A DNA stretch of 64,000 bases from Bryobacterales bacterium. GTDB taxonomy: Bacteria > Acidobacteriota > Terriglobia > Bryobacterales > Bryobacteraceae. The stretch lies in assembly GCA_003166865.1 (NCBI GenBank), contig PMUP01000076.1:1-64000 (forward strand), written 5' to 3'. Below the pieces are notes generated by a model. The model saw nothing but the letters and a program-made list of their open reading frames with translations, did not search any database and had not been told where the DNA came from. Positions 1 through 64,000 of this stretch are shown here, piece by piece (the first letter of the stretch is position 1; each line of letters starts with the position of its first letter). Both the position numbers and the translations under genes were made by a program.

Positions 1-125
1 ACTCCGTTTTGCGCGGTTCCTAAAAAGTAGGGGCAGCCGCGGTCATCGCGCCGGTACTCTTATCGGCCTGGGCACCGGGCACTCTTGCCCGCGAGCGCTG
101 GATTCGTCCAGGTTCGGGCTGCCAC

Positions 126-2474
126 CTAGCGGTACAGGAGATATTTGTCCCTTCGCTCGATGAATCGCGCGCGGGAATCCTGCATTTCTTCCAGGACGCT
201 TCGCGGGTCGGCGCCGTCCTCGATGGCCTTTAGCACCTCGTGATTCCCAATTAAGAAGCGGTTGTCCTGCCAGGCGATCTTGCCTGGGTATAACTTGCCG
301 AGCGCGTAAGCCACTTCCAAGCCGAGACGGGTGCTGTCGAATGCGTCCCGATTGGTCAGAACAAAGCGCACGCCTTCGATGGTTTTTCCCGAGAAATTCG
401 ACGCGCTGGGACGGAAGCGCACCGCATACACGCGGACTCCTGGGATATAGCGGCCGTTTAAGAAGCTGGCCAATTCGGGGCCGTGGATCCAATCGGCGCC
501 TAACAGCTCAAAAGGGCTATCGGTGCCGCGCCCCACGGAGTAATTCTTCGAAGCCTCCAGCAGCGCGAGCCCCGGGTACAAGAGCGCCGCATTGAGGCTC
601 CGCATATTCGGCGACGGGTCCACCCAGGCGAGCCCGGTGGAGTCGAACCAATCGCCCCGGCTCCAGCCGCGCATCGGTACCACATGCAAGTCGGCGCCCA
701 GCTTCCGCTCACCGTTCGCCATTGCCGCCAGCTCGCCCAAAGTCATGCCATGCCGCACTGGAATTTCGAAGCATCCAGTAAAGGATTCCAAGTCGGGATC
801 GAGCATGGGCCCTTCCACATGCGTCCCGGTGATCGGGTTGGGGCGGTCCAGCACGAAAAACGGCAGATGCCTTCGGGCGGCTTCCTCCATGCTATAGAGC
901 ATGGTGCAAGAGTAAGTGTAAAAGCGGGCGCCTACGTCCTGAATGTCGAAGACCAGGGCGTCGACATTGTCCAGCATTTCAGGTTGGATGCGGCGCGACG
1001 ATTCGCGATAAAGGCTAAGAACGGGCAAGCCGGAAGCAGTATCCTTGGTGTCGGAAACATCCGCGCGATCCTCGCCGCCGTTCAGGCCGTGCTCGGGCGA
1101 AAAGAGCGCGGTCACTTGCACGCCCGCGGCCAGCATCAGGTCGACATTCCGTTTTCCGTCATGGCTGAGGCCCGTCTGATTGGTGATGAGCCCGATTCTT
1201 TTGCCGCGTAACGCCGCGAAATTATCCTCGGCCAGAACGTCCAATCCAGTCAGCACTTCGCCCTTCGGCTCAACTTCGCGATGCAGTCCCGCCCCGACGA
1301 TCGTGTCGTTGTAGCCGGTAAGCTTGACGGCCGGCGCGGTAACTCCGAGCGAAGCCGCCACCAGCGTCGCCACCCGGCTGCGCAGCGAGCTGAGAGAATG
1401 CCCGCGATGCGGATGAACGACGTTGGTCAAGATGATCAAGTACGAGTGGCTGAACGGATCAATCCATATCGAAGTTCCCGTAAACCCGGTGTGGCCATAA
1501 GAGCCGATCGGAAACAATTCGCCGCGATTGCTGGAGTAGCGCGAGTCGATATCCCAGCCCAGGCCGCGCAGAATCGGCTGATCTGGCGGGGACTCGGGCG
1601 AAGTGAATTTCTCTACCGTGGCCGCGCTGAACAAGCGGACTCCATTGCCCTCGCCTTTATCACTCTTGACCTGGCCTCCGTCCAGCATCATTTGCGCGAA
1701 TTTGGCGAGATCGGCCGCGGTGGTGAACACGCCCGCATGGCCGGCCACGCCGCCCATGTAGCGAGCCGTATCGTCGTCCACCTGGCTGCGTAAAGGCCGT
1801 CCCGTCACTGGATTGATTTCGGTGGGAGCGATCCGCGGACGAAGCGAGGCCGGAGGCAGGAACATCGTTTCCCGCATGCCTAACGGCTGGTAGAAATTCT
1901 CGCGCGCGTATTCGTTCAGCATTCTTCCGCTCAGCCGGTGCACGATCTCACCGAGCAGGATAAAGTTGATGTCGCTGTAAACGAAACGGACGCCCGGCGG
2001 GCCGGCGGGCTTGTCGGTCAGCGCGCGCTGGATACCGGTTTCATAACCGCTCCAAGCCGGCTTCAGGTCGAGATCGGGCCGCAGCCCCGAGAAATGCGTC
2101 ATCAGATTGCGGATCGTGATGTCGCTGTGCCCGCCCTGAAATTCCGGCAGGTATTTCGTTACCGGATCGTTGAGTCGAATCTGACCTTGCTCGAAGAGCC
2201 GCATGATGGAGGGCGTCGTGGCGATCACCTTGGTGAGCGACGCCGCGTCGAAGATGGTGTCGAGCGTCATTGGCTCGCGATGCGGGATGAGCGCCCGGCT
2301 GCCGTAAGCTTTCTGGTACACGATCTGGCCGTTGTGTCCGATCAGCACGACGGCGCCTGGGATCAGCTTGTCCTGAACGGCGCGCTCCATCTGCTGATCG
2401 ACTGCCGCCGCGCCCGAGAAGGGTTCCTGCGCATGCAGGCAGACGGCAAATAGGAGCGCGAGCGAGGATTTCAT
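126..2474 (-). CDS. Fusion of a serine beta-lactamase-family hydrolase and a DUF1343/NamZ-like exo-N-acetylmuramidase
   Basis: Signal peptide; SLTKVI (SxxK) and YSD motifs in the N-half; DUF1343-type LxGKRIGLITNQTG, LFSPEHG, DIQDVGARFYTY and RPNPI motifs in the C-half, all in one 782-aa ORF. Confidence 0.9.
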   Translation of the reverse strand: MKSSLALLFAVCLHAQEPFSGAAAVDQQMERAVQDKLIPGAVVLIGHNGQIVYQKAYGSRALIPHREPMTLDTIFDAASLTKVIATTPSIMRLFEQGQIRLNDPVTKYLPEFQGGHSDITIRNLMTHFSGLRPDLDLKPAWSGYETGIQRALTDKPAGPPGVRFVYSDINFILLGEIVHRLSGRMLNEYARENFYQPLGMRETMFLPPASLRPRIAPTEINPVTGRPLRSQVDDDTARYMGGVAGHAGVFTTAADLAKFAQMMLDGGQVKSDKGEGNGVRLFSAATVEKFTSPESPPDQPILRGLGWDIDSRYSSNRGELFPIGSYGHTGFTGTSIWIDPFSHSYLIILTNVVHPHRGHSLSSLRSRVATLVAASLGVTAPAVKLTGYNDTIVGAGLHREVEPKGEVLTGLDVLAEDNFAALRGKRIGLITNQTGLSHDGKRNVDLMLAAGVQVTALFSPEHGLNGGEDRADVSDTKDTASGLPVLSLYRESSRRIQPEMLDNVDALVFDIQDVGARFYTYSCTMLYSMEEAARRHLPFFVLDRPNPITGTHVEGPMLDPDLESFTGCFEIPVRHGMTLGELAAMANGERKLGADLHVVPMRGWSRGDWFDSTGLAWVDPSPNMRSLNAALLYPGLALLEASKNYSVGRGTDSPFELLGADWIHGPELASFLNGRYIPGVRVYAVRFRPSASNFSGKTIEGVRFVLTNRDAFDSTRLGLEVAYALGKLYPGKIAWQDNRFLIGNHEVLKAIEDGADPRSVLEEMQDSRARFIERRDKYLLYR

Positions 2475-2761
2475 TGCAGTTTTTTCGCGGTCTCATCCAG
2501 AAGCTTCGCGAGATCGATGTCCTTCGAAGTAATGCCCTTGGCATCGTGAGTGGTCAGGTCCACCGTGACGCGATTGTAGACGTTGAACCATTCCGGATGA
2601 TGCTCCATCTTCTCGATCGCAAGCGCCGCGGTAGCCATGAATCCGAACGCGTGGATGAAATCGGCAAACTTGTATTCCTTGTGCAGCTTGCCTTTGACTA
2701 CGGTCCATCCCTTGAGGCTGGCAACGGCCTTATTGAGCTCGGGGCCCGAGAGTTTTCCCAT
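2471..2761 (-). CDS. phhB: Pterin-4a-carbinolamine dehydratase
   Basis: GWTVVKGKLHKEYKF...HHPEWFNVYNRVTVDLTTHDAKGIT; 4-nt ATGA overlap with the downstream gene. Confidence 0.9.
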   Translation of the reverse strand: MGKLSGPELNKAVASLKGWTVVKGKLHKEYKFADFIHAFGFMATAALAIEKMEHHPEWFNVYNRVTVDLTTHDAKGITSKDIDLAKLLDETAKKLQ

Positions 2762-2966
2762 GCTTCTATTATCGTTTGCCTGGCGGTCGGCCAGCAGGAT
2801 CGGAGTCACTTCCATCACATCGCGCAAATGTTTGCCGCAGGCAACCTCAACGCCCCCATGCTGACGCCGTTCACCAGTTCTTAAGATTCTAAATCGCAGA
2901 TCATAAAACGGGTGACTGCACAGCGGTTCGCTAGCTTCTTCAGTTTGTCCGGCTAAACTAAAAGAT

Positions 2967-3160
2967 ATGAAGAAACAGGCCGGTGCTCAGACGCAAAGGG
3001 CCAAGCGGCGCTTCCTGGGAAGGATCCGGAACGCCCCTGAGCGAGGCACCAAAGGCAAGATCCAGTGGACTCCCGACGAGTTGCACGAACGAGTCTCGTC
3101 CTCCGATCCCGAACATTCGGGTCGCCCTTCTGCGACCCTCTGAAATGTTCCGACGCGTAA
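2967..3160 (+). pseudogene. Decayed chimeric remnant: C-terminus of the VapB-like antitoxin joined to a piece of amrB
   Basis: 2983-3090 encodes GAQTQRAKRRFLGRIRNAPERGTKGKIQWTPDELHER, close to the VapB tail at 4432-4541; 3099-3159 matches about 5027-5087 of amrB; vapC is missing between them. Confidence 0.85.
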
Positions 3161-3172
3161 GTAGATTCAGTC

Positions 3173-4234
3173 ATGGAATCGGCAATTCCTAAACATCTCC
3201 AACGTCCACGCACGCGCCACCGCCGGGTTCCGGACGATTACACTCCGCCTTACCCATCCACCGTTGCCCGTTACAAACCAAGCGTCAAGCAGGTGGTGAT
3301 GGCGTACTTCGGTGTCCAATACTGCGGTGAGCCGGTGCCCAGCGCGGCGGACAACGCGTTGCAGAGCATCGCCGGCGCGTTTGGGAGTGACAAGGGCCCG
3401 GGCCATTGGGATCGTGCGGTTTACGTTGACGAAGCCGGCTTCACCAACATCATCTCCATCGGCTACTGGGACGATCCGGCCGAGTTCGATGTTTGGTTCG
3501 GGAGGCACGGCGCCAGTTGGACCAACGCTGCTGTTGCAGGAAGCGCCGTCGGCACCTTCACCGAAGTACTCAGGCCTGCCGTCGAGCGTTTCGAGACGCT
3601 GTTCTCATCCGACGTTCGAGAAGGCGTGGCCTGTCTGGCCGACGGCTTGAGCGACGTAGTGCAAGAGCATGCCTATTGGGGTGGTATGCGGGATCGCATT
3701 CCGATGTCGCAGACGCATGATCTGGCGCCGGCCGGTGCACCACGCGTCGTGACCAACGGATTGCACCAGCGCATGATTGCGCACGAAAACATCTGCCTCA
3801 TCCGTTCCGGCCAGGACTGGTCCGCCACCAGGCCGACGAGCGCCGCATGTACATCGGGGACGTGGAACCTGTACTGCGTGCCGGTATGGATTTTCTGCGC
3901 GATGATGGTCTCGAGATCGGCTGCTTCGCAAACCGCTACATGACGGTAGTTGACGCCAGCGGTCGCACAGTGGAGAAGAGTTTCGGCATGAGCTGGTGGA
4001 AGAGCCTGGCGGCGCTGGAACGCTGGGCTGAGTCGCACCCCACGCACGTTGCCATCTTCGGCGCGGCCATGAAGTACCTCGGCACGATGGGCCCAGCCGC
4101 CAAGCTCAAGCTATACCACGAGGTGACGGTAGCGGCCGCGGGCGAGCAACTTCGAATACTACAACTGCCATCCCAGGACCGGCATGCTGCGCAGCGCGGC
4201 TTCGAGCGATTCAGTCACAGCGCCCGTGGGCTGA
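3173..4234 (+). pseudogene. Aldoxime dehydratase (OxdA-like heme protein), two frameshifts
   Basis: Frame 2 MESAIPKHLQ...ICLIRSGQDWS, then frame 1 ADERRMYIGDVEPVLRAGMDFLRDDG...SFGMSWWKSLAALERWAESHPTH...YHEV, then frame 2 SNFEYYNCHPRTGMLRSA to stop at 4232. Confidence 0.85.
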
Positions 4235-4269
4235 AGTCCCTCCCGATCCTCTCGAATGGCGTTCAGCAT

Positions 4270-4285
4270 GCACATAATTATGTGC
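4270..4285. promoter_or_regulatory. Perfect 16-bp palindrome GCACATAATTATGTGC, candidate TA autoregulatory operator
   Basis: Read directly; ends 13 bp before the GTG of the antitoxin gene and abuts a -10-like TACACT (4286-4291). Confidence 0.6.
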
Positions 4286-4298
4286 TACACTGAAAACA

Positions 4299-4544
4299 GT
4301 GAAGGATCAAACCAACGTTACCCTAAGTTTGGCGGAAAGCCTGCTCCGCCGTTTTCGTGTCTTCGCCGCCTCGCGCAACCAATCGATGAGTAGCCTCATG
4401 ACCCTGGCAATTCGCGACCTGATCAAGGAAGATGCTCAATCGCAAAAAGCCAAGCGGCGCTTTCTAGAAAGAATCCGGAACGCGCCCGATCGAGGGACCA
4501 AAGGCAAGATCCGGTGGACGCGGGATGAGTTGCATGAGCGTTGA
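4299..4544 (+). CDS. vapB: VapB-like antitoxin (ribbon-helix-helix-like N-terminus)
   Basis: NVTLSLAESLLRRFRVFAASRNQSMSSLMTLAIRDLI; overlaps a PIN toxin gene. Confidence 0.7.
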   Translation: MKDQTNVTLSLAESLLRRFRVFAASRNQSMSSLMTLAIRDLIKEDAQSQKAKRRFLERIRNAPDRGTKGKIRWTRDELHER

Positions 4545-4944
4545 GTTTGTCGATACGAACATATTCGTGTACGCGTACGAAGGCGGAGCGGGTTCCAAAC
4601 ACCGTAACGCTGTGGATCTGATAGCGCGTCTGTTTGAGGAGCAAACGGGCGCCGTCAGCGTGCAAGTGTTGAGCGAGTTCTACATCACTGCGACGAGGAA
4701 GTTGGGAATGAAGAGCCAGGAAGCGGAAGAGGCCATCGCCGACTTGAGGGGCTGGACGATTCATCGCCCCGGGCATGAGGACGTACTGCGCGCCTGCGGG
4801 ATTCATCGGCGGCATAAGGTCAGGTGGTGGGACGCGCTCATCATCAATAGCGCCCTCGAACTCGCCTGCGACGTGCTGTGGAGCGAAGATCTCGCCGCAG
4901 GGCAGCGATACGGAACCGTGACCGTCCGCAACCCGTTCGCGTAG
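4534..4944 (+). CDS. vapC: PIN-domain ribonuclease toxin, VapC-like
   Basis: FVDTNIFVYAYEG...WWDALIINSALELACDVLWSEDL; acidic PIN residues present; start overlaps the antitoxin gene. Confidence 0.85.
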   Translation: MSVEFVDTNIFVYAYEGGAGSKHRNAVDLIARLFEEQTGAVSVQVLSEFYITATRKLGMKSQEAEEAIADLRGWTIHRPGHEDVLRACGIHRRHKVRWWDALIINSALELACDVLWSEDLAAGQRYGTVTVRNPFA

Positions 4945-4945
4945 A

Positions 4946-6193
4946 GTGCATTCAATCCGCCCATGCGATAGTAGTTTTGTGCCAGGTCCACTCCCCCGTC
5001 TGCGGCTGGGTCTCGATTTCATCCCTTCCTCCGATCCCGAGCATCCCGGACTGCTCATCCGCGACCCTCTGAAATTTTCCGACGCCATGCTGCTGATCCC
5101 CCCGCAACTGGTGGAGTGCATGGCTTGCTTTGACGGCGAGCAGACCAGCCTGGATCTGCGGGCGACCCTGGTGCGCATCACAGGCGAAATACAGATCGGC
5201 GAGCTCGAGAAGCATCTTGTCGATACCCTCAGCCAGGCCGGATTTCTGGAGGATGAGCCGTTTGAAGTGATGCGAGCGGCCAGTGTCGAAGCCTTCAAGG
5301 CGGCGCCCAAGCGCGAGGCAGCGCACTCCGGCTCGGCCTATCCCGATAACGCCGAGGAAGCCCGCAAGACACTCGGCGAATTCATGCAAGGCGCGCCTCC
5401 AGCCTCGGAAGACTCGCTCATCGGAATTGCCACTCCGCACGTCAGCCCGTTTGGCGGCTGGGAGTCCTACCGGGACGCCTATTCACTGCTGCCGCCATCG
5501 CACCAGGACCGGACCTTCGTGATTCTTGGAACCTCGCACTATGGCGAGCCGGATCGCTTCGGCCTCACGCACAAACCTTTCGTGACTCCGTTCGGCGAAT
5601 CCATTACAGACAGCCGGCTGGTGAATGAACTTGCCGAAGCCGCTCCTGAAGCCGTGCGAATGGAGGACTATTGCCACGCCATCGAACATTCCATCGAATT
5701 TCAGGTGCTGTTCCTCCAATATTTGTACGGTCCCAACATTCGCATTCTGCCGATCCTGTGCGGCTCGTTCGCGCGCAGCATCTATCAAGGAGGCCGGCCG
5801 GAAGCGAATGAGCACGTCGAGCGATTCTTCGACAGTCTCGGCAATATCTCCGCGCGGGAGGGGAACAAATTGCTGTGGGTCCTGGGCGTCGATATGGCGC
5901 ACATGGGCCGCCGCTATGGCGACCAGATGATCGCGCGCGTTGAAGAAGGTGAGATGGCGGCCGTCGCGGACCGCGACAAGTTGCGGATCGAGCGTATGAC
6001 CGAGGCGGATGCTCCGGGCTTCTGGGACTTGATCCAACAAAACCAGGATGATCTGAAATGGTGCGGTTCGGCGCCGATCTACACGTTCCTCAAAGCCGTG
6101 CCCGAGGCGCGTGGAACGCTGCGCCGCTATCAGCAGTGGAACATTGACGAACAGAGCGTCGTCAGCTTCGCCGCCATCGGCTTCCGGCGCTAG
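4946..6193 (+). CDS. amrB: AmmeMemoRadiSam system protein B (Memo family)
   Basis: Memo-type AHSGSAYPDN, IATPHVSPFGGWESYRDAY, FVILGTSHYG, EHSIEFQVLFLQYL, GVDMAHMGRRYGD; exact start uncertain. Confidence 0.85.
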   Translation: MHSIRPCDSSFVPGPLPRLRLGLDFIPSSDPEHPGLLIRDPLKFSDAMLLIPPQLVECMACFDGEQTSLDLRATLVRITGEIQIGELEKHLVDTLSQAGFLEDEPFEVMRAASVEAFKAAPKREAAHSGSAYPDNAEEARKTLGEFMQGAPPASEDSLIGIATPHVSPFGGWESYRDAYSLLPPSHQDRTFVILGTSHYGEPDRFGLTHKPFVTPFGESITDSRLVNELAEAAPEAVRMEDYCHAIEHSIEFQVLFLQYLYGPNIRILPILCGSFARSIYQGGRPEANEHVERFFDSLGNISAREGNKLLWVLGVDMAHMGRRYGDQMIARVEEGEMAAVADRDKLRIERMTEADAPGFWDLIQQNQDDLKWCGSAPIYTFLKAVPEARGTLRRYQQWNIDEQSVVSFAAIGFRR

Positions 6194-6351
6194 TTCGTAC
6201 TACAACCCCCCCGTACCGTTTTTCTCTTGCGGAGAACACTTCGAGCGCATATTCTTACATGGTGGCAAGCGTGTTCTTTGCACTTACGTGGGGGTGATCG
6301 ATTTGGGTGGCTGAACTCCCTCAGCCGCCCATATCGCTCTGCGTACGCCTG

Positions 6352-7449
6352 CTATTGAGGGCGCGCCGCAACCCAATACCCAGGCCGCGTGCGGACTTCC
6401 AACTTCGGACGATTCACCACAACCTTGATGTCGTGGAATCCGCCTTCGGTCTGATTATTCGGCGAATAGCTCAGCAGGTACTGGCTGTGCAGTTCCTCGC
6501 TGATGCCTTCCACCGCCTTGTCCAGGCTCTTCTCGCCGACGAACGAATATTCCCGGCCGCCGGTGTAGCGCGTGAATACATCCAAAGTGTCGTCCACAAA
6601 AAGACTCTTGGTGGCCTTGAAGATATCGACAAAGATAGGGATGTAATTGCCGTTGTAATAATTCTGGTCGACAGTGGTGGGAGTAGCAGTCCCGCCGCCG
6701 GGCATGTATATCGCCTCAGGCGGAATGGGCGGAGGGCGCGGCGGCATCCCCTTGTCGGTCAGGGCAGCCACTATGGTGGAAATATCCAGGGAATAGATAG
6801 CGACATTGGCGAACTGGGTCGCTGTTAATGTTTCCCGCAACCGCAACTGGCTGCCTTTGTCTCGTTTTTCGGCAATCAGAAGCAGCACGAGGCGCCGATC
6901 GCGCGGACGCTTCTTCAACATGCGAATACCGGCATCCACTGCGTCGTTCACCGCGTGTTCCGCACTGCCGGGCGTCATCTTTTTCATTGCTTCTGAAATC
7001 TTGGCGCCCTCGTTGGTGAAATCCTGCACCACTTGAATGCGATGATCGAAACCGATCACCGCAACTTCGCCATCCTGCCCGGCCACTAACTGGTTCAGCA
7101 TGGTTCCGATTTTCTGAATCTTGGGCAGTATCTCGGTGATGTTCGAGCTGCGCTGCACCGCCACCACCAGCGAAAGCGGCTCCTCTCGCACGTCAGCCGT
7201 GATCTTCTGCGGTTTGTTGTTGTCGTAGAGCTCGAAATCCTGGAGTTGCAGTCCGTTGATGACGTCGCCGTTGCGGTCGCGCACCGTGGTCGGCACAATG
7301 ACGACGTTGGTCTGGGATTTAAACAGGGCATCGTCGTCCGCCTGCTTGGAGGCGTTCACCTTAGCGGGGTCCAGCGTGCCCGGCGCTTGGGCCAGACCAA
7401 GGGTGCATGTCAGGGCGGCGCACAAAAGGAAAATCAGCGCATGGCGCAT
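6352..7449 (-). CDS. VWFA-related acidobacterial-type secreted protein
   Basis: Signal peptide; VVIVPTTVRDRNGDVINGLQLQDFELYDNNKPQKI and LHSQYLLSYSPNN..GGFHDIKVVVNRPKLEVRTRPGYW, characteristic of the TIGR03436 family. Confidence 0.85.
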   Translation of the reverse strand: MRHALIFLLCAALTCTLGLAQAPGTLDPAKVNASKQADDDALFKSQTNVVIVPTTVRDRNGDVINGLQLQDFELYDNNKPQKITADVREEPLSLVVAVQRSSNITEILPKIQKIGTMLNQLVAGQDGEVAVIGFDHRIQVVQDFTNEGAKISEAMKKMTPGSAEHAVNDAVDAGIRMLKKRPRDRRLVLLLIAEKRDKGSQLRLRETLTATQFANVAIYSLDISTIVAALTDKGMPPRPPPIPPEAIYMPGGGTATPTTVDQNYYNGNYIPIFVDIFKATKSLFVDDTLDVFTRYTGGREYSFVGEKSLDKAVEGISEELHSQYLLSYSPNNQTEGGFHDIKVVVNRPKLEVRTRPGYWVAARPQ

Positions 7450-7453
7450 ACCT

Positions 7454-7948
7454 TTAGTTTGACACATCGCCGTGACTGGTCCTCCCTTCCAGTAGATCCA
7501 GGATGTGCGGGACAAGTTTCGCGATGGCATCGAATGATTCCACCGCGCCTTTCGGCGATCCGGGCAAATTCACGATCAATGTCCGTCCGCGGATTCCGGC
7601 CAGGCCGCGCGAGAGCACGGCCGTCGGCGTGAGCTTCAGGCCTTCGGCGCGCATCAATTCACCCAGGCCGGGAATCTCCCGCTCGATGACGCCGCGGGTG
7701 GCCTCCGGAGTGACGTCGCGCGGGGCCACGCCGGTTCCGCCGGTGGTGAGGATCACCGCAACTTCGCCGGAGTCGGCCAGGCGGCCCAGGATGCCCGCGA
7801 TCTCGCCGGATTCATCGGCGACAAGTTCCATCGCGCTCACCATCCATCCCAGCGCGTGTACGCGGTCGCGGAGCGCCGGCCCGGAGCGATCCTCGCGCGT
7901 TCCGGCGACAACCGAATCACTCACGGTCACGATCGCGGCCCGAATCAT
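7454..7948 (-). CDS. mog: Molybdopterin adenylyltransferase, MogA/MoaB family
   Basis: TVSDSVVAGTREDRSGP, LTTGGTGVAPRDVTPEAT; 4-nt overlap with moaC. Confidence 0.9.
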   Translation of the reverse strand: MIRAAIVTVSDSVVAGTREDRSGPALRDRVHALGWMVSAMELVADESGEIAGILGRLADSGEVAVILTTGGTGVAPRDVTPEATRGVIEREIPGLGELMRAEGLKLTPTAVLSRGLAGIRGRTLIVNLPGSPKGAVESFDAIAKLVPHILDLLEGRTSHGDVSN

Positions 7949-8412
7949 GGGCGTCTATAATCCCCGCTCTTGCCTCCCGTTTTTTCGAGCAGGTACAAGT
8001 CTTGAACCTCGATGCCTTTGTCCAGCGCCTTGGTCATGTCGTACACGGTAAGCGCCGCGACTGACGCCGCGGTCAGCGCTTCCATTTCAACGCCGGTGGG
8101 GGCCGTGGTCGCGACGCTGGATACGATCCGCACGCCGTCGCTTTCGAGCGTCACCTCGACGTCCACATGCGAGAGGATCAGCGGATGGCAGAGTGGAATC
8201 AGATCCGAAGTCTTCTTGGCCGCCGAGATGCCCGCCACCCGCGCGATTTCGAGCGGATTACCTTTGGGATTGCTGGGAAGCTGCGCGATCACCGACGGCT
8301 TCATCTTAACGAACGCGTGCGCGCGCGCCGTTCGCTTGGTGGGGGGCTTGGCGGAAACGTCCACCATGCGCGCTGCTCCGGCATCGTCGAAGTGACTGAG
8401 CTTCTTTTTCAT
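7945..8412 (-). CDS. moaC: Cyclic pyranopterin monophosphate synthase
   Basis: LSHFDDAGAARMVDVSAKPPTKRTARA...KKTSDLIPLCHPL...TGVEMEALTAASVAALTVYDMTKA; start reset from the ORF track to the ATG at 8412. Confidence 0.95.
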   Translation of the reverse strand: MKKKLSHFDDAGAARMVDVSAKPPTKRTARAHAFVKMKPSVIAQLPSNPKGNPLEIARVAGISAAKKTSDLIPLCHPLILSHVDVEVTLESDGVRIVSSVATTAPTGVEMEALTAASVAALTVYDMTKALDKGIEVQDLYLLEKTGGKSGDYRRP

Positions 8413-9632
8413 TTGAGCAGCACGCGAATCCAATCGCCCGCGGCCCAGGCTTCGCGGCCGGGCTCCGTTACCACGAACGCATTGGCACGGGACAGCGCGG
8501 GCACATCGCCGGAGCCTTGCCAGGGCAGAGGGGTGACCATGGGCGTGACCTCGCATCCACCTGTACCCAGACCCACACTGAGCACCGCGGGCAGGAAGCG
8601 AGTGAGCCCCGGCTTCTGGTGGAAATCGCAGGCCAGCTTGCTCCACGTCAGTGGCAGTATGCTTTCCGTTTGCCCGCCCAGCAGCTCCACCGCCGATCGC
8701 GCAAAGATCTCGAACGTCACCATCGTGGATGCCGGATTACCAGGCAGCCCAAAGAAAAATTTGCCGCGCGCATTGCCGAATACCAGCGGCTGGCCCGGCA
8801 TGATGAGGACCCGGTCGAAGTAGAACTCGGCTCCCAAATCGGCCAGCACGCGCTCCACGATATCGTACTTGCCCGCGGAGACGCCTCCGGAGAGCAACAG
8901 CATGTCGAACCGCAGTCCGTGTTCGATCGATTCGCGAGTGGCCGCGTACAAATCGCGCGCGATGGGAAGAACGTTCGGGCAGCCGCCGGCGCGCGCCACT
9001 TGCACGGCCAATGACTCGACGTTGGAATTTCGGATTTGATAATCGAGCGGCGTCTCGGTGACTTCCACGATCTCGTCGCCGGTGGCCACAATCGCCACCT
9101 TGGGTCGCGCAAACACTTCGACGCGCGACAATCCAACCATCGCCAGTAGTCCGGCGTCCGCAAATCCAAGACGGTGTCCGGCTTCGAGCAACACCGCGTT
9201 TGCCCGCGCCTGCGAAGCGTGCAAGGTTACATTTTCATCGGGGGCGAGCGTGCGAGGCACTCTGACGCGATCGCCCGCGACCGTGCAGTGCTCCACCATC
9301 ACCACCGCATCCGCGCCCCGAGGCATGGGAGCTCCGGTCATGATCTCCACTGCTTCGCCCGGCTGCACTTCGCCAGCGAACTTCTCGCCCGCGCGTACCT
9401 CGCCGATGACTAACAAGTCTCCTGGCAAATCCGCCGCGCGCACCGCAAACCCGTCGCGCACCGAGCGCGAGACAGGCGGGTAATCGCGATCGGCTCGCAC
9501 CGGCTGGGCCAGCACTCGGCCCGCGACTTCGGAAAGGCTGACCTCTTCGACGGGAGGCTGTGGATTGGATTCGCGCAGCTTGCTGAGGACACACTGGCGG
9601 GCCTGTTCGAAGGTGAGTGTGGCCACGAACAC
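8409..9632 (-). CDS. moeA: Molybdopterin molybdenumtransferase
   Basis: LAQPVRADRDYPPVSRSVRDGFAVRA, IMTGAPMPRGADAVV, LLLSGGVSAGKYD, FGLPGNPAS. Confidence 0.95.
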   Translation of the reverse strand: MFVATLTFEQARQCVLSKLRESNPQPPVEEVSLSEVAGRVLAQPVRADRDYPPVSRSVRDGFAVRAADLPGDLLVIGEVRAGEKFAGEVQPGEAVEIMTGAPMPRGADAVVMVEHCTVAGDRVRVPRTLAPDENVTLHASQARANAVLLEAGHRLGFADAGLLAMVGLSRVEVFARPKVAIVATGDEIVEVTETPLDYQIRNSNVESLAVQVARAGGCPNVLPIARDLYAATRESIEHGLRFDMLLLSGGVSAGKYDIVERVLADLGAEFYFDRVLIMPGQPLVFGNARGKFFFGLPGNPASTMVTFEIFARSAVELLGGQTESILPLTWSKLACDFHQKPGLTRFLPAVLSVGLGTGGCEVTPMVTPLPWQGSGDVPALSRANAFVVTEPGREAWAAGDWIRVLLK

Positions 9633-9649
9633 TATTGTACCTTTGGTGT

Positions 9650-10417
9650 ATGCGAAAGCTTGGCCCGCTGACTGGCGGCGAGGTGCATCTCTACATCGTG
9701 CAGTTGGAATCGTCGGAAAATAACTTCGCCCAAGCGTTCTCTTGGCTGTCGCCGGATGAGGTGGAGCGCGCCGACCGATTCCGATTCGAACGGCATCGGA
9801 GTGCGTTCGTGCTCGGGCGAGCCGTCTTGCGCGCGTTGGTCGCGAGCTACTTGCGTATCGCGCCCGAGGAAGCCAGCTTCACCTACGGACCGAAAGGCAA
9901 ACCTGCGCTTGGCGCCGTCGCAAGCCCGCTCCGCGAAGCCGCTGACTCGTTCCACTTCAATGTGTCCAATTCCGGCGACCTGGCCGCTTACGCCTTCACT
10001 TTGGATTGTGAGATCGGCGTGGACATCGAACATCGCCGCCGGCTGCTCGAAATTGAAGGCATCGCCCGGCGCTTCTTTGCCCCCGACGAGGTGTCCGAAC
10101 TTATGGGTCTTCCGGAAGGAGAGCGGCACGAGGGCTTCTTCAATTGTTGGACGCGCAAGGAGGCATATATCAAAGCCGTGGGAGACGGGCTTTCCGTCCC
10201 GCTGGATAGCTTTGAAGTCACGCTACAGCCCGGCGTCGCCGCGCGCATGATCGCGCTCGATGGAAGCGTCGCGGCCGCCCAACGCTGGACCTTGCAGGCA
10301 TTCACTCCTGCGCCGGACTACGCTGGGGCGATCGCTTATCAGGACCGCGAGCGTCCACTCACCGTGCAGCCGCTCGCAACCGTGGACGAATTGCTTGGGA
10401 ACATCCCTAAGGTTTGA
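9650..10417 (+). CDS. 4'-phosphopantetheinyl transferase, Sfp type
   Basis: YGPKGKPAL, FNVSNSGDLAAYAF, GVDIEHRRRL, FFNCWTRKEAYIKAVGDGL. Confidence 0.9.
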   Translation: MRKLGPLTGGEVHLYIVQLESSENNFAQAFSWLSPDEVERADRFRFERHRSAFVLGRAVLRALVASYLRIAPEEASFTYGPKGKPALGAVASPLREAADSFHFNVSNSGDLAAYAFTLDCEIGVDIEHRRRLLEIEGIARRFFAPDEVSELMGLPEGERHEGFFNCWTRKEAYIKAVGDGLSVPLDSFEVTLQPGVAARMIALDGSVAAAQRWTLQAFTPAPDYAGAIAYQDRERPLTVQPLATVDELLGNIPKV

Positions 10418-11159
10418 TCGCCGCGCGCAAATACGTCAGAATCGCGTCCAACTCGGCATCGTTGTAGGCTTCGATCACCGAAGAGTGCCTCCAGGTGCTG
10501 CCGTCGGTGAACTTCACCGAGCCCGGTTGCGCATTTCGCTCGACCGGCGGGGCTGACGTAAGGTCGTAGAACAGTGTGCCCTGCCTGCCATCGCTCAACA
10601 TTAGCACCGGCATGGATTCGTTGTCCGTTGTGCCCGTCTTCACGTCGGGTGTCGCCAGCGCCTTGAGCGCGGCGACGGAAGCCGGTACTTGCGAGATTGG
10701 CTGCGCCACTGAAACTCCGAAGCCGTCCACTTCATGGCAGGTCGAGCATCGTCCAAAGCTGCGCACGGCTTCCGTGAACAGGCGCGCGCCGCGAGCCGCT
10801 TCGCCGGTGAATTTGGGTCCGGTGGAGGCTGGCGCATCGTCGCCGTCCGAGCCAATTTTGGGATCGGCGACGCCGTTGAGCATCGCTACATAGGCGACCA
10901 CCGCTACCAAATCCGGCCGCGACAACGTTGTTGCGAAGGACGCCATGCCGGTGCCCGGGATGCCGCGCATGACCACGTTAATGATATACGCCTGATTGAA
11001 GCCCCGGCCCGCCAGGCGCGGAGCGCCGCTGGATGCGCCCCTCACCCCGTGGCAGTATCCCGTGGCGCAGGATTTCGCAAACACCTGCTCGCCTCGCTTT
11101 ATCGGGCTCTGCGCCCAGCACGACACTGCCAGAAGGAACGCCGCAGCGAACAATTTCAT
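10407..11159 (-). CDS. Secreted di-heme c-type cytochrome
   Basis: Signal peptide; CATGYCH and CSTCH heme motifs; start at 11159 or 11174. Confidence 0.85.
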   Translation of the reverse strand: MKLFAAAFLLAVSCWAQSPIKRGEQVFAKSCATGYCHGVRGASSGAPRLAGRGFNQAYIINVVMRGIPGTGMASFATTLSRPDLVAVVAYVAMLNGVADPKIGSDGDDAPASTGPKFTGEAARGARLFTEAVRSFGRCSTCHEVDGFGVSVAQPISQVPASVAALKALATPDVKTGTTDNESMPVLMLSDGRQGTLFYDLTSAPPVERNAQPGSVKFTDGSTWRHSSVIEAYNDAELDAILTYLRAAIKP

Positions 11160-11170
11160 CGCGAAGCACC

Positions 11171-12862
11171 TCATCGCGAAGGCTCCGGCAGAGCAAATAC
11201 AACCAGCGTCGATCCCAGCCGCCAGTCCTGATCCGGAAACAGACCCATCGCCGCGCCTCCTACCACCGAGACATGCCATCCCGTGGATGTAGCGATGTAT
11301 TGCCGGCCGTTCACCGAATACGAAGCCGACCCGCCGCGATGACCGGCGCCGGTTTGATAACTCCACAGTTTGTTTCCGCTCTTGGCATCGAGCGCATAAA
11401 ACTCGCCTTCCGGATTTCCGGTGAACACCAGGTCGCCGGCCGTGGCGAGCATGGAAGCAAGCAGCACGTACTTGTACGGAACTTTCCAGGCGAGCTTGCC
11501 CGTTATTGGATCCCAGGCGTCCACGTGGCTGTAGGTGGTGCGCCCTGGGGCGAGCTTAATGGGGAATGCCCCGTTCATGTAACTTTGCCCTTCTTCTGGC
11601 GGCGCGTTGTTGGGCGTAATGTCTTCGCACAGCTCATTGACGGGCACATAAATGAAACCGGTGCGCGGCGAATACGCCATGGAGTTCCAGCTTTTCGCGC
11701 CGGCCGCGGTCGGACAGACAGTTGTGGTCTTGCCGAGCTGCGGCTCAACGCGCCCCACCAACTTCCCGTCTTCGGTGATTCCCGAGATCCAGGTCTGCAC
11801 TTCGGGGATGGAGAACACGCCCAGCAACTCGCCCGTGACCCGATCGAGAACCGACGTGATCCCGCTCTTGTTCATGTGAACCAGCACCTGCCGCATGCGT
11901 CCCCGGACCTCGCGGTCCATCACAAGGACTTCGTAGGCGGAGTCCCAATCCCACTGGTCATCGTGGATTTCCTGGTAATGCCAGCGCAGCTTCCCGGTGT
12001 CGGCGTCCAGCGCCACCACGCTCGCGGTGTAGAGATTTATGTCCTTGCTCTTGTCCGCGCCGGCAGGCACGCGATCGGCATCGTAAAAATCGGCCGCGGC
12101 GTTGCCAGTGCCCCAGTAAACCAAATTAAGCGCGGGATCATAGGAGCCTGTCAGCCAGGGCGCGCCGCCGCCGAATCGCCAGCTGTCGCCTTTCCAGGTT
12201 TCGTTGCCTTTCTCTCCGGGCCCCGGAATCACATACCAGCGCCACGCCAGGCGCCCGTTCTTGGTGGAGAAGGCAGTGATGTAGCCGCGATGCGCTCCAT
12301 CGCCTCCCGTGCCGCCCACGATCACCTTATCCTTCACCACCAGCGGCGCGGCGGTGATGTTGCAGCCGCACTGGCGTGCGTCGTCGATGTTGACTCTCCA
12401 CAACAGGCGTCCGGTCTTTTGATCCAAGGCGACCATATCGTTGTTCTTGGTGCCGAAGAAAACCTTCCCATCGCCGATCGCCAATCCGCGATTGCCGACG
12501 AAACCGGGAACGCTGCGCGGCGGCTCGGGGTAGGCGTACTTCCAGATTTCGCGCCCTGTGGCGGCGTCCAACGCGAACACACGCGCCCGCGCGGTGATCA
12601 GATACATCACGCCGTTCTCCACGATGGGCGTGGTCTGCAGGTTCTCTGCATAGTCGCCGGTTTGGAACAACCAGACGGGTGTGAGAGCTTTGACGTTGCT
12701 GGTGTTGATCTGATCCAGAGCGCTATAGCGCCACGAAAATTGTGTGCCGCCATAGTGCGGCCAATCGGCACGCGTGGCCCCGGCATCTTGCGCCAGCGCT
12801 CCAGAGATGGTGAACAAAGAAACAGTGAACAGCGTGAGCCAGAATCGCATTCTGCTTATCAT
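11171..12862 (-). CDS. PQQ-dependent alcohol/glucose dehydrogenase-like quinoprotein
   Basis: WPHYGGTQFSWRYSALDQINTSNVK, repeated GRxxWxx blades, CGCN vicinal cysteines, WxWDSAYE; exact start ambiguous. Confidence 0.85.
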   Translation of the reverse strand: MISRMRFWLTLFTVSLFTISGALAQDAGATRADWPHYGGTQFSWRYSALDQINTSNVKALTPVWLFQTGDYAENLQTTPIVENGVMYLITARARVFALDAATGREIWKYAYPEPPRSVPGFVGNRGLAIGDGKVFFGTKNNDMVALDQKTGRLLWRVNIDDARQCGCNITAAPLVVKDKVIVGGTGGDGAHRGYITAFSTKNGRLAWRWYVIPGPGEKGNETWKGDSWRFGGGAPWLTGSYDPALNLVYWGTGNAAADFYDADRVPAGADKSKDINLYTASVVALDADTGKLRWHYQEIHDDQWDWDSAYEVLVMDREVRGRMRQVLVHMNKSGITSVLDRVTGELLGVFSIPEVQTWISGITEDGKLVGRVEPQLGKTTTVCPTAAGAKSWNSMAYSPRTGFIYVPVNELCEDITPNNAPPEEGQSYMNGAFPIKLAPGRTTYSHVDAWDPITGKLAWKVPYKYVLLASMLATAGDLVFTGNPEGEFYALDAKSGNKLWSYQTGAGHRGGSASYSVNGRQYIATSTGWHVSVVGGAAMGLFPDQDWRLGSTLVVFALPEPSR

Positions 12863-12888
12863 ATGCGACTTCTCAATCCAGCGGGGCA

Positions 12889-14271
12889 TCAATCCAACGG
12901 CACGGGGCCCGTGTACCGAAGAATGTAGAGCCCTCCGGTGAAACGGTCATTCGCGTAAATCAAACCATTTTCATCCACGATCGCGTGGTTGATCTGGCTC
13001 GTCGGCGTTGGGTTCTTCGCAGGCGCCGCCGGAATATAATAACCGATCTCCTCCAGGTGCGGAGGCGCATCCGTAACGCCTTTCGGACCATCGACGATAT
13101 GAAAGATTCGCACGCCGCCGTTGAACCAACTGGCCACCGTGGTGTTCTTCAGCTTGGCGGAAGTCGGGCTGGGAAAATTCGGGTGCAGATTGTGAGCGCC
13201 AAACCGCCCGCCGCGCGCGCACAGCTCGCCATCGTTGGAGTGGAGCGGCGCGGTCGCGATCACCATCGGATTCGTTTCGGCGCGAATGTCGAGCAGCCAT
13301 ACCAGTTTCGGCGCGTCCTTGCAGTTGTCCTGCGTGTCCTCGTCCGACGCCAGCGCCATGCCTCGGCTGAAGATCGGCTGAAAGGTGTGCGTCCACGCCG
13401 TGTACGGCGGAGAAAACGTGGTGTGGCCCACCACCTTCGGAGTGAAGCTCTTCGCGCGGCCGGCCTTCACCTCCGCGAGTCCGGAAATATCCAGGATGAA
13501 CGCGCCACCATCGATATAAGCGACATAGGCGCGATCCGGATGATCGGGCCATACCTCGGTCTGATGAGGCCGGTAGCCGTCGTCGAACTTCGGATGGCGC
13601 TTCGGCAAACACTCGGGCAGGCATGCGTCGCCTTTGCGCGTTCCCGGATACCACCAGCGGCCCACTTCGCGCGGGCTGCGCGGATCACGCAAATCCAAAA
13701 TCAAATAAAACTGATCGTCGTTCGGATTCGTTGGATCGAAATCACTCGCGCCCGTCGTCACGTGCGCGAATTCACCGTCGACGAACCACACGCAGTGGAC
13801 GCCCCGCGAATTTGGTCCCGACGTATCGAAGAACGAGAGCTCGAGATCCTGCAAGCGCTTCGCGTTCTGGATACGCTGGAAGTCCGATACATCCAACACC
13901 CACAGGCCCGCCGTCTTCTGGCCCTTTTGGAGCGCCTGATTGGCGATCACCAGCACGCTGCCGGAAAGACCCAGCGAATTGCAGCGCGTGATGCCGGGCG
14001 CGGGCGACGGGAGCTGGTTGATCAATACAGGATTTTCGGGACGCGTGACATCGACGATGCTGACGCAGGTCTTCTGTCCCTCGTGGGCGAGATACAGCAC
14101 GCGGCGTCCATCGGCCCACTGCTGGATGGCCAGCCCCTCGCCGCCGTCGCCATTGCCATTGAGATCGTTGTGGCCGACGAGGACCACGTTGTTGGCTTCC
14201 GCCCGCGGCTGAGCGCTGAGTGTTGGAATCACGATTCCGGCGAGCGCAACGACAAACAGAATGCGGTTCAA
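12889..14271 (-). CDS. LVIVD-repeat secreted protein
   Basis: VSIVDVTRPENPVLINQL, LWVLDVSD, LILDLRDPRSPREVGRW, AFILDISG repeats; probable TTG start at 14271. Confidence 0.7.
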   Translation of the reverse strand: MNRILFVVALAGIVIPTLSAQPRAEANNVVLVGHNDLNGNGDGGEGLAIQQWADGRRVLYLAHEGQKTCVSIVDVTRPENPVLINQLPSPAPGITRCNSLGLSGSVLVIANQALQKGQKTAGLWVLDVSDFQRIQNAKRLQDLELSFFDTSGPNSRGVHCVWFVDGEFAHVTTGASDFDPTNPNDDQFYLILDLRDPRSPREVGRWWYPGTRKGDACLPECLPKRHPKFDDGYRPHQTEVWPDHPDRAYVAYIDGGAFILDISGLAEVKAGRAKSFTPKVVGHTTFSPPYTAWTHTFQPIFSRGMALASDEDTQDNCKDAPKLVWLLDIRAETNPMVIATAPLHSNDGELCARGGRFGAHNLHPNFPSPTSAKLKNTTVASWFNGGVRIFHIVDGPKGVTDAPPHLEEIGYYIPAAPAKNPTPTSQINHAIVDENGLIYANDRFTGGLYILRYTGPVPLD

Positions 14272-14362
14272 CTTGACCTCTCGTCCACTATACTCCTGGG
14301 GCGGTCGGTTGTTGGTGGCTGGTTGTTGGTGGCGGTCGCGGGAGTGTTCAGAAATGGGATTC

Positions 14363-14370
14363 GCTGCGTT
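14363..14370. repeat. Target site duplication CTGCGTTT, left copy (right copy 16458-16465)
   Basis: Identical 8-mer directly abutting both TIRs. Confidence 0.9.
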
Positions 14371-14395
14371 TGGCGTTAACTTACTTGGCTCACCT
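14371..14395. repeat. Left terminal inverted repeat GGCGTTAACTTACTTGGCTCACCTG
   Basis: 21/25 identity to the reverse complement of 16433-16457. Confidence 0.9.
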
Positions 14396-14434
14396 GAGCA
14401 TGGTAGTATATTGTTCGGCGTGACAGGTTGGCTG

Positions 14435-15325
14435 CTACTCGTTTTCGCTTTCTTCTTTTTTACTGTTCTGTTTTTGTACATCGTCAACTTGCGTAACGCG
14501 AAAATCGCGAACCATGTGATCGAAGTTAGCGCTGCACTTCACAGGATGGAAGGTTTTGAAAATATCACGATAGGAAAATGTACCATTCAAGGTATACATG
14601 ATATTGCCTTTGGTTATTTCCCCGCAGAGTTCTGCGGACAATGTCTGCCCAAGTGGCTCGTAGGACCAAATCTTGATATCGCCAGGGCCTATCGTGATCG
14701 GAGGCATGTTGGAAGGTGCCATCGTGTCATCACGGCCCGTAATTCCAGCCCAAATGTTGGCCCTGAAGTCTATCGCCCTAGTTTGTCCTCGATTCTTGAA
14801 GTGTATGGATACTGCCGTGTTGGGCCAAAATTCTTGCGTCTTCTTCCCCAGAATTTCAAGCTCTATACTCTCGATGTACACGTCCGCCCGCAAAATCTCC
14901 CTAGAGAGTTTAGCGGTGAGCAGGGCAGCATCAGCGCTATCTCTAGCCGCTATTGCGGACTTGTTAGCAATACGCGCTTGGTTAATCGATATCCGCAAAC
15001 CCCTGCGCATGTAGTGAGCCTGTCGGCAATAGATCCACGCCTGAACACCAGTGGCGACCGCGATCATCATCGTCGGTATAATCAACCACCAATTGGACGG
15101 CGATTGGTCGGACTTGTTGTCAGTGTGGTCGCTACTTTCTGTTTTGCTGAATGCAGAAGGCGATCCCGGTTGTATCGTTTTCTCGGGACGATCAGCTACT
15201 TTGCCTTTTGCGTCTTCATGACGTTGCTGGTCCTGAGCGGGTTTACTTGGACCTGGGGATGGTGGTTGTGATTGGGCAAAAGAGATGGATAAGACGAACG
15301 CTAGAACAACACAGCTACGCTTCAC
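14435..15325 (-). CDS. Transposon passenger: hypothetical membrane protein with signal-like N-terminus and one TM segment
   Basis: ORF from GTG at 15325 (VKRSCVVLAFVLSISFAQSQ), TM NWWLIIPTMMIAVATGVQAWIYC; overlaps the end of the upstream small ORF; lies inside the TIRs. Confidence 0.65.
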   Translation of the reverse strand: MKRSCVVLAFVLSISFAQSQPPSPGPSKPAQDQQRHEDAKGKVADRPEKTIQPGSPSAFSKTESSDHTDNKSDQSPSNWWLIIPTMMIAVATGVQAWIYCRQAHYMRRGLRISINQARIANKSAIAARDSADAALLTAKLSREILRADVYIESIELEILGKKTQEFWPNTAVSIHFKNRGQTRAIDFRANIWAGITGRDDTMAPSNMPPITIGPGDIKIWSYEPLGQTLSAELCGEITKGNIMYTLNGTFSYRDIFKTFHPVKCSANFDHMVRDFRVTQVDDVQKQNSKKEESENE

Positions 15326-15470
15326 CGCGCGTAGTCTCCCGCTTCGGCCTCTGCATCGGAGGTGCTTTAACAACCTGTTTAAGCAGTTTAGCGAACTTCC
15401 GATATCCAGGCGGTTTCTTAGGCCGCTCTGATTTTTCTTTGTCCTCGGCCTTGGCGTTTGGCTCGGACAT
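15315..15470 (-). CDS. Small passenger protein, about 51 aa, basic
   Basis: ATG overlaps the transposase stop (TGATG); MSEPNAKAEDKEKSERPKKPPGYRKFAKLLKQVVKAPPMQRPKRETTRGEA. Confidence 0.6.
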   Translation of the reverse strand: MSEPNAKAEDKEKSERPKKPPGYRKFAKLLKQVVKAPPMQRPKRETTRGEA

Positions 15471-16410
15471 CACCCCGCCTCCTTCGCCGTTAGAACGTTC
15501 CATGTCAGGCGTCTTCCGGCAATGGCTTTTAGGACCATCAAAAAGCGCTCAGCATCCGTGGCCTTGCGCTCGTTATAGCGAAACGCTTGTTCATCGAGGT
15601 ATCTGAAGAGATGAAACGGTTCAACGCTGATGTATGTCCCGCCAAGAGAGCGCTTCAACAGGCTCCAGAAGTTCTCCAAGCGGTTCGTGTGAACATTCCC
15701 ATTCACGTAGGCTTCAGCGTGGTCAATGACCTTGTGCGCGTAATCGCGATCCAGGCTGTCATAGGAATGGAGCGCGTCCGTGTGAATCTCCGCGCCCTTC
15801 GCAACGTTGTCATGAATTGCGTTTTGAAGATGCCACTTGCGGCGGAAATCAACGACCGATGCGCGGACCTTTCCAGTCTCGCGTTCAAGCAGCCCAAACA
15901 CGATGGCCTTACCAGCGCCGCCGCGTCCGTGGCTGAAAGGCGTCCGCGCTTTTTTAGCCGCTTGCGTGCTTTACCGCCGATGAAAGTTTCATCCGCCTCG
16001 ACCGTGCCCGTCATTTTGTTGAAAGTGCCGTGGTGCATCGCGTACCGGATGCGCTGGAGCATGAACCAAGCGGTCTTCTGAGTGACGCCGAGACCGCGCC
16101 CGATTTCATAGCTGCTGATGCCGTTCTTGCAGTTGGCCAGCATCCACATCGCCGTGAGCCATTTGTCGAGTCCAACGGGCGAGTCTTCAAAGATCGTACC
16201 CACTTTAACCGAGAATTGCTTCTTGCAATCCAGGCATTTCCACATCAACCGCGTCTTGAGGAAAGACAGCCGCCGCCGCAAACATTTCGGGCAGAACGGG
16301 CCGTCTGGCCAGCGGACGTTAGCAACCGCTTCGACGCAGGTTTGGGGGTCAGAAAAGAACCGTATGGCATCTAACAACCCCTTGTCTTCTAACGACTTAA
16401 CCGTATCCAT
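15470..16410 (-). CDS. IS1595-family transposase, two overlapping frames (0 frame from 16410, -1 frame ending 15470)
   Basis: Zinc-ribbon C-x2-C...C-x2-C, KNGISSYEIGRGLGVTQKTAWFMLQRIR, EADETFIGG in frame 0; GKAIVFGLLERETGKVRASVV...IHTDALHSYDSLDRDYAHKVIDHAEAYVNGNVHTNRLENFWSLLKR in the -1 frame. Confidence 0.88.
15949..15955 (-). other. Candidate -1 programmed ribosomal frameshift site A_AAA_AAG
   Basis: Zero-frame codons CTA-AAA-AAG followed by GC-rich, potentially base-paired sequence; the downstream transposase half lies in the -1 frame. Confidence 0.7.
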
Positions 16411-16416
16411 GCTTTT

Positions 16417-16444
16417 ATTATACGCCGATCTACAGGTGAGTCAA
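16417..16444 (-). promoter_or_regulatory. Transposase promoter: -35 TTGACT inside the right TIR, 16-bp spacer, -10 TATAAT
   Basis: Read on the minus strand at 16444-16439 and 16422-16417; start codon 6 nt after the -10. Confidence 0.75.
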
Positions 16445-16457
16445 GTAATTTATTGCC
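16433..16457. repeat. Right terminal inverted repeat (reverse complement GGCAATAAATTACTTGACTCACCTG)
   Basis: See left TIR. Confidence 0.9.
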
Positions 16458-16676
16458 CTGCGTTTCGTAATTTCGGTGTAAGCGCCGGTGTGGAAAGGGC
16501 TTCGCGAGGCATGGTCTGCTGATCTAATTCTATGGGGACGGGTCGGCGATGGAGAGCGGAGGTCGGCGAATTGCGTGATGGGGAAGGGGATTGGGGAGGG
16601 GGGATGCTGTGAATCACGCTGGCGGCCACAGCGATGCGCAGGGCGTGGTGGCCGCTATACTGCATAAAGGAGTACT

Positions 16677-16979
16677 ATGCCAGTTCCAGAGTCTGAGATT
16701 ATCGAGAACGCTATCTTTAGCACTATGCAAAGTGGGCAGGTTGGAGCACAGCTGCGCAAGGTCACTCAGGTTGAACCCAACGCACACAGGAGCGTGAGGT
16801 ACCTGAGCAAAGGAACTAAACCAAAACATCCGCTTGAGAGATGGCAAGAAGGGCACCTAAGGAGCAGCCCTCCTTCGATGGCGTCGTTTATCGCCACGGT
16901 GGACCATCTTCTAACCCGCGCGGAAATTGACGATTTCATCGCGGACGGTGTTCTCGTGCCAGAGGATCGCAATGAGTGA
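16677..16979 (+). CDS. Hypothetical protein, 100 aa
   Basis: Preceded by TATACT and a GGAG SD-like sequence at suitable spacing. Confidence 0.5.
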   Translation: MPVPESEIIENAIFSTMQSGQVGAQLRKVTQVEPNAHRSVRYLSKGTKPKHPLERWQEGHLRSSPPSMASFIATVDHLLTRAEIDDFIADGVLVPEDRNE

Positions 16980-17245
16980 GCTGGCCGTCGCCGGAAGTAC
17001 GGCGGGGATTGGGTTCCCGGCACTGATTGCCGGAGCAGGGGATTCCGCCGCGCGGCGCTTCCCCAAGTTCTTGACCGTCCACTTCGCCCAGATATGAAGA
17101 ATACACTTGCGTGCGGATCCGGCCATCCCTTCTACAGCCCGAGCTGTAGACGCCCCACGCCACCGCAGCTTTACGACCGGCGGGGGGTGGTTCAGCCTCG
17201 CACGATGAGTACAGCGAGGGTGGGGATTTGAAAGAGCGCTCAATG

Positions 17246-17719
17246 TTATTGTGGGTAAAGATAGAGGAAAACGTCGACGTTTGTGGCCCCTGGTTGTGGA
17301 CCGTTTATGATCTTGAGCGTGAGGTGCTTATTTAAGCTCCTCTTTTGCTCCCACTGTGACCATGAGTTGGCAGCGGCCTCAAGTTGATTAATCTCTTGTG
17401 CCTTGCCACCTATCGGATCACCGTATATGACAACCGTCGCAGAGCCATTTTGGGGCATTATCGTTCGTGCAGAAACAATCACTCTTTTATACTGCTGAAT
17501 GTCTTCCTCCTCATAGATCACATGCTCGCTTGGATTTAAATTTGGGTATTCAACTACCCGGCCTCCCGTCGATTTATCACCGCTTGAGGGGCCGAAAAGG
17601 TCAGCGACGAACGCAACGAGCCCACCGACGGCGAAAACGACAAGGAGCCGAATAAGCTTTCCGGTCCGAGAGACCTTGAAAGGGTCTGGCGCATTGCGCT
17701 TTTTAAAGAAGCTAGCCAC
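17246..17719 (-). CDS. Hypothetical single-TM protein
   Basis: 157-aa ORF with TM LLVVFAVGGLVAFVADLF. Confidence 0.55.
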   Translation of the reverse strand: MASFFKKRNAPDPFKVSRTGKLIRLLVVFAVGGLVAFVADLFGPSSGDKSTGGRVVEYPNLNPSEHVIYEEEDIQQYKRVIVSARTIMPQNGSATVVIYGDPIGGKAQEINQLEAAANSWSQWEQKRSLNKHLTLKIINGPQPGATNVDVFLYLYPQ

Positions 17720-17882
17720 TGTGCCTCAGCTTAGCAGGCCCAACAAGTGCCTGTGAGAAGCACTAGACCCAGACGATTTTGCTGAACCGATTTCTGACGC
17801 CTCGTCAGATTCAGATGGTGACAGCGGTAATGATGATGGCGATGCTCAGTATAACCAAAACCGATTCGCTGATCCCATCTTC

Positions 17883-18248
17883 TTACGGGTTTTCTGCGAT
17901 CGGTGGCGGCGCCTGAGTTTTCGAAATCGGTTGTGGTAGTGCGCTGGAAGAATCTGAATTCTTAGCGGCGGACTGAGAACCAAAATAGAAACCCAGAGCT
18001 GTACCCGCTAACGCAATTAGCGAAGGAAAAATAGATTGGGTAATAACCGCCCCGTCAAGACGTCCAAGCCCTACAAATACGAGGACTCCGGCAATCGTGA
18101 AGGTAAGTAGCCACAGAAGCCCCCGCGCAAGGTCGCCACGAGCGGCCTCGCGGGCAGGCTCAGGATCGTACGGTTTGGTTACAACCGCTGGCGGCGGGTC
18201 AGGAAGAACTGGGGGGTCTTTGGCAGTAAAATCTTCTGCAGCACTCAT
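17883..18248 (-). CDS. Hypothetical membrane protein, two TM segments
   Basis: 121-aa ORF; GLLWLLTFTIAGVLVFVGLG and SIFPSLIALAGTALGFYFG. Confidence 0.55.
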   Translation of the reverse strand: MSAAEDFTAKDPPVLPDPPPAVVTKPYDPEPAREAARGDLARGLLWLLTFTIAGVLVFVGLGRLDGAVITQSIFPSLIALAGTALGFYFGSQSAAKNSDSSSALPQPISKTQAPPPIAENP

Positions 18249-18284
18249 TGTTAGTATGGTACTACCTGCCCGCCCCTTTCGGAT

Positions 18285-18515
18285 TTATTTAGTGGCAGTT
18301 CTCGGATTCACAAACAAAACCTGTCGAACATTGTTGTCTGCTGGATTTTGAATCAGCACTCTGTTGCCGCTTTGTACTTCAGTGTCAAGAAATGCTTGAC
18401 TCTCAATTACTTGTCTCAATGCCTCGGTTACGTTCGTGCCTCGATTTGCGGCAATATTTTTCAATGCGTCCACCGTCTGAGTAGGTAGATTGACGGTCAC
18501 CTTTGTAGTGTCCAT
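18285..18515 (-). CDS. CopG/RHH-like DNA-binding protein
   Basis: MDTTKVTVNLPTQTVDALKNIAANRGTNVTEALRQVIESQ; GGAGG SD before the ATG; strong promoter upstream. Confidence 0.75.
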   Translation of the reverse strand: MDTTKVTVNLPTQTVDALKNIAANRGTNVTEALRQVIESQAFLDTEVQSGNRVLIQNPADNNVRQVLFVNPRTATK

Positions 18516-18543
18516 GGAGGACCTCCTTCGAGCACGGCCTTTG

Positions 18544-18587
18544 CCGTACCCATTCCGTATAATAGCCGTATTGTAGCCGTATGTCAA
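18544..18587 (-). promoter_or_regulatory. Sigma70-type promoter (TTGACA-17-TATTAT) overlapped by four 11-bp-phased CCGTA/TACGG iterons
   Basis: CCGTA at 18544, 18555, 18566 and 18577; -35 at 18587-18582, -10 at 18564-18559. Confidence 0.8.
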
Positions 18588-18887
18588 GGGCTAGGCCGAC
18601 AACAGCGGAACAACGCCACTCGTTCAATTTGCCAGTCCCCCGGAGGCTCGGATTGGAAGCATGCCAAGAGCCTCGAGGTACGGTCATTAATCGATGCTGG
18701 CAGATTGCAAACCTCGGTCTGGATGATTGCACGTCCCGCGGGTTCGCGGCCAAGGCGGGGGTAGATCAAGTCCGCGCTGGGCCGCTGGGCTGGAGTAGAT
18801 TTCCTTGCCCGTGCGGGTATGTTTTTGCACCTGACTTTTGCAACGCGCCACACCCGTGCTTTCTGGGTTCCGCCAACGATGCAAAAC

Positions 18888-18980
18888 TTACCCTCTGCGA
18901 GACACCGATACGCGTGCGCGGATGTTGGCGAGCGGGGCGCGATAGTCGTTCCAGAAATCCGCGTTCGCGCGGTGGATCAT
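18888..18980 (-). pseudogene. Probable RelE/ParE-type toxin remnant (N-terminus only)
   Basis: MIHRANADFWNDYRAPLANIRARVSVSRRG*; start overlaps the antitoxin-like stop (TAATG); later reading frames are broken. Confidence 0.4.
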
Positions 18981-19201
18981 TAGGCGGGCCGCCTAGAGGG
19001 GGGGTGTGTATTTCCGGCTTTGTGGTCGGCGAAGGCGCGATTAATGCGGTCGTCAATGCGCCCAGCTTCAAAATCGGCTTTGAGCTGCGCGTCGATAGGT
19101 TGCGGATGGCGCTGGTCAAGCCATACGTATAGCTCTTCGGTCTGCTGTGGCGTGAGCGCGTCTATCGCGCGTTCAATTTCCTGTAGCGTGTATAAATGCA
19201 T
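18980..19201 (-). CDS. Small antitoxin-like protein
   Basis: MHLYTLQEIERAIDALTPQQTEELYVWLDQRHPQPIDAQLKADFEAGRIDDRINRAFADHKAGNT, typical addiction-module layout. Confidence 0.5.
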   Translation of the reverse strand: MHLYTLQEIERAIDALTPQQTEELYVWLDQRHPQPIDAQLKADFEAGRIDDRINRAFADHKAGNTHPPSRRPA

Positions 19202-19408
19202 TTAACGCCATGGGCATGGAAGGCGGACAAAAGGTCTTTGTAGTCTTGGTACCTCCGGCTCCATCTTCCAACCTTTGAGTGCGTAGACGGCCTCGATCAT
19301 TTCCTCAACCGCGTCCATCCGCTCATGCACAGGCCGACTCTGCCAGTACCGATACTCGTCGGCCTTCATGTCATCGAAGCCGCTGTACTTGCGGATAGTC
19401 TTGTCCAT
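19202..19408 (-). CDS. Hypothetical small protein
   Basis: ADEYRYWQSRPVHERMDAVEEMIEAVYALKG; conserved-looking small accessory ORF next to the antitoxin-like gene. Confidence 0.5.
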   Translation of the reverse strand: MDKTIRKYSGFDDMKADEYRYWQSRPVHERMDAVEEMIEAVYALKGWKMEPEVPRLQRPFVRLPCPWR

Positions 19409-19416
19409 GCGTCCGT

Positions 19417-20484
19417 TTACCTCCCTGGCCCTGCGCGCCTCGGCATTTTCCGTTCGCCGTTCACAACAGGCGGGAAGTCCTTCACTTCGTCGTACACCTC
19501 GGTGATGAACCGGTCCTTGCTCTGTTTCGTGTCGCCCAGCGTGGTCGCGTCATAGGGCGCAGTCAGGTTCGCGGCCAGAACCTCATCCAGCGACTTGCCC
19601 TCGTCGCGGAGCTTCTGCACCTTTCCCAAGATGTCGACGAGCATGGCACGGTAGCCCAGTAGATCCTTCCTCCTGACCAGCGTTCCGTGGCCTGGGACGA
19701 GCGTCGTATCGGGGCCCGCAAGCTTTTCAATGAGGTCGACAGCCTCGATCATGCCCTTGATCGACCCGCCGTTGGCTTGGTCGGCGAACGGATAGCCGAA
19801 GTTGCGATAGAAATCCTCGATATAGATCACGTTCGCTCGGTTGAAGCGCACGATAGTGTCACCCGCGGTGTGGGACGGCATCATCGGGATAAAGTCCACC
19901 GTTTCGCCGTTCATTTGAATCGTGACGGCAGGAACACCTGGTGAGCCGTACCGATACGTGGCAGTAGGAACGCCCGCGGAATCGCGTGCGCGATCGGTGT
20001 TGTCTTGGCCCGGTGGGCTTAGCATCTCAGCGCGCAGATTCTCCTGCGAGAAGATCACGGCCCCCTGTTTGGCGAAGAACGCATTACCGCCGGTATGGTC
20101 GGGGTGAATATGAGAATTGACCACGATCTTAATGGGAGCACTGGTGAATGTCCGGATTGTGTCGAGCGTCTTTGCCGCCAGTTGTGGGTCCTCGGTGTCC
20201 ACCATCAGCACGCCGTCGGAGCCGAAGAGCACTGCGACCCTACCACCGGCCGCATCGGGATGTGCCGGGTCAAGATCCGCCGAACCGTGCAGAGAATAAA
20301 GATTCGGCGCCAGCTTCTCCGTAATCAGCATCTCGATCTTGTCCCAGGGCGTTTGGTATCCCGGAGGAAATTGGTGTGACTCTTTTCCCGGTGGGACCAC
20401 CGTGATCGGATAACCCGGTTCCTGCGCCCACGCACTCGCGGAAACAGCCGCCACTGTCCACAGTAATCGCACACCCAGTTTCAT
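19417..20484 (-). CDS. Secreted MBL-fold metallo-hydrolase
   Basis: Signal peptide; NSHIHPDHTGGN (HxHxDH), PSHTAGDT, VPGHG. Confidence 0.9.
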   Translation of the reverse strand: MKLGVRLLWTVAAVSASAWAQEPGYPITVVPPGKESHQFPPGYQTPWDKIEMLITEKLAPNLYSLHGSADLDPAHPDAAGGRVAVLFGSDGVLMVDTEDPQLAAKTLDTIRTFTSAPIKIVVNSHIHPDHTGGNAFFAKQGAVIFSQENLRAEMLSPPGQDNTDRARDSAGVPTATYRYGSPGVPAVTIQMNGETVDFIPMMPSHTAGDTIVRFNRANVIYIEDFYRNFGYPFADQANGGSIKGMIEAVDLIEKLAGPDTTLVPGHGTLVRRKDLLGYRAMLVDILGKVQKLRDEGKSLDEVLAANLTAPYDATTLGDTKQSKDRFITEVYDEVKDFPPVVNGERKMPRRAGPGR

Positions 20485-20607
20485 AGCCTTAGTCCTTCCG
20501 AGCCTAGGCTTCGATGTTACTCGATCTGAAGCCCGGCGTTAACGGCCCTTTGGGCCGAAGTGACGCGGAGAAAAAAGGGTGGGGGAAAGATCGGTCAAAA
20601 AAAACGC

Positions 20608-20635
20608 TTGACATATTTCTATATGGGAATATATT
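20608..20635 (+). promoter_or_regulatory. Promoter TTGACA-16-TATATT with an ATATT...AATAT inverted repeat
   Basis: -35 20608-20613, -10 20630-20635; ArsR start codon at 20642. Confidence 0.75.
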
Positions 20636-20641
20636 GAGAGT

Positions 20642-20977
20642 GTGGCAAGGGCGGCGACAACCTCGGACGCGTTCAACGCCTTGGCGGAACGGCGGCGGCG
20701 GGACATCCTGAGCTATCTAGCGATGCGGGAGAGGTCCGTCACCGAGATTGTGGACGCGATGGAGATGGAGCAGCCGTCGGTTTCGAAGCACCTGAAAGTT
20801 TTGAAAGGTGTTGGCCTGGTGGAGGTCCGGAGGGAGGGTCGGCAGATGCTTTACAAAGTCAACGCCATGGCGATCCGGCCGTTGCACGAATGGACGAGCA
20901 CGTTCGAGCGGCTGTGGAAACACCAGCTGCTGGGAATCAAGGAACGGGCCGAGGCCAACAATGCACGGAAACAATAG
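20642..20977 (+). CDS. ArsR-family transcriptional regulator
   Basis: FNALAERRRRDILSYLAMRERSVTEIVDAMEMEQPSVSKHLKVLKGVGLVEVRREGRQMLYKVN; GTG start. Confidence 0.92.
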   Translation: MARAATTSDAFNALAERRRRDILSYLAMRERSVTEIVDAMEMEQPSVSKHLKVLKGVGLVEVRREGRQMLYKVNAMAIRPLHEWTSTFERLWKHQLLGIKERAEANNARKQ

Positions 20978-21007
20978 TCTGCTGGAATTTCAAACGAGGA
21001 GGAAATC

Positions 21008-21463
21008 GTGAGTTCACCCGCACTATCGCTGGAAGCGACAACGATCCATATAGCGGAGGAGATTGAAGTGCGCGCCTCGATCGAGGTTACGTTTGCCGCG
21101 CTGCTGGATCAGCTTGGACCGTACAACGAGACTCAAGTGGACAGGCCACTGCCGATGAAGCTGGAAGCATGGCCAGGCGGCAGATGGTACCGCGACCTGG
21201 GAGACAACAACGGCCATTACTGGGGAACGGTGCAGGCGATCAAGAAGCCGGCGCTGCTGGAAATTTGCGGGCCGCTGTTTATGTCCAATCCGGTGATAAC
21301 GAATCTTCAATATCGGCTGAAGGAATCGGGCGGCGTGACGCTGATCACGTTTCGGCACCAGTCGTTTGGATTGATTCTTGAGGAATATCGAAACGTGAAG
21401 GAGGGCTGGAATTACATCCACGAGAAGGTGAGGCAACGCGCGGAAGGCCCGCGGCCACATTGA
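21008..21463 (+). CDS. SRPBCC/AHSA1-like protein
   Basis: EIEVRASIEVTFAALLDQLGPYNE...WPGGRWYRDLGDNNGHYWGTVQAIKKPALLEICGPLFM; ArsR-SRPBCC pairing. Confidence 0.85.
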   Translation: MSSPALSLEATTIHIAEEIEVRASIEVTFAALLDQLGPYNETQVDRPLPMKLEAWPGGRWYRDLGDNNGHYWGTVQAIKKPALLEICGPLFMSNPVITNLQYRLKESGGVTLITFRHQSFGLILEEYRNVKEGWNYIHEKVRQRAEGPRPH

Positions 21464-21498
21464 GGCGCGGGAGATTGTGGAGCTTGGAGGAGGGAAAT

Positions 21499-21702
21499 AT
21501 GTGCCCAGTATGCATCGCAAACGCAGCAGCAATGGCCGCCGGAGCGGGATCCGCGGGAGGAATTCTGGCGGTGTGCATCGGCAAATTCAGGAAAGTTTTC
21601 AGGGCGAACGGTCTCGGCCTGTTTAAAGAAAATCGAGGAGAAATAAAATGGCAACAAGCAAGGAGAGCGGCATGGAGCACGGAAAAGGGCATCTCGCAAT
21701 GA
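21499..21702 (+). CDS. Small CxxC-containing membrane-like protein
   Basis: MCPVCIANAAAMAAGAGSAGGILAVCIGKFRKVF after a GGAGG SD; overlaps the next gene by 55 nt. Confidence 0.65.
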   Translation: MCPVCIANAAAMAAGAGSAGGILAVCIGKFRKVFRANGLGLFKENRGEIKWQQARRAAWSTEKGISQ

Positions 21703-22433
21703 ACACACCACCCATCGTGTCGCCCCAGGAATGGGAGGCTGCGCGCCAGCAGTTGCTCGCGAAGGAGAAGGCCTTGACCCGCTCCCGTGACGCGCTGGCC
21801 GCCGAACGCCGGCGGATGCCTTGGCTGGCTGTGGAGAAGAAGTACGAGTTCGACGGACCCAAGGGCAAGGTAAGCCTGCTCGATTTGTTCGAGGGCCGCC
21901 CTCAGTTGATCGTCTACCGCGCCTTCTTCGAGCCCGGCGTATTCGGCTGGCCCGAGCACGCCTGCCGCGGCTGCTCCCTGGGCGCCGATCAGGTGGCCCA
22001 CCTGGCGCATCTGAACGCCCGCGACACCACCCTCGCCTACGCGTCACGCGCGCCGCAGCCGGACATCGCGCGGGTGAAGGCGCGGATGGGCTGGGAGATA
22101 CCCTGGTACACCATCACCGACGGCTTCGACGTGGACTTCGGCGTCGATGAATGGCACGGCCACAACGTGTTCTTCCGTGACGGCGAGCGGGTGTTCCGCA
22201 CGTACTTTATCAACAACCGCGGCGACGAGGCGATGGGGAGCACCTGGAGCTACCTCGACATCACGCCGCTCGGCCGTCAGGAGCCTTGGGAGGACTCGCC
22301 AGAAGGTTACCCCCAGACCCCGCCGTACAAGTGGTGGAACTGGCACGACAACTACAACGCCGAGGCCGCGCCTGACCAGAAGTGGGTCAAAGTGGTGGAG
22401 AACGCAAAGGTGACGTTGAACCTCAACGACTAG
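21648..22433 (+). CDS. DUF899 (thioredoxin-like) family protein
   Basis: LLAKEKALTRSRDALAAERRRMPWLAVEKKYEFDGPKGKVSLLDLFEGRPQLIVYRAFF...CRGCS...FRTYFINNRGDEAMGSTWSYLDITPLGRQE. Confidence 0.9.
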   Translation: MATSKESGMEHGKGHLAMNTPPIVSPQEWEAARQQLLAKEKALTRSRDALAAERRRMPWLAVEKKYEFDGPKGKVSLLDLFEGRPQLIVYRAFFEPGVFGWPEHACRGCSLGADQVAHLAHLNARDTTLAYASRAPQPDIARVKARMGWEIPWYTITDGFDVDFGVDEWHGHNVFFRDGERVFRTYFINNRGDEAMGSTWSYLDITPLGRQEPWEDSPEGYPQTPPYKWWNWHDNYNAEAAPDQKWVKVVENAKVTLNLND

Positions 22434-23395
22434 TACGGTGACGCGCGCAATCGCTTACGTCGGGCCCAAGCCGGAACTATCATGCTGACTTGTCGTACCA
22501 ACGCAGGACTCGGAGAGCGCGCAGTGTATTCCAGCGGCTTGCCCTGCCGACGCCGGTCTCCAACTCCAATGGGATGCAGTAGGTTGAGCGGCCAGCGCCC
22601 GTTCTGGTGGCGGCGCTCAATCACGATTTCGATGGCGTCACTGACGCGGCGATCGGGTTTGATTCCTGCATTCCGCAGATAATCGAGTCCGCGCAAGACG
22701 TCGTAGTGCCAAAACGCCGGGAACGAGAAGCGGAGCCAGTGTTTGTCGATGACTTCGCCGGTTCGAAGCGAGCGGAACATGCGGCGCTCGAGCAGATAGT
22801 TTTCGGCCCTCTTGCGGGCCTTAGTGACGGCCGCCGATTTGCGCCCTGCACGTTCGTATTCGAGCAGCCCTTCGAGCACGCAGATGGTGGTATGGAACGA
22901 AGAGCGCCGGCTCTTGGGTGCTTCGCAGTTCCAGCCGCCGTCGTCGAGTTGCTCGCCCAGGAGTTGATTGGCCAGTGCGTCGTTCGGTTCTTTGAAATAC
23001 GCGCCGATGCCGAGGATTCGGCCGTTGATGCAGGGTTCCGTTTCGCCGTGCAGGTAAGGCCGGTTGTTGAGCGGCTTAAACACGAGCCGCTGGTCGACGC
23101 GGTCGATCATTTTGCGAGCCTGCTTGCTGGCGGGATCAAGCCCGAGGTCCTTCAAGACGACGAGACTGTAGAGCGTGACAAGATCCCACTGCGGCCCGTC
23201 CCAGTTGCCGGCAGGAGTTTGGAGGGCGAGCAGTTGAGCTCCCCAGCCTTGGGTTGCGACGCGAGACCGCTCGGCTGCAATCGCGCCGGGGGCTTCACCG
23301 GTAAGGTCCCGCATGACCTGCCAACGGATGGCCGGGTCGGAATCGAGGAGCCATTTGAGGTGCGCGGGCCGGGGGGCATAATGGTGCAGGCGCAT
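22430..23395 (-). pseudogene. Terpenoid-cyclase/squalene-cyclase toroid-like protein with a C-terminal frameshift
   Basis: HLKWLLDSDPAIRWQVMRDLTG, DGGWNCEAP, NGRWPLNLLHP; conserved-looking continuation LELETGVGRASRWNTLRALRVLRWYDKSA* is in another frame and ends at 22480. Confidence 0.75.
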
Positions 23396-23554
23396 TGGTC
23401 TATTATCGTCAAGTGGTGTGTACGTGATTGCCGCTCCCCTACTTGGCGCTTCAGGGGGGTCGAGGCGATTAAGCGCAGCGTAGGACGCCTCCGCGAGCCC
23501 AATGTCCCGTCTCCAGGTGTCGATCATCCTGCGTAGTGGGTGGCGGGAGGCTTA

Positions 23555-23926
23555 TCAGACTCCAACGGCCTCAGATTGTGCCAACTCGAACGTGAGGTTC
23601 ACTGATCGCGCGCCAACCGGCCGGGTCCGATGGCGGACTCCGCGAGGGATAGTCAACAATTGGCCAGGATCAAGTTCGAGCGATCCGCTCTCGAATTCGA
23701 TGGACAGCCGGCCTTCAATCACTAGAAATGTCTCGTCGGAGTTTGGATGAAAATGCCAGTGATAGGGTTCGGTCATAGTGGAGATCCGAACGACGTGGTC
23801 ATTGACCTTAGCAATCGGATGATTGTCGTATCCGAAATGGGTCGAAGACTCTGCCTTCAGCGTGATGATCTCGGGAAGGTGTCCATTCATTCTCAATCCT
23901 ATTGACGCGTTTTGGTTGCGCTTCAT
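23555..23926 (-). CDS. Cupin-domain protein
   Basis: WHFHPNSDETFLVIEGRLSIEFESGSLELDPGQLLTIPRGVRHRT. Confidence 0.9.
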   Translation of the reverse strand: MKRNQNASIGLRMNGHLPEIITLKAESSTHFGYDNHPIAKVNDHVVRISTMTEPYHWHFHPNSDETFLVIEGRLSIEFESGSLELDPGQLLTIPRGVRHRTRPVGARSVNLTFELAQSEAVGV

Positions 23927-25551
23927 TTCGCTGCCACGGGAACGGTGCCGCCCAGCTTGCGTTTCGCGGCGAGCTCCAGACCGAACGAGGGTTTACTCGA
24001 AGTGCCCGTAATCGAAAATGGCACCACCGTCACAGATTTCTTCTTAATCAACGGACCAAGCCCTTTTATGACCACGGCCTTAAAGCCCGACGTCGTGTCG
24101 GCCAGCTTTCCGTTGGTGGTGAGCACGCCTCGCAGGTTCAGACTCTTATCGACGAGATTGAATGTGCCCTGGATTTCCGCCAGCGTCCCGGGCTCGGTGA
24201 ACGAGACCTCGGAAAGCTTCGCAATCCCGCCGTTCGCCGAAAAGTGGCCCTTCAGATTCGAAAGCACAGTCGACGCATCCGCTTCCTCCTGGTCCTTGGT
24301 CTCACCGCGCGAGCTCTCGGCCAGCCGGTTCACAGGCACCTGGACTTTCGCGCTGCTGAAGCGGCCGCTACCGATTCCAAGGTCTCCATCCAGGCGCAGC
24401 CGTCTTAGGAATGCCTGCGGCCCGGGCGGCAGCTCCACCTTGGTCTGCAATCGAACATCGCCCGTCTCCGCGGGCTGCGCCGAGCTCGTGAACAGGCGTA
24501 GCAGGTCCTCAATGCGCCCTTGGCTGACGCTCATGCTGAGCATCGCCGTTTTTCCGTGCTGGCCCGGATGCCCTTTTACGTCGCCCTGCGAAATCACCGT
24601 GGTCCTTCCGAAATGCGATTCTACGCGCGTGAGATAAGTGTCTCCGTTGGTGCCATCGATCACGGCATGAAAACTCGAGGCCAGGTGCACCATGTGCGCG
24701 CTACCGGCGACCTTGAAATCGGGCACGTCCAAGTCACCTTCGGCATCGATATGGCCCAGCGTGCCGCCGAATTTCCCTTTAGAAGATAAAGTCCCGGCGA
24801 TGCCTTCGAACACCCCCAGCTTCACGTGCTGGTAAGTGTACGAACCCGCGAGCTTAGTGCTGCCGGGATCATCGCCGTTCCAGGGACCAAACCGTCCGTT
24901 CGAGCGGATCTCCCCCGGCGGCTCGGTGTTGCTGAACTGGGCGTGGAACGTGATGGGATCGCTCTCCCCCACGTGATCCAGGCGCAGATGATCGATTCGG
25001 AGAGTGAACAGGTCCTCCGCCGGTTGCTCGGATATGAATTCCAGCACAGCGCCGTCGGTAGTGATTTCGCCAATCGCCAGAGTCTTGCCCGACGTGCTGT
25101 TGGTGAGCGGAAATGTTTGGCGCGCGGCATTCGGATTCTTGGGCGGCACGATTACATGCAACCCCGCCACCTGAACGTTATTGATCTGTTTGTGAATTCT
25201 TAACAGGCCGCTATAACCGGCGCGAATGGTCAGTGTTTGAACCGTGATGAGCGGCGGAAGATCCTTACGTTCGCGATGCAGGAACGCGATTCCCTCGGCT
25301 ACGCATCCCGGCGGGAAGTAGGTGACTCGGAATTTGCGGATCGTCACGTCCCTGACGAAGCGATCCTCTAAAGCCTTGGTGACAGCCGCTTGCGTAAAGG
25401 GCCAGTTCGTGGCGAGAAGGATGGCTCCCGCCGCGACTCCCACCAGAACCACCACGGCTACGACGGCCGCGCTGACTAATATCCAACGCCGCGCGGCTCC
25501 GTTCCTTGTGGGCCGAATCGCGCGAGTCATTGCTTTACGGAGTCTCCTCAA
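23923..25551 (-). CDS. AsmA-like membrane/periplasmic protein
   Basis: N-terminal TM, LEDRFVRDVTIRKFRVTYFPPGCVAEGI, C-terminal FNLVDKSLNLRGVLTTNGKLADTTSGFKAVVIKGLGPLIKKK. Confidence 0.7.
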   Translation of the reverse strand: MRRLRKAMTRAIRPTRNGAARRWILVSAAVVAVVVLVGVAAGAILLATNWPFTQAAVTKALEDRFVRDVTIRKFRVTYFPPGCVAEGIAFLHRERKDLPPLITVQTLTIRAGYSGLLRIHKQINNVQVAGLHVIVPPKNPNAARQTFPLTNSTSGKTLAIGEITTDGAVLEFISEQPAEDLFTLRIDHLRLDHVGESDPITFHAQFSNTEPPGEIRSNGRFGPWNGDDPGSTKLAGSYTYQHVKLGVFEGIAGTLSSKGKFGGTLGHIDAEGDLDVPDFKVAGSAHMVHLASSFHAVIDGTNGDTYLTRVESHFGRTTVISQGDVKGHPGQHGKTAMLSMSVSQGRIEDLLRLFTSSAQPAETGDVRLQTKVELPPGPQAFLRRLRLDGDLGIGSGRFSSAKVQVPVNRLAESSRGETKDQEEADASTVLSNLKGHFSANGGIAKLSEVSFTEPGTLAEIQGTFNLVDKSLNLRGVLTTNGKLADTTSGFKAVVIKGLGPLIKKKSVTVVPFSITGTSSKPSFGLELAAKRKLGGTVPVAAK

Positions 25552-27097
25552 CCTGGCGCGGCGTCTCTTTCGACCTAATCCGCGATGCAGCGGGAAGCTC
25601 CGTCACATTCCAACCCCCGCCCAGCGCCTGCACCAGTTCCACCGCCGCTGTCATCTCGTTCACGCGTAGAGTCACCTGGATCTGCTGATTGCTCAACAGA
25701 GTGAGCTGGGCAGCGTTCACCAGCAGGTAGGGATCGAGACCGGTCTCGTATCGCGAGGTTTCGTGCGTCACGTATCTCTCGGAAGAGCTTATTGCCTGTT
25801 GCTGGCGTTCGATCTGCTCGGAGGTCACACGCAGGGTCGCGATGTAGTCCTCCACCTGCTGAAACGCCGTCAGAACGGTCTGCTTATATGCGGCGACGTC
25901 GGCATTGTATTGGGCCGTGTACTGAGCCATCGTCGCTTTGCGCAGACCAGCGTCGAAGATGGTCTCGGAGGCCGAAGCTCCGAGCGACCAGAACAGCGCC
26001 GGTAACGAAAACAATTTCGAGATGGCGGACGACTGAAGCCCGCCGCTTCCCGTCAGGCTTAGCGTCGGGTAGTAAGCCGCCTTCTCAACGCCGATGAGCG
26101 CATTCGCCTCCGCCATCGTCCGCTCCGCCGCCGCGATATCGGGGCGCCGTTCGAGCAGCTCGGAAGGAACGCCGACCGGGATCGCCGGAAGCGGGGTCGT
26201 CAGATTCTTGACCGGCATGGAAAAGCTCGACGCGGGCTGGCCGATCAGCATCGCGATGGCGTGCTCGTATATGGCGCGGTTGGTGGCAATGCCGGTGGCT
26301 GCCTCTTCCGCGTTATCGAGCGTCACCTGTGCCTCATCGACGGCCACCTGGTTGTCGATGCCAGTTTCAAACAGAGCGCGCGTAAGATCGAGCGACTGTC
26401 GATCCTCCGCGATCATGCGGTTATACACGTCCTGCAGCGCATCTTGCCCTCGGAGCTGGAAGTAATACTCGGCCAGATCGGCCTGCTCCGTGAGACGCTC
26501 GTTTTCCAGATCCGCGGCGCTGACCTGAGTGGCGTACTGAAATTCGCGGACCGTGTTGCGGACGCGGCCCCATAGGTCCGGTTCCCACGAAACATCGATC
26601 GGCAGCGCGATGGTGGTGTAGCCGGTGGACACACTGGTCTGCGTAGCGCCGGTTCCGGTTGTGGTGCCTGAAGCGGGAGAAACGGCCGCGGCGGTGGATG
26701 AGCCACCGGTCCCGCCCTTCGTTAGCGTAGGATTAGCTGTCACCGTGGGGAAGTAGGCGGAGCGCGCCTCACTCACCTGCGCACGCGCTGCCATGAAGTT
26801 CTGGAAGTATTGCGCGATGTTCTGGTTATTGATGTCCAGTTGATCTTCGAGCGCGTTGAGTTCAGGCTCATTGAACATCTCCCACCATTTCCCCTTGAGC
26901 ACCGCATCCTGCGGCTCGGCGGGCTGCCAGGTCCCCGGGGGCGCGGCCCTGTAAGCCGCGGGAGACGACTCCTTGAAGGCCGGCGCTGCCGGAGCCGCCG
27001 GCGCAGTATATCTGGGGCCAACATTGCACCCGCTCAACAGCGCGATCGCGATCAGCGTGACAGCCGCAGCCACTTGCGAGCCGCGCGCCAGCAGCAC
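25535..27097 (-). CDS. RND efflux outer-membrane lipoprotein (NodT/OprM family)
   Basis: LIAIALLSGCNVGPRYTAP lipobox, LPIDVSWEPDLWGRVRNTV, GVPSELLERRPDIAAAERTMAEANALIGVEKAAYYPTLSLTGSGG; probable GTG start at 27097. Confidence 0.9.
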   Translation of the reverse strand: MLLARGSQVAAAVTLIAIALLSGCNVGPRYTAPAAPAAPAFKESSPAAYRAAPPGTWQPAEPQDAVLKGKWWEMFNEPELNALEDQLDINNQNIAQYFQNFMAARAQVSEARSAYFPTVTANPTLTKGGTGGSSTAAAVSPASGTTTGTGATQTSVSTGYTTIALPIDVSWEPDLWGRVRNTVREFQYATQVSAADLENERLTEQADLAEYYFQLRGQDALQDVYNRMIAEDRQSLDLTRALFETGIDNQVAVDEAQVTLDNAEEAATGIATNRAIYEHAIAMLIGQPASSFSMPVKNLTTPLPAIPVGVPSELLERRPDIAAAERTMAEANALIGVEKAAYYPTLSLTGSGGLQSSAISKLFSLPALFWSLGASASETIFDAGLRKATMAQYTAQYNADVAAYKQTVLTAFQQVEDYIATLRVTSEQIERQQQAISSSERYVTHETSRYETGLDPYLLVNAAQLTLLSNQQIQVTLRVNEMTAAVELVQALGGGWNVTELPAASRIRSKETPRQVEETP

Positions 27098-27202
27098 ACC
27101 CGAAGACGACCGGTCGTCGTGCACTAGAGCCCGCAGCCGAGTCGAAGACGAGAGGAAGTTGTCGCTCGCAGCACGCTCGAAGACGACTGGGAGTCGTGCA
27201 CC
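27091..27202. repeat. Two diverged copies of a palindrome-containing repeat
   Basis: GCAGCAC..CGAAGACGACCGGTCGTCGTGCAC and GCAGCACGCTCGAAGACGACTGGGAGTCGTGCAC; palindromes at 27105-27118 and 27183-27197. Confidence 0.7.
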
Positions 27203-27246
27203 CGAGAACGCCGACTCGCAGACGCCTGGAGGGGTGGCCACGGGGA

Positions 27247-27310
27247 CAACATCCACTCGAAGAAACCCGAACGGGTGGCAACATCGACTCGAAGAGAACT
27301 GGACGGGTGG
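27247..27310. repeat. 32-bp imperfect tandem duplication
   Basis: CAACATCCACTCGAAGAAACCCGAACGGGTGG / CAACATCGACTCGAAGAGAACTGGACGGGTGG. Confidence 0.8.
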
Positions 27311-27894
27311 CGCGTTAGCAAGCGGTATTCTGGGATGCTTCGCGGCCATCGGACCCGTTTATGGGCAACTAAGGTGCCAAGCCGCCGGGCTGCTAAAACT
27401 GACCGCAGGATGTCACCTGACCATTCATGCCTGGCCTCGGGGCTGCATCGTGCTTCCGCACGCTGGGTTAACGCCTGATATCTCAAGGGTTTTCACACCC
27501 CGGGACACTCGGCCGCCGCTGACTATATTATAAGGGTGGCTGGCTTCTCCACGGTGACCATATTTGGCCGGGTGACTATCAGTGGTCACTGCCGCCCAGC
27601 AGTCCAGCTAAAACCGGATTCGGGTGCCCGTTGGGGCGACCATTCGCCTGCCCCATGATGGTTCCATATCCGCCGCAAGGGCTCGAATCCGCCGGTTTTG
27701 GTCGTTCGCGTGCCTGAGCAATTCGTGGTCACTACCCGTACGCGCGATGCCGCCCGGCCGCCTGAGTCTCCACAATAATGCCACACGCACGGCTGTGTTC
27801 CCGGCAGGCGGTACCGGCATCCCGCCGTTCTCCGGCGTCGTGTCCCAGGCGTCAAGAGAGAAACTCTCCACCCACCCAGAAGCCTTGAGCCAAA

Positions 27895-29130
27895 ATGGAA
27901 ACTCCGGAACAGAATTCATACGTCGGCCCTGACCATCAAATCGCTCCTCCCCCACTGAAGCGCCGCCGGCGGAAGGTTTGGTGGATCGTTCTCAGTCTGT
28001 TGGTCCTGCTCTTGGTGATTGGATTCCTATTGTTGCGCCGCCATGACGAGGACGCCAAAAAAGCCGCGGCTGCAGCAAAAGCCAAGGTGGTTGGGATTCC
28101 CATTACGACCGCGACCGCGAAAAAAGGGAATATCGGCGTCTACCTGGACGCCATCGGCACCGTCACCCCGGTCTATACCGACTCGATTACCAGCCAAGTG
28201 GATGGCCTGATCGTTGACGTGCACTACGAGGAGGGTCAGCGGATAAATAAGGGCGATCCGCTGATTGACATCGATACGCGTCCCTACCGCGCAACGCTTT
28301 TGCAGGCGCAAGGGGCGCTGCAGAGAGACGAAAATGTCCTCGCGCAAGCCAGCATGGATCTGGCTCGCTACCACGCCGCCTGGGAACGTAACGCCATCGC
28401 CAAGCAAATCCTGGATGACCAGGAGAAACTTGTGGCCCAGGACGAGGGCACGGTAAAGAACGATCAGGGAACCGTGCAATACGATCAGGTTCAGCTCGAT
28501 TTCTGCCACATCACCGCGCCCATCACCGGCCGCGTAGGTTTGCGGCTGGTGGATCCGGGCAACGTGGTGCAGTCGACTGGCGCCACAACCCTAGCAGTTA
28601 TTACGCAGTTGGAGCCCATCACTGTAATTTTCACAATCCCGGAAGACAGTCTCGGACAGGTTCAAGCTCGCCTGAATCAGAAGGCTACACTCACCGTGGA
28701 CGCCTTCGATCGCAGCGCGCAGAAAAAGATCGGAACCGGGAAGCTGTTGACCATCGACAACCAGATTGACACTACCACTGGAACTGTAAAAGGGCGAGCG
28801 CTCTTCGACAACAAAAATGATGCACTCTTCCCGAACCAGTTTGTAAACACGCGCCTGCTGGTGAATACGTTGCAAGGAGTGACGCTGGTTCCGTCATCGG
28901 CTATTCAACAAAATGGCCAAGCGTCGTTCGTGTATGTGATTCAGAACAATTTCGCTCACATGCGCAGCATAAAGGCTGGGGTCACAGATGGCGGTCTGAC
29001 GCAGGCTACAGGCATCAATCCTGGGGACGTTGTCGCCAACAGCAGCTTCGACAAGTTGCAAGACAACGTCGCGGTGGTCGTCTCCAACCAGGCAGCCCCG
29101 GCCAATACCAGTGGGAGCACCGCGCCGTGA
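27895..29130 (+). CDS. RND efflux periplasmic adaptor, MdtA-like
   Basis: TM anchor, GVYLDAIGTVTPVYTDSITSQVDGLIVDVHYEEGQRINKGDPLIDIDTRPY; operon with two RND permeases. Confidence 0.92.
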   Translation: METPEQNSYVGPDHQIAPPPLKRRRRKVWWIVLSLLVLLLVIGFLLLRRHDEDAKKAAAAAKAKVVGIPITTATAKKGNIGVYLDAIGTVTPVYTDSITSQVDGLIVDVHYEEGQRINKGDPLIDIDTRPYRATLLQAQGALQRDENVLAQASMDLARYHAAWERNAIAKQILDDQEKLVAQDEGTVKNDQGTVQYDQVQLDFCHITAPITGRVGLRLVDPGNVVQSTGATTLAVITQLEPITVIFTIPEDSLGQVQARLNQKATLTVDAFDRSAQKKIGTGKLLTIDNQIDTTTGTVKGRALFDNKNDALFPNQFVNTRLLVNTLQGVTLVPSSAIQQNGQASFVYVIQNNFAHMRSIKAGVTDGGLTQATGINPGDVVANSSFDKLQDNVAVVVSNQAAPANTSGSTAP

Positions 29131-32100
29131 GTCCATCTCGCCCGTTTATTCTACGGCCGGTAGCTACCTCTTTGCTAATGGCCGCCATCCTCTTGGTCGG
29201 TCTGGTCGGCTATACGCAACTGCCGGTCTCCGCATTGCCGGAAGTGGATTATCCAACCATTCAGGTGCTCACGTTTTATCCCGGCGCAAGCCCGAACGTG
29301 ATGGCGACCACGGTGACGGCGCCGCTGGAGCGTCAATTCGGCGAACTGCAGGGTTTGAGCCAGATGACCTCCACCAGCTCCGGAGGTTGTTCCGTCATCG
29401 TGCTGCAGTTTAATCTCACTCTCGATCTCGATGTGGCCGAGGAAGAGGTGCAGTCCGCCATAAACGCTGCGCAGAGTCTCTTGCCATCCATCCTGCCGGC
29501 GCCGCCCATCTACAGTAAGACCAATCCCGCCGATGCCCCGGTGCTCACCCTGGCCATCACCTCCAGCGCCATGCCGCTTTCGCAGGTCGAGGACCTGGTG
29601 GATACGCGCCTTGCGCCTAAGATTTCGCAGCTCAATGGGGTCGGTCTGGTATCCATCAGCGGCGGCCAAAAACCCGCGGTCCGCATTCAAGCCAACCCTA
29701 CGGCGCTGTCATCCTACGGCATCAACCTGGAAGACCTGCGCACGGCGCTTACCAGCGCCAGCGTGAACGCCGCCAAGGGGAACTTCGATGGGCCGCGCCA
29801 GGATTACCAGATCGACGCCAACGATCAACTGATCTCGAGCAACGACTATCGAAGCGTTGTGGTGGCATATCGCAACGGTGCGCCGGTGATGCTGACCGAC
29901 GTAGCGGGCATCGTGAATGGCGTGGAGAACAATAGACAAGCCGCGTGGATGAACCAGACCCCCGCGGTCATCCTGAATGTGCAACGCCAGCCCGGGGCCA
30001 ACACCATCAAAGTGGTGAAGAGCATCAAGGGGCTGTTGCCGCAGCTCCAGACCAACCTGCCCACGGGCATTCAGGTGACCACGCTTACCGATCTTACGAC
30101 CGCCATCGAAGCATCGGTTTCCGACGTCGAGTTCGAATTGCTGTTGACGGTCGGGCTGGTCGTGCTGGTTATCTTCCTCTTCCTGCGAAGTCTGTACGCC
30201 ACCATTATCCCGAGCGTGGCCGTACCGTTGTCGCTGATCGGCACCCTGGCGGCGATGTACATCCTGGGCTACAGCCTGGATAACTTATCGCTGATGGCGC
30301 TGACCATCTCCACCGGTTTCGTTGTGGACGACGCCATCGTGATGATCGAGAACATCTCGCGCTACATCGAAGCGGGCGATCCACCCATGAGCGCGGCCCT
30401 CAAGGGCGCCGAGCAAATCGGCTTCACCATTCTTTCGCTGACCGTGTCACTCATCGCCGTGCTGATTCCGCTGCTGTTCATGGGCGACGTGGTGGGGCGC
30501 CTGTTTCGCGAGTTTGCCGTGACGCTGGCCGTCACCATCGTCCTTTCGGCGGTGGTCTCGCTTACGCTCACGCCCATGATGAGCGCGCGAATCTTGCGGC
30601 ATCAGCCCAAAGAACAGCAGGGCCGTGTCTATCGAGTCACCGAGCGCGCTTTCGAGGCGATGATCGAGTTCTATGGCCGGACACTGAAGTTTGTTTTTCG
30701 ATTCCAACCCATCGCGCTGTTGGTCGCCCTGGCTACGCTGATGCTTACCGTTTACCTGTACATCATCATCCCCAAGGGTTTTTTCCCGATACAGGACACG
30801 GGCGTCATTCAGGGCATATCGCAGGCGCCGCCGGCCATCAGTTCCGAAGCCATGGCGAAGGAGCAGCAGGCGCTGACCAAGGTAATTCTGAATGACCCGG
30901 CGGTTGAAAGCGTCTCCTCGTTTATCGGCGCGGATGGAACCAATACAACCACCAACAGCGGCAGGTTGTCGATCAATTTAAAGCCGCTCGACCAGCGCAA
31001 GATCAGTGCGTCAAATCTGATCCGCAGGCTCAACTCGAAAATCAGCCAGGTGCAGGGCATCCAGTTGTTCATGGAACCGGTGCAGGACATCACCGTGGAC
31101 GACCGGGTGAGCCGCACGCAATACCAGTACGCCTTGGAAGACCCCGACGCCAATGAGCTGAGTGACTGGACCAACCGTTTCATCGCCCGGCTGAAGCAGT
31201 TGCCGGAACTGGAAGACGTGGCCACCGATCAACAACCGGGAGGCCTGGCCGTATCTCTGGTGATCGATCGGGTCACCGCTTCGCGGTTGGGCATCGCGCC
31301 TACCACCATCGACAACACGCTGTATGACGCCTTCGGCCAGCGGCAGATCAGCACCATGTATACGCAATTAAACCAGTACCATGTCGTTCTCGAGAGCGAG
31401 CCGCAGTTTCAGAAAGACCCCAACAAGCTCAACAAGATTTACATTCAGAGCAATGCGTCTTCAGGCGCCAGCGGTGCCGGAGCCGCGTCCTCGTTTGCGT
31501 CTTCCGGATCATCCTCGGCGGGATCCAATTCGCTGACCGGTTCCGCACTCTACACTCCCTCGGCAAATACCCTTGCTCCTCCGGCGAACGCGCTTTCGGC
31601 CAGCACCTCGACCGCCGCGTCGAGCATGGGCGCCGGGTCCGCGGGTGCTACCAGTTCGGCCACCAGCAACGCTGTACCGCTGAGTGCTTTCGCGCACTTT
31701 GAGAACACCACGGAGCCGCTCGCCATTACTCACCAGGGTCAATTTCCGGCCATCACGGTGTCGTTCAATCTCGCGGAGAATGCCGCCCTGGGCAATGCCA
31801 TTACGGCGGTCGACAAGGTGCAAAAAGACATGCACATGCCGCCCAGCCTGCAAGCCGGTTTTCAAGGCACCGCGGAATCCTTCACGGCTTCGCTAGCCAA
31901 TGAGCCGTTGCTCATTCTTGCCGCGCTGGTCACGGTGTACATCGTGCTCGGTGTTTTGTACGAGAGCTTCATCCATCCCATTACGATTCTGTCGACGCTG
32001 CCGTCAGCCGGTGTCGGCGCTTTCCTGGCGTTGATTCTCTTTCACCAGGATCTAAGCGTGGTGGCGATCATCGGCCTCGTCCTGCTGATCGGGATCGTGA

Positions 32101-32453
32101 AAAAGAACGGCATTATGATGGTCGACTTCGCGCTGGAAGGCGAGCGGAAGCGCGGTATGAACGCGACCGACGCGATTTACGAGGCGTGCCTGCTCCGCTT
32201 CCGCCCCATTATGATGACCACCATGGCCGCGCTGCTGGCGGGGTTGCCACTGGCGCTCGGAACCGGCTTCGGGTCTGAGTTGCGCAAACCGCTCGGCATC
32301 GCCATGGTGGGCGGACTGCTTCTGAGCCAGGCCCTCACGCTTTACACCACGCCCGTCATCTACATTTTCTTCGACAATCTGGCGCATCGTTTTACGCACG
32401 AAACCAGCCGGCCGCGAACCGGAGGCGCGGAGAAACAGGTGGAGCCGGCGTGA
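29127..32453 (+). CDS. RND multidrug efflux permease, MdtB-like
   Basis: HAE1-type N-terminus FILRPVATSLLMAAILLVGLVGYTQLPVSALPEVDYPTIQV; GFVVDDAIVMIENISRYIE; GIVKKNGIMMVDFA. Confidence 0.93.
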   Translation: MSPSRPFILRPVATSLLMAAILLVGLVGYTQLPVSALPEVDYPTIQVLTFYPGASPNVMATTVTAPLERQFGELQGLSQMTSTSSGGCSVIVLQFNLTLDLDVAEEEVQSAINAAQSLLPSILPAPPIYSKTNPADAPVLTLAITSSAMPLSQVEDLVDTRLAPKISQLNGVGLVSISGGQKPAVRIQANPTALSSYGINLEDLRTALTSASVNAAKGNFDGPRQDYQIDANDQLISSNDYRSVVVAYRNGAPVMLTDVAGIVNGVENNRQAAWMNQTPAVILNVQRQPGANTIKVVKSIKGLLPQLQTNLPTGIQVTTLTDLTTAIEASVSDVEFELLLTVGLVVLVIFLFLRSLYATIIPSVAVPLSLIGTLAAMYILGYSLDNLSLMALTISTGFVVDDAIVMIENISRYIEAGDPPMSAALKGAEQIGFTILSLTVSLIAVLIPLLFMGDVVGRLFREFAVTLAVTIVLSAVVSLTLTPMMSARILRHQPKEQQGRVYRVTERAFEAMIEFYGRTLKFVFRFQPIALLVALATLMLTVYLYIIIPKGFFPIQDTGVIQGISQAPPAISSEAMAKEQQALTKVILNDPAVESVSSFIGADGTNTTTNSGRLSINLKPLDQRKISASNLIRRLNSKISQVQGIQLFMEPVQDITVDDRVSRTQYQYALEDPDANELSDWTNRFIARLKQLPELEDVATDQQPGGLAVSLVIDRVTASRLGIAPTTIDNTLYDAFGQRQISTMYTQLNQYHVVLESEPQFQKDPNKLNKIYIQSNASSGASGAGAASSFASSGSSSAGSNSLTGSALYTPSANTLAPPANALSASTSTAASSMGAGSAGATSSATSNAVPLSAFAHFENTTEPLAITHQGQFPAITVSFNLAENAALGNAITAVDKVQKDMHMPPSLQAGFQGTAESFTASLANEPLLILAALVTVYIVLGVLYESFIHPITILSTLPSAGVGAFLALILFHQDLSVVAIIGLVLLIGIVKKNGIMMVDFALEGERKRGMNATDAIYEACLLRFRPIMMTTMAALLAGLPLALGTGFGSELRKPLGIAMVGGLLLSQALTLYTTPVIYIFFDNLAHRFTHETSRPRTGGAEKQVEPA

Positions 32454-35400
32454 ACATCTCCGCGCCCTTCATTCACCGGCCCGTTGCTACCACGCTGCTC
32501 ACGGTGGGGGTTGCCCTGGCCGGGGCGATTGCGTTTGAGGTGCTGCCAGTGGCGCCCCTGCCGGAGGTCGACTTTCCAACTATTTCCGTCAGCGCGGGCT
32601 TGCCGGGCGCCAGCGCCGAAATTATGGCCTCGTCCGTCGCCACTCCCCTGGAGCGGCAGTTCGGTCACATTGCAGGCGTGACCGAGATGACCTCCGCAAG
32701 CACGCTCGGCACCACCTCCGTCACTATTCAGTTCGACCTCAGCCGTGACATCAATGGCGCGGCGCGCGATGTAGAGGCTGGCATCAATGCCGCGCGAACT
32801 TATCTTCCCGCCAACCTGCCGTCCAATCCGACCTATCGCAAGGTCAATCCCGCCGATGCGCCGGTCATGATCCTGGGCCTCACATCGGACAAATTCGGTC
32901 CCGACAAGTTATATGACGAAGCTTCCACCGTCGTCGAGCAGAAGCTGTCGCAGATCCAGGGCGTGGGGCAAGTCACCGTCGGAGGCGGCGCGCTGCCGTC
33001 CGTGCGGGTGGACGCAAATCCCACGCAATTGGCCAGCTATGGACTCACCCTCGCGAACTTGCAGTCCGTCCTGAGCCTCCAGAACTCCGACCTGGCCAAG
33101 GGCCAAATCTCGGATGGCATTGTGACCGCGGACATCATTGCCAACGACCAGATCTCGCACGCGGCAGACTACAAGCCGCTGGTGGTCGGTTATAACAACG
33201 GCGCGGCTATTCGCCTATCCGACGTCGCTCAGGTGACCGACTCGGTGCAGAACGTCCGCGTGGCCGGCTATCTGAACGGCAAGCGCGCGATTCCGGTCAT
33301 CATCTTTCGCCAGCCCGGCGCCAACATCATTAACACCGTGAACCGCATACGTGCGCAACTGCCGTATATCAAGGCATCCATTCCGCTGGGCATCGATACC
33401 ACCATCGTTCTGGATCGCACCGTAACCATCCGCGCCTCGGTGGGTGACGTCGAGAGGACGCTGCTCATCTCCATCGGCCTGGTCATCGTGGTGGTGTTCG
33501 TCTTCCTGCGCGACGCCCGCTCCACGCTCATTCCCGGCGTCGCCGTGCCGGTCTCGCTAATCGGCACGTTCGCGGTGATGTATATGTTCGGATACAGCAT
33601 CGACAACCTCTCGCTGATGGCCTTGACCATTTCGACGGGATTTGTAGTCGACGATGCCATCGTGGTAATGGAAAATATCACGCGCCATCTCGAAAATGGC
33701 ATGAAGCCTTTTACCGCGGCGCTGAAAGGCGCGCAAGAAATCGGTTTCACCGTCTTCACCATCAGCCTTTCCCTTATTGCCGTCTTTATTCCACTTCTGA
33801 TGATGGGCGGAATCGTGGGCCGCCTCTTCCGCGAATTTGCCGTCACTCTCTCCACGTCCATTGTCGTGTCCATGATCGTCTCATTGACCACCACGCCAAT
33901 GATGTGCGCTTACCTTTTGAAAAACAAGCGCGAGCAAAAGCATGGCCGCCTTTTCATGGCCAGCGAAAAGGCCTTTGACGGAGTGCTGTCGTTGTATCGC
34001 AAAACCCTGCACTGGGTGCTGGAGCATCCGGTCCCTACCCTCATCGTGCTCTTCCTCACCATAGCGCTCAATGTGATCGTGATCATCAAAATCCCCAAGG
34101 GTTTTTTCCCGGTGGAGGACACCGGAGCGATGGCCGGTGGAGTGCAAGGGCCGCAGGATTCCTCCTTCCCGGCGATGAACGACGCCATTCAGCGGATCGG
34201 CGCTGTGGTCAAGAAGGATCCCGCCGTCGAGAATATGATTGCATTTACCGGCGGCGGCGGGGCCACAAATACAGGCAACCTCTTCATTGCTCTTAAGCCG
34301 TTGGGGGCCCGCAAGGCCAGCGCTTCTCAGATCATCAACCGTCTGCGCCCGCAATTGAATCGTCTGCCGGTGGCTTCCGCGTTCCTCCAAGCCGTGCAAG
34401 ATCTGCGCATCGGAGGCCGCTCCAGCAACGCGTTGTACCAGTACACCATCCAAGCCGACAATGTGCAGGATCTTTCCAAGTGGGGCCCCGTGCTATTGAG
34501 CGCCATGAAGAAACTGCCCGGTCTGCAGGACGTAAGCTCGGACCAGCAGAATGGCGGCCTGGATGAGCTGATGAACTATGACCGCATCACCGCGGCCAAG
34601 CTTGGCCTCACCGTTCAGTCGCTGGACTCGGCGTTATACAGCGCATTCGGCCAATCGGAAGTGTCCATCATTTACACGCAGCTCAATCAGTATTACGTGG
34701 TGCTGGAAGTTGCTCCCCAGTATTGGCAAAGCCCCGAAGGATTGAAGGACATCTATCTTCTATCTTCCAACGGCGGTAACATTCCGCTGCTCGCGGTGGC
34801 CAAGGGTAAGGCCAACACAACACCACTGGCCATCAACCACACGGGTTTATTCCCATCGGTCACCGTATCCTTTAACCTCGCGCCGAGCGTGTCCTTGAGC
34901 GATGCCACAACGCGCATTCAGCAGATGCAAAAGCAGCTGGGCGCGCCTTCCACGCTGCAAGGTTTTTTTGCCGGCACGCTGCTAGCCTACCAGCAATCTC
35001 TTGGCACCGAGCCGATACTGATTCTGACGGCGCTGCTGGCGGTCTACATCGTTCTCGGTATTTTGTATGAAAGCCTGGTCCATCCACTGACCATCATCTC
35101 CACGCTGCCGTCGGCGAGCGTAGGCGCCATGCTGGCACTGATGCTGTTTGGACAGGACCTGAACATCATCTCCATCATTGGCATCGTGCTGTTGATTGGA
35201 ATCGTAAAAAAGAACGCCATCATGATGATCGATTTCGCTCTTCAGGCCGAGCGCGAGGAGGGCAAGAGCCCAGCCGACTCGATCTTTGAAGCATGCATGT
35301 TGCGCTTCCGTCCGATCCTGATGACGACCATGGCTGCGTTGTTGGGCGCTCTGCCACTGGCGCTCGGGACGGGCACCGGGTATGAGCTCCGCCGGCCTCT

Positions 35401-35560
35401 GGGCATCACGATTGTGGGTGGGCTGATCTTGAGCCAGTTGCTCACCCTCTATACAACGCCGGTGGTTTATTTGGCGTTCGACCGGCTGCGGCTGCGGATG
35501 CAAGGGAAGCAGCGCGATACTGCTGTCCCTGGGGCCGGGCCGGCCCCTAGTGCCGCGTAG
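32450..35560 (+). CDS. RND multidrug efflux permease, MdtC-like
   Basis: FIHRPVATTLLTVGVALAGAIAFEVLPVAPLPEVDFPTISV; GFVVDDAIVVMENITRHLE; GIVKKNAIMMIDFA; ATGA overlap. Confidence 0.93.
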   Translation: MNISAPFIHRPVATTLLTVGVALAGAIAFEVLPVAPLPEVDFPTISVSAGLPGASAEIMASSVATPLERQFGHIAGVTEMTSASTLGTTSVTIQFDLSRDINGAARDVEAGINAARTYLPANLPSNPTYRKVNPADAPVMILGLTSDKFGPDKLYDEASTVVEQKLSQIQGVGQVTVGGGALPSVRVDANPTQLASYGLTLANLQSVLSLQNSDLAKGQISDGIVTADIIANDQISHAADYKPLVVGYNNGAAIRLSDVAQVTDSVQNVRVAGYLNGKRAIPVIIFRQPGANIINTVNRIRAQLPYIKASIPLGIDTTIVLDRTVTIRASVGDVERTLLISIGLVIVVVFVFLRDARSTLIPGVAVPVSLIGTFAVMYMFGYSIDNLSLMALTISTGFVVDDAIVVMENITRHLENGMKPFTAALKGAQEIGFTVFTISLSLIAVFIPLLMMGGIVGRLFREFAVTLSTSIVVSMIVSLTTTPMMCAYLLKNKREQKHGRLFMASEKAFDGVLSLYRKTLHWVLEHPVPTLIVLFLTIALNVIVIIKIPKGFFPVEDTGAMAGGVQGPQDSSFPAMNDAIQRIGAVVKKDPAVENMIAFTGGGGATNTGNLFIALKPLGARKASASQIINRLRPQLNRLPVASAFLQAVQDLRIGGRSSNALYQYTIQADNVQDLSKWGPVLLSAMKKLPGLQDVSSDQQNGGLDELMNYDRITAAKLGLTVQSLDSALYSAFGQSEVSIIYTQLNQYYVVLEVAPQYWQSPEGLKDIYLLSSNGGNIPLLAVAKGKANTTPLAINHTGLFPSVTVSFNLAPSVSLSDATTRIQQMQKQLGAPSTLQGFFAGTLLAYQQSLGTEPILILTALLAVYIVLGILYESLVHPLTIISTLPSASVGAMLALMLFGQDLNIISIIGIVLLIGIVKKNAIMMIDFALQAEREEGKSPADSIFEACMLRFRPILMTTMAALLGALPLALGTGTGYELRRPLGITIVGGLILSQLLTLYTTPVVYLAFDRLRLRMQGKQRDTAVPGAGPAPSAA

Positions 35561-36746
35561 AAGCAGCAAGCCACACCTTGGTCTGCTCGCCGACGATGTG
35601 CACGAGATTGCCCATGGCGAGATTGACATCCACAAGATGCAGGCCCCAGTCCGCCGCTATCTGGCCGCTGGCGCCGAGGTCGCCGACAATGTCGCTGGCG
35701 CGCGGGCCGGACGGATCGGCGTGCACTGTCACCTCCAGATACGTCGCGTTCTCGTTGGATGCACAGCGGGCCGTCAGCATGCCGGGGACGCTGACCCAGG
35801 GCGTGTCGATCGGCTGCTCGGGGGTCACCCACGGCTTGGGAGGAGTGGTGCCCACGATCGAGCGGCCATCCCTGGCGAGATAAGCGTGGAGCTCGCCGCT
35901 GCCACCACCGAGCGCTGCCGGATTCGCGCAGGCCGCGACCATATCGGGGCCGGTGACTTTGCCGAAACGCGTGTTGGCCGGCGGCGGTATGGTGGAACGG
36001 AAAGACGCGTACACGATGACGCATCCAGTCTGGAACGCTGAGCGGCAGATGGGCACGTGCTGGAACGCACCGCCAACGTCCTTGCCGCGCGGCACCGCGA
36101 TGGTGGTGCCTGGCAGGATCGCCGAAACCATTCGCGCCTGCAGAGGTTTGCCATCGATCTCCTGGCGAATGAGCTCGGCCAGAATGAACGAACCCTGCGA
36201 ATGGCCGATCAGCACGAAGGGACGTCCGTGGTTGTCGTGTTCCAAATAGAACCGCCAGGCATCCCGCACATCGTCGTATTGCAGGCCATGATCGAGCGAG
36301 CCGCCGCCGCCGGCCAGCAGGCGGCCCAGTCCAACCAAAGTGACCTGCCGGTACATGGGCGCATATCGGCGGCAGACGGATCCGAAGCGTGCGAACTGCT
36401 GGCGGATGACGTTCAGTTCGGCTGCATCGGGGATCATATCGCTGAACGGAGTCGGGTCGGTTGAGACGGTTGGATAAACGTAGAAGCAATCGACCGGCGC
36501 GTTCGCGTCGGCGGTCCATTTCTCTGGGGTCAATTTGCCGTCGGCGGCGATGACGGTAGTGGTGAGGTCGACATCGCAAGCGTCATTATGTAAACCGGGC
36601 CGGCACAGCCACGATTTGGCGTCGCTGTAGTCGTTGGGTTGGGGCGCCGGCGCGGGCTGCGGTGCGGGTTGCGGCGCGGCTTGCGGCGCTGGTTGGGCGA
36701 AGATCACACCGGCGGCGAGTGCCGCAATCACAAATAATTTTGACAT
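35547..36746 (-). CDS. DUF3089-family secreted hydrolase
   Basis: DYSDAKSWLCRPGLHNDACDVDL, VDCFYVYPTVS, VLIGHSQGSF. Confidence 0.85.
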   Translation of the reverse strand: MSKLFVIAALAAGVIFAQPAPQAAPQPAPQPAPAPQPNDYSDAKSWLCRPGLHNDACDVDLTTTVIAADGKLTPEKWTADANAPVDCFYVYPTVSTDPTPFSDMIPDAAELNVIRQQFARFGSVCRRYAPMYRQVTLVGLGRLLAGGGGSLDHGLQYDDVRDAWRFYLEHDNHGRPFVLIGHSQGSFILAELIRQEIDGKPLQARMVSAILPGTTIAVPRGKDVGGAFQHVPICRSAFQTGCVIVYASFRSTIPPPANTRFGKVTGPDMVAACANPAALGGGSGELHAYLARDGRSIVGTTPPKPWVTPEQPIDTPWVSVPGMLTARCASNENATYLEVTVHADPSGPRASDIVGDLGASGQIAADWGLHLVDVNLAMGNLVHIVGEQTKVWLAASTRH

Positions 36747-36753
36747 TCGAGCC

Positions 36754-37188
36754 TCACTTTTGCTTGGACGGGTCACTCTTGGACTGATCCGGATCGTTCT
36801 GCGCTTCAGGCGCCGACGAGCCCAGAAGCAGCTTGCGGCCGTCCGGGTAGGTCAAGTTGCGGCCGTTGGCGCGCTTGACCGTGTGATCCCGCGATTGATA
36901 GCCGTCCACGACGATCTCGGTTCCCACCGGAAGGCTGTCGCGGGTGACGCCGTGGCGCAGAAGCGAGTTTGGACTTCCGCCCTCGATCATCCAGACTTCC
37001 TTGGCGCCGTCCGGATTGGTGACTTCGACGTGGATCCATGCGTGCGGATTGACCCACTCGACCTTCACCACTTTGCCTTTTAACAGAATCGGCCGATTCG
37101 GATCGAATTCGCCGCCGAAGGCATGGTGAGCCGCGAGCGGCATGCCCGCAGCCAAACACATGGCCGCGATAATGACGAGGGACTTCAT
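36754..37188 (-). CDS. DUF6152-like secreted protein
   Basis: AAHHAFGGEFDPNRPILLKGKVVKVEWVNPHAWIHVEV. Confidence 0.8.
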   Translation of the reverse strand: MKSLVIIAAMCLAAGMPLAAHHAFGGEFDPNRPILLKGKVVKVEWVNPHAWIHVEVTNPDGAKEVWMIEGGSPNSLLRHGVTRDSLPVGTEIVVDGYQSRDHTVKRANGRNLTYPDGRKLLLGSSAPEAQNDPDQSKSDPSKQK

Positions 37189-37196
37189 GGTGATCC

Positions 37197-38231
37197 TCAC
37201 TTCTTGGCCTTCTCGGCGGCTTCCGCTTCTCTCGCGCGCGCGCCGCGCAGGATATCCTCGAGCGCGTAATTAGCCTCGTGGCAGGCGTATTCATAGATCG
37301 GTTCGTTGGTTGCGGGCCAGGCGTATTCGCCGGTCCAGGGGTGGTCCCAGGTAGCCGGGTCCTCAATCGTAAAACGATAGAGCAGCGTTTTGGCGTCCAT
37401 GCGCGAGAAGCGCTCGATGACGTGCAGATTCTCGGTCGATTCGCGGAATCGCGTCTGGTCGTTGAAATTCGTGGTGTCCACCACCAGCGTGTCGCCCTCC
37501 CAGTGGCCGATGGAATCGCCCAACCATTTGCGAATGGTCTTCGGAAGATGCTGGGCGTTCATGCGAACGATGCGAGCATCGTGAACCATCTCGGTGAGGA
37601 TCATCACGGAGTCCGCCGTCTGCACAATCTGGTGGAGGTTGTTGTAGAAGTAATCCGGCAGAGCCGGCGGCCCGGATGTGGAACCAAACCCGAGCAGGCA
37701 GCGTTCACCGAGCGGGCGGCGCTCCGGATCATCGTAGGAGCCGGCCGGTTCGAGTCCTGGATCCTTGCTTTCCTGAGCGTCCGATGTTGGCCTCGCCGAC
37801 AAGCCGCGTGTTCGCTTGCGCGCGGCCTGCGTCATGGTGGGCACTCGGCCGTCGGGCGGATCGACCACGATCGACGTGCGGATTTGCCCGTCTACCACGG
37901 TGTATCTGGAACCGGGATCGAGCCAGAAGTAATTGTAGCCACCCACGTTTCCGTACGGGCCAGGGGATCCGTCGCCACCTTTTGGAGGGGCGGGACGGTC
38001 TCCTTTTATCGGGTCATTGGCTTTGTCCCGCCGTGCGGCGGTGTCCTTCTCGAGTTTGGCCGCCTCTTCGGGAGTGAGCACGGCCTTGGCTCCGGCGGGC
38101 CTTTCCAGCGGTGTCAGCGTGGCGAGGTCGTAGGTACCTTGCAGGTCCGGATGGCCGTCCGGCATTCGCTGGGGCTGGGCGTACGACGCGATTGCCATCA
38201 CAGCAGTAAGCAGTACGAATCGCTTCAGCAC
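37197..38231 (-). CDS. Acidobacterial secreted hypothetical protein
   Basis: RMPDGHPDLQGTYDLATLTPLERP...WLGDSIGHWEGDTLVVDTTNFNDQTRFR...YEYACHEANYALEDILRGAR; GGAGG then GTG start at 38231. Confidence 0.7.
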   Translation of the reverse strand: MLKRFVLLTAVMAIASYAQPQRMPDGHPDLQGTYDLATLTPLERPAGAKAVLTPEEAAKLEKDTAARRDKANDPIKGDRPAPPKGGDGSPGPYGNVGGYNYFWLDPGSRYTVVDGQIRTSIVVDPPDGRVPTMTQAARKRTRGLSARPTSDAQESKDPGLEPAGSYDDPERRPLGERCLLGFGSTSGPPALPDYFYNNLHQIVQTADSVMILTEMVHDARIVRMNAQHLPKTIRKWLGDSIGHWEGDTLVVDTTNFNDQTRFRESTENLHVIERFSRMDAKTLLYRFTIEDPATWDHPWTGEYAWPATNEPIYEYACHEANYALEDILRGARAREAEAAEKAKK

Positions 38232-38241
38232 AAAAGGCCTC

Positions 38242-39078
38242 CTACTTGGCGAGCGGCTTTTTGCGCCACTGGCCATACAACAACTCTTCCACAAATTCAG
38301 GGCACTTGAAATCCAGGAGCTGCGCGTTCTTTTCCTGGCGCCGGTAGAGAGGCATGCTCATCTTCCAGGGATGCGTGAAGACCTGGGGATCTTCGATGGT
38401 GGCCTCGTACGCGATGACATCCGGGCTGGTGCGCGTGTAGCGCTCCACCACGTGCAGGGCGTCGCTATGATAATTGCCGGCGCGATCGAACCAGCTCGAA
38501 TCGTTCATGCCTTGCACGTCCACGACCAGCGTGTCTCCGTCCCAGTGGCCGACCGATTGTCCCATCCAGGAGTCGACGGGAGCTGGCCCGGGGTCCTTGA
38601 GAAAGATGTTGCGGACCGCTCCCGCATACTCATAGACGATCATAATGGCGCTAGCGCTTTCTAGAATCTGAAACGGATAGGGCATGTAAGTGGCGCGCGG
38701 AACACCCGGCAGATAGCACTTGATTTCGGGGTCCGACGTCAGCCAGTTCGCCTGGTTCTGTTTCTTCTTCGCGAGTGCTTCTGGTTTATAGGGGAGCTCG
38801 CCATCCACTACGCCGAGGCCGGGAGGCACGGAGCCAACCGCGCCAAGCGCGAGCACGGGAACGGCGGGCACTGGACCATAGGGGCCGGGCCGGAGCGCCA
38901 ACGCCGCTCGGGCCACGTGAGCTTCAATATCGTAATTGGCTTCGTTGAGGGCTTGCCAGATTCCGTTGAGATCCGGATGGCCGTCCGCGGTCCGCGGCGG
39001 GCGATAGGTGGGCGTTTGAGCGGCCAGAGACGTCACGATGACCGCCGCAGCCAAGAACGAGAGAGTGCGCTGAAGCAT
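38242..39078 (-). CDS. Paralogous secreted hypothetical protein
   Basis: ADGHPDLNGIWQALNEANYDIEAH...WMGQSVGHWDGDTLVVDVQGMNDSSWFDRAG. Confidence 0.7.
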   Translation of the reverse strand: MLQRTLSFLAAAVIVTSLAAQTPTYRPPRTADGHPDLNGIWQALNEANYDIEAHVARAALALRPGPYGPVPAVPVLALGAVGSVPPGLGVVDGELPYKPEALAKKKQNQANWLTSDPEIKCYLPGVPRATYMPYPFQILESASAIMIVYEYAGAVRNIFLKDPGPAPVDSWMGQSVGHWDGDTLVVDVQGMNDSSWFDRAGNYHSDALHVVERYTRTSPDVIAYEATIEDPQVFTHPWKMSMPLYRRQEKNAQLLDFKCPEFVEELLYGQWRKKPLAK

Positions 39079-39166
39079 ACCTTATATGAGATCACGAAAT
39101 TGGGGACTGGGGGTTAGGGGTGGGGGATTGGCCGCGCGAACGGGAGCAATTGTGCGTCGGCGAGTT

Positions 39167-39308
39167 GTTCAGAAATGGGATTCGCTGCGTTTGGTAATTT
39201 CGGTGCACGGGCCTGAGCCGATTGCATTTGCACGAGCGTTTTCAAGAGGCGGTGGTACTCGTGATTGAGCCGCGATTTTGCGGTGGGAGGACGGCATGGT
39301 CTGCTGAT
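39167..39308. repeat. Dispersed intergenic repeat; second copy split by the 14371-16457 transposon
   Basis: GTTCAGAAATGGGATTCGCTGCGTTT also at 14345-14370; GTAATTTCGGTG also at 16467-16478; GGCATGGTCTGCTGAT also at 16508-16523. Confidence 0.85.
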
Positions 39309-39636
39309 TGGATTTTAGGCGATGGGGATGGCAGCAGAGCTGGCGACCGTACTGCGCTGGTGATATAGAAGGGGATCGGAATATGTGAGATTGGTGAATA
39401 TGTGACAAGGACTTCGACGATCCAAGCATTGGGGAAAGCCTGGAAACTCGCGGGTGCAAGTTCCTTGCCAGCTTCGATGAGGGTCTGCGTTACATCACAT
39501 CGCGAATTTAGGTCTAAGTTGGGTTGGGAAAGAGCCGATTTGCGGCGGGCGTGGTTGCTTTCCATCTGCCAACTCCGATACACTCCACATGTTCGCTCCC
39601 AGCTTTGGGCGACTGTCGTACCGAAAGGACAAACCC

Positions 39637-39957
39637 ATGCCGAAATATCTGATCCAGGGACGCTACACCGCTGAAGGACTTAAAGGGCTGGCCAAAGACA
39701 AGGCCTCCGGACGCAAGGCCGCTGTTCAGGCCGGTTTGAAAAGCGTCAACGGCAAAGTGGAGAGCTTGTACTTCGCCCTGGGCTCCGACGATGTCGTGCT
39801 GATCGTGGAAGCGCCGGACAACGTCGCCGTCGCCGCAGTGTCGTTGAGCGCGGGAGCGACGGGGCTGGTCAACATCAGGACTACGCCGCTGCTGACCGTC
39901 GAAGAAATCGATAAGGCGCTCGCGCTGCCGCTCAAGTTCCGCGGGGCTGGCCAGTAA
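39637..39957 (+). CDS. GYD-domain protein
   Basis: MPKYLIQGRYTAEGLKGLAKDKASGRKAAVQAGLKSVNGKVESLYFALGSDDVVLIVEAPDN. Confidence 0.9.
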   Translation: MPKYLIQGRYTAEGLKGLAKDKASGRKAAVQAGLKSVNGKVESLYFALGSDDVVLIVEAPDNVAVAAVSLSAGATGLVNIRTTPLLTVEEIDKALALPLKFRGAGQ

Positions 39958-40023
39958 TCGGATAGGGCAGCCTCTCCTAAAGTTCGGCCCGATCCCCGCC
40001 GATGCCCGAGTAGAGGGTCAACA

Positions 40024-40986
40024 ATGCGTAACAGTTGCGCGCTGGCATTCGTACTGATGGAGATCGCGGGCTTCAGCGGCATAGCGGCGGCCCAGACGCC
40101 GGATGCGCAGCGCTGCTTCTCGCACGATCCGGACGTCGCGATCGCCGGCTGCACAGTGATGCTGCAGTCGGGCCATGAGACGCAGGAACATCTAACCAGA
40201 GCCTTGAGCAACCGGGGCGGCGCTTACATTCGCAAGCGCCAATACGACCGTGCCATTCAGGACTTGGACCAGGCCATCCGGCGCGACCCGAATTACGCCC
40301 CAGCCTTCCAAAGCCGGGGCACCGCGTACAGTCTCAAGGGCCAATACGACCGGGCTATTGGAGACTTCAACCAGGCCATTCGGCTGGACCCGAAAGTCGC
40401 CACATGCTTCTACGCGCGGGGCGGCGTCTACAATGCCCAGGGCCAATACGACCGCGCGATTCAGGACTTGGACCAGGCCCTCCGGCTCAAGCCGGATCTC
40501 GCTCCGGTATTTTTCGCCGCAACCTTTCACGAGCGGGGCCTTGCCTACGCCGGCAAGGGCCAATACGGCCGCGCCATTCAGGACTACGACAAAGCTATGC
40601 GCCTCTACCCGGATTTAGCCCAAGCATTATTGGACCGGGGCGCCGCTGTCCGCGCTCTCGGGCAGAAGGCTCGGGCTGAAGCGGACGCTGCCAACGCCAG
40701 ACAATTGAATCCGAACCCGCCACGATCAGCGGATGCGGTAGCGAGCGACGCCGCGAAGCCGCCAGCGCTTCCTCCGCCACCGGAGATGAGCGCTAACGAT
40801 CTGCAGAAAGTCACGGCGGGGATGAGCCGCGAACAGCTATTGAAACTCGGCCCACCGGCCGGACGCGTCACGATGGATGATGACGAAGGCCATTTGATCG
40901 AGATTTACCAGTATTCCGCGAATGGCGAGGGCCTCGCCTCGGTTCGTCTGACGGACGGAACCGTATCTCGCGTGCAGATGCACTGA
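40024..40986 (+). CDS. TPR-repeat secreted protein
   Basis: Signal peptide; repeated GQYDRAIQDLDQAIRLDPxxA motifs. Confidence 0.9.
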   Translation: MRNSCALAFVLMEIAGFSGIAAAQTPDAQRCFSHDPDVAIAGCTVMLQSGHETQEHLTRALSNRGGAYIRKRQYDRAIQDLDQAIRRDPNYAPAFQSRGTAYSLKGQYDRAIGDFNQAIRLDPKVATCFYARGGVYNAQGQYDRAIQDLDQALRLKPDLAPVFFAATFHERGLAYAGKGQYGRAIQDYDKAMRLYPDLAQALLDRGAAVRALGQKARAEADAANARQLNPNPPRSADAVASDAAKPPALPPPPEMSANDLQKVTAGMSREQLLKLGPPAGRVTMDDDEGHLIEIYQYSANGEGLASVRLTDGTVSRVQMH

Positions 40987-41238
40987 CGCGCTTTGGTGCT
41001 GTGGCCGGCCGCTAAAGGGGTCCGGCGCGGTCTCGCAAGTCTTGAGCGAACATCATAACCTTCTTTCCGTCCCACGTCACGTCAGCGAGCCGGTCACCGT
41101 TGAAACCAGCGCCGTCAATCGTGATGATGGCTCCAGCGGGGACCGGATGGGCGACCTGGCGTCCTTCTTCATGAAATAGAGCTAGCGTGGAGCTCGCGAT
41201 TCGGTAGCGTTCGATTGGCATCGACCGTGACCTTGCGT

Positions 41239-42147
41239 CTATAACGAACGGCGGGAACGGCGTCTTCGGTACGCCGCAAAGGCGAGCGCGGCCAAACCGA
41301 CGCCGCAAGGCACAAAGCTAGAGGGCTCCGGAATGACGCTAGTGGTGGTGTACGCCTGCACATCGTCGATTCCGAGCGTGTCATTTGAAAACCCATTCGC
41401 CCAGACTGGAAGCCAAGTGTAGCCGGGTCCGGCGAGATATTGATTTTCGAGCGGGTCGCCGTCCGAGTCATTCGCAAGGATTTGAGAGGCGAGCGTGGTT
41501 CCACCGACAGTGGCTATGGCCAGGGTCGTGTTGGAAATATCGGTTGGGATGCCATCCGACTGGCTATAGGTAAACTCAAAGTCGTACCAGCCAGACGTGG
41601 TAGCCGTGTAAAGCGGCGATGTTTCGCCATCCAAGCTGATCCCTACGCTGCTCCCGTTATACGCCAGCCGGAAATTGTGCTCCCCGCCATAACCAGTTCC
41701 CCCATTGAGGAGGACATCGTTGGGGGAGGTGGAAGAGGGCGCATCGTCGATCCAGAATCCATCCTGGACGCCCGCCGGCATGGTCAACAATGTATTGACG
41801 TAAACATCGATCGACTGAGTGAAAGGGCTTCCCGGATAAGGGGCTGCGCTCGAATTGCCGAACAGGCTGTATCCGCCGGTGCCGTACCCGGGGGAACCCG
41901 GAGTAGCCGGTTGATAAGAGTTATCCGAATTGGTGACTTCCGCGTAATAGCTGCCATCCGCGGCTGTTAGCCCGAGCGAGCCTCCACCGCTTGCTACCCG
42001 CGTGATGGTCCCGGTAGTTGTCCCGCTTGTGTCGGGGTACCAGCCGCTGGTGTCCGTTTCAAATCCCTGGAAGTAAAGCGATGATCCGAAGCTCATTGGC
42101 GCAATGGCAAAAGCCAGCGCGATGGAAAACAAGGTCGATTTTGTCAT
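41239..42147 (-). CDS. PEP-CTERM sorting-domain protein
   Basis: Signal peptide; C-terminal VIPEPSSFVPCGVGLAALAFAAYRRRRSRRSL. Confidence 0.85.
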   Translation of the reverse strand: MTKSTLFSIALAFAIAPMSFGSSLYFQGFETDTSGWYPDTSGTTTGTITRVASGGGSLGLTAADGSYYAEVTNSDNSYQPATPGSPGYGTGGYSLFGNSSAAPYPGSPFTQSIDVYVNTLLTMPAGVQDGFWIDDAPSSTSPNDVLLNGGTGYGGEHNFRLAYNGSSVGISLDGETSPLYTATTSGWYDFEFTYSQSDGIPTDISNTTLAIATVGGTTLASQILANDSDGDPLENQYLAGPGYTWLPVWANGFSNDTLGIDDVQAYTTTSVIPEPSSFVPCGVGLAALAFAAYRRRRSRRSL

Positions 42148-42304
42148 TATTTTTGGGCTCACTAAGTCGTATTGATTGTACGGCGCGCCGCCTCCCTTTA
42201 GTGGTCAAGTTTGACCACTACGCCTTCGTTTTAGTCCTGATGGTCCTGGGGGTTTGCATTTTGATCGCGGGAGCGTAGTAAGATTTTGGACGCAGGAGAC
42301 GAGC

Positions 42305-43798
42305 ATGACGCGAACCATTTCAATTGTTCTGGCGATGGCGATGGCGACGGCGGCGGTGGTTGCATTCGGCCAGTCCGCCGGTGTGAAAGCGATCGCGAGC
42401 GCGGCCGCTGCGCTGGGCGGGAAGGAAAGGATTGTAGCCATTAAGACGCTGGTGATGGAAGGCTCCGGCGTGGCTCCGAACATCGGGCAGAACCCGCATC
42501 CGGAAGGTCCGCTGCCGACTTGGTGGGTGCCCGAGTTCAAACGAAAGATCGATTTAGCGAAAGCCCAAGCGCGCACCGAGCAGCACCGCATCGGGATGTT
42601 TCCCTTTGCGCTCCCAACCGACAACCGGCTGAGCCAGGGTCTGGATGGCGAGGTAGCGTTCAACATCAACGCCGAAGGCCGCGCGCAGCGTGCTTCAGAC
42701 GCGGCTGTAGTGGATCGCCGCATTGAGATGCTGGGGACGCCGGTGACGATTGTGCGAGCCGCTCTCGATCCGGGCGCGAAGGTCGGCGCTCCTCGCCAGA
42801 ACAAATTAAAAAAGCCGGGCGCACGCGAGATGGTCGACATCGTTACCGCAAAGGGCGACAAGTTGACGCTCGCGCTGGATGCGACCACGCATCTGCCCGC
42901 GTCGGTGAGTTGGATGACGGTGAGCGAAAACCTGGGTGACGTCGTCAACACCACCTCGTTTGAAGACTACGAAACGGTGAGCGGCATCCAGCTCCCCAGG
43001 CGCTATGTCACGAAGATCGATTTCCGGGATTGGACGAGCGGGGATTTCCACGTCTCGAAAAACACCGTGGATGGCGACGTGGGTGAGCTCGCCGCGCCTG
43101 CCGCAGTGAAGAGCGCCGCCGCGCCGGCTCCTCCGGTTATTTCCGTGGACGCCCAGCCAGTCGCTAAGGGCATCTGGTGGCTGGCGGGCACCGGCGGCAA
43201 TGCTTTCAGCATCCTGTTTGAGTTTGACGATCATCTGACGTTGTTTGAGGCGCCGACCAGCGAGGCTCGCACGAGGGCCGTGATCGACAAAGCGCGCGCC
43301 TTGGCGCCGAATAAACCGCTGACGGAAGTGATTGTGACGCATCATCACTTCGATCACACCGGAGGCTTGCGCACCGCGGTGGCCGAGGGCCTCACGGTGA
43401 TCTCGCACCAGGGCAATGAGAGCATCTTCAAGGAAATGACTTCACGCCAAGCGACCCTCAAGCCGGATCTGCTGACGAAGTCCGGTAAGACGCTGAAGTT
43501 TCGCGGCATGGACGACACGCTGGTGCTCAAGGACGGCTCGATGGAAGTCGATCTTTTTCGATTGCACGACAACACGCACTCGCCGTACCTGATTGCCGCA
43601 TTTGTCCCGCGCGATAATCTGCTGGTCGAGGGCGATTTGATCGATATGACCTGGTTCAAGCATCCCTGGGCGGAAAACTATCGCCAGAATTTGGCGATGC
43701 GAAAGATTCACTTCGCCAAAGACATCCCGGTACACGGCCGCATCGCGACGTTCGATGAGGAGATGGCCGCGCTCGCGGAGATGGAGAAGCGAAATTAG
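42305..43798 (+). CDS. Secreted MBL-fold hydrolase
   Basis: Signal peptide; VTHHHFDHTGGLR. Confidence 0.88.
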   Translation: MTRTISIVLAMAMATAAVVAFGQSAGVKAIASAAAALGGKERIVAIKTLVMEGSGVAPNIGQNPHPEGPLPTWWVPEFKRKIDLAKAQARTEQHRIGMFPFALPTDNRLSQGLDGEVAFNINAEGRAQRASDAAVVDRRIEMLGTPVTIVRAALDPGAKVGAPRQNKLKKPGAREMVDIVTAKGDKLTLALDATTHLPASVSWMTVSENLGDVVNTTSFEDYETVSGIQLPRRYVTKIDFRDWTSGDFHVSKNTVDGDVGELAAPAAVKSAAAPAPPVISVDAQPVAKGIWWLAGTGGNAFSILFEFDDHLTLFEAPTSEARTRAVIDKARALAPNKPLTEVIVTHHHFDHTGGLRTAVAEGLTVISHQGNESIFKEMTSRQATLKPDLLTKSGKTLKFRGMDDTLVLKDGSMEVDLFRLHDNTHSPYLIAAFVPRDNLLVEGDLIDMTWFKHPWAENYRQNLAMRKIHFAKDIPVHGRIATFDEEMAALAEMEKRN

Positions 43799-43801
43799 CG
43801 G

Positions 43802-45532
43802 CTACTTTTGAATGGCGATCGGCGAAGCGGCATCCTGGTAAACCACGCGCCCGCCGAAGAGGGTGAGTTCGCACTTCAGGTTCTTGATGTCCGCCGCGGG
43901 CATGCTGTAGAGGTCATGATCCCAGACTGCGATGTCGGCATCCTTGCCTGGCTCGATGGTTCCGATTCTGTCTTCGAGAAACAATTGCCGGGCGGCCCAT
44001 GCGGTGTAGGAGCGTAGCGCGGTGTGGACGTCGATTGCTTCGGCCGTTCCAAACGGATGCGCGCCGTACACGCCCTTCAGCGTTTCGCGTTCGAGGGAGG
44101 CCCAAATTCCGTAGCGCGCGGCATAAGGAGTGACGTCATAGTCTGACCCTCCGGCCCACTGGACGCCTTTCGCGAGCCAGGTTTTGAACGGCTCTAACCG
44201 CTGGGAGCGTTGGGGACCGAAATTGCCCGCATAGGTGTCGCCGATCCACCACATGAACGGGGCCTGCGCCTCGGGGTAACCGGCGTCGTATTGTTTTTGC
44301 AAAGACGCCATCACAGCGATGGCGTGATCGGTCGGGATGTTGCAGTGAATGATGCTGTGACGCAGCCCGCGCGTGGGCTTCTCTTTTAGAACTTCGGCGT
44401 AGGTATCCACCACCCAGTCAATCGCGCGGTCTCCGATGGCGTGGGTGCCGACGTGAACGCCGGCCTGGTGGAACAAGCGGACCATCTGGCGATATATTTC
44501 GGGATCGGTGGCCGGGTAGCCCACGTTGGTGCCGTCGACATCCGTGCGGTTTTTATTCCAAGGCTGGTGCATCCAAGCGGTGCGCGCGCCGCCGCTGCCG
44601 TCCATGAAGATTTTGGCGCCGCCGGAAAGCAACAGGCCATCGCCCAGCGAAGCAGGAGGTTTGGGAAGCGCGGAAATACGCGCCAGAGCCTGCCGCGCGG
44701 ATTCCAGTGTGTGGCCGGAGTCCCAGAGCACGAAGACGCGCTCATCCAGTTTGTTCTGACGTAGGAGCTCGCGGTAGGCGTCCCACATGGGTGGCGTGAG
44801 ATCCGGGTCCTTCACGGCAGTCATGCCTTCGCGATGCAAGCCCTCGATCGAATGCAAGATTCCACGTTGCCATTGCTGCGGCGTAGGGGGAGGAGTGAGA
44901 CTCACCATCAAGTCCTTCGCCGATTCCTTCAACACGCCCGTAGGGTTGCCCTGGGCGTCGCGGTCGATGGTGCCCGCGGGCGGGTCGGGCGTGGAGGCAG
45001 TGATGTGCGCGAGCTTCAGCGCGTAACTGTTGGCGACTCCGTAATGGCCGGTGGTGTGCATCAGCCACACAGGATTGTTGGGTGTGACTTTGTCCAGGTC
45101 GGACGCTAACAGGTAACGACGCTCAGCCAGCTTGCCTTCGTCCCATCCCGCGCCGACCAGCCATTCGCCGGGCTTTAACGTAGCCGCCTTCTCGCGGATT
45201 TTTTCCACCGCCTCGCTCACTCGTTGGACGTCGTTCAGCACGACGCTGAATAGCTCGTCGACACCGCTGGCGGCGTAGTGGCCGTGGGTGTCGATCAATC
45301 CGGGAGTAGCGGTGAGGCCGTGAAGATCGACGATTCGTGTGGCGGGAGTGGCGCGGCGCTGGATCTCGGCAGTGGATCCCACCGCGACAATTTTGCCTTT
45401 GGCGATGGCGACAGCTTCAACGATGGAGTCCTTCGCGTCGACGGTCAGGATTTTGCCGTGGATCAGGATCAGGTCTGGAGTCTGTGCCGCGGCAATCCAA
45501 GCTACGGCCAAAAGCAGAAGGATGGGTCTCAT
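43802..45532 (-). CDS. Secreted amidohydrolase, YtcJ-like
   Basis: LTATPGLIDTHGHY, GAKIFMDGSGGARTAWM, THAIGDRAIDWVVD, GTIEPGKDADIAVWD. Confidence 0.9.
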   Translation of the reverse strand: MRPILLLLAVAWIAAAQTPDLILIHGKILTVDAKDSIVEAVAIAKGKIVAVGSTAEIQRRATPATRIVDLHGLTATPGLIDTHGHYAASGVDELFSVVLNDVQRVSEAVEKIREKAATLKPGEWLVGAGWDEGKLAERRYLLASDLDKVTPNNPVWLMHTTGHYGVANSYALKLAHITASTPDPPAGTIDRDAQGNPTGVLKESAKDLMVSLTPPPTPQQWQRGILHSIEGLHREGMTAVKDPDLTPPMWDAYRELLRQNKLDERVFVLWDSGHTLESARQALARISALPKPPASLGDGLLLSGGAKIFMDGSGGARTAWMHQPWNKNRTDVDGTNVGYPATDPEIYRQMVRLFHQAGVHVGTHAIGDRAIDWVVDTYAEVLKEKPTRGLRHSIIHCNIPTDHAIAVMASLQKQYDAGYPEAQAPFMWWIGDTYAGNFGPQRSQRLEPFKTWLAKGVQWAGGSDYDVTPYAARYGIWASLERETLKGVYGAHPFGTAEAIDVHTALRSYTAWAARQLFLEDRIGTIEPGKDADIAVWDHDLYSMPAADIKNLKCELTLFGGRVVYQDAASPIAIQK

Positions 45533-45541
45533 GACAGACCA

Positions 45542-46705
45542 TCATAGAGCACGCGCAAAGGAGTCCCGGGCCGAAGCGTAGGCCCAATCGAGCCAGGGAA
45601 GAAGAGTCTGGATGTCGGAGGTCTCAACCGTGGCGCCACCCCAAACCCGCAGTCCGACGGGCGCATCGCGATACGCGCCGATGTCGTAAGCGGCGCGTTC
45701 CTTCTCCAGGGTGGACACGATGGACTTGGCGTGCGCGCTTTGATCGTCGGCGGAGAGCGAGGTGAAGGCCGGGTCCTTGATCTTGAGGCAAATGGAAGTG
45801 CTCGACCGGGTGGATTTTTCTTCGGCCAGGAATGCGGCCCAGGACGACTGCGCGACCCAGTCCTCGATGCACTTCAGATTGGCGATGGAACGCGCGATGA
45901 GCGCCGGCAGACCGCCGATGGATTCCGCCCACTGCAAGCCGTCCAGAGCATCCTCGACGCACAGCATGGAGGGCGTGTTGATGGTCTCGCCTTCGAAGAT
46001 CCCTTCGATCAATTTGCTGCCTTTGGTCATCTGAAAAATCTTAGGCAAGGGGCGATCCGGGATGAAGGTTTCCAGGCGCTGGACCGCTCTGGGACTGAGC
46101 GCGAGCATTCCATGCGCGCCCTCGCCGCCGAGCACTTTTTGCCAGGACCAGGTGACCACGTCCAGCTTGTCCCACGGGATGTCCATCGCGAAGACCGCCG
46201 AAGTGGCGTCGCAGACGGAGAGTCCTTGGCGATCGGCGGCGATCCAGTCACCGTTGGGAATCCGCACGCCAGAAGTGGTTCCGTTCCAGGCGAAGACGAC
46301 GTCGCGGGTCCAGTCCACTTGATGGAGATCGGGGAGCTGGCCGTAATCGGCGTTGAAGACGCGAAGATCTTTCAGCCGGAGCTGGTTTTTGCAATCGGTG
46401 GCCCAGCCGCTGCTAAAGGCCTCCCAAGCCAGGATGTCCACGCCGCGTTCGCCGAGCAGCGACCATAGCGCCATTTCAACCGCGCCAGTATCGGAAGCGG
46501 GAACAATACCGAGCACGTACGCGCCGGGAATGCCGAGCACTTTCTTACTGCGCTCGATAACATCCGCGAGTTTATGCTTGCCGATTTTGGCGCGGTGCGA
46601 TCGTCCGAGCGCCGCATCCTTGAGCGCGTCCAAGTTCCAGCCTGGGCGTTTGGCACAAGGTCCGGAGGAAAAGCAGGGATTCTTAGGAGTTTGAGAAGGC
46701 TTCAT
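45542..46705 (-). CDS. serC: Phosphoserine aminotransferase
   Basis: [66 protein letters not shown]. Confidence 0.88.
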
Positions 46706-46840
46706 TTCGAGTTCAAGAACAGCGAGTTCAAGAACCAGCTTAGCGAAGGTTCCGACTGGAACGATCAATCTCCAGACGCGAGGGCCTCGAACGTAGCGCG
46801 TCCGAGGCCATAGCAAGCGATCGTAGTAGTGGCTCGTTCT

Positions 46841-47254
46841 TCAGTCCGAATTCGCTTTCGCCGCGGCCGCCGCCTGGGGTGGTAGGAATTCAATACCGGT
46901 TCTGTCACCAGAATAGAACCAGGTGCGCAGCGCGGGGAGCTGCCCAGCGGGAGTTTCATAAAATGTAACGCGCGTGCCACCGCTCGGCTCGAGTCGATAG
47001 GCGGAAATAGCCAACTCAGTGCCAATCAGGTGGGTTTCGTCACGATTGAAGATCTCGACGATTTGCCGATTTGACGGCGAGCCGAGAAGCTTCAGCACGT
47101 ATTCGCCCGGCGGCAATACGACGCCTTCCACCGCAACCTGTTCGTTGATTGTAATGATCGTTTTCTTGTCCCAATCGTCGGCTTTCAGTGACGGGACTAA
47201 TGCACCCACCAAACTGGCTCCCAGCAGCGCGGATGCTTGCAAATACCGAAACAT
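46841..47254 (-). CDS. Secreted hypothetical protein
   Basis: Signal peptide; TIITINEQVAVEGVVLPPGEYVLKLLGSPSNRQIVEIFNRDETHLIGT. Confidence 0.7.
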   Translation of the reverse strand: MFRYLQASALLGASLVGALVPSLKADDWDKKTIITINEQVAVEGVVLPPGEYVLKLLGSPSNRQIVEIFNRDETHLIGTELAISAYRLEPSGGTRVTFYETPAGQLPALRTWFYSGDRTGIEFLPPQAAAAAKANSD

Positions 47255-47393
47255 AATCTTCTTCCTTTCCGTAGTCCAATTCAAAATTCAAACCCACTTA
47301 AGTGACGATTGGAGCGTGGCGGAAGCACGTAAAACTTTTGTAAAGGTCTCAGGGAGCGGCCGGAAGAGGTTGTGGGCGCGTATATTGGTTCTC

Positions 47394-48233
47394 ATGCGAG
47401 TTCTCCTGATTGCGTTATGTGTTGCGTTATTCGTTGCGTTATCGGCAACGCTGGTTTACGCCGGCCAGGATGATCCGGCAATGCTTCAGGCCGATCGCGC
47501 TTTTGTCGAGGCCGCGGCAAAGGCGGACAAGCCCGCGCTTGGGAAACTTCTCGACGCGGATTTCACATGGACGGATTTTGAGGGGAGGACCCTGACGAAG
47601 GCTGAGGTTTTGCGAGATCCGCCGAAGCCCTCAATCACGAACCAGAACGATGCTCAGTTGAAGCATTACGCCTACGGCGAAATTGGAGATGTTCAGGCGA
47701 ACCTCGGGAGAACGCACGTGCTGGGCGTGTGGGTGAAGCGTCGCGGAGGCTGGAAGGCCATCGTCTATCAAGAAGTACTGTCGCTGGATGCGCCGCCTTC
47801 CTTTGCGCCCGGGGCGGGGAAGGATTGTGAAAACCCCTGCAAGACGGTCGCGTACAAACCGAAGAATGAAACTGAGCAGCAGGTGGTCAGTGCGTACTCG
47901 AAGCTGGAGACGGCGGCGATGGCCCACAATTCGGCAGTCTTCGCGACAGTGGTGGCCGATGAGTTCGTGGCGGCCAGCTCCAATAGCAACAAAATCTACG
48001 ACAAGCGCGGGCGGATGGAAGACTTCGACCATTCGAAAAATGGCGGGCTTGCTCCCTCGCCGCTGGTGTCAGCGCGAATGTTCGATTTCGGCGAGGCGGT
48101 TTTGATGACGTCGGAACACCGGCCCGATCGCGGAAAGCCGCTGCACGTTACGCGGGTGTGGGTTCGGCGAGACGGAAGCTGGGTGGAAACGTTGAGCTAT
48201 CAAACTTCGGCGAAAGCTAGAGCAGATCCTTAG
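47394..48233 (+). CDS. Secreted protein with two NTF2/SnoaL-like domains
   Basis: Signal peptide; LQADRAFVEAAAKADKPALGKLLDADFTWTDFEGRTLTKAEVL and a second similar half. Confidence 0.75.
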   Translation: MRVLLIALCVALFVALSATLVYAGQDDPAMLQADRAFVEAAAKADKPALGKLLDADFTWTDFEGRTLTKAEVLRDPPKPSITNQNDAQLKHYAYGEIGDVQANLGRTHVLGVWVKRRGGWKAIVYQEVLSLDAPPSFAPGAGKDCENPCKTVAYKPKNETEQQVVSAYSKLETAAMAHNSAVFATVVADEFVAASSNSNKIYDKRGRMEDFDHSKNGGLAPSPLVSARMFDFGEAVLMTSEHRPDRGKPLHVTRVWVRRDGSWVETLSYQTSAKARADP

Positions 48234-48573
48234 CCGCCACCCGCCGCTCTTCGACCTCGCGATACCTCTTGAGTATGACCACCGAGTTCGCGCCCACAAC
48301 CAGCGTGCCGACCGCGCCAGGCAGCAGGAGGCCGTACCAAACGCCCCACGGCTGCCCATTGATCAGCGCCACCAACCCTACGATGAGAAGAGCGACCGCC
48401 ACCGCCCACAATGTGAACCAGGCTCGGAGTATGAATTCCCTGGCACGGCCGCGAGGCACGAGCCAGCCCACCAGCCCTCCCATCAATCCAGCGGCTACGC
48501 CGTATGCCGTGCCCGGAATCCAAGCGTATTGATTCGGGTCAAACCATGCTGTGACAAACAATGGCTGTATCAT
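48217..48573 (-). CDS. Hypothetical membrane protein
   Basis: 118-aa hydrophobic ORF immediately downstream of the DUF2089 gene. Confidence 0.6.
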   Translation of the reverse strand: MIQPLFVTAWFDPNQYAWIPGTAYGVAAGLMGGLVGWLVPRGRAREFILRAWFTLWAVAVALLIVGLVALINGQPWGVWYGLLLPGAVGTLVVGANSVVILKRYREVEERRVAAKDLL

Positions 48574-48879
48574 TTATTTCGTCCTTTCGTCCGCCACTGA
48601 GCGATGAGCTTTCCACAGTTCTCGCGCGAGGGCAGCCGACATTTTTCCATCCGCCACCAGCACGTGCAGTTTGCGCTGGAACGAATCAACGACTTTCGGG
48701 TCCTCAGCCGCCTGCACCTTCGCGATCAACCGGTCAAGCCGGGAGCGCAGGGTCGGATAGGACACTTCATACTCATCACACAGAGCTTTCAGCGACCCCG
48801 AGCTGAGGACAAATCGCTTCAGAAACTGCAGGTCTTCCTCGTCCAGCACTTCCAGCCAGGGTGGCTGCGGCTCCTTCAT
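48574..48879 (-). CDS. DUF2089-like HTH protein
   Basis: LDEEDLQFLKRFVLSSGSLKALCDEYEVSYPTLRSRLDRLIAKV. Confidence 0.85.
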   Translation of the reverse strand: MKEPQPPWLEVLDEEDLQFLKRFVLSSGSLKALCDEYEVSYPTLRSRLDRLIAKVQAAEDPKVVDSFQRKLHVLVADGKMSAALARELWKAHRSVADERTK

Positions 48880-48885
48880 AAACTT

Positions 48886-48914
48886 AAGATACACCTAAAG
48901 TTTATTAAAGTCAA
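48886..48914 (-). promoter_or_regulatory. Promoter TTGACT-17-TATCTT with ACTTT direct repeats
   Basis: -35 48914-48909, -10 48891-48886, start codon at 48879 (6 nt after the -10). Confidence 0.7.
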
Positions 48915-48993
48915 GAAAGTTGATCTGGGCTTCAATAAAATTTAGAGCCGGAAAACCGGGAGGTAGGGCAGCCGTACAATATAGGAGGCCGGA

Positions 48994-49914
48994 ATGCCAT
49001 TGCTTATGATGAACCGTTGGATGTTTTTTGCGCTCGGGAGCCTGTTCGCCGCCCACGCCCGAGCCCAGATGCCACAACCTCTCATGAAGGAAGACACGGT
49101 CAAAATATCCGATCACGTCTGGGCCATAATGGGATTTCCGAACATCGCCATTATTGTGGGCGATCGTGCCACGCTGGTGGTGGACACAGGCCTGGGGCCG
49201 CGCAACGGAGCCACGGTGGCGCGCGCCGCCGCCAAGCTTTCCAAGGCTCCCAAACTTTTCCTCACCACCACGCATTTTCATCCGGAGCACGCCGGCGGTG
49301 ATGCGGGCTTCCCGGCGGGAACCATTCTGATCCGCAATACGGTTCAGCAGCAGGAGATGGAACAGCACGGGCTTGAAATCGTCGATCGTTTTCGCGCGAT
49401 GTCGGCGCAGAACGCGGACCTGCTGAAAGACGTCCACGCGTTTCGCACTCCCGACATTCTTTTCGCGGACGAAGCGAAGGTGGATTTGGGCGGCGGCGTC
49501 ACGGCCAGGATGTTGTGGCTGGGCGGAGGTCACACGAAGGGCGATGAACTGACGTTGGTTGAACCCGATGGGACGCTGGTGTCGGGCGACATCGTGCAGA
49601 ACAAGGTGGTCCCGGGCGTTGCCGCCGACGGAGGAACTGCTTCCAGCTGGATCGCTGTTCTCGAGAAGCTGGCTGGGCTCAACGTGCAGCACGTTCTGCC
49701 GGATCACAGCCCGCCCGGCGACGGTTCGCTGATTACATCCGAACGGAATTTTATCAGCGATGTCCAGGCGCGCGCGCTGGCGCTCAAGCGGCGAGGCGTT
49801 TCCGCCGAGGATGCCGGCAAGCAGCTCAGCGTGGAACTCAAAACCAAGTACGCGGACTGGCCGAGCATGAATGTCGCGGGCCTGGTGCAGCGCATCTATG
49901 CTGAAGCGCAGTGA
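48994..49914 (+). CDS. Secreted MBL-fold hydrolase with an HxHxEH variant motif
   Basis: Signal peptide; LTTTHFHPEHAGGDAGF; WLGGGHTKGDE. Confidence 0.85.
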   Translation: MPLLMMNRWMFFALGSLFAAHARAQMPQPLMKEDTVKISDHVWAIMGFPNIAIIVGDRATLVVDTGLGPRNGATVARAAAKLSKAPKLFLTTTHFHPEHAGGDAGFPAGTILIRNTVQQQEMEQHGLEIVDRFRAMSAQNADLLKDVHAFRTPDILFADEAKVDLGGGVTARMLWLGGGHTKGDELTLVEPDGTLVSGDIVQNKVVPGVAADGGTASSWIAVLEKLAGLNVQHVLPDHSPPGDGSLITSERNFISDVQARALALKRRGVSAEDAGKQLSVELKTKYADWPSMNVAGLVQRIYAEAQ

Positions 49915-50135
49915 GCGCGGCCGAGGCGGACAGGGCCACTGTCACCATGGCGTTCGTGATCGATGAAGAAGGTGTGCCCGTCAACGTTCAGGTCGAGAAG
50001 GCGTCAGATGAGAAGTGGGCGCGTGATGTCACAGCGGCGCTGCGCGAATGGAAGTTCACTCCTGCCCGCAAGGACGGGGTCCCGGTTTCGGTTCCTTGCA
50101 CCATGGATTTTGCTCGGGGCGATCGAGCGCCTTAA
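49911..50135 (+). CDS. TonB C-terminal-like small protein
   Basis: ATVTMAFVIDEEGVPVNVQVEKASDEKWARDVTAALREWKFTPARKDGVPVSV. Confidence 0.65.
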   Translation: MSAAEADRATVTMAFVIDEEGVPVNVQVEKASDEKWARDVTAALREWKFTPARKDGVPVSVPCTMDFARGDRAP

Positions 50136-50138
50136 ATT

Positions 50139-51185
50139 CTACGCTGACGGCGCGGCCGGGGCCGGCATCGTCAGAAAAGCCCGCATGGCGTGCCAGAATA
50201 GCTGCCGGTTGAGTCCGGAGACCACCGAGTGTGCCAGGCCGGGCAGAATCACGAACTGGCGGTCGCCATTGGGAAGTTGCTTGTAGAAGTCGACCAGGTC
50301 TTCGACGGTTGCGATGCCGTCGTACTCGCCGCGGATGAGCAGCACGGGAGCCAGCACTTTCGCTGGATCGACCACCGGCAAGTGCGCAGTCATATCGAGA
50401 TAGGTGCCGGTGGGAACCTGATCGCCAAACTTCAACTCCTGATCGGCGACGAACTCGGCCAGCGCGGGATCGGAAGTGCCAGGCTTATCGCGCGTGAAGA
50501 TACTGCGGATCATGTTGCGATCGCGCAGGCGGCGATTGTGCGTGCGGTAGTAGTCGAGCTGCTTGGCTCGCTCGGTGAGGGTGGGCGAGCCTGTGCCTTT
50601 ATAAGTGAAGGCGGCAAGGACCAGGCGATCGATCCGCTCCGGCCGCGCCATCGCATAAGCGCCGGCTCTGAGGCCGCCGGAAGACTCACCGAACATGTGA
50701 ATCTTCGAGCGGCCGGTCTCGCGCAGCACGACGTCGACGCCGGCCTTGAGATCCTCAACGCCGCTCGCGATATCGGAGTTGCTTTCGGTGCGGCTGGATC
50801 GGCCGTAATTCTCGTGATCCATGGTCCACACGTCGAACCCATATTGCGCGAACGTGTTCATGACGGAGTATTCGCCGTGCCCGGGAACCGTGAGATCGAA
50901 ACTGGGCCGCGAGGAAACCGAGGAGCCATGCACCAGGAAAAGAACCGGGAGCGCAGCCTGGCTAGCCGGGGTTGGCGCGCCGGCGCGCTTTCGAAACATG
51001 TAGAGCGAGACATCGCCCTTTTTGGCCCAGTATTCGCCGCTCCAGATCTTGGCGGAAGAGTCCGCGCGCGCGGCGGGAGTGGCGGCCTGCGCGCGCGTCA
51101 ATCCTGCAAGCAGACCAGAACCTAGACCGAGGCCGGCGCCTGCAACGATTCCGCGACGCGAGGGGGACTGGTTTCGGATAGCCAT
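50139..51185 (-). CDS. Alpha/beta hydrolase
   Basis: Tat-like RRGIVAGAGLGLGSGLLAG; LFLVHGSSVSSRPSF, MFGESSGGLRAG. Confidence 0.85.
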   Translation of the reverse strand: MAIRNQSPSRRGIVAGAGLGLGSGLLAGLTRAQAATPAARADSSAKIWSGEYWAKKGDVSLYMFRKRAGAPTPASQAALPVLFLVHGSSVSSRPSFDLTVPGHGEYSVMNTFAQYGFDVWTMDHENYGRSSRTESNSDIASGVEDLKAGVDVVLRETGRSKIHMFGESSGGLRAGAYAMARPERIDRLVLAAFTYKGTGSPTLTERAKQLDYYRTHNRRLRDRNMIRSIFTRDKPGTSDPALAEFVADQELKFGDQVPTGTYLDMTAHLPVVDPAKVLAPVLLIRGEYDGIATVEDLVDFYKQLPNGDRQFVILPGLAHSVVSGLNRQLFWHAMRAFLTMPAPAAPSA

Positions 51186-51227
51186 ATGGCCAACGAGATT
51201 ATCACACTGGCGTATACTGCATAAGCG

Positions 51228-51992
51228 ATGACAACCTTCGCGGCGCGGTTGATGGCCGGATTATTCGGCGCCATGCTTATGTTCGGGCAAACTCCTCCGC
51301 CCGATAGCCCGGTGGTTGGCGTCGGGCCGTTCCTGCACATCGTTTCGGACCTGGATCAATCGCTGGCGTTTTATCATGACGTCCTGGGACGGGAACTCAG
51401 CGGCCCTCCGGGAGAGCACAAGTTCACGGACAATCCGGCGGTGGCGAATTTGTACGGAGTGCCAGGCCGGCAATTTCGCGCCGCGGTGCTGAAAATTCCT
51501 GGATCGGCGATGGGGATTGAACTGGTCCAGTGGGGCGAGGCGCGAAAGCCGAAGGTCGAACCAATTGCGGGACCGGGCGTCGCTACGTTGTCCCTTCGCC
51601 GATCGGACGGCCCGAAATCCCTGCGCGATCCCGACGGATTCCCGGTCGAATTGGAGCAGTCGGAAAATCCGGGAGCGGATCTGACCGTCAGTGTCAGCGA
51701 CATCGGCAAGACGACGGAGCTCTACGGCAGGCTGTTTGGATTGAAATGGGACCGAATCCGATTCAAGAAAGTGAAGGCCGGCCATGCCCCCGGCGCGCCG
51801 TTTCCTGAGGCTGGCCAGGGAATGCTGCGCGTTTTCGTGCGAGATGTCGATGCTCTGACTGCGTCTCTGAAGAATGCAGGATGGTCCGCGATCACCACCG
51901 GTGGCGCGCCAGTGACGTTGCCGCAAGGCCAGCGCGTCATCATCTTCCGCGATCCCAACAATTTTTACTTGCAGCTCATGGAAACACGCTAA
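51228..51992 (+). CDS. VOC-family (glyoxalase-like) protein
   Basis: VGPFLHIVSDLDQSLAFYHDVLGRELSGPPGEH; second VOC half ending IIFRDPNNFYLQLME. Confidence 0.88.
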   Translation: MTTFAARLMAGLFGAMLMFGQTPPPDSPVVGVGPFLHIVSDLDQSLAFYHDVLGRELSGPPGEHKFTDNPAVANLYGVPGRQFRAAVLKIPGSAMGIELVQWGEARKPKVEPIAGPGVATLSLRRSDGPKSLRDPDGFPVELEQSENPGADLTVSVSDIGKTTELYGRLFGLKWDRIRFKKVKAGHAPGAPFPEAGQGMLRVFVRDVDALTASLKNAGWSAITTGGAPVTLPQGQRVIIFRDPNNFYLQLMETR

Positions 51993-51993
51993 C

Positions 51994-52953
51994 GTGAATC
52001 GGAGAAGCTTCCTTCAGGCGGCCAGCGCAGGCATCGCGACTATGGCAAAGGCGCAATCATCCACCCGGTCCGTTCAGACATCCGTTCTCGATATCGCGTA
52101 TGAAGAGTCCGGTGATGCGAGCGGGTTTCCGATCGTCCTGCTGCACGGCTTTCCAGACGACGTCCGCGCGTTCGACGATGTAGCGCCGCCGCTCGCCAAG
52201 GCTGGACACCGGGTGCTGGTGCCCTACCTGCGCGGCTACGGGCCCACGCGATTCCGTGATCCGGTTGCGCCTCGCATGGCCGAGCAGGCGGCAATCGGAC
52301 AAGATCTGATTGATTTCGCCGACGCTCTCGGACTCAAGCAAATGGCGGTTGCCGGGTACGATTGGGGCGGACGCGCGGCAGCCATCGCCGCAGCCCTCCA
52401 TCCGGAGCGTGTGCGCGCTACGGTGATCATCGGCGGCTACACGATCCAGAACGTTTTCGCTCCGCAACAGCCTGCGCCGCCGGAGGTGGAGCGTGAGCTT
52501 TGGTACCAGTGGTATTTCAACACCGAGCGCGGGCGAGCGGGACTGGCGGCCAATCGCCGGAGCCTATGCAAGCTGTTGTGGCAAACGTGGTCGCCCGGCT
52601 GGCGCTTCAGCGACGAAACGTACAATCGCACCGCGCCGTCGTTCGACAATCCCGATTTCGTGGAGGTGGTGATTCATTCCTACCGCCACCGGAACGGGAA
52701 CGCGCCGGGTGAAGAACGTTTCTTCGAAACGGAGCGGGATCTGGCAAGGCGCCCGAAGATTACCGCGCCGTCGATCCTGCTGTATGGCGCGGCCGATCCG
52801 CTGGCGCGCCCATCAGCGGATGTGACGCCGGCCGAGCGTGCGGTGTTCCCAGCACTGGTCGCGCGCCGTGTCGTTCCAGGCGCCGGGCACTTTCTGCCGC
52901 GCGAGAAGCCGGAAGCGGTATCGTCGGCGCTATTGGAGTTGCTACGGCGCTAG
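51994..52953 (+). CDS. Alpha/beta hydrolase, epoxide-hydrolase-like
   Basis: IVLLHGFPDDVRAFDDVAPPLAKAGHRVLVPYLRGYGPTRF, VAGYDWGGRAA. Confidence 0.88.
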   Translation: MNRRSFLQAASAGIATMAKAQSSTRSVQTSVLDIAYEESGDASGFPIVLLHGFPDDVRAFDDVAPPLAKAGHRVLVPYLRGYGPTRFRDPVAPRMAEQAAIGQDLIDFADALGLKQMAVAGYDWGGRAAAIAAALHPERVRATVIIGGYTIQNVFAPQQPAPPEVERELWYQWYFNTERGRAGLAANRRSLCKLLWQTWSPGWRFSDETYNRTAPSFDNPDFVEVVIHSYRHRNGNAPGEERFFETERDLARRPKITAPSILLYGAADPLARPSADVTPAERAVFPALVARRVVPGAGHFLPREKPEAVSSALLELLRR

Positions 52954-52971
52954 CCGCGCTGCGAAGTCACG

Positions 52972-53157
52972 CTAATAAACCGACAAACGGTAATGCCGCC
53001 GGCCGCACGAGCGGCAGCGGAATGGACGCAAGAAAATCAACGCCACCAAAAAGTCGAGGCTGGTTCGACGCCGGGAACGACGCGCGCACGTCCAACGGCA
53101 TTTGGGGCAAACAACCTGCGCCTGGGCCGCATGATCGCTAAAACCGGCGCTAATCAT
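52972..53157 (-). CDS. Small zinc-ribbon-like protein
   Basis: CPKCRWTCARRSRRRTSLDFLVALIFLRPFRCRSCGRRHYR. Confidence 0.55.
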   Translation of the reverse strand: MISAGFSDHAAQAQVVCPKCRWTCARRSRRRTSLDFLVALIFLRPFRCRSCGRRHYRLSVY

Positions 53158-53320
53158 AAGTTTGTGCTGAAACGTCCGTGCGCTCTTCCAAACGTCCTGC
53201 GGGAAATAACGACGGGGTTAGGAGGAACTTCGGAGCCGCAGACTTACTGAAGTCAGATGCACCAGACTGCAAAATGTTTCGGTCTGCCACAGGTGCCTAG
53301 CTGGCCGTCGCGCGCTGCTC

Positions 53321-53686
53321 TTAGAAAGTTCGTCCGGAAACAGCCGTGACTTTCCTTGCAAATCCGACGCTCGATCCATCCTTCGCTGGATAGGCGTCGA
53401 CGCTCACGTGGTCACCGCGCCTGTAGGTGTCAATCTTCCAGCCGTTCATCATTTGCTGGTTCGGACTGCCCATGTACAGCTCCCAAGTCACCCTCTTGCT
53501 GTCGTCTTTGACTTCAACATAGAGCCGCACATGGGGATTGCTCCAGTCCATTTTTGTGACGGCACCTGTTAGGGTGATGGTTTGTTTCGTGTCAAACTGC
53601 GAATCCAACGCATGATGCGCGAGCACCGCCGCCGGCACCAACAACAAACTGACGCCCGCAATCAAAACAGCTCGATTGGACCTCAT
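53321..53686 (-). CDS. DUF6152-like secreted protein
   Basis: AHHALDSQFDTKQTITLTGAVTKMDWSNPHVRLYVEV. Confidence 0.8.
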   Translation of the reverse strand: MRSNRAVLIAGVSLLLVPAAVLAHHALDSQFDTKQTITLTGAVTKMDWSNPHVRLYVEVKDDSKRVTWELYMGSPNQQMMNGWKIDTYRRGDHVSVDAYPAKDGSSVGFARKVTAVSGRTF

Positions 53687-53787
53687 CGCGATACCTCCCG
53701 GGCTGCCTAGCACTGTACTCGACTGGTTCAACCAGGTCAAGGCCATGATCGAGGCCCGCTGGCGTCGCGTCGCGCCCGTGTTAAGAG

Positions 53788-53979
53788 CTAGATCGCCCTG
53801 GCTTCAAACTGGCGCACCTCGTCATTCTCCACGCTGTAGCGCACCTCGATCGGATGGCAGCACACTTCGCAATCCTCGATGTAAGTCTGTCGCTTCACCG
53901 AGGCGTCCAGCACCATCGATATCCGTTCCGAGCAGTATGGGCAAGCGAAGAAGTACTCCACTCCGCCCAGGATAGACAA
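53788..53979 (-). CDS. CPXCG-motif cysteine-rich protein
   Basis: FFACPYCSERISMVLDASVKRQTYIEDCEVCCHPIEVRY. Confidence 0.88.
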   Translation of the reverse strand: MSILGGVEYFFACPYCSERISMVLDASVKRQTYIEDCEVCCHPIEVRYSVENDEVRQFEARAI

Positions 53980-54018
53980 TTTAGCGCGTTTGTTTCTGCT
54001 TACTGGCGGCCTGGAGCC

Positions 54019-54312
54019 TTAGCGCCAATGCCCTTCGACCAGCACATATCCACCATGCCGGTGGGCCCACCGATGCGCAACCCAATGAGCGTGGGGACGC
54101 GGGGGCAATTCCCATCTTCCGGGAGCCCAAGCATACGCAGCTCCGTCCCAGCGGTGATAACCGGTTATCCAGACATAGCCGGGACCTGGTGTTGCCACGC
54201 GCGTCTCAACCACCGGATGTGGCGGCTTCACTCGAACCACAACCTCCTGGCCGAACGCGCCGAAGGTCAAAAAACTTGCGAAAACAACTCCGATCAATCG
54301 CTTCTTTAGCAT
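54019..54312 (-). CDS. YXWGXW/WxxGxW-type secreted protein
   Basis: GPGYVWITGYHRWDGAAYAWAPGRWELPPRPHAHWVAHRW. Confidence 0.8.
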   Translation of the reverse strand: MLKKRLIGVVFASFLTFGAFGQEVVVRVKPPHPVVETRVATPGPGYVWITGYHRWDGAAYAWAPGRWELPPRPHAHWVAHRWAHRHGGYVLVEGHWR

Positions 54313-54451
54313 CGAAAACTGCTCCTTTCCTCGAAACCCAGAGACGAGATGAAACTTCCGCAGCTATGTTCGCCCGACTGGGCCGCTGCGTTAAAGATCG
54401 TTCGGAGGGCCAGAAAACTTCAATGGCACCCTCTTTTGCGAATCGGCGAGT

Positions 54452-54886
54452 TTAATATCCGTACGGCACAGCGCAACCCGGATAGTATTGCCACACGCCG
54501 TTGGCATCGTAGAATCCGGCGGGATTGCAGACCGGAGCGGCATATCCGTAAGGCGCGTAAACGCCGACACCGAATCCAAAACCGGGGCCATAATATCCTC
54601 GGCCACCGTAATACCCGCGACCGCCGTAAAATGCGCGGCCTCCGCTAAAGGCGCGCCCGCCATTAAACCCACGCGCGGGTGCGGAGAATGCACGGCCTCC
54701 GCCGGAGTTTCCGCGGCTCGGTGCGGCAAAGGAGTGTCCCCCGCCACCATGTCCGCCACTGAATCCTCCATGGCCACCTCCGCGAGCAGCCGCGAGCGCC
54801 GACACCGGACTGAAGGCCGCCATCGCAACCACCAGAGCAACCGGAGCGAGCGTTGTCCTAACCATATTCAGAAATCTGCTTTTCAT
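54452..54886 (-). CDS. Gly/Tyr/Phe-rich secreted protein
   Basis: Signal peptide then GGGHGGFSGGHGGGGHSF...GGRGYYGGRGYYGPGFGFGVGVYAPYGY. Confidence 0.75.
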   Translation of the reverse strand: MKSRFLNMVRTTLAPVALVVAMAAFSPVSALAAARGGGHGGFSGGHGGGGHSFAAPSRGNSGGGRAFSAPARGFNGGRAFSGGRAFYGGRGYYGGRGYYGPGFGFGVGVYAPYGYAAPVCNPAGFYDANGVWQYYPGCAVPYGY

Positions 54887-55035
54887 AACCACCTCCAAAC
54901 TACGCCTCCCTAAAAGGCATGCCGGTGGCCATTGCTATGCTCTTGAAAACGTTGAATGGTTGAGAAAGACGGCGCGTTGAAAAGCACCACAATGGTGAGA
55001 TGGAACCACCACCATCGCCCGGTCGAAGTGAGCTG

Positions 55036-55440
55036 TCAACGGAACGCCAGACGAGGCCGGGTACACCAAAGTAGCCACCAGACCAGGAGCAGTTGCACGG
55101 GTAAGCGCCCCCACCTGAGGACAGGCGCAATAGAAGCCGCGCCGGCATCGATTGGATTTGTGGCCATATAGATGTTGGCCGGGAAGACCGCGATTAGCAG
55201 CGCCACCAGCCCCCATGCCGCTGCCCGACGTGTCCGAGGGACAAGTAGCCCGAGACCTCCCAGGATTTCAAAACCGCCGCTGAGACGCACCATCGCCACA
55301 TGCCACGGAATATAGGGAGGCATGATTCTTAGATAGGCGTCGGGTTTGATGAAATGCAGCGCTCCGGCGACAACGTAAAAGACCGCGGCAAACAATACTC
55401 CGATGCTCTGCGCCGTGGACGGGCTTTTCAGAAGGGCCAC
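55036..55440 (-). CDS. DoxX-like membrane protein
   Basis: GALHFIKPDAYLRIMPPYIPWHVAMVRLSGGFEILGGLGLLVP. Confidence 0.85.
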   Translation of the reverse strand: MALLKSPSTAQSIGVLFAAVFYVVAGALHFIKPDAYLRIMPPYIPWHVAMVRLSGGFEILGGLGLLVPRTRRAAAWGLVALLIAVFPANIYMATNPIDAGAASIAPVLRWGRLPVQLLLVWWLLWCTRPRLAFR

Positions 55441-55796
55441 GGCTGATCGTAGCAGACTGACATCGGTCGCCGCGCTCGCCTGCCCTTGATAGTCGTCGAG
55501 CAGGAGACGATCCTGGCGATCCTGACTGCGAACCGCAAGGGGATGCCGCCCGCAGTCAGTCCCAGCCGCCGCCTCGTTTCAGGGAAGCGGATTCTGTCCC
55601 TGGGGGCCCATCTCAACGGAGTCCCGCATAACGTCGAAGCCGTATCGCAGCAGTTCCATTTCGTAGGTTGCGAGTCCAACTTGCCAGAGCCCGACGCCGG
55701 CTCGGTGCATAGCCCAATGTCAGGTTAGTGCGTTTCCCAGGACTTGGCCCTCGAACCCTCTAAAACAGTGCATACGGTAAGATTGTTCAAACCGCC

Positions 55797-58442
55797 ATGC
55801 CCCTATCCGCAGGCACGCGTTTGGGACCTTACGAAATCCTCGCACCCATCGGCGCGGGCGGTATGGGCGAAGTGTATCGCGCCAAAGACACTAAGCTGAA
55901 GCGCGAGGTGGCCTTGAAAGTATTACCCGAGCTATTCGCTCAAGACCCTGATCGCATGGCCCGCTTCCAGCGCGAAGCACACCTGTTGGCCTCGCTGAAC
56001 CACCCGCATATCGGAGCGATTTACGGCTTTGAGGAAAGCGGCAGCATGCGTGCCCTGGTGATGGAGCTGGTGGAGGGGCCGACGCTCGCCGAACGTATTC
56101 GCAGCGGTCCCATTCCTCCCGGCGAGGCGTTCCCTCTGGCTCAGCAGATCGCTGAAGCTCTCGAATACGCCCACGACCGCGGAGTCATTCACCGCGATCT
56201 CAAGCCGGCCAACATCAAAATCAGCGCGCAGGGCCAAGCGAAAGTCCTCGATTTCGGCCTGGCCAAGGCGCTGGAAGGCGATTCGGTCACTACCTCCGTC
56301 GAAGACTCCCCCACCCTCACTCAGGCCGCCACGCGCGCAGGGGTCGTCCTCGGCACGGCTGCCTACATGTCTCCCGAGCAAGCCAAAGGAAAGCCGGTGG
56401 ATCGCCGTGCGGACATTTGGGCCTTCGGCGTGGTGCTTTATGAAATGCTCACCGGCAAGCAGCTTTATACCGGCGAGACCGGGGCGGATATCCTGGCCTC
56501 GGTGATGAAGGACCAGCTCTCACTCGACCGTCTTCCCTCCGACACGCCGCCCGCTGTTCGGAATCTTATCGCCCGCTGCCTGGAGCGCGACGTACGCCGC
56601 CGCCTCTCACATATCGGCGAGGCTCGCATCATCCTGGAAGATCCGCTCTCCACGTCGCCGGCGACCGCCACATCCCCGCCTCCCAGCCGTCCTGTCGCGT
56701 GGATGGCTTTGTCCGGCTTCTTGTTGGCGGCTCTCGCAGTCCTCGCATTTGTGCATTTCCGCCGTGCCCCCGAAGAAACGCGCGTTCTCAAATTCACCTT
56801 GGGACTTCCGGGGAACGCGATCCTCGGCAGCTACAGCCCGCCGGCAGTTTCGCCCGATGGACGCCGCGTTGCCTTCGTCGCGGCGGCGAACGGCGGGCAG
56901 GCGCTTTGGGTGCGCGACTTGGATTCGCTGGCGTCCCGGCCATTGCCCGGAACAGACGGAGCGTTCGCGCCATTCTGGTCGCCGGATAGCCGCAACATCG
57001 CGTTCTTTGCGCTCGGAAAACTCAAGAAGGTCGATGCAGGGACCGTTATACCCGGCCCGGTGCTGTCTCTGTGCGACAGTCCCGGCGCTATCCCTTGGTC
57101 CGGGACGTGGAGTAAGAGCGACGTAATTCTGTTTTCGACCGGTGTCGAGCTTTTCCGTGTTCCTGCTGCGGGCGGAAATGCAAGCCCCGTGACCAAACCT
57201 GACCGGGCTTCCGGAGAGGACGCTCTTCGCTTCCCCTGGTTCCTGCCGGATGGCCGCCACTTTCTGTACACGGCCAGGAACACGCACCCCGAAAAGAATG
57301 AAATCTATGTTGGGGACCTGGACTCGAAGAGCCGGCGGCCGGTGGTGGCCGCGATCTCCAACGCTGTTTATTCTCCGCCCGGATACCTGCTATTTCTCCG
57401 CGAGGGAACGCTCATGGCCCAGCGTTTTGATGCAGGCAAGCTGGACACCATTGGCGATCCCATCCCGATCGCGGAGCAAGTCGTTAACTACGGTGTCGCA
57501 GTTGACGGACTCTTCTCCTCCTCTCAAAATGGCGTCCTGGTCTACGCGTCGGGCGGGAACGGCCGTTTACAGCTTGGCTTCTTCGATCGATCCGGAAAAT
57601 TGGTGAGCATGGTCGGTGCGCCGGGCGTCATCCAATGGCCCACGGTCTCGGCAGACGGCAATTCCGTAGCGATCGATCGTCTCGATCCACAGACCGGACT
57701 CGTCGACATCTGGATTCACGATCTGAAGCGCGGCACTGAGCGCCGACTCACTTTCAATTCCAAGGACAACGATTCTCCAATCTGGTCTCCGGATGACAGC
57801 CACATCGCTTTCCGGTCCACCCGCGACGGAGGTCATTCTCTATATCAAAAGGCCACCAGCGGCGCTGCTCAAGATGAGCTTCTTGATAAATCAGCGTCTC
57901 CGGATATAACTGTGAACGATTGGTCCCGAGACGGCCGGTATATCTTCGAGACCATAACCGATCCCAAAAGGAGAGGTGACGTGTGGGTGTTGCCCCTCTT
58001 TGGCGATCGCAAGCCGTTCCCCTATCTGCAAGGCGAGTACGACGAAGATTTCCCCAGGCTGTCGCCCAACGGCCGCTGGCTGGCTTATCACTCGGATGAA
58101 ACCAACCGCTATGAAATCTACGTCCAGGGATTTCCCAATCACGCGGGGAAATGGCAGGTTTCCACCAACGGCGGCTACACTCCGGTCTGGAGTCGGGACG
58201 GAAAGGAGCTCTTCTACGTCGCGGCCGATCAAAAGCTGATGGCGTTGGACGTGAAAGACGGGGCTGAATTCGAGGCCGGCGTGCCGAAACCCCTCTTCCA
58301 ACCGCGTATCGGCCCCGACCCTACCGGCTCCCCTTGGTTTGACGTCAGCAAGGACGGGCTCTTTCTCATACCCTCCCCGGTGGAGCAGGCTTCCACGTTG
58401 ATGACCGTGGTGGTTAACTGGACCGCTGGGTTGAAGAAATGA
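55797..58442 (+). CDS. Ser/Thr protein kinase with C-terminal TolB/PD40-type propeller
   Basis: [41 protein letters not shown]; repeated SPDSxxIAF motifs. Confidence 0.93.
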   Translation: MPLSAGTRLGPYEILAPIGAGGMGEVYRAKDTKLKREVALKVLPELFAQDPDRMARFQREAHLLASLNHPHIGAIYGFEESGSMRALVMELVEGPTLAERIRSGPIPPGEAFPLAQQIAEALEYAHDRGVIHRDLKPANIKISAQGQAKVLDFGLAKALEGDSVTTSVEDSPTLTQAATRAGVVLGTAAYMSPEQAKGKPVDRRADIWAFGVVLYEMLTGKQLYTGETGADILASVMKDQLSLDRLPSDTPPAVRNLIARCLERDVRRRLSHIGEARIILEDPLSTSPATATSPPPSRPVAWMALSGFLLAALAVLAFVHFRRAPEETRVLKFTLGLPGNAILGSYSPPAVSPDGRRVAFVAAANGGQALWVRDLDSLASRPLPGTDGAFAPFWSPDSRNIAFFALGKLKKVDAGTVIPGPVLSLCDSPGAIPWSGTWSKSDVILFSTGVELFRVPAAGGNASPVTKPDRASGEDALRFPWFLPDGRHFLYTARNTHPEKNEIYVGDLDSKSRRPVVAAISNAVYSPPGYLLFLREGTLMAQRFDAGKLDTIGDPIPIAEQVVNYGVAVDGLFSSSQNGVLVYASGGNGRLQLGFFDRSGKLVSMVGAPGVIQWPTVSADGNSVAIDRLDPQTGLVDIWIHDLKRGTERRLTFNSKDNDSPIWSPDDSHIAFRSTRDGGHSLYQKATSGAAQDELLDKSASPDITVNDWSRDGRYIFETITDPKRRGDVWVLPLFGDRKPFPYLQGEYDEDFPRLSPNGRWLAYHSDETNRYEIYVQGFPNHAGKWQVSTNGGYTPVWSRDGKELFYVAADQKLMALDVKDGAEFEAGVPKPLFQPRIGPDPTGSPWFDVSKDGLFLIPSPVEQASTLMTVVVNWTAGLKK

Positions 58443-58591
58443 ACGCGGGAACTTAGCTCGGTCTTCCCAGGTCCTGGATTGTCCTCAATACGGAAAGTGA
58501 GAATCCAGCCGGGACCTCTCAAAGGAAGGATAGTGCGTTAACCAGGCAGAATCTGACGTGCAGCGGTCCCAAAAGCAGCGTCTGCAGGCGC

Positions 58592-58963
58592 TCAAGCAGC
58601 GTGGATGTCTACAATGCGGGACGTGATGACGACTTGGTGCACGGGGTGCTCGAATTCGAGATGCATGCCGCGGCCGAGATAATGGTTCATGATCATCGAA
58701 CCGCCCCACGTGGAACCATGGATTCGCACTTCAACCGGACTAGGGCAGAACTCCGGGTGGCCGCAGCTTAGTACCTGGCCCCACGCCTTATGGACGATGG
58801 TGTAGATGTGGTTCTTAGTCTGCACCTCGAGAACGGTGCCTGGTGGCACGTCATATAGGTCGACACCGCCTTCGATCTCCGACTGCACCACGTTGCGGTT
58901 GATCGCGTCACTCAAGTTCGGGTGCGGAAAGGACGGCTTTTCGGTGTCCACAAGGGCTCTCAT
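58592..58963 (-). CDS. Hypothetical protein
   Basis: 123-aa ORF GTVLEVQTKNHIYTIVHKAWGQVLSCGHPEFCP. Confidence 0.6.
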   Translation of the reverse strand: MRALVDTEKPSFPHPNLSDAINRNVVQSEIEGGVDLYDVPPGTVLEVQTKNHIYTIVHKAWGQVLSCGHPEFCPSPVEVRIHGSTWGGSMIMNHYLGRGMHLEFEHPVHQVVITSRIVDIHAA

Positions 58964-59021
58964 AGAAGATGATATGCCACCGGGCGGCGCGCGTGATTCA
59001 GGACTTAGGCGACGGCATTGC

Positions 59022-59618
59022 TTAGGCGGGTGCGTTTGCCTGTCGAGCGAGCGGGAATGCCGTACTGGCCATCACCTCTTCGCTCTGAGCACGGTGGCGG
59101 TCGCAATGCGCCGCAATCAGAAGCAGCCACTGATACAAGTCGAGCTCGCCGATTACAGGATGCTTGAAGAAGTGCCGCCTCAAATCCGCGCTGGTGCTGG
59201 CGGCAAAATCGTGCGTCTGCTGGCGTGCCTCTTCGAATTCCTGTAATAGTTGCTCATCCGGCCAGCGGCCTGTCGGCGCCAGAACATCCGGCGCCTGGAT
59301 TCGAGTGACGCGGTCCGCCACATTGGCGACCAGCACATCGTCCTGGCCTTCCATGGCGCTGCGCTTGGAAGAATCGGGGCCTGTCGCCAGAGTCTTTTGA
59401 ATGGAGCCGAGCACCCGTTCTTCGACTACTGCGATGTGCTCCACGCATTCGGCGACAGTCCACCGGCCAGGCGCGGGACGGTGGTGCAATTGCTCGCGCG
59501 AAAGGCCCTGCGCCATGCGCAGCAAGCGCTCGCGCGATTCCGCAAGATTCTTCAATAACGATTCGCGTTCGGCAGAAGTCAATTCGTTCTCCCTTCTTGA
59601 CGGCTCGTCGCCTGCCAT
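59022..59618 (-). CDS. DinB-family protein
   Basis: LAESRERLLRMAQGLSREQLHHRPAPGRWTVAECVEHIAVVEERV. Confidence 0.85.
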   Translation of the reverse strand: MAGDEPSRRENELTSAERESLLKNLAESRERLLRMAQGLSREQLHHRPAPGRWTVAECVEHIAVVEERVLGSIQKTLATGPDSSKRSAMEGQDDVLVANVADRVTRIQAPDVLAPTGRWPDEQLLQEFEEARQQTHDFAASTSADLRRHFFKHPVIGELDLYQWLLLIAAHCDRHRAQSEEVMASTAFPLARQANAPA

Positions 59619-59741
59619 TATACGCTTTGCGCAAGCCACGGCAAAGAATCCTCGGGTCCGCCTAACGGGTCAGTTTCCGGTTAGCGCGTTATTCATTCCC
59701 GACCCACTCTTCGATCAGATAAACTTAGCTGAATCACTCCT

Positions 59742-60445
59742 ATGCCTTTCAGGGCAGGTGACAGGCTCGGCCCGTATGAAATCCAGTCACCGTTAGGTGC
59801 GGGCGGCATGGGCGAGGTGTATCGCGCCACCGACCCGAAACTTGGCCGCGACGTAGCACTCAAGGTGCTGCCCGCCGAGATGGCACACGATGCAGAGCGG
59901 ATCGCGCGCTTTCGTTGTGAGGCGAAAGTGCTCGCCCAGCTCGACCACCCGAACATCGTCACGATCCACACGCTTTGTTCTTCCGCAAGGAGTTCCCGAC
60001 CTTCCGGAATGCGGCGGAGCGGGCCATTGCGCTGAATCCCATGGATGGAGACCCCGCCGCTCTGCTGGGTCACATGATGGCCTTCGCGGGCGACTGGGAA
60101 CGCGGCTGCATTCTGGCGGAGCAGGCCAGGGGCCTGAACCCAAACCATCCCGGATGGTACTGGTTTCCCTCCTTCTTCGATGCGTATCGCAAGAAGGACT
60201 ACCGGGGCGCGCTGGACGTTGCTTTCAAGATCAACATGCCTGGCTTCTGGCGAACGAACCTCGCGCTGGCGGCCGCGTACGGACAATTGGGGGAGCGGGA
60301 GGCAGCCGAGAATGCGTTGAAGGACTTGCTGGCCCCGAGGTCCGAGTTCGTTACCGGGGCACGCGAGGAACTCGCAAAGTGGTGGGAACCGGAACTCGTC
60401 GAGCACCTTATCGAAGGCCTACGAAACGCGGGACTGGAGACATAG
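59742..60445 (+). pseudogene. Ser/Thr kinase-TPR protein with an internal, frame-disrupting deletion
   Basis: Kinase start [24 protein letters not shown]...[10 protein letters not shown] (frame 3) joined to a TPR tail [23 protein letters not shown]...(frame 2); catalytic core absent. Confidence 0.8.
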
Positions 60446-60484
60446 GCTCGTGTTGTGACCCGCCGGCGCGTGGGAACTTTAAGC

Positions 60485-60772
60485 TTAGGCCGGGGCGCTC
60501 TTCTCTCCAGCGCTGGGTGGTTTGTCCTCGGTGCGCACTACCACAACGGTGAATTTCGACACCAATGCCGAAATCGCGCCGACCGCGGCCAAGACCGGGG
60601 CAAAGACCGCGCCGACCGCGGCCACCGTGATCGGAATCTCAACGAACGTGTTGCCGTGTTCATCCCGGACGATGATCCGGCGCACGTTGCCTTCATGCAC
60701 GAGGGACTTGACCATATCCACGAGATCCCGTCCGAGCACCTGCACTTCCTCAACAAAGTCCTGTAAAGCCAT
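60485..60772 (-). CDS. DUF4342-like protein
   Basis: LVHEGNVRRIIVRDEHGNTFVEIPITVAAVGAVFAPVLAAVGAISALVSKFTVVV. Confidence 0.8.
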   Translation of the reverse strand: MALQDFVEEVQVLGRDLVDMVKSLVHEGNVRRIIVRDEHGNTFVEIPITVAAVGAVFAPVLAAVGAISALVSKFTVVVVRTEDKPPSAGEKSAPA

Positions 60773-61148
60773 GATGCCCCCCATCTAGCTTACGTGAACT
60801 CTGGAGTAATGTTCCTCCGGATTGCACCGATCTTATGGCCAGTGAATCCGGTTCTTGACCAGACGAGTCTTCTCAGGGGCGCGCTCAACCCGGGTGAGCG
60901 GTTGCTCGCCGCGGTAGGTCCCCGTCCTGAGAAGATCCGAACTGCCGCGTTGGCCGAAGTTGGCACGGGGGTCTACCGATCCAGACAGGCAGGCGGTAAC
61001 GTTCTGGCCCTGGAGGGCCGAGGCTCAAGATCGCCGCTCACGTGGAAGTTTCTGCACAAAGGGAAAGTCGATCCATGGGGCGTCCGCCTGAAAGCGCCAG
61101 CACCGAACGCCGTCGCGGCTGCAGCTTTGGTGTCCCAGGTATTTCGTG

Positions 61149-62939
61149 TTACTGCGAGAGCGTGATGGAGCGGCGGAGAGTGAACTTGATCCTGGTCTGC
61201 GCTGGAATGACGACGACGTAGGGCTTGGCGGCGCCGGACGCGGCGCCCTGCGCGGCGCCCTGACCACCACCATGGCCAAAAAGCCCGCCAAAGGTCGCTC
61301 CAATGGCCGCTCCGGCGATTACTTTCTTTTTGCTGCGCTCAATGCTCTGTTTTTCAAAGACGCTGGTGCGCGGGCTGTAGTCCGTTCCGTTAATGGTTAC
61401 AGTGACCAGCTGCAGCTGAACATCCGTGCGCGCGGCCACGGGTGCTTGCGCCAGGTTTATGAGCGACACACTTGCGTCCGCGCCAGCCGGGATAGCCTCC
61501 ATACCATTCACGTCAACCGCGGCATCCACGCTGGCGCCAAATTTATCGCCGACCATATTCATGGAAGAATCCACTGGGTCGGTCAGGCGGATAGCGACGA
61601 CAGTACCGGCTGGAATTACCAGGGGCCCTTGATCGGCGCTGTTATCGGCTGGAGCGGCCGGCTGCACGGGCGCCACCGCAACACCAACCCCGGGTTGGAC
61701 TGGCACGACGGCAACACCGGGGGTGGCCACAACGCCCGGTACGACGGCAACTCCCGGGGCGCCGGCAACGCCATCCACCGGGGCGCCGGGCTGGGCGGGA
61801 ACCGCACTGGAAGCAGGCTGGCCCGGGACTGCGGGTGTCGCGCCTGGCGTGGCGGACGGGTTATTGGCGGCGCTCTGCGCCGGTGCGCTGGGGGTGTGAG
61901 CGCTCAGCCGCTCGCCGAGCCGTTTGGCTGCTCCGGGAAACGCGGCGATCAAGAAACCAGCTAGAGCGAGAACAGCGACCAGGCCTGCCGCCATGACCCT
62001 CCGCTCTGGTGTGAAAAAGCTGGAGGCCGCTGCCTGGGCTGCTCGCGGTGACGCTACCGCCGCTGGAGCTACTACGTCCAGCATGGTGACCGTCGGATGT
62101 GCGCTCATCACGGGCGCCGCGGGGACCACGCCGGGGGAAGGATCGAGCGCCGCGCCGAATTCCTCCACGCTCTGATATCGAGCGTCCGGATTCTTCTCCA
62201 GCGCCTTGAGAACCGCTTTCTCCACACCTTTCGGAACGAAGGGAAAAATGCTGGTCGGCAGCGGCGGCGAAGTATTCACGTGATCCGCCATGATTTGGTA
62301 GTCGCTATCGGCGCTGAAGGGCACCTTGCCGGTCAGCATTTCGTACAGTGTTACTCCGAGAGAATAGATGTCTGACCGGAAATCCACGGCGCGATTCAGA
62401 AATTGCTCGGGGGACATGTACAAAGCGGTGCCTATCTGAGCCCCGCTCTTCGCCAGGCCGCGGGCGCTCAGGGCTTTCGCAATGCCGCAATCCATCACCT
62501 TGACGACGCCTTGGCGGTTGAGCATGATGTTGGCGGGTTTGATATCGCGATGGACGATGCCCATCCGGTGCGCAAATCCGATGCCCGATAGCGCCTGCCG
62601 GAATAGTGCAATTGCCTCGTCGCTCGGGATCGGGCCCCGGCGCCGCACCATCTGCTCGAAAGTCTCGCCTTCGATGAACTCCATGACCACGAAGGGACGG
62701 CCGTTCTCGATGAGGAGCGCGTACAGCGTCGCTAGATTCGTGTGATTGAGATTGCCCAGCGCCTTAGTTTCAGCTCGGAAACGCTGCTCCAACTCGGGAT
62801 TGCCGCTCAGCTCCGCGTTCAACGCCTTGACGGCGACGGTGCGGTCCAAATTGACGTCGACGGCTTTGTAGACCACGCCCAGGCCGCCTTCGCCAATCTT
62901 TTCCAGTATTCGATAGTGCCCAATTTCCGTTCCGATCAT
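61149..62939 (-). CDS. Ser/Thr protein kinase with Pro/Ala/Val-rich linker and C-terminal domain
   Basis: IGHYRILEKIGEGGLGVVYKAVD, HRDIKPANIMLNRQG, DCGIAKAL, SPEQF; GATFGGLFGHGGGQGAAQG near the C-terminus. Confidence 0.92.
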   Translation of the reverse strand: MIGTEIGHYRILEKIGEGGLGVVYKAVDVNLDRTVAVKALNAELSGNPELEQRFRAETKALGNLNHTNLATLYALLIENGRPFVVMEFIEGETFEQMVRRRGPIPSDEAIALFRQALSGIGFAHRMGIVHRDIKPANIMLNRQGVVKVMDCGIAKALSARGLAKSGAQIGTALYMSPEQFLNRAVDFRSDIYSLGVTLYEMLTGKVPFSADSDYQIMADHVNTSPPLPTSIFPFVPKGVEKAVLKALEKNPDARYQSVEEFGAALDPSPGVVPAAPVMSAHPTVTMLDVVAPAAVASPRAAQAAASSFFTPERRVMAAGLVAVLALAGFLIAAFPGAAKRLGERLSAHTPSAPAQSAANNPSATPGATPAVPGQPASSAVPAQPGAPVDGVAGAPGVAVVPGVVATPGVAVVPVQPGVGVAVAPVQPAAPADNSADQGPLVIPAGTVVAIRLTDPVDSSMNMVGDKFGASVDAAVDVNGMEAIPAGADASVSLINLAQAPVAARTDVQLQLVTVTINGTDYSPRTSVFEKQSIERSKKKVIAGAAIGATFGGLFGHGGGQGAAQGAASGAAKPYVVVIPAQTRIKFTLRRSITLSQ

Positions 62940-63083
62940 ATGTCTAGCGCCCCTGAATCGCTCGCTCGATCATCTTGCTGCGTGGACCGCTGGCAGCTCT
63001 TGTGTGTTGCGGATCTCCATTTTTGTTCAATCAGTATACACCCAGTTGCGCCTGGTCGCGCTCCCCAGGCGTAAAATCGGAGT

Positions 63084-63551
63084 ATGGAACTCGTCGTCAA
63101 CCAAAAGCATTACCGGCTCCTGGTGGACCCGGAACGGAGGCTCCTCTGGGTCCTGCGCGACGAACTCGAACTGACTGGCGCCAAATACGGCTGCGGCGAA
63201 GGCCAGTGCGGCGCCTGCACTGTCTTGATCGACGGCGCTCCCATCCGGTCCTGCATCACACGCGCATCGGCCGTGGCTGGAAAACAGATCACAACCATCG
63301 AGGGCCTGGCGCAAAACGGGAAACTGCACGCATTGCAGGAAGCCTTTATTGAAGCCGACGCCATGCAGTGCGGCTACTGCACGCCCGGCATGATCTTGTC
63401 GGGTGTCAGCCTGCTCAAGAAAACGCCGCAGCCCTCCGAGCCCGAAATCCGCCGCGCGCTGGAAGGTAACGTTTGCAGGTGCGGCACGTATCCGCGCATC
63501 ATCAGAGCCGTTCAAATCGCCGGCGCGAATTCCGGAGTCCAGCATGCCTGA
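63084..63551 (+). CDS. [2Fe-2S] small subunit of a xanthine oxidase-family molybdenum hydroxylase
   Basis: GCGEGQCGACTVLIDG, QCGYCTPGMILS, GNVCRCGTYPRI. Confidence 0.93.
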   Translation: MELVVNQKHYRLLVDPERRLLWVLRDELELTGAKYGCGEGQCGACTVLIDGAPIRSCITRASAVAGKQITTIEGLAQNGKLHALQEAFIEADAMQCGYCTPGMILSGVSLLKKTPQPSEPEIRRALEGNVCRCGTYPRIIRAVQIAGANSGVQHA

Positions 63552-64000
63552 GATCGAACTGGAACGCTATGAATTGTTCGAGACTCCGGCGTATAGCTTC
63601 GAGCCGGAGCAAAGCGACGTCCTCGAGATGCAGCGGCGCGAGTTTTTCAAATTCCTCGGCGGTGGGTTGGTCCTGCTTCTGGCTCTCGATACTCGGGCCA
63701 CCGCGCAAGAATCCGGCCGCGGTCCCGCCTTCCGTGGCGATGCCCGCCCTCCCGAGCTCGCCGCTTGGCTGCACATCGCTGAAGATGGCTCTATCACTGT
63801 TTATACCGGCAAGACCGAGGTAGGCCAAAACATCCGCACTTCTCTCGCGCAGGCCGTCGCCGAAGAGTTGCGCACACCCATCCAGTCGATCCGTCTGGTG
63901 ATGGCCGACACCGATCTCACGCCCTACGACCTGGGCACCTTCGGGAGCCGCACCACTCCGCTCATGGCGCCGCAAATGAAAAAGGTTGGCGCGGCCGCGC
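63544..64000 (+). CDS. Molybdopterin-binding large subunit (isoquinoline 1-oxidoreductase beta-like), truncated by the window edge
   Basis: ATG overlaps the small-subunit stop; RREFFKFLGGGLVLLLALDT then AWLHIAEDGSITVYTGKTEVGQNIRTSLAQAVAEEL; open to the end. Confidence 0.85.
   Translation, partial: MPEIELERYELFETPAYSFEPEQSDVLEMQRREFFKFLGGGLVLLLALDTRATAQESGRGPAFRGDARPPELAAWLHIAEDGSITVYTGKTEVGQNIRTSLAQAVAEELRTPIQSIRLVMADTDLTPYDLGTFGSRTTPLMAPQMKKVGAAA

Follow-up and report, generated by a model that had tools for sequence, protein, structure and literature searches.

What is the 2-kb segment that ends close to position 16457 of this DNA, is it still a functional transposon, and what does it carry besides a transposase? 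The window, i.e. the whole stretch of 64,000 nucleotides from a Bryobacterales bacterium (contig PMUP01000076.1), had been predicted to contain a complete 2,087-bp IS1595-like transposon at 14371-16457, bounded by inverted repeats and a target duplication and inserted into a repeat. Our analysis makes it likely that the locus is an IS1595-family DDE transposon that resides in a dispersed repeat, comprises a three-gene operon with a promoter in one of its terminal inverted repeats (TIRs), and has recently lost its transposase by a frameshift (Table 1). According to this model, the transposase would act on the 25-bp ends and, by an 8-bp staggered cut, would have placed the element into one copy of the intergenic repeat. 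The predicted operon encodes the transposase, a small companion protein, which is probably translated by termination-reinitiation, and a membrane-anchored passenger, in this order, and the -35 box of the putative transposase promoter would lie inside the transposase-side TIR. Taken alone, the window element is an unremarkable, cleanly bounded new member of the IS1595 family.

Table 1. Coordinates of the element, its predicted genes and signals, and its target site in the window
Feature	Position	Strand	Description
Whole IS1595-family element	14372-16457	- (transposase on minus strand)	2086 bp; TIRs and target duplication; about 60 delimited relatives
8-bp target duplication, left copy	14364-14371		CTGCGTTT; end comparison
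8-bp target duplication, right copy	16458-16465		CTGCGTTT; end comparison
Left TIR, passenger side	14372-14396	+	GGCGTTAACTTACTTGGCTCACCTG; TTGGCT replaces TTGACT
Right TIR, transposase side	16433-16457	-	Reverse complement GGCAATAAATTACTTGACTCACCTG; holds the predicted -35 box
Predicted sigma-70-like promoter for transposase	16417-16444	-	TTGACT-16-TATAAT, 11/12 to consensus; -35 inside TIR
Transposase, first frame	15703-16410	-	235-aa ORF: zinc ribbon, first catalytic Asp, out-of-frame tail
A AAA AAG heptamer	15949-15955	-	Zero frame; homologous frame switches -1 there
Transposase, second frame (-1)	15470-15949	-	Remainder of DDE domain; joined product 313 aa
Small companion protein	15315-15470	-	51 aa; ATG overlaps transposase stop as TGATG, AAGGAGG before
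Passenger protein	14435-15325	-	296 aa; GTG start overlaps end of small gene; 312 aa from upstream TTG at 15373
Interrupted dispersed repeat, left half	14345-14371	+	Repeat comparison
Interrupted dispersed repeat, right half	16466-16480	+	Repeat comparison
Paralogous uninterrupted copy of target repeat	39167-39205	+	Sequence comparison

The family assignment rests on the joined 313-aa frame, which matches the Pfam domains DDE_Tnp_IS1595 (PF12762, E 2e-38) and Zn_ribbon_IS1595 (PF12760, E 8e-11, residues 24-65) and exceeds the curated cut-off of the NCBIfam model transpos_IS1595 (NF033547, E 8e-52). On its own, the first frame matches the family only as far as the first part of the DDE domain. 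IS1595 elements are defined by 8-bp duplications and a TIR beginning with GG, and all groups of the family but IS1016 have an N-terminal zinc ribbon (PMC8101967). The window element shares the DDE domain, the zinc ribbon, the 8-bp duplications and the GG-initial TIR with the family, but it differs by its transposase being split in two frames and by a recurrent small companion gene. One uninterrupted transposase gene, the usual state in IS1595, is thus replaced by two frames with a -1 switch near 15949-15955, a difference that bears on activity and not on descent.

The borders could be read directly from the sequence and were determined to the base. A script comparison of the ends found 21 of 25 positions identical between the left TIR and the reverse complement of 16433-16457; both start with GGC, and an exact 8-mer flanks the element on either side. 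The original prediction is therefore confirmed for the TIR match, for the identical 8-mers and, on the basis of the domains, the NCBIfam model, the duplication and the GG-initial TIR, for the IS1595-like assignment. It also named the correct right end, but base 14371 is the final T of the left duplication, and the element consequently begins at 14372 and is one base shorter than predicted. Likewise, the term complete is justified for the ends but not for the frameshifted transposase. For comparison, 61 distinct elements from several phyla, including the window element, were delimited by TIR pairs and duplications, starting from 80 genome matches and from relatives found in whole-genome searches; they are the top-scoring relatives of one query and not a random draw from the whole IS1595 family. 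The TIR and duplication pattern is not due to chance, because about 60 of these independently delimited relatives show similar TIRs and 8-bp duplications around an IS1595 transposase. In its own genome (6.67 Mb) the element is present as a single copy, and a search for a second one returned only two distant transposase relatives with 65-67% DNA identity. A near-identical copy was not found in other genomes either, where the best match reached 73% DNA identity. With one genomic copy and no near-identical copy elsewhere, recent activity and the ancestral reading frame are not directly readable.

Joining the flanks after removal of the element and of one duplication yields GTTCAGAAATGGGATTCGCTGCGTTTCGTAATTTCGGTG, which is identical to 39167-39205 at 38 of 39 positions. 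The predicted near-identity to this site thus holds with a single mismatch, and repeat counts, BLAST and the comparison of copies bear out the further claim that the element landed in one member of a dispersed intergenic repeat family. Allowing for up to one mismatch, the 6.67 Mb genome contains five copies of the 18-base core GAAATGGGATTCGCTGCG and none of the reversed control sequence, and BLAST with the copy at 39130-39330 returned 11 places. The 39167 copy is therefore one of several uninterrupted copies. They have ATGGGATTCGCT[GC]CGTTTGGTAATTTC in common, and GTTCAGAA or a similar sequence precedes most of them. An orthologous empty locus was not found in four congeneric genomes, which gave short low-value repeat matches only, and the unoccupied site is therefore paralogous only. 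The repeat near 39167 matches no Rfam family. Copies are located in the window at 14346-14371 and 39167-39205 and elsewhere in the genome at C2:69068, C5:85472, C45:90870 and further sites. The repeat core often adjoins TGGTTGTTGGTGG-rich stretches, several copies start with GAAAT and end with ATTTC, and a translation would read MGFA(A/P)FGNF. Across 60 elements, the target duplications tend to begin with C and to end with G around an A+T-rich middle, and five of them, for instance CTAATTAG and CAAATTTG, are perfectly palindromic. The target preference of this IS1595 group resembles the partly palindromic CWAnnTWG.

The reason for the split transposase is of particular importance for the present state of the element. 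We consider it probable that the frame was broken by mutation. Relatives with 63-73% protein identity encode a single-frame transposase without the heptamer, and their conserved linker GGKARNMHxxKRxxKI is lost in the window copy. Nearly all relatives have a single-frame transposase; in two of them, L018 and L188, the frame is interrupted elsewhere (near residues 224 and 202, respectively), which fits random decay. Most likely, the transposase was inactivated recently by this frame change, which affects the linker that follows the first catalytic residue. The window copy is then probably non-autonomous, and, if leaky slippage at the A6G run is disregarded, it is probably now immobile or can be moved only in trans. 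A contracted A7 run is a possible cause that would explain the frame change. Another possible cause is a 17-nt insertion, as CGGACGC occurs twice in the linker; the two could be told apart only with a closer relative.

Alternatively, the transposase could be intact, with ribosomes undergoing a programmed -1 frameshift at A AAA AAG that would keep transposition low. Among -1 slippery sites this heptamer is the best known one, and programmed -1 frameshifting at A6G is known for IS1 and IS3-family elements, where it keeps transposition low. Like these elements, the window element has an in-frame A AAA AAG, here followed by a putative stimulatory stem-loop. The heptamer is in the right phase and at the position of the homologous frame change, the GC-rich downstream stem-loop has a z value of -2.3 against shuffles (0.4-0.6 for neighbouring stretches), and the joined frame is otherwise intact, with both halves matching the family. 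In contrast to IS1 and the IS3 family, however, the heptamer arrangement is not conserved in the relatives of the window element, and the spacer to the main stem, at about 13 nt, exceeds the usual 5-9 nt. A homopolymer contraction would give the same picture, and the breaks in L018 and L188 demonstrate that decay does happen. Because the relatives are single-frame and lack the A6G run, mutation is favoured, and programmed frameshifting appears unlikely. Still less likely is an assembly or sequencing artefact that conceals a normal single ORF: the break does lie at a short homopolymer, where A7 would restore a single frame, but short-read sequencing rarely miscalls a run of six bases. We therefore retain the mutated transposase as the preferred reading.

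How the operon would be expressed is suggested by the TIR on the transposase side. The five bases TTGAC are found in 58 of the 61 transposase-side repeats, compared to 32 of 61 at the other end. When a match to both promoter hexamers with at most three mismatches is required, 53 transposase-side ends qualify versus 20 at the other end, with 23.5 expected from shuffled interiors. The presence of TTGACT at one end of the window element and of TTGGCT at the other is therefore part of a general pattern, in which one end doubles as a predicted promoter. The three genes that follow would be transcribed as one operon.

The small companion protein of the window element contains the motif YRKFxKLLKQVVKAPP, and the AlphaFold model predicts one helix at residues 32-46 of a 62-aa reading. 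The TGATG overlap with a Shine-Dalgarno sequence is also present in the relatives L185 and L187, and L190 has GTGA instead. A small-protein profile matched 54 of the 61 elements (E < 0.01); as many of the 61 had themselves contributed to the profile, flanking ORF sequence served as a control. Twice the amount of this sequence yielded three matches, each beside another IS1595 copy or remnant. About two thirds of the small genes are located no farther than some 110 bp from the transposase end, and they occur on both strands. The association was also found from the opposite direction: among the best 30 small-protein matches from the genomes of 151 relatives, 20 lie at most 1.5 kb from an IS1595 transposase and three more at most about 5 kb from one (L163 and L170 by coordinates), while the remaining ones have none nearby, several of them lying near contig ends. 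Pfam and NCBIfam contain no credible family match for the small protein. A marginal small-protein match (L191, E 0.08) was obtained for one of five plasmid-borne IS1595 transposases from other phyla, which have 35-41% identity, and the small gene may be limited to this IS1595 subgroup or too diverged to be seen in others. A small accessory gene of IS1595 was not found described in the literature searched, which covers few of the subscription journals. We infer a role for the small protein in transposition, either as a helper or as a regulator. The own genome contains two other IS1595 transposases (G000:C57:81930-84754 and G000:C104:209065-210049), each with a small companion gene nearby.

Together, the companion and passenger genes make up about half of the element, and neither was mentioned in the original prediction. 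For the passenger, the GTG at 15325 is most likely the start codon. The protein consists of a signal-like segment, a Pro-rich linker, a membrane helix leading into a coiled coil, and a beta-rich C-terminal region. Its AlphaFold model has low confidence (mean pLDDT 48.7) and is too poor for a fold search, and comparisons with Pfam, NCBIfam, PADLOC, PDB, plasmids and viral contigs gave nothing usable. The absence of a PADLOC defence match sets it apart from some of the cargo of other relatives, for which such matches exist. Passenger relatives are found inside three other IS1595 elements: L046/L184 and L188 from Acidobacteria of the same family, and L068 from a Methylacidiphilales MAG; in the own genome the passenger has one relative, the short ORF L127. 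The passenger type has thus travelled with the IS1595 family, and as cargo it presumably confers a benefit or protection on the host. That the interior genes are host genes trapped between chance repeats can practically be dismissed: the passenger has no known family, but overlaps tie the three genes together, passenger relatives reside inside IS1595 elements of other genomes, and the joined flanks rebuild one repeat copy.

One of the closest known elements is L046/L126/L184 (G132; Acidobacteria MAG RBC012, CADEFM010000003.1), whose transposase is 70% identical to that of the window element. This element of 2095 bp also has an adjoining small gene and a homologous passenger, with TIRs matching at 24/24 and duplications at 8/8 positions. 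In contrast to the window element, its transposase frame is intact, and the passengers are only 21% identical. That IS1595 elements can carry passenger genes is generally accepted; Siguier, Gagnevin and Chandler reportedly described the family in 2009, including groups with passenger-gene members. Passenger genes are therefore not new in principle, and of greater interest is the recurrent small gene.

The 61 elements are between 1.86 and 4.4 kb long, and in all of them the transposase is followed by a further 0.9-3.4 kb. Within a set of 89 cargo ORFs with a length of 120 aa or more, some of which are spurious because ORFs were called mechanically, DUF3800 is the commonest assigned family (13 ORFs), followed by GmrSD-type proteins (three); single examples include Vsr, RhuM, Fic, HEPN, AAA_15, RelA/SpoT and HNH. 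A subset of ten cargo proteins was compared with PADLOC, and six had strong matches and four none; the matches comprise NsnA, PDC-S33, a restriction endonuclease II with a neighbouring Vsr, AbiLi and PDC-S05. Transposases that are 90-91% identical are accompanied by unrelated cargo (L097/L111 and L089/L121), and some less similar transposases have cargo in common. Judged from these sequences, cargo appears to be exchanged between near-identical transposases. Tn7-like transposons carry diverse cargo, including defence systems (PMC8649781). The IS1595 group resembles them in combining a constant transposition module with exchangeable and partly defence-related cargo, but its transposition machinery is unrelated, and its elements, 2-4 kb in length, have one to a few small genes as cargo.

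These observations lead us to propose, tentatively and at somewhat less than even confidence, that the window element belongs to a large IS1595 group with a two-gene core, in which an unnamed small basic protein would serve as a dedicated second transposition or regulatory factor beside the transposase. The group would have members in Acidobacteria, Verrucomicrobia, Chloroflexi, Nitrospira and others, its small protein would be characterized by a conserved helix, FxRFxxLxxxLLxVPKxE, and in the clade of the window element it would be translationally coupled to the transposase. An exchangeable slot would hold one to a few genes, often nuclease- or defence-like, such as DUF3800, GmrSD-type, restriction endonuclease with Vsr, AbiLi-like, Fic, RhuM or HEPN proteins. 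The window element exposes this group as compact 2-4 kb transposons with partly defence-like cargo and, nearly always, a small protein of an unnamed family. If the small protein is needed for transposition, IS1595 transposition in this group would take more than one protein, and the small gene could serve as a marker for new cargo, possibly including new defence genes.

Several cargo arrangements were observed in addition. A 68-aa cargo ORF at L058:6078-6284 (minus strand; MPYLVSYDLHGLGRDYSKLKRKL...) looks like a small Cas2-like protein with a ferredoxin fold. A similar cargo trio seems to be present behind the IS1595 transposases of L121, L192 and L194, from a Nitrospira MAG and alphaproteobacterial plasmids, and consists of a protein of about 250-290 aa, a PIN/VapC-type nuclease and a protein of about 60 aa. 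Finally, L046 (CADEFM010000003.1) contains two complete but different IS1595 elements (3953-6047 and 6335-8591) at a distance of 287 bp, each with its own TIRs, duplication and cargo.
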